Part shown: positions 1 through 22,505 of the stretch, one piece after another | Position numbering within the stretch: the first letter of the stretch is position 1 | How the letters are laid out: each line of letters opens with the position of its first letter | From: a virus | Virus record (IMG/VR): IMGVR_UViG_3300007541_000243 | Location: 1-22,505 of that record | DNA: 22,505 nt | Direction: 5' to 3' (one strand) | Notes under the pieces: model-generated | What the model was told of the DNA's origin: nothing | Databases searched by the model: none | What the model saw: the letters and a program-made list of their open reading frames with translations, nothing else | Made by a program: the position numbers and the translations under genes

Positions 1-2
1 AG

Positions 3-119
3 ACCCGTTATGGTATTGTCGCCAACCCATTCGCGGAAGGAACCAGCCAGGGTCTGGGTCGTCTGAGAGTCAACAGCAACCGTTACTATCGCCGCGTCGC
101 CATAAAAAATCTGATGTAA
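3..119 (+). CDS. 23: Major capsid protein gp23, C-terminal end (partial)
   Basis: The frame is open from the window edge and ends at TAA 117-119, giving 38 residues. They read as the end of a T4-type major capsid protein: an RYGIVANPFAEG stretch, then GLGRL, then YYRRVAIKNLM at the terminus. gp23 forms the hexamers of the prohead and is trimmed by the gp21 protease during maturation. A rho-independent terminator follows directly, as expected at the end of a highly expressed capsid gene. The position just before the gp3-like gene, uvsY and uvsW matches the usual cyanomyovirus order. The call rests on this short tail and on gene order. Confidence 0.8.
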   Translation, partial: TRYGIVANPFAEGTSQGLGRLRVNSNRYYRRVAIKNLM

Positions 120-145
120 TCCTTAGATTCATCAGTTTCTTCAGA

Positions 146-169
146 GGGTCCGAAAGGGCCCTTTTTTTT
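146..169 (+). terminator. Rho-independent terminator after gp23
   Basis: A six-pair stem, GGGTCC (146-151) with GGGCCC (156-161, one G-U pair), closes a GAAA tetraloop and is followed by eight T (162-169). It lies 26 bases after the gp23 stop codon. Confidence 0.88.
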
Positions 170-170
170 A

Positions 171-178
171 TCTAAATA
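171..178 (+). promoter_or_regulatory. T4-type late promoter (TCTAAATA)
   Basis: TCTAAATA differs from the T4 late consensus TATAAATA at one position and lies 11 bases before the start codon at 190, just after the gp23 terminator. Similar NCTAAATA or TATAAATA motifs precede several other genes in this window, which supports its use by gp55. Confidence 0.6.
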
Positions 179-189
179 ATTAGAAAAAA

Positions 190-762
190 ATGGTGGTATC
201 TAACGCGTTTAGAAATCAAATACAGAATAGAAACTTCTTGTCTCCGGTTGGATTCAAGTTTATTGTCAACAGGGCTCGTAAAGTTTCATTCTTTGGAAAC
301 TCCATGAATATTCCCGGATTGAATATGGGAGTTTCTACTCAACCAACTTATCTCAAGGATATTCCAATTCCTGGGGATAAGGTAGAGTTCAATGATTTGA
401 AACTCAGATTTCTTGTAGATGAGAGCCTTGAAAACTACATGGAGATTCAGAGATGGATTCGTGGTATTGGATATCCAGAGAATCTTCAGGAGATTTATGA
501 TTTTCAGGAAGAGAATCCAGCAATGGACACTCAGTTCAAGTATCAACTAAATCTCTATTCAGACGCAACTCTATTTGTTCTAACAAGTAATAATACTACA
601 AACTTTCAAGTCAAGTTTAGAAACATTTTTCCAATTTCTATTTCTGACCTTCAGTTTGATGCTACAGATAGTGATATTGAGTATTTGACGGCTGATGTGA
701 GTTTCAAGTATACTATTTACGATATAGTAGATAACATGGGAAATACATTACATGATATTTGA
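190..762 (+). CDS. 3: Tail completion / tail tube-like protein (gp3, gp19 fold family)
   Basis: A 190-residue protein. The opening FLSPVGFKFIVNRARKVSFF, the IPGLNMG and IPIPGDKVEFND stretches and the central RFLVDESLENYMEIQRWI segment are typical of the gp19/gp54-like tail tube superfamily in T4-like phages. The gene directly after gp23 and before uvsY is usually annotated in cyanophages as gp3, the protein that caps the tail tube before head joining. T4 gp3 is about 176 residues and gp19 about 163. The choice between gp3 and another gp19-like tube protein rests on gene order, not on sequence I can prove. It overlaps uvsY by 11 bases and has its own late promoter. Confidence 0.65.
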   Translation: MVVSNAFRNQIQNRNFLSPVGFKFIVNRARKVSFFGNSMNIPGLNMGVSTQPTYLKDIPIPGDKVEFNDLKLRFLVDESLENYMEIQRWIRGIGYPENLQEIYDFQEENPAMDTQFKYQLNLYSDATLFVLTSNNTTNFQVKFRNIFPISISDLQFDATDSDIEYLTADVSFKYTIYDIVDNMGNTLHDI

Positions 763-1189
763 TTTGGACAAAATCCAAAGAATGTGGGAAGAGGATTCCA
801 AGATTGACATTGACAATCTTCACAACGAATCTCTGAACATTCCGGTTTTACATGCAAAATATTTTCAGATTTATAATAACATCATTCTTTTGAGAAAGAA
901 AGCTGAGCAGCAAAGAAAAAATATTCGTCATGAAAGATATGAATATTTTACAGGAAAGGCTGACCCAGATGTGTATATCGAAAATCCATTTCCAAAGAAG
1001 ATACGAGATAAAGATACTCTACAAAAATATCTAGATGCTGATGAGAAGTTATCTTCAGCATGCCTCAAAATAGATTATTACGATACACTGTTGAACTATT
1101 TGGAAAGTATTTTGAAGATGATTCAGAATAGAACTTACCAAATAAAAAATAGTATTGAGTTCATTCGGTTCACCGCTGGTCTGGGATAA
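752..1189 (+). CDS. uvsY: UvsY recombination mediator
   Basis: A 145-residue protein (T4 UvsY has 137). It follows T4 UvsY along its length: a YFTGKADPDVY segment corresponds to the YYSGRGDGDEF region. The C-terminal half (KYLDADEKLSSACLKIDYYD, then LLNYLESILKMIQNRTYQIK) matches the T4 segment with LSADKDVLKVDTSLQYW. The protein ends in F-x-AG like T4. UvsY binds ssDNA and loads the UvsX recombinase onto gp32-covered DNA. The start at 752 overlaps the end of the tail gene by 11 bases, so the two are probably co-transcribed and translationally coupled. Confidence 0.9.
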   Translation: MIFDLDKIQRMWEEDSKIDIDNLHNESLNIPVLHAKYFQIYNNIILLRKKAEQQRKNIRHERYEYFTGKADPDVYIENPFPKKIRDKDTLQKYLDADEKLSSACLKIDYYDTLLNYLESILKMIQNRTYQIKNSIEFIRFTAGLG

Positions 1190-1196
1190 CTAAATA
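1189..1196 (+). promoter_or_regulatory. Late promoter before uvsW (ACTAAATA)
   Basis: ACTAAATA lies in the 28-base gap between uvsY and uvsW and overlaps the last base of the uvsY stop. From what I recall, T4 uvsW is also expressed from a late promoter, so late control would be conserved. Confidence 0.5.
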
Positions 1197-1217
1197 ACAT
1201 CAACTGATAGTTATATT

Positions 1218-2681
1218 ATGTCTGATGTTACGATTGAAAAGAAGAATGAGGTTTTCATCAAGTTAAAGTGTGAACCTCATATTCTTTATGAACTTCAAGA
1301 ATACTTTACATTTGAGCCGGAGTCGGTGAAATTTATGCCCCAGTATCGGAGTAAGCACTGGGATGGACGTATTCGGTTGCTAAGCACTCATACTGGAGAA
1401 ATCTACACTGGACTTCTTCCTAAGGTTATTGACAAACTCAGAAATCACGACTATACATATGAGTTTGAAAATAATAAGTATTATGGTCTTCCATATGAAG
1501 TCAATGATGAGATTTCATATGAAGGTGTAAAGGACTATATGAACTCTATTTGTTCTCATTCTCCAAGAAAGTATCAAATAGAGGGAGTATATGATGCCCT
1601 ACGACACAATCGAAAGTTATTGATAAGTCCAACTGCGTCAGGTAAAAGCCTGATGATTTATGCCCTGGTACGTTATTATATGGATAAGGGGCAAAAAATT
1701 CTTGTAGTTGTTCCAACGACATCTCTCGTAAGTCAGATGTACAAGGATTTCCAAGACTATGGTTTGGATGTTGAGTCATGCTGTCATCAGATTTATTCTG
1801 GTAGGGAGAAATCAAATTCAGCTCCAATTACCATTACAACTTGGCAATCAGTCTATAAGCTGGAAAGAAGCTTCTTTGAGGATTATAATGTGATCATAGG
1901 TGATGAGGCACATTTGTTCAAGAGCAAGTCTCTGGTGTCCATTATGACCAAGCTTCATCACGCTAAGTATAGGTTTGGGTTCACAGGCACTTTAGACGGC
2001 ACACAGACCCATAAATGGGTCTTAGAGGGTCTTTTTGGACCATCATACAAAGTCACTCAAACCGCTGAGTTGATGAAGCAGGGGCATCTGTCTCAACTAG
2101 ACATTCAATGTATTGTCTTGAAGCATCCTCCACAAAAATTCAATACTTATGAAGATGAAATTCAGTATTTGATTTCTCACGAAAAAAGAAATAAGTTCAT
2201 CACAAATCTATCACTTGACTTGAGTGGAAATACTCTGGTTCTTTTTTCCAGAGTAGAAACTCATGGAAAGATACTTTATGAGTTGATAAATAACAATAAC
2301 CGTGAAGATCGTAAGATATTCTTTATTCATGGTGGAGTAGATACTGAAGAACGAGAATTAGTTAGAGAAATCACAGAGAGGGAGAGTAATGCAATTATCG
2401 TTGCTTCTTATGGCACTTTTAGCACTGGTATCAATATTAAAAATCTTCACAATGTAATTTTTGCTTCACCAAGTAAATCTAGAATTAGAAACTTACAATC
2501 AATTGGAAGAGTTCTTCGGAAAGGAAAAAATAAGTCCAAAGCAACTCTTTATGACATCTCTGATGATTGTACAATTAACTCAAGAAAAAATTATACTCTA
2601 AGACATCTTATTGAAAGGATTAAAATTTATTCAGAAGAGAAGTTTAATTATGAAATCACAACCATTCAATTAAAATCATGA
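1218..2681 (+). CDS. uvsW: UvsW DNA/RNA helicase
   Basis: A 487-residue SF2 helicase (T4 UvsW has about 503). Motifs in order: Walker A SPTASGKS at 137-144 with K143, DEAH at 229-232, motif III FTGT at 255-258, and motif VI QSIGRVLRKG from 427. The roughly 100-residue N-terminal part before the helicase core holds HWDGRIRLL, as in the UvsW N-domain. UvsW unwinds branched DNA and R-loops, regresses forks, and shifts T4 from origin-dependent to recombination-dependent replication. It ends in an ATGA overlap with the next gene. Confidence 0.95.
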   Translation: MSDVTIEKKNEVFIKLKCEPHILYELQEYFTFEPESVKFMPQYRSKHWDGRIRLLSTHTGEIYTGLLPKVIDKLRNHDYTYEFENNKYYGLPYEVNDEISYEGVKDYMNSICSHSPRKYQIEGVYDALRHNRKLLISPTASGKSLMIYALVRYYMDKGQKILVVVPTTSLVSQMYKDFQDYGLDVESCCHQIYSGREKSNSAPITITTWQSVYKLERSFFEDYNVIIGDEAHLFKSKSLVSIMTKLHHAKYRFGFTGTLDGTQTHKWVLEGLFGPSYKVTQTAELMKQGHLSQLDIQCIVLKHPPQKFNTYEDEIQYLISHEKRNKFITNLSLDLSGNTLVLFSRVETHGKILYELINNNNREDRKIFFIHGGVDTEERELVREITERESNAIIVASYGTFSTGINIKNLHNVIFASPSKSRIRNLQSIGRVLRKGKNKSKATLYDISDDCTINSRKNYTLRHLIERIKIYSEEKFNYEITTIQLKS

Positions 2682-3073
2682 TTGAGGAAGATTTTTATTC
2701 GACAATAAAACTTAAATCTGGAGAAGAAATCTTTGCTAAGGTAGCTGCTACTGAAGAAGAAGATGGTACATTCCTTCTCGTTACTAATCCAATTGTTGTC
2801 GAATGCATCACCAATAGAAATGGCGATGTTACTGGATATAAAATGGAGCCATGGTTAAAGACCACTACTGAAGACCTTTTCATCATTAACATAAATGATG
2901 TCCTTACAATGTCTGAATCAAAAGACATTGAAATGATTTCTCTCTATCAATCTTTTTGTAGAAACCTGAATAGAATCTCAAATAATCAACCAAAGATGAC
3001 TAGAAGAATGGGATACCTATCTAATGTTAATGATGCTAAGGAGATTCTAGAAAAGCTCTTTAAGAATAGCTAG
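2678..3073 (+). CDS. Sm-like (SH3 barrel) small protein, copy A
   Basis: A 131-residue protein of unknown function. It has the pattern seen in three other genes of this window: an N-terminal beta hairpin with KLKSGEEIFAKV, a middle LLVTNPIVVE strand, a PW dipeptide in MEPWLK, then FIININDVLT before a helical tail with SLYQ. This arrangement suggests an Sm/LSm-like beta barrel, but I infer the fold from the strand pattern only. The last 35 residues are basic and specific to this copy. Its start overlaps the uvsW stop (ATGA), and gp55 follows after a 104-base gap holding a sigma70-like promoter. Confidence 0.75.
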   Translation: MIEEDFYSTIKLKSGEEIFAKVAATEEEDGTFLLVTNPIVVECITNRNGDVTGYKMEPWLKTTTEDLFIININDVLTMSESKDIEMISLYQSFCRNLNRISNNQPKMTRRMGYLSNVNDAKEILEKLFKNS

Positions 3074-3122
3074 AGCCTCATCTTCAACCCTAACAAAGGT
3101 ATTCTACACATGATTTAGAGGC

Positions 3123-3152
3123 TTGTCAAGCCATTGAGATTGGTGGTATAAT
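3123..3152 (+). promoter_or_regulatory. Sigma70-like promoter with extended -10, before gp55
   Basis: TTGTCA (3123-3128), an 18-base spacer and TATAAT (3147-3152), with TGG directly before the hexamer giving an extended -10 (TGnTATAAT). This should be read by host RNA polymerase and would allow gp55 to be made before late transcription starts. Confidence 0.7.
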
Positions 3153-3177
3153 CAATACATAATAACGGTACAAATAG

Positions 3178-3714
3178 ATGATTACCACTGCAGTTATGTC
3201 TAGAAGAAAAAGGTCAGAACATTATGTTAATAATGAAGAGTTTCTTAATGCACTGATTGATTATCAAAATAAAGTAGAACTATCATTCATTCAAAAGTAT
3301 GGTAGAGAACCCACTAAATCAGACAGAGGAACCCGATGGGACACTAAACCACCCATTCCAAGATACGTTGGTGAATGTTTCCTCAAGATGTCCAATCACT
3401 TAGCATTCAAACCAAACTTTGTAAATTACATGTTCAAGGATGACATGATTTGTGATGGTATTGAGAATTGTGTTCAATACATTCATAATTTTAATCCAGA
3501 AAGATCCAGAAATCCATTTGCATACTTTACTCAGATTATTCACTACGCATTTCTGAGAAGAATTAAGAAAGAGAAAAAACAATTAGAAATTAAAAACAAG
3601 ATCCTGGAACGAACTGGATTTGATCAGGTTTTTGAGAGTGGAAGTATTGACGGATCTGATCATTCAGACTACAATAGCATTAAAGATGCAGTACATCAGA
3701 AGCTTCGTTATTGA
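3178..3714 (+). CDS. 55: Late-transcription sigma factor gp55
   Basis: A 178-residue protein (T4 gp55 has 185). The YVNNEEFLNALIDY block (about 16-29) matches T4 YVNNKELLQAIIDW. The segment from DDMICDGIENC through HNFNPERSRNPFAYFTQ to FLRRIKKEKKQ (about 88-135) matches the T4 sigma region 2-like core. gp55 directs host RNA polymerase to late promoters together with the sliding clamp. Two Met codons are possible starts, 3178 and 3196 (MSRRKRSEHY); neither has a clear Shine-Dalgarno, and the second looks more natural for the family. The C-terminus, ending HQKLRY, does not show the T4 clamp-binding tail SLDFLYE. Confidence 0.93.
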   Translation: MITTAVMSRRKRSEHYVNNEEFLNALIDYQNKVELSFIQKYGREPTKSDRGTRWDTKPPIPRYVGECFLKMSNHLAFKPNFVNYMFKDDMICDGIENCVQYIHNFNPERSRNPFAYFTQIIHYAFLRRIKKEKKQLEIKNKILERTGFDQVFESGSIDGSDHSDYNSIKDAVHQKLRY

Positions 3715-3739
3715 CTAATGTACCAAAATGTTGTAAAAT
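3711..3739 (+). promoter_or_regulatory. Possible sigma70-like promoter before the HNH gene
   Basis: TTGACT (3711-3716), a 17-base spacer and TAAAAT (3734-3739). It overlaps the gp55 stop codon, and its spacer contains the left arm of the inverted repeat at 3719-3766. It could serve gp47/gp46 as well as the HNH gene. Confidence 0.45.
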
Positions 3740-3766
3740 CTAAATAATAATAAACATTTTGGTACA
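3719..3766 (+). repeat. Perfect 14-bp inverted repeat around a late promoter
   Basis: TGTACCAAAATGTT (3719-3732) is the exact reverse complement of AACATTTTGGTACA (3753-3766). The 20-base loop contains a late promoter motif. The right arm ends one base before the HNH start codon at 3768. In a read-through RNA it would form a strong hairpin over the start region. Confidence 0.9.
3739..3746 (+). promoter_or_regulatory. Late promoter inside the hairpin loop (TCTAAATA)
   Basis: TCTAAATA lies in the loop of the inverted repeat. With T4-like spacing transcription would start near 3752, so a late transcript would lack the left arm of the hairpin. Confidence 0.55.
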
Positions 3767-3767
3767 A

Positions 3768-4322
3768 ATGGATAATAAGAGATCAATCTCAAGAACTAAT
3801 AGGCTAAAATCAATAGAGGAAGGTAAAAAAACTTATGTTAGTGCTACTGCATGCAAACACTGCGGTAGTTACGAAAAGTATGTGAGTAGTTATGGATGTT
3901 ATCCATGTAATTATGAGAAGGGTGTTGAAAAACTTCTATCTGGGTGCTGTGATGGCTACATGACTAAAGAAAAATGGGCAGCAAATAGAGAAAGAAGAAG
4001 AGAAAAACTTAGAGAGAATAATAGAAAGTATTCTAAAGGCGAACGTGGTAAAGCAGTTGCTGCTGAAAAGACAAGGAGAAGATACGCTAGACTGAAACAA
4101 AGTATTCCTATAGAAATAACTACGGAAGACCTCCGCAAAATACAAGAAATTTATCAAGAAGCACAACACTTGACATCTACTACAGGAATACGTTATGATG
4201 TAGATCACATTGTTCCTTTGTTTGACGGAGGCCTTCACCATCCGGATAATCTCCAAGTTATTACTTACGATCAACACCTAAAAAAAACTGCTGCAGAAAA
4301 TAGTAGAAGACAATCAAAATGA
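3768..4322 (+). CDS. Free-standing HNH homing-type endonuclease with zinc finger
   Basis: A 184-residue protein from ATG 3768; a TTG at 3759 would add three residues but lies in the inverted repeat. The N-terminal part has two CxxC pairs (C29/C32 and C44/C47), likely a zinc ribbon. A very basic stretch follows (about 66-110). The C-terminal HNH site reads DVDHIVPLFDGG, HHPDNLQ, then H170, with D146/H147, N161 and H170 as the likely catalytic and metal residues. Such genes cut an allele lacking the insert and spread by recombination. It sits between gp55 and gp47 and overlaps gp47 by ATGA. No gene is disrupted here. Confidence 0.85.
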   Translation: MDNKRSISRTNRLKSIEEGKKTYVSATACKHCGSYEKYVSSYGCYPCNYEKGVEKLLSGCCDGYMTKEKWAANRERRREKLRENNRKYSKGERGKAVAAEKTRRRYARLKQSIPIEITTEDLRKIQEIYQEAQHLTSTTGIRYDVDHIVPLFDGGLHHPDNLQVITYDQHLKKTAAENSRRQSK

Positions 4323-5359
4323 AAGTAGGTATAATAAGCGACCAACATTTCGGATGTAGAAAGAATTCTAAACTCTTTCATGATTATTTCCTAAAGTTTT
4401 ACAATGAAGTGTTTTTCCCAACGCTCGAGGAGTATGGGATTACCACAATTGTAGACATGGGAGATACTTTTGATAGTCGTAAAGGAATTGATTTCTCAGC
4501 TCTAATGTGGGCTAAGAATAATTACTATGATAAACTCCAATCAATGGGTGTTCGTGTTCATACAATCGTAGGCAATCATACTACTTACTACAAAAACACA
4601 AATCAAGTCAATTCGGTAGACCTTCTACTTCGTGAATACGATAATGTAACTGTGTATTCAAGTCCAACAGAAGTCATGTTGGATCAACTTCCAACACTCT
4701 TTATTCCCTGGATAAATCCTGAGAATGAAGATCAAACTCTCAGAATGATGAGGAATACATCTTGCAAGGTCGCGATGGGCCACTTGGAACTCAACGGATT
4801 TAGGGTCAATAATCAAGTAGTCATGGATCATGGTCTGGACAGTAAATTGTTTGATAAGTTCTCTAAAGTTTATTCTGGGCATTATCACACTCGGTCAAAC
4901 AACGGAAAAATCTTCTATCTAGGTAATCCCTATGAGATGTATTGGAACGATGTGAATGATGATAGAGGATTTACTATCTTTGATACCGAGACCCTAGAAC
5001 ACACTCCAATCAATAATCCAAATAGGTTGTTCTACAACATCTACTATGAGGATACTGATTATCAGACGTTTGACACCAGAGAGTATCAAAACAAAATCGT
5101 TCGTGTCATCGTCCGTAAAAAAACAGATACCAAAAAGTTTGAAAAATACATTGACAAACTGTATGGTTCTAATGTTGCAGAACTCAAAGTCGTAGAGAAC
5201 TTTCAAATTCAAGAGAATGTGGAGTTTGAAGCCTTTGAATCCGAAGATACACTTTCTATCCTGAATAGATACGTTGAGGAATCAGAAATCAAATTGGATA
5301 AATCTATTGTTCAAAAGTTGATCTCTGAGGTATACCAAGAAGCTTGTGAATTGATGTAA
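4319..5359 (+). CDS. 47: Recombination nuclease subunit gp47 (Mre11/SbcD family)
   Basis: A 346-residue protein (T4 gp47 has 339). Calcineurin-like phosphodiesterase motifs are all present: D8-x-H10 in ISDQHFG, D49 in MGDTFDSR, N86-H87 in VGNHTT, H155 in MGHLELNG, and H188-x-H190 in SGHYHT. With gp46 it forms the Rad50/Mre11-type complex that resects DNA ends to make 3' tails for UvsX-driven recombination. It overlaps the HNH gene at its start. The DUF3110 gene begins one base after its stop, so these genes form one operon. Confidence 0.95.
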   Translation: MKVGIISDQHFGCRKNSKLFHDYFLKFYNEVFFPTLEEYGITTIVDMGDTFDSRKGIDFSALMWAKNNYYDKLQSMGVRVHTIVGNHTTYYKNTNQVNSVDLLLREYDNVTVYSSPTEVMLDQLPTLFIPWINPENEDQTLRMMRNTSCKVAMGHLELNGFRVNNQVVMDHGLDSKLFDKFSKVYSGHYHTRSNNGKIFYLGNPYEMYWNDVNDDRGFTIFDTETLEHTPINNPNRLFYNIYYEDTDYQTFDTREYQNKIVRVIVRKKTDTKKFEKYIDKLYGSNVAELKVVENFQIQENVEFEAFESEDTLSILNRYVEESEIKLDKSIVQKLISEVYQEACELM

Positions 5360-5360
5360 A

Positions 5361-5630
5361 ATGTTTATACTGACGGTCAGTGGTAGAGAATCTGATGGAG
5401 CGTATTCTGCAATTGATGAAGATGGAGATCAGGTTCTCTATCTTTTTGAGGAAGAGGATGATGCAACTAGGTTCGCTATAATGTTGGAAGAAGATGACTA
5501 TCCCGAAATGCATGTAGTAGAAATTGATGATGAACTTCTACTAGGTGTCTGTGAAATGCATGGACACAAGTATGTTGTAATTACTCCTAATGACATTGTG
5601 ATTCCCCCTCAAGAAAATGATACTGTTTGA
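5361..5630 (+). CDS. DUF3110-like protein of cyanobacterial type
   Basis: An 89-residue acidic protein. It has the pattern of DUF3110, a small family of cyanobacteria and plants: a central VLYLFEEEDDATRFAIMLEE segment (the hallmark FE-x-EDDATRFA-x-x-LE), then VVEIDDELLLGVCEMHGHKY, then a VIPPQEN ending. Function in the host is unknown. It lies between the two subunit genes gp47 and gp46 and overlaps gp46 by 14 bases, so it is probably translated with them. I recognised the family from memory of its conserved core; a profile search would confirm it. Confidence 0.75.
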   Translation: MFILTVSGRESDGAYSAIDEDGDQVLYLFEEEDDATRFAIMLEEDDYPEMHVVEIDDELLLGVCEMHGHKYVVITPNDIVIPPQENDTV

Positions 5631-7329
5631 AAAAATCAGATTCAAAAACCTTCTCAGCACTGGTAATCAATTCACTGAGATTGATCTCAATAAGAACTCC
5701 ACTACACTAATTGTAGGTAATAATGGTGCTGGTAAGAGTACCTTGTTGGATGCTTTGTGTTTTGTTCTTTATGGTAAAAGTTTTAGGAAAATAAACAAAC
5801 CACAACTCATCAATACTACAAATGAAAAGGATTGTCTTGTAGAGATTGAGTTTAGAATTGGATCTACTGATTGGAAAGTTCGACGTGGAATCAAACCAAA
5901 CATCTTTGAGATTTATCGCAATGGAACTCTTTTAGATCAAAACTCTTCAGCCGTCGATCAGCAGAAGTGGTTGGAACAATCAGTTCTCAAGATGAACTAT
6001 AAGTCCTTCACACAGATTGTGATTCTTGGAAGCAGCAACTTTGTTCCCTTCATGCAACTCAATTCGGCAAGTCGTAGGGAAGTGATTGAAGATCTCTTGG
6101 ACATTAAGATCTTCTCCTCAATGAATTCCATCATCAAAGACAAGATTCGTTCTCTGAAAGAGGAAATCAGAACTCTTGAACTGAAGAAAGAATCCATCAA
6201 AGATAAAGTTCAGATGCAAAAGAACTTTATTGAGGAACTGGAAAACCTTGGTAAAAAAAGAATAGAGGACAAGAGAATTTCAATTCTATCCTTCACGGAA
6301 GACATTGGAAATTACATGGAGGATAATACTCTGATTTCTGATAAACTCAGTTTATTGGAAAAACAACTAAAATCAGCCTCAGGTTCATCAGACAAACTCA
6401 AGAAACTTGGACAACTGAAAGGTAAGATTTCTCAGAAAGTATCAACTATCACTAAAGAACATAAGTTCTTCACAGAAAATACGGTTTGTCCCACCTGTAC
6501 CCAATCCTTGGAAGAGACCTTCAGAATAAATAAAATTGTAGATGCTCAAAATAAAGCAAAGGAGTTGCAATCTGGTTATAAAGAGCTAGAGGAGGCAATT
6601 GAAGAGGAAGAAAAACGAGAGCATCACTTCCTTAGTCTTTCAAAAGAGGTAACAGACCTAACACATGGAATTTCTCAAAACAATATTAGGATTAACGGAT
6701 TACAAAAACAAATCCAAAACCTTGAATCTGAAATTCAAACAATTACCGAGCAACTTAAGAACAGAAATTCTGAGCATGAGAAACTAGAAAAAATAAAGAA
6801 AGACTTACAACTTACATACGATGAGTTATCTGAAAAGAAGAATCTGATACAGTATCACGACTTTTCCTATTCCCTACTAAAGGACAGTGGTGTAAAATCC
6901 AAAATTATCAAAAAGTACCTTCCGTTGATCAATCAACAGGTTAATCGGTATCTTCAAATGTTGGATTTCTACATCAACTTTACTTTAGATGAAGAGTTCA
7001 ATGAAACTGTACAATCACCCATTCACGAAGACTTCTCTTATTCTTCTTTTAGTGAAGGTGAAAAACAACGAATAGACTTGGCACTTCTCTTTGCCTGGCG
7101 TGAAGTTGCCAAGTTCAAAAACTCAACGAACACAAACCTCATGATACTTGATGAGGTTTTTGACTCTTCTCTTGATGGATTTGGAACAGAAGATTTTCTA
7201 AAAATCATTCGGTTTGTCATCAAAGATTCCAACATTTTTATTATTTCTCATAAGAATGGTATGGAGGACAGATTTGAAAGTGTCCTCCGTTTTGAGAAAG
7301 TCAAAGGTTTTAGTCGTATGACCTCCTAA
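5617..7329 (+). CDS. 46: Recombination ATPase subunit gp46 (Rad50/SbcC family)
   Basis: A 570-residue SMC-like ATPase (T4 gp46 has 560). Walker A GNNGAGKST at 34-42, a long coiled coil (about 170-410) with a zinc hook CPTC at 291-294 in the middle, the ABC signature SFSEGEKQR at 477-485, Walker B LMILDEVFD at 508-516, a D-loop SLDGFG, and the H-loop ISHK at 543-546. It partners gp47 in end resection and is needed for recombination-dependent replication and host DNA degradation. The stop codon lies in the loop of the following terminator hairpin. Confidence 0.95.
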   Translation: MILFEKIRFKNLLSTGNQFTEIDLNKNSTTLIVGNNGAGKSTLLDALCFVLYGKSFRKINKPQLINTTNEKDCLVEIEFRIGSTDWKVRRGIKPNIFEIYRNGTLLDQNSSAVDQQKWLEQSVLKMNYKSFTQIVILGSSNFVPFMQLNSASRREVIEDLLDIKIFSSMNSIIKDKIRSLKEEIRTLELKKESIKDKVQMQKNFIEELENLGKKRIEDKRISILSFTEDIGNYMEDNTLISDKLSLLEKQLKSASGSSDKLKKLGQLKGKISQKVSTITKEHKFFTENTVCPTCTQSLEETFRINKIVDAQNKAKELQSGYKELEEAIEEEEKREHHFLSLSKEVTDLTHGISQNNIRINGLQKQIQNLESEIQTITEQLKNRNSEHEKLEKIKKDLQLTYDELSEKKNLIQYHDFSYSLLKDSGVKSKIIKKYLPLINQQVNRYLQMLDFYINFTLDEEFNETVQSPIHEDFSYSSFSEGEKQRIDLALLFAWREVAKFKNSTNTNLMILDEVFDSSLDGFGTEDFLKIIRFVIKDSNIFIISHKNGMEDRFESVLRFEKVKGFSRMTS

Positions 7330-7346
7330 TCGGGAGGTTTTTTTTT
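7321..7346 (+). terminator. Rho-independent terminator after gp46
   Basis: ACCTCC (7321-7326) pairs with GGAGGT (7333-7338) around a six-base loop that contains the gp46 stop codon, followed by a T run to 7346. Confidence 0.88.
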
Positions 7347-7353
7347 ATAAATA
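7346..7353 (+). promoter_or_regulatory. Consensus late promoter (TATAAATA)
   Basis: An exact T4 late consensus, directly after the gp46 terminator and 22 bases before the start at 7376. It isolates the next gene for late expression. Confidence 0.75.
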
Positions 7354-7375
7354 ACTAAAAAAGTATTTGTAAAAA

Positions 7376-7849
7376 ATGAACTCTAAGGAATACTGGGGAT
7401 TGATGGGGGCATATTCTGAAGTTTATGCTTCTACGGAACAACTTGATGAAGGCATGACGATGAAGGACTTCAAGGCAAATCGTAAGAAGAATGAGCGTAG
7501 AGCTGCTTCTGCTGATGCTAAATCTAGAGGTCATGTTGATAAGTTTACTGGAAAACCTTATAGTCCTGACGAAGCGCGCTCAAGAAGAAGAGGTATTCAC
7601 ACTCCAGAAAAATCACCAGAAAGAGATGCTGCTCGTGATGCTGCTGGAGGTGAAACTGGACGAGGTGGTAGATTGAGACCCAATAAAGTTCGTAAGGCAA
7701 AGGCACTTGGAGAACTTGGAGAGAAAGTAGATATTTACGACATCATCCTTTCACACTTACTTGATGAAGGATATGCTGAAACACCAGAAGCAGCAGAAGT
7801 CATTATGGTAAATATGAGTGAAGAGTGGAGAGATAGTATTATTGGTTGA
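7376..7849 (+). CDS. Conserved cyanophage basic protein, probable late/virion-associated
   Basis: A 157-residue protein. The N-terminus (MNSKEYWGLMGAYSEVYAS then EQLDEG) and the C-terminus (YDIILSHLLDEGYAETPEAA, then EEWRDSI) resemble recurrent end modules of several cyanomyovirus late proteins. The centre (about 30-110) is low-complexity and rich in Arg, Lys, Ala and Gly, suggesting nucleic-acid contact or disorder. No enzymatic motif is visible. Having its own terminator and consensus late promoter inside a block of early genes argues that it is made late, perhaps as a head or core component; this is inference. It is followed by a hairpin and the CobT-like gene. Confidence 0.75.
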   Translation: MNSKEYWGLMGAYSEVYASTEQLDEGMTMKDFKANRKKNERRAASADAKSRGHVDKFTGKPYSPDEARSRRRGIHTPEKSPERDAARDAAGGETGRGGRLRPNKVRKAKALGELGEKVDIYDIILSHLLDEGYAETPEAAEVIMVNMSEEWRDSIIG

Positions 7850-7870
7850 GGACACATCAAGAAGTGTTAC

Positions 7871-7896
7871 AAGACCTCTCCTTCGGGGGGGGTCTT
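7871..7896 (+). terminator. Strong hairpin with UUCG tetraloop before the CobT-like gene
   Basis: AAGACCTCTCC (7871-7881) pairs through G-C, A-U and G-U pairs with GGGGGGGTCTT (7886-7896) around a C(TTCG)G tetraloop. No T run follows, so it may be a weak terminator, an mRNA-stabilising hairpin or a regulatory element. Confidence 0.6.
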
Positions 7897-7898
7897 CC

Positions 7899-7906
7899 TG
7901 TATGAT
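7899..7906 (+). promoter_or_regulatory. Possible -10 element (TGTATGAT) before the CobT-like gene
   Basis: TATGAT preceded by TG, just after the hairpin. The same TGTATGATG follows the hairpin in front of the CobS-like gene at 10899. No good -35 is visible. A Shine-Dalgarno AGGA (7920-7923) sits 5 bases before ATG 7929. Confidence 0.35.
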
Positions 7907-7928
7907 GGATTCATAAGACAGGAACCCG

Positions 7929-10121
7929 ATGGCAGTCTCTCACGAAATCAAATCCCAACTGGCCAAACTGTTGGCTACTGAAGACCTTGTAGTTGAACAT
8001 AAGAAAGTCTCCACAGCCTGCTTCAATGTTCATACTCGGGTTCTCACACTTCCAATGTGGGAGAAGGCAAGCAATACCGTCTATGACCTTCTGGTAGGTC
8101 ATGAAGTTGGTCATGCACTTTTTTCACCTGATGTAGATTGGACTGAAGAATACAAGATTCCTCATCAGTTTGTGAATGTGGTTGAGGATGCTCGCATTGA
8201 GAAACTGATGAAGCGTAAGTACGCTGGACTTGCTAAAACTTTCTTCACTGGATACAAAGAACTGAATGAAGATGATTTCTTTCAGATTGGTGGTGAGGAT
8301 GTTTCTACCTTCAATCTGGCTGATCGTGTCAATCTTTACTTCAAGATTGGTAACTTCATCACTCTTGACTTCAATTCGGAAGAACAAGAAATCGTCAATC
8401 TGATTGGTGCTTGTGAAACCTTTGCTGATGTTCTGATTGCTTCAGAAGAACTCTATAAGTATTGTAAGAGTGAGCAGGAGAAACAGCAAAAGGTTTCTGA
8501 CTTTGATTCACACGAAACTCAAGGAACCTCTCAGTCTTCTAATGGGAAACCTGTAGAGACTGATGACTCCTCTTCCGAGCAAGATGGAGAGAATAATAAC
8601 TCTCAGGAACAGCAATCTGATTCTGATCAATCTCAAAGTGGAACTGCTCAAGGTGATCAGACTCCTGTAAGTTCTACTGAAGATAAAGAAGAACCTGAAG
8701 TTCGCACGGCAGATTCTCTGGAAGACAAACTTCGCAATCTTGTTAGTAACGATACTTACGAGAATGTTTATGTGGAGATTCCTCAACTCAATCTTAAAAC
8801 TGTGATCGGTAAGAACACTGAAGTTCACCAAGAGATTAGTAACTCTTTCAACCAGCAACAAAAACTTCACAATAACCACGCTCAAGAACACAACTACTCT
8901 CCTACAGATTTGTATAAAAAGGTGGACCTTGAATTTAAAAAGTTCAAAACATCTGCCCAGAAAGAAGTAAACTATCTGGTCAAAGAGTTTGAGTGTCGTA
9001 AGTCGGCAGATCAGTACGCTCGTACTTCAACTGCACGCACTGGCATTCTTGATTGCACCAAACTTCATACTTACAAATACAATGAAGACCTGTTCAAGAA
9101 GGTTTCTGTAATTCCTGATGGTAAAAATCACGGTCTAGTGTTTGTGTTGGACTGGAGTGGTTCTATGCAAAACGTGATGCTTGATACATGTAAGCAACTC
9201 TTCAATCTTGTTTGGTTCTGTAAGAAAGTATCTATTCCCTTTGAAGTGTATGCATTCACCAATGAATGGCGTCGTGGTGAGTATGATTATGAAACTGGAA
9301 AGTATCTTGCAGCAGACCGAGTTCCTCACTATCAAAAGAAAGAGGGTCTCCTAGTTGTGGATGAGACATTCTCTATGATGAACCTTCTTACCAGTAAAGT
9401 CTCTGGTAAAGAACTGGAGAATCAAATGGTAAACATCTGGCGTCTTGCTAGTTGTTTTACTTCGACTTATTCTGTCGGATACACTTATCCTCCCCGACTT
9501 GCTCTTTCGGGAACTCCTTTGAACGAGGCACTGATTTCTCTTCATCAGATTCTTCCTAAATTTCAAAAGGAAAACAAACTTCAGAAGGTTCAATGTATTG
9601 TTCTAACTGATGGTGAAGCAAATCAACTTATTCGTCATAAAGAAGTTAATCGCCCAGGGATGAAAGAATCCTTCATTGGGCATGGATACATTGAACCCAG
9701 GACTACATTTCTTCGGGACCGTAAACTTGGAACAACCTATCAGTTTGGTTATGGTTATTCTAACTTTACCGATGTTCTTCTCAAGAACCTGAAAGATAAG
9801 TTCCCCCTAACAAACTTTATTGGTATTCGTGTTCTTGAAGGTCGAAATGCAAATCGTTTCATTCATCTTTATCATTCTATTGGTGACAAACAGTACGATA
9901 AAATTCAGAACGATTGGAGAAAGATGAAGAGCTTCACCATTACAAACTCTGGTTATGACGTTTATTTTGGAATGTCTGCAACCACACTTTCTCAAGATGC
10001 TGAGTTTGAAGTTGCTGAGTGTGCCACTAAATCTCAAATCAAATCTGCTTTCACAAAGTCACTGAAGACCAAAAAACTAAATAAGAAGGTACTTGGCGAA
10101 TTTATCTCCCTAGTGGTATGA
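7929..10121 (+). CDS. CobT-like VWA-domain protein with HExxH metallopeptidase motif
   Basis: A 730-residue protein. The N-terminal domain has VGHEVGHALF, an HExxH zinc site (H58, E59, H62), followed by NVVEDARIEKL with E86 as the likely third ligand. Residues about 181-258 are a Ser/Gln/Asp/Glu-rich linker. The C-terminal VWA domain carries a MIDAS: DWSGS at 408-412, GTPLNEAL as the Thr motif, and LTDGEAN as the Asp motif. The layout recalls the cobaltochelatase subunit CobT, and the CobS-like AAA+ gene lies downstream. Such VWA/MoxR-type pairs remodel protein or metal complexes. Whether this one acts in cobalamin synthesis, as a chaperone or as a protease is unknown. Confidence 0.8.
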   Translation: MAVSHEIKSQLAKLLATEDLVVEHKKVSTACFNVHTRVLTLPMWEKASNTVYDLLVGHEVGHALFSPDVDWTEEYKIPHQFVNVVEDARIEKLMKRKYAGLAKTFFTGYKELNEDDFFQIGGEDVSTFNLADRVNLYFKIGNFITLDFNSEEQEIVNLIGACETFADVLIASEELYKYCKSEQEKQQKVSDFDSHETQGTSQSSNGKPVETDDSSSEQDGENNNSQEQQSDSDQSQSGTAQGDQTPVSSTEDKEEPEVRTADSLEDKLRNLVSNDTYENVYVEIPQLNLKTVIGKNTEVHQEISNSFNQQQKLHNNHAQEHNYSPTDLYKKVDLEFKKFKTSAQKEVNYLVKEFECRKSADQYARTSTARTGILDCTKLHTYKYNEDLFKKVSVIPDGKNHGLVFVLDWSGSMQNVMLDTCKQLFNLVWFCKKVSIPFEVYAFTNEWRRGEYDYETGKYLAADRVPHYQKKEGLLVVDETFSMMNLLTSKVSGKELENQMVNIWRLASCFTSTYSVGYTYPPRLALSGTPLNEALISLHQILPKFQKENKLQKVQCIVLTDGEANQLIRHKEVNRPGMKESFIGHGYIEPRTTFLRDRKLGTTYQFGYGYSNFTDVLLKNLKDKFPLTNFIGIRVLEGRNANRFIHLYHSIGDKQYDKIQNDWRKMKSFTITNSGYDVYFGMSATTLSQDAEFEVAECATKSQIKSAFTKSLKTKKLNKKVLGEFISLVV
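10076..10083 (+). promoter_or_regulatory. Possible late promoter inside the CobT-like gene (ACTAAATA)
   Basis: ACTAAATA lies within the Lys-Leu-Asn codons near the end of the CobT-like gene, 34 bases before the start at 10118. The same motif also occurs inside gp62 by apparent chance, so this is tentative. Confidence 0.35.
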
Positions 10122-10696
10122 AAACATTCAAAGAATTTATGGTGGAATGCTCTTCAATTGAAGAGGCTACTATCAATAAACAAATTAGAAACACTAAAGA
10201 AAGAGATACAGCAATGTTATCAAGAGATCGTGGATCTCAAAGTGAAAAACAAAATCGTCAGGAAAGAAAATCTACAGAAAAAACTTTGAGAAGATCTGGT
10301 CACGGATTTAGTAAAAATGTAGGTTCTTATGATGAGGGTGAAGGTAAGGGCACAAGTACCGAGGTTTCCTATCAAGTATCAAGAAATCCCAACAAAAATT
10401 CTAAGAGGGGATTTGAAAGGAAAATGAGAAACTTGGGCAAAAAGAAAGGGCCTTCTGGAGAACCTCAGCACAGTGTCATCACACAAAGGGCAGGTAAAGA
10501 GGCCAAGTTAGTATCAACAGATGGAAGTGGAGAAAAGTCCTTTAGTATTGGAAAGGCAAAACACGGTAATAATCCAGACCCATCTATTGGACAAACAACT
10601 GCAGGTAAAGTAAGATCTAAAAAGAAACCAAACGAAAATCAAACAGAAAAAAATGTCAAACAAAATAGATCATTCCACTACAGCAGCGAAGGGTGA
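10118..10696 (+). CDS. Putative internal head protein with T4-like capsid-targeting N-terminus
   Basis: A 192-residue, very basic, Gly/Ser/Lys/Asn-rich protein with little predicted fold. Its first 11 residues, MKTFKEFMVEC, resemble the capsid-targeting peptide of T4 internal proteins IPI and IPIII, MKTYQEFIAEA as I recall it, with the Glu at position 10 after which the gp21 protease cuts. By analogy the protein would be packed in the prohead, trimmed and injected with the DNA. The rest shows no domain I recognise. The start overlaps the CobT-like stop by ATGA, and a late-promoter-like motif lies 34 bases upstream. Confidence 0.65.
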   Translation: MKTFKEFMVECSSIEEATINKQIRNTKERDTAMLSRDRGSQSEKQNRQERKSTEKTLRRSGHGFSKNVGSYDEGEGKGTSTEVSYQVSRNPNKNSKRGFERKMRNLGKKKGPSGEPQHSVITQRAGKEAKLVSTDGSGEKSFSIGKAKHGNNPDPSIGQTTAGKVRSKKKPNENQTEKNVKQNRSFHYSSEG

Positions 10697-10838
10697 TTTT
10701 CCTTATAATCACTATGTTGATGAAGAAAATAAAATTGTAAACATTTATTGGAATGACAATGGACAACTTGGTAGATACGGAGTTCCCCATAATGTAAAAC
10801 AATTTTATCCTGGATACTCTTATAAATTTGTGAATTGA
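10653..10838 (+). CDS. Small unknown protein overlapping the end of the previous gene
   Basis: A 61-residue frame with protein-like composition: DFPYNHYVDEENKIVNIYWN, then RYGVPH and a QFYPGYSYKF ending. The spacing of aromatic and charged residues looks like a small beta-rich protein. It starts at ATG 10653 after an A-rich stretch and overlaps the preceding gene by 44 bases in the +1 frame. The lack of a clear Shine-Dalgarno suggests translational coupling. Function unknown. Confidence 0.55.
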   Translation: MSNKIDHSTTAAKGDFPYNHYVDEENKIVNIYWNDNGQLGRYGVPHNVKQFYPGYSYKFVN

Positions 10839-10873
10839 CTGTTGTGTGAAGGTCTGTTACGAAACCGTCCACT

Positions 10874-10895
10874 GGGGCCCCTGGCGGCCCCTTTT
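10874..10895 (+). terminator. GC-rich hairpin terminator before the CobS-like gene
   Basis: GGGGCC (10874-10879) pairs with GGCCCC (10886-10891) around CCTGGC, followed by TTTT. It ends the transcript of the upstream genes. Confidence 0.7.
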
Positions 10896-10898
10896 CCG

Positions 10899-10906
10899 TG
10901 TATGAT
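10899..10906 (+). promoter_or_regulatory. Possible -10 element (TGTATGAT) before the CobS-like gene
   Basis: TGTATGATG follows the hairpin closely, as at 7899. Downstream both leaders carry GGAACCC shortly before the start codon. No convincing -35 is visible. Confidence 0.35.
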
Positions 10907-10939
10907 GAATGGGTTGGAACGGAACCCCCCCACTACATT

Positions 10940-12070
10940 ATGAGCATCTCTACCGACTACATTCTCACCTCACTCCAGACTCTCTACGGAACTGAAGTGA
11001 CTTCCGGTGACATCCGTGCTTGGTGCGCTATGAACGACATCAACTATCAAACTGTCACTAAAAAAATTGATCAATACAAAACCGGTCGTGGTAAATGGAA
11101 CCTTGAAGTGACCAAAGAAAAGGTTCAAGAAATTGAACGAACCTATCAGGCACCTGCTGTGGTTCCTTCTGTAGAACAAAATCTTATTCCCGAGAAAGAT
11201 GATACCTTCGTCAAGTTTGGTAATTTTACTGATGTTAAAAAAATTATTCAGTCCCGTCTTTTTTATCCTACGTTCATTACGGGTCTTTCGGGTAACGGTA
11301 AAACGCTCAGTGTGGAGCAAGCGTGTGCTCAACTTAAGCGTGAACTCATTCGTGTAAACATTACAATTGAAACTGATGAAGATGACCTGATTGGTGGTTT
11401 CCGACTTGTGAGTGGTGAAACCGCTTGGCACAACGGTCCCGTTATTGAAGCACTGGAACGAGGAGCAATCCTGCTTCTTGACGAAATCGACCTGGCTTCC
11501 AACAAAATTCTGTGTCTTCAATCTATTCTTGAGGGTAAAGGTGTTTTCCTGAAAAAGATTGGTCGCTGGGTGAAACCCGCTTCTGGTTTCAACGTGATTG
11601 CTACCGCAAACACCAAGGGTAAGGGTAGTGATGATGGACGTTTCATCGGAACTAATGTTCTCAATGAGGCATTCCTTGAGCGTTTCCCTGTGACCTTTGA
11701 GCAGTCTTATCCTTCTCCTACAACTGAGCAGAAGATCCTGGAAGGTGTTGCTCTGGACCTTGGTGTTGAAGATCGTGACTTCTGCAAACGGCTGGTTGAT
11801 TGGTCGGACATTATTCGTAAGACGTTCTATGATGGAGGTATCGAGGAAATCATCAGCACTCGTCGTCTAGTTCACATTGTTCGTGCTTATAGTATCTTCC
11901 AAGACAAAGCAAAGGCAATCCAAGTTTGTGTGAACCGTTTTGATGATGAAACCAAGCAATCATTCCTGGAACTTTATGATAAGATTGATGCTGACTTTGT
12001 GATGCCTTCTACCGAACCTCAACTGGTTGTGGAAGGTGGTAATCCAGTTGACTCGAACCCTACATTCTGA
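10940..12070 (+). CDS. cobS: CobS-like AAA+ ATPase
   Basis: A 376-residue protein from ATG 10940; a GTG at 10898 would add 14 residues but falls in the promoter-like leader. AAA+ motifs: Walker A GLSGNGKT at 115-122, Walker B LLLDEID at 178-184, sensor 1 ATAN at 221-224, and an ERF arginine near 248. The IGGFRLVSGE-x-x-WHNGP stretch is typical of the MoxR/CobS branch. Cyanomyoviruses commonly carry this gene, named after the cobaltochelatase ATPase subunit. Its natural partner is a VWA protein, and a CobT-like one lies just upstream. Phage function is not settled. Confidence 0.9.
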   Translation: MSISTDYILTSLQTLYGTEVTSGDIRAWCAMNDINYQTVTKKIDQYKTGRGKWNLEVTKEKVQEIERTYQAPAVVPSVEQNLIPEKDDTFVKFGNFTDVKKIIQSRLFYPTFITGLSGNGKTLSVEQACAQLKRELIRVNITIETDEDDLIGGFRLVSGETAWHNGPVIEALERGAILLLDEIDLASNKILCLQSILEGKGVFLKKIGRWVKPASGFNVIATANTKGKGSDDGRFIGTNVLNEAFLERFPVTFEQSYPSPTTEQKILEGVALDLGVEDRDFCKRLVDWSDIIRKTFYDGGIEEIISTRRLVHIVRAYSIFQDKAKAIQVCVNRFDDETKQSFLELYDKIDADFVMPSTEPQLVVEGGNPVDSNPTF

Positions 12071-12081
12071 TAAAATAAACT

Positions 12082-12525
12082 ATGACTGAATACGACTCTG
12101 AACTCTACAGTGAACTTATGAATTACAATGATTATCTTGGAGAATACGGTTACGGGAATGACGTAATTTCCTTTAATACCGACCCTGGGGGGAATGTTGT
12201 TCCTGAAAGTGTGTTGAAAGAAACTACTAATGGATTCTGGAAGTATGGAGAGGATCTAACTCTAAAAGAAGTTCAAGAATACCTTTCCAGCACTTATCAT
12301 TCCCACTACACTTCTAGAGAATCAAAAACACAAACACTTGATCTCATTGAGAGTATTGGTGACTCTGAAGCATTTTGTCGTTCAAACGCTATCAAGTATC
12401 TCTCTCGTTTTGGTAAGAAGAACGGTAAGTCCAAACAGGACATTCTGAAGGCAATTCACTATTGTGTCCTTCTCTACCATTTCTCTGGTCTCCACAAGAA
12501 CTCTGTCTCTGACTTTCCTTATTGA
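12082..12525 (+). CDS. DUF3310-like protein
   Basis: A 147-residue protein. The C-terminal half (about 75-137) matches the DUF3310 pattern: TLDLIESIGDSEAFCRSNAI, then KYLSRFGKK followed by SKQDILKAIHYCVLL. The family is common in phages and was sometimes annotated as nucleotide kinase-related. The N-terminal 70 residues are Tyr/Glu/Asn-rich and unrecognised. It lies 11 bases after the CobS-like gene, and the gp45 ATG begins 2 bases after its stop, so the group is likely one operon. Confidence 0.7.
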   Translation: MTEYDSELYSELMNYNDYLGEYGYGNDVISFNTDPGGNVVPESVLKETTNGFWKYGEDLTLKEVQEYLSSTYHSHYTSRESKTQTLDLIESIGDSEAFCRSNAIKYLSRFGKKNGKSKQDILKAIHYCVLLYHFSGLHKNSVSDFPY

Positions 12526-12527
12526 TT

Positions 12528-13193
12528 ATGAAATTTTCCGACAAAACTCTGACTCTTCTGAAGAACTTTTCTTCTATTAACCAGTCCATTCTGTTTCGGG
12601 AGGGAAACAAACTGCGTACAATTTCTGTGATGAAAAACATTCTTGCAGAAGCAACAATTGAAGAAGATCTTCCTAAAGACTTTGGTATCTATGATTTGAA
12701 CCAGTTTCTGAATGGACTCAATCTTCATCAGAATGCTGAACTTGATTTCCAAAACGATGGTTATGTCGTCATTAAGGAAGGAAAGTCTCGTTCCAAGTAT
12801 TTCTTCGCAGATCCTAATGTAATCGTCACTCCTCCCGAAAAGGACATTGTTCTTCCGAGTGAAGATGTTTGTTTCCTTCTTGATACCAAAGAACTTGATA
12901 AACTGCTTAAGGCTGCTGCTGTGTATCAACTTCCTGACCTGTCTGTGGTTGGCGAAGCAGGTGTGGTGAAATTGGTTGTCCGTGATAAGAAGAATGATAC
13001 TTCCAATGATTTCTCTATGATTGTGGGTGAGACCGATGAAATATTCTCTCTTAACTTCAAGGTAGAAAACATCAAGATTCTTCCTGGTTCCTATGAGGTC
13101 GTGATCTCTCGAAAACTTCTTTCACGGTTTAAGAATAAATCCTTTGACGTAACCTATCACATCGCTCTTGAACCTGATTCTACATTTGAATAA
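12528..13193 (+). CDS. 45: Sliding clamp gp45
   Basis: A 221-residue protein from ATG 12528 (T4 gp45 has 228); a TTG at 12522 is possible but less likely. It follows T4 gp45 throughout: the start MKFSDKTLTLLKNFSSIN, then IYDLNQFL, FSLNFKVENIKILPGSYEVV, and the end VALEADST-like IALEPDSTFE. The clamp tethers gp43 to DNA and, with gp55, activates late promoters. Its stop overlaps the next start (TAATG). Confidence 0.95.
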   Translation: MKFSDKTLTLLKNFSSINQSILFREGNKLRTISVMKNILAEATIEEDLPKDFGIYDLNQFLNGLNLHQNAELDFQNDGYVVIKEGKSRSKYFFADPNVIVTPPEKDIVLPSEDVCFLLDTKELDKLLKAAAVYQLPDLSVVGEAGVVKLVVRDKKNDTSNDFSMIVGETDEIFSLNFKVENIKILPGSYEVVISRKLLSRFKNKSFDVTYHIALEPDSTFE

Positions 13194-13624
13194 TGGAATT
13201 CCTTCTCTATCTGGCTCTTCAATCAAAACAGGTTGTTTATGATGTGATGGCTACAAAATTTGATGTTAAGGAAAATGTTGGATTTTGTAAAAGCCCTTCG
13301 TATTTTGGATACGTTGATCACAATCCGGATGTCCTAGTCATCTGTACAAAAAACATTTTGGACAGTGGATTTGATCCTCACGTTTACATCAATGAAACTG
13401 TTCTGCATGAAGCTGTTCATGTGGCACAGGAATGTAATGGGGGCAATCCATTAGGTGTTGATTTAAAATCTATGCCTCTTCCCCCAAACAAACTGTCAGA
13501 CATCAAAAAATCTTTATCCATCAGTAAAAAAACAGATAACTCCTATTATCGGGAACATGAAGCTTTTTACTTTGAAGACAAACCAGAAAGAGTCCAACAT
13601 TATGTGAAAAAATTCTGCTTTTGA
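13193..13624 (+). CDS. Small HExxH zincin-like protein
   Basis: A 143-residue protein. VLHEAVHVAQEC gives an HExxH site (H72, E73, H76), and a second acidic motif EHEAFYFE at 121-128 can supply the third ligand as in gluzincins. The total is short for a protease, so it may be a minimal metallopeptidase or a non-catalytic relative. No signal peptide is seen, so it should act in the cytoplasm. It is coupled to gp45 by a TAATG overlap. Substrate unknown. Confidence 0.7.
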   Translation: MEFLLYLALQSKQVVYDVMATKFDVKENVGFCKSPSYFGYVDHNPDVLVICTKNILDSGFDPHVYINETVLHEAVHVAQECNGGNPLGVDLKSMPLPPNKLSDIKKSLSISKKTDNSYYREHEAFYFEDKPERVQHYVKKFCF

Positions 13625-13626
13625 AC

Positions 13627-13845
13627 ATGAACTCATCTATTCTTAGGATTGGAGGCAGTGTATTACTTATTTTAGGGTATTTTGTATTACTGTATGTGGA
13701 TGTTCGTCTTGGGTGTATTATTCGATTTGGTGGTAATTTGGCAATGATGCCTTTTGCCATAAAGATTAAAACCTGGGACGTTGTAGTTCTCCAAGCTTTT
13801 TTCTCAGTCCTAGATGCATCCAAAATTATTGAACTGTCGTTATGA
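13627..13845 (+). CDS. Small membrane protein
   Basis: A 72-residue protein from ATG 13627. The first hydrophobic segment is about residues 5-24 (LRIGGSVLLILGYFVLLYV). A second lies about 29-45 and a weaker third about 51-63. It is likely an inner-membrane protein with two or three passes. Similar small membrane proteins occur in the replication block of other cyanophages as far as I recall. Role unknown. It ends in an ATGA overlap with the next gene. Confidence 0.65.
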   Translation: MNSSILRIGGSVLLILGYFVLLYVDVRLGCIIRFGGNLAMMPFAIKIKTWDVVVLQAFFSVLDASKIIELSL

Positions 13846-14297
13846 AAGATTGGAAACACATTTTTGATACTCTGTCCGAACAAGAAAAGGATAAGATCGC
13901 CATTCTTCGTGTGATGGAATGTTCTAATGGAGTTATTCAATACGCCTTTAGGGACAACAGGAACTATGCCTTACCCGTTGAAGAAACCAGAAAGGCAATG
14001 AAGTTCAGCATGTCATGTATGAAAAACATGAGAATTCCTCTGAGGAATGAGACCATCACATTTGAACCAGAGACCGAACAGATTATGAGAGAGGTTCGGG
14101 AACTCTACATCAGTGGATTTAAGAATGGGAACGAAAAAGACCTTGATGAGTTTATGGTTGTCTCTGACGCCTGCGTCAAATCCTTAGGTGAGGATCGGAT
14201 TGTTAAGGCAAAAGAAGTCCTCTCCCAAAACATTGACGACATTCCACCCCATACCTTAGATTGGGGTGTAGATTACATGATGCGATTTTTGAAATGA
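13842..14297 (+). CDS. Conserved hypothetical protein
   Basis: A 151-residue, mainly helical, mixed-charge protein with no motif I recognise. Landmarks are MKDWKHIFDTLSEQEKDKI at the start and HTLDWGVDYMMRFLK at the end. It overlaps both neighbours by ATGA and sits between the clamp and clamp-loader genes, so it is probably expressed early with them. Confidence 0.65.
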   Translation: MKDWKHIFDTLSEQEKDKIAILRVMECSNGVIQYAFRDNRNYALPVEETRKAMKFSMSCMKNMRIPLRNETITFEPETEQIMREVRELYISGFKNGNEKDLDEFMVVSDACVKSLGEDRIVKAKEVLSQNIDDIPPHTLDWGVDYMMRFLK

Positions 14298-14821
14298 ACA
14301 TTTTTGTCACTCACGAAAGTCCTTGGAAGTCCGCCCAAGTTCTTCCCGACAAGCACATTGTAAAGATGCCTCTTGAAACCTGCCAGATGCTTTCCATTGT
14401 TGCATCAGACAAGTGGGGTCATGGTTTTGGTATTCTTCCCAAAGCAGACGGAACTCCTTATAATACGGACAAAGGTGCATTCCGAAATCATCCATGTACC
14501 AAGTGGGCATCTGCATTCGTCAATAACTGGCAGTGGCTCATTCAACATGGGATCGCTTTGTGCGATGAGTACACAGCCCGCTACGGGAAGACCCACAGTT
14601 GTCTCCAGACCCTCCTGGTAGCTCGGGACCTTTTCCCCTCTGCCGACCCTCTGGGACGGTCTGGGAGGGGTCCTACGGACTTTGTGCGGGCCATGCCTGA
14701 CGAGTACAAGCTTGATACCAGCATCTCAACCTTTGATGCTTATAAGATGTACATTGCATCTAAGCCTTGGGTAAAAGACAACTACCTTCGGATTCCCTCT
14801 CGCAAACCTGATTGGATTTGA
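14294..14821 (+). CDS. Conserved phage protein of unknown function
   Basis: A 175-residue protein from ATG 14294, which overlaps the previous stop; an ATG at 14261 lies inside the upstream gene and is unlikely. The N-terminus MNIFVTHESPWKSAQVLPDK followed by HIVKMPLETCQ, and the central NHPCTKWASAF, WLIQHGIALCDEYTARYGK and H-SC motif, match a family I recall from several phages without an assigned function. Conserved His, Cys, Asp and Glu residues suggest metal binding or an enzyme. The C-terminus has WVKDNYLRIPSRKPDW. Confidence 0.7.
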   Translation: MNIFVTHESPWKSAQVLPDKHIVKMPLETCQMLSIVASDKWGHGFGILPKADGTPYNTDKGAFRNHPCTKWASAFVNNWQWLIQHGIALCDEYTARYGKTHSCLQTLLVARDLFPSADPLGRSGRGPTDFVRAMPDEYKLDTSISTFDAYKMYIASKPWVKDNYLRIPSRKPDWI

Positions 14822-14823
14822 TT

Positions 14824-15768
14824 ATGTCAAGTGAATTTCTCCTTACCGAAAAATACAGGCCACAAGTTATTGATGACTGTATTCTTCCTGATGAAACTAA
14901 AAAAACTTTTAAAGAGTTTGTGAAGAAGGGTGAGATTCCTAATCTTCTTCTTGCTGGCCCTCCCGGTATCGGCAAGACAACTATTGCAAAAGCACTGTGT
15001 AATGAACTAGGAGCAGATTATTATGTCATCAATGGATCCGATGAAGGACGTTTCTTGGATACTGTCAGAAACCAAGCAAAGAACTTTGCTTCGACCGTCT
15101 CACTTACGGGATCTTCTAAACACAAAGTCATCATCATCGACGAAGCTGATAACACAGGCAACGACGTACAACTCTTACTACGGGCAAATATTGAGGCATT
15201 TTATAGCAACTGTCGATTCATCTTCACCTGTAACTACAAGAACAAAATCATTGAACCCCTTCACTCTCGATGTGCAGTTATCGACTTCACCGTCAAGGGG
15301 AAGCAAAGAGTTCAACTTGCGGGAAGTTTCTTTCAACGACTTCAATCAATCCTGGATACAGAGGGGATTGAGTATGATCAAAAAGTCGTTGCTGAGCTGG
15401 TAACAAAACATTTTCCAGATTTCCGACGTGTCTTGAATGAGATTCAGAGGTATTCTACTGGAGGTAAAATTGATTCTGGTATTCTTGCATCGTTCTCTGA
15501 TGTCTCTATAAATGATCTCGTTAAAAACCTTAAAGAAAAGAATTTCTCAGAAGTTCGCAAATGGGTCGTCAATAATCTTGATAACGACTCTAGTGTATTA
15601 CTCCGTCGTACTTACGATGCTCTTCTTACATCCCTTGAAAACTCTAGTATTCCTGCTGCTGTGCTCATTATTGCTAAGTATCAGTACCAGATCGCGTTTG
15701 TAGCTGACCAAGAAATAAATCTCCTGGCGGCACTGACTGAAATTATGTGTGAATGTTCCTTTAAGTAA
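14824..15768 (+). CDS. 44: Clamp loader large subunit gp44
   Basis: A 314-residue AAA+ protein from ATG 14824 (T4 gp44 has 319). It has LTEKYRPQVIDDCILP at the start, Walker A GPPGIGKT at 45-52, Walker B IIIDEAD at 103-109, sensor 1 TCN at 135-137, and SRC at 148-150 with the arginine finger. The NFPDFRK-like HFPDFRRVLNEIQRYS segment is shared with T4. gp44 with gp62 opens and loads the gp45 clamp. Confidence 0.95.
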   Translation: MSSEFLLTEKYRPQVIDDCILPDETKKTFKEFVKKGEIPNLLLAGPPGIGKTTIAKALCNELGADYYVINGSDEGRFLDTVRNQAKNFASTVSLTGSSKHKVIIIDEADNTGNDVQLLLRANIEAFYSNCRFIFTCNYKNKIIEPLHSRCAVIDFTVKGKQRVQLAGSFFQRLQSILDTEGIEYDQKVVAELVTKHFPDFRRVLNEIQRYSTGGKIDSGILASFSDVSINDLVKNLKEKNFSEVRKWVVNNLDNDSSVLLRRTYDALLTSLENSSIPAAVLIIAKYQYQIAFVADQEINLLAALTEIMCECSFK

Positions 15769-15776
15769 TTTGAAAA

Positions 15777-16073
15777 ATGATTAACGTAAAACTGTTTCGT
15801 GTTGTGACCGGTGAAGAAGTTGTCGCAGAAGTCGTTTCTGAAGATGATAATTTCGTCACTGTAAGGAATGGATTGGTTGTTCTTCCTGGTGCTAATGGAA
15901 CTGTTGGATTTGCACCTTGGGCAACTGTGGTTGATAGGGAAATTCCAGATCTTATCATCTCCAAGAATCATCTTGTTTATGTGGCAGAAGTTGATCCTGG
16001 AATCAAGAAAAAGTATAATGAAGTTTATGGGAGTAAGTTGATTACTCCTGATGAAAAGAAACTTGTTTTGTGA
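15777..16073 (+). CDS. Sm-like small protein, copy B
   Basis: A 98-residue protein with the same layout as the proteins at 2678, 18207 and 18505: RVVTGEEVVAEVV hairpin, VRNGLVVLPG strand, APWATVV with the PW dipeptide, then LIISKNHLVYVAEVDPGIKK followed by KYNEVYG. It lies between the two clamp-loader genes gp44 and gp62, a place that suggests a replication-linked role. No function is known to me. The gap to gp44 is 8 bases and to gp62 one base. Confidence 0.75.
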   Translation: MINVKLFRVVTGEEVVAEVVSEDDNFVTVRNGLVVLPGANGTVGFAPWATVVDREIPDLIISKNHLVYVAEVDPGIKKKYNEVYGSKLITPDEKKLVL

Positions 16074-16074
16074 T

Positions 16075-16443
16075 ATGGAACTGAAAGATTGGTTGAACTC
16101 CATTAACTTCACAAAGGAGGATTTGTCAGGGGACACTAGTTCCTATCCCCCCTTTATTATCAATCGTTGTTTGTCTGGTCATATTGATTGTATTCTTTAT
16201 GCCAATGAGATGAATATGAATGCACATCTCACCAAAGATATGCAGTATTCTTTCTATCTAAATAGTATTCGGAAACGGAAGAGATTTTCTCCCTGGCTCC
16301 GTAAAGATAAAGTCAAAGATTTGGAATGTGTCAAACAATACTATGGTTATAGTAATGAGAAGGCATCTCAAGCTTTGAAAATCCTAACCAAGGAACAATT
16401 AAATTTTATTAAACAACGACTTGATACTGGCGGAACGAAATGA
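16075..16443 (+). CDS. 62: Clamp loader small subunit gp62
   Basis: A 122-residue protein from ATG 16075, shorter than T4 gp62 (187) but of the size I recall for cyanophage gp62. Landmarks are PPFIINRCLSGHIDCILYAN, then YSFYLNSIRKRKRFSPWLRK and YYGYSNEKASQALKIL. The RGKRYGKW-like basic SPW region and the helix after it correspond to T4. It completes the gp44/62 clamp loader. The start 24 bases upstream (16051) lies inside the previous gene and is unlikely. Confidence 0.8.
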   Translation: MELKDWLNSINFTKEDLSGDTSSYPPFIINRCLSGHIDCILYANEMNMNAHLTKDMQYSFYLNSIRKRKRFSPWLRKDKVKDLECVKQYYGYSNEKASQALKILTKEQLNFIKQRLDTGGTK

Positions 16444-16880
16444 CTACTCAAACAATTGAACCACAGGTAAACTGGTCACCAAGTATGATGGTGGAAGTTG
16501 TTCTCAATGAACCTGATGACTTTTTGAAAGTTCGTGAAACTTTGACTCGAATTGGAGTTGCTTCTAGAAAGGAGAAAAAACTCTATCAATCTTGCCACAT
16601 TCTTCATAAGCAAGGTAGATACTACGTTGTTCACTTCAAAGAACTGTTTGCTTTAGACGGCAAACACGCAAATCTTACAGTGAATGATGTTCAACGTAGG
16701 AATCGTATTACTCGTCTTCTTTGTGACTGGGGTTTGATTACAGTGGTGAATGAGGAATCAATCCTTGACATTGCTCCTCTAAATCAAATCAAAGTCCTTG
16801 CCTACAAGGATAAGAACGATTGGATTCTGGAACAGAAGTATAACATTGGAAAGAAAGTAAAACCACCGGAAGATGTATAA
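16440..16880 (+). CDS. regA: Translational repressor RegA
   Basis: A 146-residue protein (T4 RegA has 122). From VEVVLNEPDDFLKVRETLTR through LYQSCHILHKQGRYYVVHFK it is close to T4 RegA, followed by QRRNRITRLLCDWGLI. It has about 15 extra N-terminal residues; Met codons at 16485 and 16488 are alternative starts nearer to the T4 N-terminus, but 16440 overlaps the gp62 stop by ATGA. RegA binds start regions of early mRNAs and blocks translation. Confidence 0.95.
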   Translation: MTTQTIEPQVNWSPSMMVEVVLNEPDDFLKVRETLTRIGVASRKEKKLYQSCHILHKQGRYYVVHFKELFALDGKHANLTVNDVQRRNRITRLLCDWGLITVVNEESILDIAPLNQIKVLAYKDKNDWILEQKYNIGKKVKPPEDV

Positions 16881-16883
16881 ATA
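16876..16883 (+). promoter_or_regulatory. Consensus late promoter after regA (TATAAATA)
   Basis: An exact TATAAATA overlapping the regA stop codon. No gene starts before the terminator about 70 bases downstream. Confidence 0.65.
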
Positions 16884-16888
16884 ACTTC

Positions 16889-16960
16889 GTGCCATTCGTG
16901 CGGCACTCTACAAAGTCGGAACACCCTAAAAGAGGTTCGGTTTTACCGACCCTCTTTTTT
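16889..16960 (+). ncRNA. Candidate short late transcript without an ORF
   Basis: Runs from the predicted start of the late promoter at 16876 to the terminator at 16960, about 72 bases. It holds a 5' hairpin, GTGCC (16889-16893) with GGCAC (16902-16906), and a duplicated TTCGTGC (16886-16892 and 16895-16901). No start codon gives a useful frame. It could be a small RNA, a remnant of a lost gene or simply spacer. Confidence 0.3.
16928..16960 (+). terminator. Rho-independent terminator before hsp20
   Basis: AAAGAGG-T-TCGG (16928-16940 region) pairs with CCGA-C-CCTCTTT around TTTTA, with one T-C mismatch, and ends in a T run. Confidence 0.85.
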
Positions 16961-16968
16961 ATGACTTA

Positions 16969-16977
16969 TGTTACTAT
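16969..16977 (+). promoter_or_regulatory. Possible extended -10 promoter of hsp20
   Basis: TGT followed by TACTAT (16972-16977) fits TGn-TAnnAT. No good -35 is seen. The leader runs about 55 bases to the start. Confidence 0.35.
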
Positions 16978-17025
16978 ATACCTATGAACGCCGTAAGGGT
17001 TCACAAAACACAAACTCGCTTTAAA

Positions 17026-17031
17026 AAGGAG
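17026..17031 (+). promoter_or_regulatory. Strong Shine-Dalgarno of hsp20
   Basis: AAGGAG, 8 bases before ATG 17040. It is one of the few strong ribosome-binding sites in the window and suggests high translation. Confidence 0.75.
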
Positions 17032-17039
17032 CTACTATA

Positions 17040-17471
17040 ATGACTAATCTTGCACGTTATAATGCATCGGATCTTCCTGCATTCTTTGACAAGATCACAC
17101 GAAATAGCATTGGAATGGATACTTATCTTGATCGAATCTTCAGTTACGAAACTTCAACAAATTATCCTCCGTACAATCTTGTTCAAATAAGTAATGTAGA
17201 ATCTCATCTAGAGGTTGCTCTTGCTGGATTTAAAAGGGAGGAAGTTCATGCGTACACAGAGTATGGAAAACTTTATGTCGAAGGGCAAAAGGCAGATGCC
17301 GATTCGGACAGGACGTTTATCCACAAGGGTCTGGCTCAAAGAAGTTTTAAACGAGCATGGACTCTATCCGACGACACAGAGGTATCCAATGTTACCTTTG
17401 AAGACGGACTCCTACGAATCGAACTAAGGAAGATTGTTCCGGAACATCATTCCCGTAAAGATTATCTATAA
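17040..17471 (+). CDS. hsp20: Small heat shock protein Hsp20
   Basis: A 143-residue alpha-crystallin-type chaperone. The domain runs from about residue 40 (PPYNLVQISN) through LEVALAGFKREEVHAYTEYG, KLYVEGQK and FKRAWTLSDDTEV to the signature GLLRIELRK near the end. A C-terminal I-x-I motif is not obvious. Hsp20 genes are usual in cyanomyoviruses, where the protein is thought to protect host or phage proteins, possibly including photosystem components. It is its own transcription unit between two terminators. Confidence 0.93.
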   Translation: MTNLARYNASDLPAFFDKITRNSIGMDTYLDRIFSYETSTNYPPYNLVQISNVESHLEVALAGFKREEVHAYTEYGKLYVEGQKADADSDRTFIHKGLAQRSFKRAWTLSDDTEVSNVTFEDGLLRIELRKIVPEHHSRKDYL

Positions 17472-17507
17472 TAAAAAGTTTGTCTATATAGTAAGTATCG
17501 TCGGCGC

Positions 17508-17549
17508 GAGGAGCACCTGGCAAAATCCAGGCTGACTCCTCATTTTTTT
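17508..17549 (+). terminator. Nested hairpin terminator after hsp20
   Basis: GAGGAG (17508-17513) pairs with CTCCTC (17536-17541), enclosing CCTGG (17516-17520) with CCAGG (17527-17531); a run of seven T follows. Confidence 0.88.
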
Positions 17550-17556
17550 ATAAATA
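17549..17556 (+). promoter_or_regulatory. Consensus late promoter of the GIY-YIG gene (TATAAATA)
   Basis: An exact TATAAATA overlapping the last T of the terminator, 24 bases before ATG 17581. Confidence 0.7.
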
Positions 17557-17580
17557 CCAATAAAGAATAGGTGTGATTAA

Positions 17581-18159
17581 ATGGAGTACTATACATATGC
17601 TTATTTTGATGAAAATAATATTCCTTATTATATTGGTAAAGGAAAAGGTAAAAGAGCTTGGGATAAAAATCACTCTGTTTTGGTGCCACCAAATGAAAGA
17701 ATAGTAATTTTGAAGAACAATCTTACGGAGGAAGATGCATTTAAGCACGAAATTTATTTAATAGAAATTCTTGGTAGAAAAAGTCAAGGAACTGGTATAT
17801 TGGAAAATATACATAGGGGTGGATGTCAACCCTCTGGATTTATACAGCACTCGGAAGAAACTAAATCTAGGATGAGATTGAGAAGACACAGTGAAGAAAC
17901 AAAGAAAAAAATTGGAGAATCTTTAAAAAGTCGCCCTTGTAAAGAAGAAGTAAAACAAAAATTATCAAAATTGTGGACCGGAAGAAAATTAACAGAGGAT
18001 ACAAAAAATAAAATGAGTAAATCTCATATGGGTAAAAAATTAAGTGAAGAGACAAAAAGAAGAATGAGTGACGCAAAAAAACAAATGAGTGAGGAGACGA
18101 AAAGAAAAATGAGTGAGAAGGCAAAATTGAGAGAAGCAAAAAAACGAGGAGAAATTTGA
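17581..18159 (+). CDS. GIY-YIG homing-type endonuclease with NUMOD3 repeats
   Basis: A 192-residue protein. The GIY-YIG domain begins YTYAYFDENNIPYYIGKGKG (about 4-23), with KRAW providing the Arg and HEIYLIE (56-62) the acidic residue. Residues 90-185 carry about six NUMOD3-like units of the form SEETKxKMS, a DNA-binding repeat typical of Seg-type endonucleases in T4-like phages. The DNA is A-rich compared with its neighbours, which fits a recent arrival. It is isolated by a terminator on each side and has its own late promoter. The stop codon lies in the loop of the downstream terminator. Confidence 0.88.
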   Translation: MEYYTYAYFDENNIPYYIGKGKGKRAWDKNHSVLVPPNERIVILKNNLTEEDAFKHEIYLIEILGRKSQGTGILENIHRGGCQPSGFIQHSEETKSRMRLRRHSEETKKKIGESLKSRPCKEEVKQKLSKLWTGRKLTEDTKNKMSKSHMGKKLSEETKRRMSDAKKQMSEETKRKMSEKAKLREAKKRGEI

Positions 18160-18173
18160 CTCCTCCGTTTTTT
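18144..18173 (+). terminator. Terminator at the end of the GIY-YIG gene
   Basis: GAGGAG (18146-18151) pairs with CTCCTC (18160-18165) around a loop containing the stop codon, followed by CG and a T run. It shares CGAGGAG, TGACTCCTC and TTTTTTAT with the terminator upstream of the gene. Confidence 0.85.
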
Positions 18174-18183
18174 ATGGTAGAAT
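18156..18183 (+). promoter_or_regulatory. Sigma70-like promoter with extended -10, before the gp43 operon
   Basis: TTGACT (18156-18161), a 16-base spacer and TAGAAT (18178-18183), with TGG before the hexamer. The -35 lies within the terminator hairpin. It would serve the two Sm-like genes, gp43 and uvsX. Confidence 0.65.
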
Positions 18184-18206
18184 ACTCTTGAGGAATATGG
18201 ACCATT

Positions 18207-18557
18207 ATGACTGTTAAGATTGCTATCCTAAAATCTGGTGAGAACGTTATATCTGATATTAAGGAGGGGTATAATGGAGATGAGTTGATTGCCTATATTT
18301 TGGACAATCCTTGTACTATTGTATCTAACGGTAAATACAGGATTACTGATGATTTGGGGGAGTCCAAAGAACAGATGTCCATCTCACTTCATAGGTGGCC
18401 AAATTTTTCTGTAGATTCTTCTGTAGCCATTCCTGTTGATTACTTTGTTGCTGCAGTAGATCCAATTCCAGGTCTCAAAAAAATGTACGAAAATCAATTT
18501 AACAATGACGAAAATTCTAGTGTTGATGAACAATCAGATGTTACTCTCTCAGATTGA
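18207..18557 (+). CDS. Sm-like small protein, copy C
   Basis: A 116-residue protein of the same family as those at 2678, 15777 and 18505: KIAILKSGENVISDI hairpin, YILDNPCTIV strand, a HRWPNF segment in place of PW, then VDYFVAAVDPIPGLKKMYEN. The tail from about 97 is acidic and Ser/Asn-rich. It is the first gene of the polymerase operon, behind a sigma70-like promoter, and overlaps the next gene by 53 bases. Function unknown; the barrel fold is inferred. Confidence 0.75.
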   Translation: MTVKIAILKSGENVISDIKEGYNGDELIAYILDNPCTIVSNGKYRITDDLGESKEQMSISLHRWPNFSVDSSVAIPVDYFVAAVDPIPGLKKMYENQFNNDENSSVDEQSDVTLSD

Positions 18558-18756
18558 GGAAGTATCTACAGAACTTGGAGAACCTGATTGTAAGCTTATT
18601 GAACCATTTCTTTTAAATCCATCGGATGAAACTCTATCTCCTTGGTTGGTAAATGTTTCATCTCAAAATACATTTATGATTCATTCGGATAAGATTCTCA
18701 CAATTGTAGACCCAAAACCAACACTTCTTGAAAAGTATCAAAATTTGATTAAATGA
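18505..18756 (+). CDS. Sm-like small protein, copy D
   Basis: An 83-residue protein. It keeps the second half of the family pattern well: PFLLNPSDETLSPWLVNVSS with the PW dipeptide, then FMIHSDKILTIVDPKPTLLE and a final KYQ. The N-terminal SGE hairpin is replaced by a divergent stretch with LVLMNNQMLLSQI. It overlaps copy C by 53 bases and gp43 by ATGA, so it is probably coupled to polymerase translation. Confidence 0.7.
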   Translation: MTKILVLMNNQMLLSQIEEVSTELGEPDCKLIEPFLLNPSDETLSPWLVNVSSQNTFMIHSDKILTIVDPKPTLLEKYQNLIK

Positions 18757-20216
18757 AATTTTATACCAATGTGGCTCTGATTGGAAATCAGATTCTTTTT
18801 CGTGGTTATGAAAATGGTAAGCATGTAATGTATAAGGAGGAGTATTTTCCTACTCTCTTCGTTCCTTCTAAAAAACAAACTCAATACAAAACTCTGGAGG
18901 GTGATTATGTAGAAAAAATCTCCCCTGGTTCTGTTCGTGACTGCCGAGAATTTTATAAGAAGTATGAGAACGTAGATGGATTCAAAATCTACGGAAATGA
19001 TAGATACGTCTTTCAATACATCTCAGACAAATATCCCGAGGATGAAATCAAGTTTGATATTACCAAAGTCAAACTGGTTACAATTGACATTGAGGTTGCT
19101 TCTGAGAATGGATTCCCGGATGTTCAATCAGCTTCAGAGGAGATTCTTACAATCGCAATTCAGGATTATGCAACAAAGCAAATCATCACCTGGGGAATTC
19201 ATCCGTTCAATAACAAACAAAGTAACGTAAAATACGTTGAATGTGGATCTGAGCATACACTCCTTCAAAAGTTTATTGACTATTGGAAAGACAATACTCC
19301 AGAAGTTATTACTGGATGGAACATTCAACTTTATGACATCCCGTATATCTGTCGTCGTCTAAATCGGGTTCTTGGTGATCGGGGAATGAAAGACCTATCC
19401 CCCTGGGGTCTTGCAACTGAGAAAGAGGTCTTTGTTTCTGGTAGGAAACAGATTCAGTATGAACTTGGTGGAGTTACTCAACTAGACTATTTGGATCTCT
19501 ACAAGAAGTTCACCTATACAAATCAAGAATCTTACCGACTAGATTACATTGCTTCAGTAGAACTCGGTCAACAAAAACTGGATCACTCTGAGTTTGATAC
19601 CTTCAAAGAATTTTATACTAAGAACTGGCAAAAGTTTGTTGAGTATAACATTATTGACGTGGAACTTGTGGATCGTCTTGAAGAGAAGATGAAACTGATT
19701 GAGTTGGCTATTACTATGGCATACGACGCCAAAGTAAACTATAATGATGTCTTCTATCAGGTTCGTATGTGGGACAATATCATCTACACCGATCTAAAGA
19801 AACGAGGCATTGTAATTCCACCAAGAAATACAAATCAAAAGGACGAAAAGTATGCTGGAGCCTATGTAAAAGAACCTGTTCCTGGAGTTTATGATTATGT
19901 GGTAAGTTTTGACTTGAACTCCCTATATCCACATTTAATTATGATGTACAATGTAAGTCCTGAAACTCTTTTGGAAGAAAAACATCCAACAGTTACGGTG
20001 GATAAAATTCTAAAAAAAGAAGTGGATTTTGAGATGTATAAGGACTATTCTGTATGTGCTAATGGTGCAATGTATAGAAAAGATATTCTTGGATTTCTTC
20101 CTAGGTTGATGGAGAAGATGTATAAGGACCGAAAGATGTTCAAAAACAAGATGCTCAAATCAAAACAAAAACTTGTGGATATTGAAGCTGAAATGAAGAA
20201 ACGAGGATTGAAGTAG
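18753..20216 (+). CDS. 43: DNA polymerase gp43, N-terminal part (gp43A)
   Basis: 487 residues of a family B polymerase. It holds the whole 3'-5' exonuclease: Exo I DIE at 112-114, Exo II with N190 and D195 in GWNIQLYDIPYI, and Exo III YNIIDVEL with D302. Palm motif A DLNSLYP is at 387-393. It stops at TAG 20214-20216 in the fingers region, just after KQKLVDIEAEMKKRGLK. T4 gp43 is one chain of 898 residues; motifs B and C are in the second part beginning after an HNH gene. Alone this part cannot polymerise. Confidence 0.93.
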   Translation: MKFYTNVALIGNQILFRGYENGKHVMYKEEYFPTLFVPSKKQTQYKTLEGDYVEKISPGSVRDCREFYKKYENVDGFKIYGNDRYVFQYISDKYPEDEIKFDITKVKLVTIDIEVASENGFPDVQSASEEILTIAIQDYATKQIITWGIHPFNNKQSNVKYVECGSEHTLLQKFIDYWKDNTPEVITGWNIQLYDIPYICRRLNRVLGDRGMKDLSPWGLATEKEVFVSGRKQIQYELGGVTQLDYLDLYKKFTYTNQESYRLDYIASVELGQQKLDHSEFDTFKEFYTKNWQKFVEYNIIDVELVDRLEEKMKLIELAITMAYDAKVNYNDVFYQVRMWDNIIYTDLKKRGIVIPPRNTNQKDEKYAGAYVKEPVPGVYDYVVSFDLNSLYPHLIMMYNVSPETLLEEKHPTVTVDKILKKEVDFEMYKDYSVCANGAMYRKDILGFLPRLMEKMYKDRKMFKNKMLKSKQKLVDIEAEMKKRGLK

Positions 20217-20222
20217 TGGCCT

Positions 20223-20267
20223 CTCTCAATAAAATATGATATAACATAAATAATACTTTATTGGGGG
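20223..20267 (+). repeat. Inverted repeat around a late promoter, before the HNH gene
   Basis: CTCTCAATAAA (20223-20233) pairs over 11 bases, with two G-U pairs, with TTTATTGGGGG (20257-20267). The loop holds CATAAATA. The right arm contains the GGGGG that is the likely Shine-Dalgarno of the gene at 20272. Confidence 0.8.
20245..20252 (+). promoter_or_regulatory. Late promoter inside the hairpin loop (CATAAATA)
   Basis: Seven of eight bases match TATAAATA. Transcription would start near 20258, so the late RNA would lack the left arm and leave the ribosome site free. Confidence 0.6.
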
Positions 20268-20271
20268 TGTT

Positions 20272-20727
20272 ATGTTAGAAGATTTGGCAGGACAAACCTT
20301 TGGCAGGCTTACTGCTCTCTCTGTTGAAATCAAAGGAAAACGCACATATTGGTTGTGTAAGTGCTCTTGTGGAAATGAAAAATGTGTAAGGAAAGAGAAG
20401 TTGAAAAATGGTACAACTATATCTTGCGGTTGTGCCAGAAAAGAAAGAAATCATCAAGGAACCAAAACAAAACTTTATGGTAGGTGGAACTCTATGGTAA
20501 TGCGATGTCATAACCCTAATAGTGTTGGTTATCATAAGTATGGGGCAAAAGGTATAAAGGTTTGTGATAGATGGAGAACCTTTATAAACTTCTATGAAGA
20601 TATGGGTGATCCTCCAGAGGGTATGACTCTTGAGAGATTGGATAGTAATGGTGATTATTGTCCTGAAAATGTCATATGGGCGGATTATTTTACACAGAAC
20701 AACAACCGACCTGGATATAATAAGTAA
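20272..20727 (+). CDS. HNH homing-type endonuclease within gp43
   Basis: A 151-residue protein. The N-terminal GQTFGRLTALS module and the Cys cluster (C29, C31, C33, C38, C52, C54 in CKCSCG, CVRK and SCGC) likely bind zinc. The middle YGRWNSMVMRCHNP with GAKGIKVCDRW and FYEDMG, and the C-terminal MTLERLDSNGDYCPENVIWA (D124, N133), are typical of phage and intron HNH endonucleases of this type. It lies in a different frame from gp43 and separates motif A from motif B. A GGGGG ribosome site is 4 bases before the ATG. Confidence 0.88.
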   Translation: MLEDLAGQTFGRLTALSVEIKGKRTYWLCKCSCGNEKCVRKEKLKNGTTISCGCARKERNHQGTKTKLYGRWNSMVMRCHNPNSVGYHKYGAKGIKVCDRWRTFINFYEDMGDPPEGMTLERLDSNGDYCPENVIWADYFTQNNNRPGYNK

Positions 20728-20731
20728 AAAG

Positions 20732-20740
20732 TGGTATAAT
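20732..20740 (+). promoter_or_regulatory. Extended -10 promoter directly before the gp43B frame
   Basis: TGG followed by TATAAT (20735-20740). The same GTGGTATAATC occurs before gp55 at 3144. A -35 is not evident. It could transcribe gp43B and uvsX. Confidence 0.5.
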
Positions 20741-20919
20741 CGTACAAAGATGCCTTTGGGCTGGAGGAAGTTATTGGGTATTTAATCGGTGGGAACAAAC
20801 AGGACAAGGAAGATGAAATTGTAGTTTCAGATACTGACTACAGCAAACTTACGGATTCTCAACTTCTGAAACTAAGAGATCAAACACAAAAGGACATCTC
20901 CAAGTATAATAACTTTCAG
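20740..20919 (+). other. Fingers-coding segment of gp43 in frame with gp43B, without a start codon
   Basis: The gp43B frame is open from 20740 (after TAA 20737-20739) and encodes 60 residues including YKDAFGLEEVIGYLIGG, then KLTDSQLLKLRDQTQKDISK and YNNFQ. The end corresponds to the T4 segment before motif B. No ATG, GTG or TTG occurs in frame before 20920, so this part is translated only if a rare start, reinitiation, bypass or splicing is used. Confidence 0.7.
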
Positions 20920-21936
20920 ATGGCTAGAAAGATCCAACTGAACTCAGCCTACGGAAGTGTCGGCAATCAGTATTTTAGATACTATAAACTGGACAATGCC
21001 GAAGCCATTACTCTTTCCGGTCAGGTTTCTATCCGTTGGATTGAGAACAAAATGAATCTGTATTTGAATAAGGTTCTGAAAACGGAGAATATTGATTATG
21101 TTATTGCGTCTGATACTGATTCTATCTATCTTAATATGGGTCCTTTGGTTGACCGTGTATTCAAAGGAAGAGAGAAAACTAATGAAATCGTTGTTTCTTT
21201 CCTTGATAAGATCTGTAAGTTGGAACTTGAAAAGTATATTGAGAGTTGCTACCAAGAACTGGCGGACTATGTGAATGCATATGACCAGAAGATGCAGATG
21301 AAACGTGAGAACATCGCAGATCGTGGCATCTGGACAGCAAAGAAAAGATACATCCTCAATGTCTGGGATAGTGAAGGTGTTCGTTATGAGGAACCCAAAC
21401 TGAAGATGATGGGAATTGAAGCTGTCAAATCATCTACTCCAGCACCTTGTCGCAAGATGCTCAAGGATGGTCTCAAACTGATGATGTCTGGTACTGAAGA
21501 TGATGTGATTGATTACATTGATAAGTGTAGAAAGGAGTTTAACAAACTCTCTCCGGAGGATATCTCCTTCCCACGGTCAGCATCTGATATTCAAAAGTAC
21601 AAATCTTCGTCAGAAATTTACATCAAAGGAACTCCCATTCACGTTAGAGGAGCTCTTCTGTATAATCACTACATTAAGGAAAGGAACCTAACGAATAAAT
21701 ATTCACTTATTCAGAATGGAGAAAAGGTTAAATTTTGTTATCTCAAAAAACCAAATCCATTTCACGAGAATGTAATCTCATACATTCAAGATTTTCCAAG
21801 AGAACTTGGAATTGACAAATACATTGATTATGACCTACAATTCGAGAAATCATTTCTAGAACCTATGAAATCTATTCTTGATTCTATCGGATGGAAAGTG
21901 GAAAAAACTATCAACCTTAGCTCATTTTTTGAATGA
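20920..21936 (+). CDS. 43: DNA polymerase gp43, C-terminal part (gp43B)
   Basis: 338 residues from the first ATG, at 20920. It holds motif B KIQLNSAYG (4-12), motif C ASDTDS (63-68), the KKRY motif in WTAKKRYILNVWDSEG, and a thumb domain. The end LSSFFE resembles the clamp-binding C-terminus of T4 gp43 (SLFDMFDF). No Shine-Dalgarno precedes 20920. Starting there leaves only three residues before motif B and drops the fingers helix coded upstream. The stop overlaps uvsX by ATGA. Non-covalent assembly with gp43A, as reported for split gp43 in some Aeromonas phages, is the likely route to an active enzyme. Confidence 0.88.
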   Translation: MARKIQLNSAYGSVGNQYFRYYKLDNAEAITLSGQVSIRWIENKMNLYLNKVLKTENIDYVIASDTDSIYLNMGPLVDRVFKGREKTNEIVVSFLDKICKLELEKYIESCYQELADYVNAYDQKMQMKRENIADRGIWTAKKRYILNVWDSEGVRYEEPKLKMMGIEAVKSSTPAPCRKMLKDGLKLMMSGTEDDVIDYIDKCRKEFNKLSPEDISFPRSASDIQKYKSSSEIYIKGTPIHVRGALLYNHYIKERNLTNKYSLIQNGEKVKFCYLKKPNPFHENVISYIQDFPRELGIDKYIDYDLQFEKSFLEPMKSILDSIGWKVEKTINLSSFFE

Positions 21937-22505
21937 TGGATTTCTTATCAGATATTGTAAAAGAGATTGGTGGAGAATACACCAAACTTGCCGCAGATAT
22001 AGATGAAACAGAAACTTACGTTGATACCGGTAGTTATATTTTTAACGCACTGGTTTCAGGTAGTATATTTGGGGGTGTTTCTGGGAATAAGATTACTGCT
22101 ATTGCTGGAGAGTCTTCTACTGGAAAGACTTTCTTCAGCCTCGCCGTGGTTAAGAATTTTCTTGATTCCAATCCCGATGGGTATTGTCTCTATTTTGATA
22201 CTGAGGCAGCTATCACCAAATCACTTGTAGAATCCCGTGGAATTGATACTTCTCGTCTTGTGGTTGTCAATGTTGTTACTATTGAAGAGTTTCGTGGAAA
22301 GGCGCTCAAAGCTGTAGATATGTATCTTAAGAAACCAGTAGAAGAACGCAAACCTTGTATGTTTGTACTAGACTCTTTGGGAATGCTTTCTACGGAGAAA
22401 GAGATTACTGACGCACTGAACGATAAACAAGTTCGTGATATGACCAAATCTCAACTGGTCAAAGGTGCTTTCCGTATGCTCACACTTAAACTAGGTCAAG
22501 CAAAT
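21933..22505 (+). CDS. uvsX: UvsX recombinase (partial, cut by window end)
   Basis: 191 residues of a RecA/UvsX protein, open at the window end. Landmarks are DTGSYIFNALVSGSIFGGVS, Walker A GESSTGKT at 59-66, YCLYFDTEAA with the catalytic Glu region, and Walker B CMFVLDSLG with D147, then TKSQLVKGAFRMLTLKLGQA. UvsX forms filaments on ssDNA with UvsY help and drives strand invasion for replication and repair. ATG 21933 overlaps the gp43B stop; ATG 21936 is the next possible start. Confidence 0.95.
   Translation, partial: MMDFLSDIVKEIGGEYTKLAADIDETETYVDTGSYIFNALVSGSIFGGVSGNKITAIAGESSTGKTFFSLAVVKNFLDSNPDGYCLYFDTEAAITKSLVESRGIDTSRLVVVNVVTIEEFRGKALKAVDMYLKKPVEERKPCMFVLDSLGMLSTEKEITDALNDKQVRDMTKSQLVKGAFRMLTLKLGQAN

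Follow-up and report, generated by a model that had tools for sequence, protein, structure and literature searches.

The window analysed here, a stretch of viral DNA of 22,505 nt, carries on its plus strand an open reading frame of 192 aa (10118..10696) which, from the reading frame, its homologues and its predicted fold, is described below as a leader-bearing SAM lyase gene. Marine cyanobacteria are probably the hosts of the source phage, and homologues of the protein were found in 38 phage records. The gene lies in a replication-type cluster with a peptidase gene on one side and cobS on the other, and its ATG overlaps the stop codon of the upstream peptidase gene (ATGA, 10118-10121). With a pI of 10.1 and 41 K+R residues versus 23 D+E, the protein is basic, in line with an earlier note on this DNA. 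A CTAAATA sequence, which we take to be a late-promoter element of cyanophages, is located at 10077-10083, shortly 5' of the ATG. The idea of a late promoter was dropped because the counts in the window are close to chance expectation for both CTAAATA (5 matches, 4.1 expected) and HATAAATA (6 matches, 4.3 expected).

The N-terminus of the protein reads MKTFKEFMVEC, and its residues 1-16 (MKTFKEFMVECSSIEE; 10118..10165, plus strand) constitute a putative capsid-targeting leader, judged by the aromatic residues at positions 4 and 7 and by the likeness to internal proteins of phage T4. In T4, such leaders comprise 10-19 residues with aromatics at positions 4 and 7, and genetic analyses assigned positions 4 and 7 to targeting and positions 8 and 10 to processing (PMC9026906). 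As far as these published data go, the mutagenized T4 positions coincide with the conserved positions of the cyanophage leader. The earlier note had assigned a single leader to IPI and IPIII and had counted 7 of 11 matching positions. Reading NC_000866 corrects both statements, since IPI has its own leader (MKTFKEFTSTT...), differing from the MKTYQEFIAEA of IPII and IPIII; the window protein is identical to IPI over residues 1-7 (MKTFKEF) and to IPII/IPIII at 6 of 11 positions. The resemblance to T4 is real. When the leader pattern was applied to all ATG starts of the window with at least 60 aa downstream, this gene was the single match among 162. In addition, residues 1-25 weakly match PHROG 7673, "internal head protein" (E 0.6).

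The leader is more than a chance match and recurs across the family. Among 85 relatives collected with leaderless queries, 82 carry an N-terminal leader of the form M..[FYL]..F, represented by F4 and F7 in the window protein; an earlier version of the pattern, allowing only F or Y at position 4, matched 79 of the 85, and the admission of L raised this number to 82. The remaining three (L197, L236 and L239) have no N-terminal leader and show other coding sequence in front of the domain, L239 retaining KTFSEFMSEC without the Met. P-SSM2 and P-TIM68 are among the phages with leader-bearing homologues. Counted without duplicates, the 85 loci provide 51 junction segments and 30 leaders, and many of them are located on the same contigs as in an earlier search with leader patterns. 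That search yielded 133 loci (L008-L140), 50 of which were viewed, and its leader frequencies were left out of the evidence because the leader peptides themselves had served as search patterns. In the open-access library searched, we found no statement on a capsid-targeting leader in cyanophages.

A candidate prohead-protease site, I14-E15-E16/A17 (10157..10168, plus strand), ends the leader; it fits the L/I-x-E specificity of T4 gp21 and is kept in the relatives. As a sequence match, [LIMV]xE/[ASGT] is present in all 85 relatives from the leaderless queries, with M at the P3 position in 24 and V in two of them, and E16 is invariant in all 32 aligned rows. The family-conserved candidate Glu for cleavage is thus probably E16 and not E10, which the earlier note had proposed as the gp21 target; M8-V9-E10 does not satisfy L/I-x-E in the strict form given for gp21 (PMC9026906). 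In S-CREM2 gp6 the predicted cleavage Glu is the last residue of SLEE, and in SSCSM1_91 that of FLKE.

Behind the leader, the earlier note had expected a disordered basic filler to be packed with DNA. The AlphaFold2 model, built with 32 sequences, instead predicts an ordered alpha/beta body (mean pLDDT 80.6, pTM 0.76), the weakest part of which is the first 20 residues (pLDDT about 56-61). A fold search was needed since sequence-only searches of the PDB with the window protein, with alignment A1 and with the P-TIM68 protein gave no matches at E values up to 10. A comparison of alignment A2, which omits L020 and L125 from the 33 relatives prepared, with the T3 SAMase by hhalign was in register and not significant (probability 0.2), and searches of NCBIfam and PADLOC returned nothing useful. 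The best PDB matches in Foldseek are the phage SAM lyases 6zm9, 6znb and 7ock, which share the PII-like alpha/beta SAM lyase fold. VIA-align superimposes the model on the T3 SAM lyase with a Z score of 13.3 (2.8 A over 132 residues; Z 12.5 for a second T3 chain), the first unrelated row having a Z score of 6.7. The Pfam model PF23780 matches residues 33-147 with 21.6 bits (E 2.2e-4), which is below its cut-off of 28 bits; this cut-off was exceeded by all eight relatives tested.

Enzymes of the SAM lyase family are trimers with active sites at the subunit interfaces and convert SAM to methylthioadenosine (MTA) and homoserine lactone. According to the modelled fold together with conserved catalytic residues, a SAM lyase domain makes up the body of the window protein from about residue 24 to residue 190 (10187..10687, plus strand); its limits are those of the VIA-align superposition on the T3 enzyme, and the sub-cut-off PF23780 match lies within them. 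The predicted active-site codons lie on the same strand at 10322..10330 (G69, S70 and Y71, of which G69 and Y71 correspond to Gly56 and Tyr58 of Svi3-3; PMC7877911), 10361..10363 (E82, the predicted catalytic Glu, equivalent to E69 of Svi3-3 and E68 of T3) and 10466..10468 (Q117, equivalent to Gln104 of Svi3-3). All 96 aligned rows, including that of T3, agree in G69, Y71, E82 and Q117, and mutants in the Svi3-3 and T3 equivalents of E82 are reported to be without activity (PMC7877911).

Published virion proteomes of three cyanophages were used to follow the leader into virions. The leader pattern reported here marks 8 of 130 virion proteins versus 2 of 589 others (p 3.1e-5), and the eight include the NMNAT-like enzyme of each of the three phages. 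As the pattern had been fixed after S-CREM2 was seen, only S-SZBM1 and S-SCSM1 count as held out, and for these two the test gave p 0.029. Individually, S-CREM2 shows 5 of 52 virion proteins versus 0 of 167 others (p 6.5e-4) and S-SZBM1 1 of 30 versus 1 of 188 (p 0.26). For S-SCSM1, the virion set consists of the 48 CDS so labelled in the record, where its paper gives 45; a scan of all its start codons produced seven matches, three of them at annotated CDS starts (two virion-labelled, one not). A stricter early pattern retained 3 of 52 versus 0 of 167 in S-CREM2, and a pattern placed anywhere within the first 40 residues gave 7/52 versus 3/167 (p 0.002) in S-CREM2 and 1/30 versus 2/188 (p 0.36) in S-SZBM1. 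Looser leader patterns showed no virion enrichment, the loose form matching 6/52 versus 7/167 in S-CREM2 (p 0.085) and 1/30 versus 6/188 in S-SZBM1 (p 1.0). Concerning the SAM lyase family itself, gp6 of S-CREM2 was detected in CsCl-purified virions with 19 unique peptides, as listed in Table 3 of PMC10665884, whose authors allow for carry-over. The S-SZBM1 homologue, SSZBM1_194, is absent from the 30 virion proteins detected by mass spectrometry in that phage.

We interpret the window protein, with a probability of roughly 0.6, as a head-packaged and injected SAM lyase directed against restriction-modification or BREX. What the data support is the fold, the conserved catalytic residues, a leader and a site that are both maintained in the family, and the presence of a homologue in virions according to one publication; that the window protein itself is packaged, cleaved, injected and catalytically active, and to what end, is inferred. 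Against this reading stand the S-SZBM1 homologue missing from the 30 virion proteins, the carry-over allowed for by the S-CREM2 authors, the p of only 0.029 in the held-out leader test with no enrichment for looser patterns, and the Pfam score below the cut-off; nor do the sources consulted show a processed N-terminus. During head assembly, the leader aromatics at positions 4 and 7 would dock onto the scaffold core, as in T4 internal proteins, and a gp21-type prohead protease would then cut the leader off, most likely after E16, leaving a basic enzyme of 176 residues packed with the DNA. Delivered into the cell along with the genome, this enzyme could convert SAM to methylthioadenosine and homoserine lactone ahead of any phage gene expression, and the drop in SAM at entry would leave less of it for restriction-modification, BREX and host methylation. 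With a T4-type head tag on what looks like a SAM-destroying enzyme, the protein may enter the cell together with the phage DNA and blunt methylation-based defences. The outline given by the earlier note, a counter-defence protein delivered with the genome and targeted to the head, gains support from the conserved T4 leader positions and the homologue in virions, while the mechanism differs in that the body is a SAM lyase domain.

Other explanations of the same data were weighed. It is unlikely, though it deserves serious consideration, that the protein is a SAM lyase of the usual kind, synthesized within the infected cell like that of T3, with the leader as a harmless extension and the S-CREM2 detection as carry-over of an abundant protein. 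In T3, synthesis of the SAM lyase is reported to precede that of all other proteins in infection (PMC8406200), the S-SZBM1 homologue is unseen among 30 virion proteins, and the gene has peptidase and cobS as its neighbours in a replication-type cluster; however, nearly all relatives keep both the leader and a cleavage-type site, and other virion-detected enzymes share the leader. We consider it improbable that the protein is packaged but mainly captures host SAM synthetase (MAT) in heteropolymers, with SAM cleavage as a secondary activity. The T3 enzyme is described to inactivate MAT in this way (PMC8406200), and the two top-ranking structures in the comparison are chains of the T3 enzyme taken from complexes with MAT, but the catalytic set is conserved in full.

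Another rival would make the protein a SAM-AMP lyase, an enzyme of the same superfamily, with an anti-CRISPR function directed at type III systems. The conserved T-loop Cys reported for such enzymes, C66 in that of C. botulinum (PMC12255297), is absent from the window protein, which has no Cys beyond C11, and the VIA-align Z score of 5.3 to SAM-AMP lyase compares with 13.3 for the T3 SAM lyase, making this assignment very improbable. Least credible of all is the reading of the earlier note, in which a basic internal protein lacking order is packed alongside the DNA or, like IPI, directly inhibits a restriction enzyme: the IPI leader match, the weak PHROG 7673 match and the basic composition speak for it, whereas the confident ordered fold, the clear enzyme match and the conserved active site speak against it.

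Beyond the single gene, the reading of the window protein as an injected SAM lyase raises a broader proposition, for which we see about even odds: the T4 capsid-targeting sequence would serve T4-like cyanophages as a universal address label for loading whole enzymes into the head, among them a SAM lyase, a kinase, an NMNAT-like nucleotidyltransferase and perhaps also a large S-CREM2 virion protein with the annotation of a Cas9-type nuclease. SAM hydrolase, NMNAT and kinase are reported to recur in cyanophage virion proteomes, where the authors were unable to separate them from contamination; a leader of the type validated in T4 and common to these enzymes gives a mechanistic reason to take them as true cargo. 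If this holds, head-loaded enzymes would, right at the start of infection, reprogramme the defences of the host and its cofactors SAM and NAD, and in abundant marine phages injected cargo could be predicted by the leader sequence alone, providing a simple rule for finding further cargo enzymes. The early-expressed anti-restriction enzyme of T3 would here have been turned into injected cargo, delivered by a route that takes effect ahead of transcription, at the time of attack by restriction, and what marine phages inject besides DNA would become a testable question.

Several known systems resemble parts of this arrangement. T4 IPI, IPII and IPIII share with the window protein the leader aromatics at 4 and 7, the basic character and an L/I-x-E processing site, and IPI is likewise reported as an injected anti-restriction protein; unlike the SAM lyase body, it is described as inhibiting by binding and as having a separate fold (PMC3012670). 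The T3 SAM lyase (SAMase, gene 0.3) has the fold and the catalytic residues, but is described as made early in infection and not packaged (PMC8406200); it aligns from model residue 24 onward and hence is without a counterpart of the leader. The Svi3-3 phage SAM lyase (6zm9, 6znb) is also similar (Foldseek E 1e-3, VIA-align Z 6.8-7.6), with equivalents of Gly56, Tyr58, Glu69 and Gln104 in the window protein, and its structural score is far below that of the T3 enzyme. The NMNAT-like cytidylyltransferases of S-CREM2, S-SZBM1 and S-SCSM1, reported by their authors in virions, possess similar leaders (MKNFSSFLTEA, MRFRQFIIEA and MKSFLQFLKEA, respectively) on an enzyme unrelated to SAM lyase. The same architecture is found in S-CREM2 gp6, named "S-adenosyl-L-methionine hydrolase (virion protein)" in PMC10665884, in which a leader (MKDFDSFLEEF...SLEE/SS) likewise precedes a PF23780 domain, and the catalytic residues are shared. 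At 414 aa it is the longer protein and carries a long extension at its C-terminus, and its gene adjoins a Dam gene rather than lying between peptidase and cobS. The available excerpts of the S-CREM2 paper contain no mention of a capsid-targeting leader on gp6, for which its authors had already suggested an injected anti-restriction role.

The gene at 10118-10696 (plus strand) lies where the earlier note had placed it, starts with an ATG that overlaps the stop codon of an upstream peptidase gene and encodes a protein of 192 aa, which is basic as proposed (pI 10.1). The part behind the leader had been regarded as disordered, a view not borne out by the AlphaFold2 model (32 sequences; pLDDT 80.6, pTM 0.76, residues 1-20 weakest) or by matches to the S-adenosylmethionine (SAM) lyase fold. 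In a Foldseek search against the PDB, phage SAM lyases ranked top (6zm9 with E 1e-3 and 6znb, followed by four 7ock chains whose label is MAT in complex with SAMH). By VIA-align, model residues 24-190 superpose on the T3 SAM lyase 8bb1_E with Z 13.3 (132 residues at 2.8 A); Z is 12.5 to 7ock_J and 6.7 for the first unrelated row. These results indicate an ordered body that spans nearly everything past the leader and, as modelled, is a SAM lyase domain. Against the Pfam SAM lyase family PF23780 the window protein scores 21.6 bits (E 2.2e-4), under the 28-bit cut-off, which 8/8 relatives tested exceed, namely S-CREM2 gp6 (2.3e-19) and those of P-TIM68 (4e-22), P-SSM2 (8.9e-8), S-WAM1 (5.2e-8), P-SSM4 (1.1e-6), S-H34 (7e-23), an Alishewanella phage (4e-13) and a Campylobacter phage (8e-21).

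In the Svi3-3 SAM lyase, PMC7877911 describes Gly56, Glu69 and Gln104 as strictly conserved, Tyr58 as enclosing the ligand, and activity as nearly abolished in the mutants E69Q and E69A. The counterparts of Gly56, Tyr58, Glu69 and Gln104 in the window protein, G69, Y71, E82 and Q117, are invariant in 96/96 aligned rows (the window protein and T3, together with nine named phage relatives and 85 loci on viral contigs). By hhalign, E82 falls on the second Glu of the T3 EE pair, the catalytic E68, in a comparison that alone is not significant. Homologues were found by tblastn in 38 phage records, including some GenBank/RefSeq duplicates, titled Prochlorococcus, Synechococcus, Cyanophage or Marine. 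The 22.5-kb virus fragment itself is probably of cyanophage origin, judged from its likeness to cyanomyovirus gene clusters.

The proposed likeness of the N-terminus to T4 internal proteins holds, but according to the T4 record MKTFKEFMVEC shares 6/11 rather than 7/11 residues with MKTYQEFIAEA, which belongs to IPII and IPIII and not, as assumed, to IPI as well. IPI begins MKTFKEFTSTT and is identical to the window protein in residues 1-7. A leader regex matched only this gene among 162 ATG starts in the window with at least 60 aa downstream, and 2/54 genes (ipII and ipIII, ipI being missed) in a 28-kb T4 stretch. When viral contigs were searched with leaderless queries as a guard against bias, N-terminal M..[FYL]..F was present in 82/85 loci; the 30 distinct leaders always carry F at position 7 and F, Y or L at position 4. 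The leader-body junction reads [LIMV]xE|[ASGT] in all 85 loci (51 distinct segments); in the window protein it is I14-E15-E16|A17, and E16 is invariant in 32/32 rows of an alignment with relatives. For T4, PMC9026906 assigns targeting mainly to leader residues 4 and 7 and processing to 8 and 10, and states that gp21 cleaves after L/I-x-E. In three cyanophages the major capsid protein contains, around residues 52-58, LLTE|AP, FLAE|AP or ILTE|AA; at the sequence level this points to a protease with that specificity. SAM lyases of a Campylobacter phage (L161:2414-3043) and an Alishewanella phage (L160:2453-3058) are preceded by a short N-terminal extension that closes with NE|SSLARL and SE|SSLSRI, respectively, which takes the junction motif past cyanophages.

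Virion content was compared in three phages. Of the 219 annotated CDS of S-CREM2, 52 are reported as virion proteins in PMC10665884; the leader occurs on 5/52 of these versus 0/167 others: gp6 (the SAM lyase, 19 unique peptides in that source), gp13, gp14 (kinase), gp136 and gp154 (cytidylyltransferase). In the held-out S-SZBM1 it marks 1/30 virion versus 1/188 other proteins, the virion match (MRFRQFIIEA) being a cytidylyltransferase, the sole enzyme that the S-SZBM1 authors name among the virion proteins; in S-SCSM1, also held out, 2/48 versus 1/234, the virion-labelled matches being NMNAT (MKSFLQFLKEA) and SSCSM1_31. Both held-out sets together give 3/78 versus 2/422 (p 0.029), and all three phages 8/130 versus 2/589 (p 3.1e-5, including S-CREM2, on which the regex was fixed). 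The two non-virion matches, SSZBM1_191 and SSCSM1_30, look similar in their first 23 residues and adjoin virion-protein genes, and the P-SSM2 cytidylyltransferase likewise begins MKSFSQFLTET. Looser patterns weakened the association. Against a head-packaged lyase stand the absence of the S-SZBM1 lyase protein SSZBM1_194 from that phage's 30 virion proteins and the carry-over of highly expressed proteins that the S-CREM2 authors allow for (PMC10665884). A processed N-terminus is not reported in the literature examined.

Separately, S-CREM2 gp12 (L141:7704-10313, minus strand), a virion protein termed Cas9 by the authors of PMC10665884, contains an internal PLRFASFMAEA; neither Pfam at E up to 0.05 nor PADLOC at E up to 0.01 gave a match, so the label is doubtful. 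In S-WAM1 (L002:3089-4507), S-SZBM1 (L145:2381-4504) and P-SSM4 (L006:3848-4516), the lyase domain forms the C-terminal end of a larger fusion protein and directly follows a leader-like stretch, GKSFKEFLEEG, ITYREFIAEG and YYQDFIKLVEG, respectively. All three fusions lie near the terminase small-subunit gene, and thus the cassette shifts both genome position and partner. A different-bodied protein at L139:6001-6120 and L140:535-687 starts MRTFQEFLDICEEL, close to the P-SSM2 lyase leader; proteins with unrelated bodies may therefore carry the leader too. The basic, low-complexity protein at window 7376-7849 (plus strand) has a module in common with the N-terminal portion of SSZBM1_194 (Smith-Waterman score 188) and, less strongly, with virion-labelled SSCSM1_89 (score 88); it is possibly a second virion-internal protein. 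Elsewhere, the DNA polymerase frame appears by eye to be split, with a separate homing-type-endonuclease-like ORF between its parts (18753-20216, 20272-20727, 20920-21936, plus strand). By eye, the ORFs at 17581-18159 and 3759-4322 (plus strand) also resemble homing-type endonucleases, GIY-YIG-like and HNH-like.

The earlier note had proposed a protein injected to counter host defences. In the probable mode of action, the leader would bind the prohead core, a gp21-type protease would cleave after E16, and the basic enzyme of 176 residues would be packed with the DNA, enter the cell with it and destroy SAM. According to PMC12255297, phage SAM lyases neutralise restriction-modification and BREX. 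S-CREM2 and S-H34 encode a DNA adenine methylase of their own just upstream of the lyase gene, and the phage may therefore need SAM later in infection; we speculate that a small injected dose acts early and then fades.

Published work already covers SAM lyases, covers capsid-targeting sequences and includes one cyanophage 'SAM hydrolase' borne on virions. What the open-access literature searched did not yield is a link between them, with the leader and site kept throughout the lyase family and the leader recurring on further virion enzymes.

Follow-up and report, generated by a model that had tools for sequence, protein, structure and literature searches.

The DNA analysed here, referred to throughout as the window, is a 22,505-base fragment of the replication region of a T4-like cyanophage, catalogued as an IMG/VR virus record. 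By similarity to Synechococcus phage DSL-LC02, its genes run in the order uvsW, gp55, HNH, gp47, gp46 and, further on, gp45, gp44, gp62, regA, hsp20, a GIY-YIG-like gene, gp43, HNH, gp43 and uvsX. The second HNH gene thus stands between the two parts of the DNA polymerase gene, and its leader carries a hairpin that encloses both a promoter-like motif and the ribosome site (Table 1). Besides the match listed there, the encoded protein matches the HNH endonuclease families PHROG 3377 and 2081, with no Pfam model above cut-off and no PDB relatives by sequence. The layout, the assignment of an HNH gene within gp43 and the logic proposed in the initial annotation hold.

Table 1. Coordinates of the features discussed, in window positions.
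Feature	Position	Strand	Remarks
Second hairpin, same layout	3719..3766	+	Arms 3719-3732/3753-3766, 14 perfect pairs; CTAAATA 3740-3746 in loop
Second HNH gene, endonuclease VII-like	3768..4322	+	Between gp55 and gp47; PHROG 1035 and 333; unrelated to HNH gene at 20272
gp43A, N-terminal part of family-B DNA polymerase	18753..20216	+	Pfam DNA_pol_B_exo1, DNA_pol_B; alignment to unsplit gp43; stop TAG 20214-20216
Hairpin 5' arm	20223..20239	+	Core 20223-20233 = CTCTCAATAAA, 11-pair
TATAAC, sigma70-type -10-like hexamer	20240..20245	+	Putative alternative promoter element; TATAAT in other five leaders
Late-promoter-like motif CATAAATA	20245..20252	+	TATAAATA in other five distinct leaders; predicted start 20258
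Hairpin 3' arm	20251..20267	+	Core 20257-20267 = TTTATTGGGGG; identical or nearly so in six leaders
GGGGG ribosome site of HNH gene	20263..20267	+	Inside 3' arm; four bases 5' of ATG 20272-20274
Free-standing HNH endonuclease gene, homing-endonuclease-like, 151 aa	20272..20727	+	PHROG 374 HNH endonuclease, E 8.7e-60; mobility pattern
Sigma70-type promoter TGGATA-17-TATAAT with TG extension	20712..20740	+	10/12; best of its stretch; 3' end of insert; likely for 43B
GGAGG ribosome site for 43B	20763..20767	+	Kept in both relics and in every insert-bearing allele with sequence at this end
gp43B, C-terminal polymerase part	20773..21936	+	Start probably ATT 20773-20775; ATG there in insert-free relatives

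Read directly, positions 20223-20233 pair with 20257-20267 in 11 contiguous pairs, two of them G-U, and an extended version of the stem pairs 15 of 17 positions. The motif CATAAATA falls within the 23-nt loop (20234-20256), and GGGGGUG can, by inspection, pair with CACCUCC of 16S rRNA through one G-U. The minimum-free-energy fold includes the helix, so that the 11-pair stem, the motif in its loop and the GGGGG in its 3' arm, as initially described, are confirmed by direct reading and by folding. Its excess stability over chance varies with the length of the stretch folded: the 59-nt intergenic stretch 20217-20275 folds more stably than its shuffles (z -2.31, 3/200), and the 101-nt stretch around the hairpin has an unremarkable fold energy (z -0.79). 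Moreover, when the 30 nt upstream are shuffled, 0.4% of the shuffles equal the best stem around the loop motif, and energy tests that preserve the composition of the pyrimidine-rich 5' segment are not significant for the window allele alone. Given these mixed statistics, the window sequence by itself lends the hairpin only moderate support. An intrinsic terminator was considered for the same stem and ruled out, as it has no T run and none is called there.

Comparison among homologues proved more informative. Pattern scans of 2.9 million viral contigs, together with protein searches, recovered the leader in 13 contigs, in all 13 just before this HNH gene and after 43A; blastn of the leader against cultured phage genomes gave no relevant match. 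Six distinct leaders from different phages (window/L007, the L008 group, L211, the L138 group, L205 and L206) share TATAA(T/C)ATAAATAATACTTTAT. Despite sequence changes, the 5' arm still pairs in all six, with 15, 14, 13, 15, 14 and 16 of 17 pairs, respectively. At the first pair inward of the G-run, both sides are exchanged between the window (A-U) and L138, L205 and L206 (U-A), and L008 and L211 have U-U. The alignment of homologous inserts, proposed earlier as a search for compensatory changes, therefore yields such a change at just one pair, because the 3' arm is nearly invariant. Homologues retaining the gene and lacking the stem, named in the initial annotation as evidence against its reading, were not encountered among the gp43-site homologues found, which are few and related to one another and all of which keep promoter and stem. 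Taken as a whole, the comparative evidence for the hairpin is stronger than the single-sequence fold statistics.

Two elements were missing from the initial annotation: the split of gp43, which predates the insertion, and the far stronger version of the same layout on a second HNH gene of the window, at 3768. The stem at 3719-3766 is more stable than all its shuffles (z -4.40, 0/200). Of 75 loci with this type of gene, 66 place it between gp55 and gp47, and most of the others are cut short. In nearly all IMG/VR homologues of the gene at 3768, a TATAAATA starting 29 nt ahead of the ATG occupies the loop of a stem with GGAG in its 3' arm; in the window copy the motif is CTAAATA, and the GGAG of most homologues is missing. 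In the 35 leaders of the family, which represent 19 distinct arm pairs, pairing holds in 94.7% of cells, none of 10,000 whole-arm swaps pairs as well, and two-sided, compensatory changes occur at pairs 2, 3, 6, 7 and 9, with a few imperfect members such as L268 and L301. These data constitute good evidence, at the level of sequence comparison, that RNA pairing around a putative loop promoter has been selected on cyanophage HNH genes, and the covariation raises the probability that the 20223 hairpin works alike. Further HNH-type genes with other N termini also have TATAAATA in a stem loop before the ATG (L267, L269, L289, L313 near 1355-1373 and L284 near 3375).

Against this background, it is unlikely that the stem at 20223 is incidental, arising from a pyrimidine-rich stretch that faces a G-rich ribosome site within AT-rich DNA, and conserved only through the promoter and recent transfer. 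Such an origin would agree with the non-significant composition-preserving tests on the window allele, with a nearly invariant 3' arm, in which most conservation could reflect promoter and ribosome site, and with leaders that move together with the HNH gene. It accounts poorly for 5'-arm pairing kept in six leaders despite changes, for the A-U/U-A exchange, for the 16 of 17 pairs in L206 and for the strong covariation of the independent 3768 family.

As regards the loop motif, NATAAATA is the reported late motif of the S-PM2 and Syn9 cyanophages, and homologues of g55, g33 and g45 are present in all cyanomyoviruses (PMC2984593). Within the window, ATAAATA occurs at chance density (7 seen vs 5.0 expected, all seven on the coding strand), and the count of NATAAATA is likewise not above chance. 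In the related cyanophage DSL-LC02, TATAAATA lies on the main coding strand in 19 of 20 cases, and TATAAATA or CATAAATA is found 24-59 nt before late structural genes: several TATAAATA copies precede gp18, gp20, gp22, baseplate wedge and tail-fibre genes, CATAAATA precedes gp13 and tail fibres, and three further TATAAATA copies stand 29-32 nt before the three annotated endonuclease genes of that phage. Stem scores around the structural-gene motifs are 5-9, mostly at chance level (one tail-fibre site, P 0.007, is the exception), as against 12 at 20272 and 14 at 3768. In the window, a late-type motif stands 27-32 nt 5' of the ATG of each of the three endonuclease-like genes, that of the gene at 3768 being the less typical CTAAATA, at 28 nt. 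Five of the six gp43-site leaders carry an exact T4-type TATAAATA and the window leader has CATAAATA; in all six the late-type motif is so placed that its predicted RNA would omit the 5' arm. Elsewhere in the window, the GIY-YIG/NUMOD3 endonuclease-like gene at 17549-18159 has TATAAATA 32 nt upstream and a terminator-like stem with a T run directly before it, and at 7346-7376 TATAAATA overlaps the T run of another such stem, with an ORF at 7376 starting 30 nt on.

The loop could instead house a host-type promoter, with TATAAT/TATAAC (20240-20245) as a sigma70 -10 element, so that open RNA would be made early and the hairpin would silence read-through RNA only. We consider this slightly less probable than an incidental stem. 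An exact TATAAT in five of six leaders, a TTGCCC 17 nt upstream of it in L138, and the fact that RNA starting about 7 nt after TATAAT would also lack the 5' arm are all in keeping with a sigma70 promoter; nevertheless, the window, L008 and L211 have a poor -35 element or none, the TATAAC of the window is weaker and elicits no call in a simple promoter scan, and ATAAATA is conserved to at least the same degree and lies 27 nt from the ATG, a spacing that matches late genes.

The reading preferred here, to which we assign a probability of about three in four, is that the 20223-20267 hairpin acts as a switch sequestering the ribosome site and confining expression of a mobile, free-standing HNH gene to late infection. 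Read-through RNA from the replication genes, with 43A immediately upstream, would fold the hairpin and hide the ribosome site; late in infection, a gp55-type polymerase would start inside the loop at CATAAATA, at about 20258, giving an RNA that lacks the 5' arm and could be translated. The endonuclease would thus be made when genome copies abound and an occupied 43A/43B junction can serve for the repair of an empty one that has been cut. We infer each of these elements, namely the read-through RNA, the late start, the masking, the late translation and homing at TAATG.

Predicted opening costs from the ribosome site to the AUG bear on the masking step. For the window they amount to 9.1-10.3 kcal/mol in read-through RNA vs 0.3-8.1 kcal/mol in late RNA, the ranges reflecting 3' length. 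Five of six leaders show a lower cost in late RNA whatever the 3' length tested; L211 gives a mixed result, with little predicted gain. In late RNA of the window allele, the ribosome site is predicted to re-pair partly downstream; this allele also has C at -13 of the motif and GGGGG rather than GGAGG as its ribosome site. The case for masking in the window allele is accordingly a modest one, based on modelled folding. That the inverted repeat is instead a DNA operator for the HNH protein or another regulator, much as I-TevI represses its own late promoter, would suit a promoter enclosed by a repeat and is the least probable explanation, since similarity between the leader and the insert-free site is not significant (P 0.19-0.49) and, in the 3768 family, arm sequence drifts with pairing kept, which points to RNA pairing.

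The alleles of the gp43 site bear on the mobility of the HNH gene. Where cyanophage gp43 is continuous, a short stretch corresponds to this region, and in close IMG/VR relatives gp43 is split in the absence of an insert, the end of 43A and the start of 43B overlapping as TAATG (e.g., L073, CTGAAATAATGGGATATC). Since the split exists without the HNH gene, that gene need not have caused it. The window insert measures 556 bp and lies exactly in the TAATG junction, as given by the gap to insert-free alleles and measured on the identical L007. Occupied and empty alleles both exist, the empty ones being TAATG. The HNH gene of L138 is 99.8% identical to that of L206, vs 77.4% over 400 nt of 43A flank; between L138 and L204, identity is 98.9% for the HNH gene, 99.8% for 43A and 78.3% for 43B. 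Gene and leader travel together between backgrounds, as expected of a homing endonuclease, and homing would presumably proceed by cutting of the empty TAATG junction. Other alleles of this junction carry different inserts, from 77 to about 1940 bp, which marks it as a hot spot; many unrelated inserts, of about 100 to 1940 bp, occur in L044, L049, L055, L056, L150, L159, L165, L072, L128, L131 and ACG-2014f (L003, L004), and the largest could be other endonucleases or inteins. A group I intron was rejected, as no Rfam match appears even at E 10, relics of the 77-bp class are too short and insert-free alleles show a stop/start overlap. A continuous gp43 restored by splicing or frameshifting was ruled out too, insert-free alleles having no continuous frame.

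Expression of the second polymerase half is a further point of interest. The 43B start reads GGAGG-N5-ATT-GG in insert-bearing alleles vs TA-ATG-GG in insert-free ones; every HNH-bearing allele with sequence at this end, and each of the two relics, has ATT in place of that ATG. Between the preceding stop and ATT 20773, the window contains no in-frame ATG, GTG or TTG; a start at the first ATG of 43B, at 20920, would cost about 50 residues. An in-frame GTG does occur 15 nt 5' of the ATT in L008 and the L138 group, in which AUU is therefore the likeliest, not the sole, candidate start. At the position of the 43B promoter of the window, L138, L203, L204 and L142 have TTGACA-17-TATTAT or TACTAT. 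Moreover, L142 (2414-2501) and L213 (near 4121, reverse complement) are relics that have no HNH gene and keep the promoter-like sequence, GGAGG and ATT. Because these signals stand at the 3' end of the insert and persist in relics, the insert probably provides 43B with its promoter, ribosome site and AUU start codon. More tentatively, and with odds we place somewhat below even, the insert may be a self-contained cassette that renders an essential gene dependent upon it: the hairpin would silence its own endonuclease early, a host-type promoter, GGAGG and AUU would replace the broken TAATG coupling of gp43A and gp43B, and the 3' tail would be kept after endonuclease loss, as the two relics suggest.

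Hairpin-gated late expression is an established mechanism in I-TevI and has been described in segB and mobE as well (PMC2988022); in the literature searched, the homing endonucleases so expressed come from T4 and Aeromonas phages. The initial annotation likened the locus to I-TevI and stressed that here the arrangement sits on an HNH gene; the likeness stands, and the contrast was overstated, as mobE of Aeh1, I-TevIII (HNH) and segB already have the arrangement (PMC2988022). The closest parallel is mobE of Aeromonas phage Aeh1 (Gibb and Edgell, reviewed in PMC2988022), likewise a free-standing HNH gene in a split replication-type gene, with an RNA hairpin over the ribosome site and a late promoter whose RNA should omit the hairpin. 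It differs in that its host gene, nrdA, was split by the insertion itself, whereas gp43 of the window was already split by TAATG; unlike mobE, moreover, the window insert holds the whole promoter in the loop and ends with a promoter, a ribosome site and a probable AUU start for gp43B. I-TevI, I-TevII and I-TevIII of T4 share a hairpin that closes the ribosome site on early/middle RNA and an adjoining late (or middle) promoter, but are encoded in group I introns, and no intron was found at the window site. The segB gene of T4 is also free-standing, with a hairpin and a predicted late promoter, but encodes a GIY-YIG enzyme at an intergenic site. Finally, seg43(25) and the split gene 43 (43A/43B) of Aeromonas phages 25 and 44RR again associate an endonuclease gene with a split gp43; seg43(25), however, encodes a segD-like enzyme and has a hairpin upstream of, not over, the ribosome site and a different spacer.

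On sequence grounds, the HNH gene at 20272 thus appears as a well-supported cyanophage addition to the hairpin-gated endonuclease class of I-TevI, segB and Aeh1 mobE, the TAATG junction and the AUU tail being the less ordinary parts of the site. No report of the arrangement in cyanophages was found in the literature searched, which is weak evidence of absence. The same design on two unrelated HNH genes, at two sites and in uncultured cyanophages, suggests that phages evolve or spread it repeatedly, and the leaders form a concrete, testable set with natural compensatory variants. The site shows, in addition, a mobile gene inside an essential, already split polymerase gene, where it has probably taken over expression of the second half.
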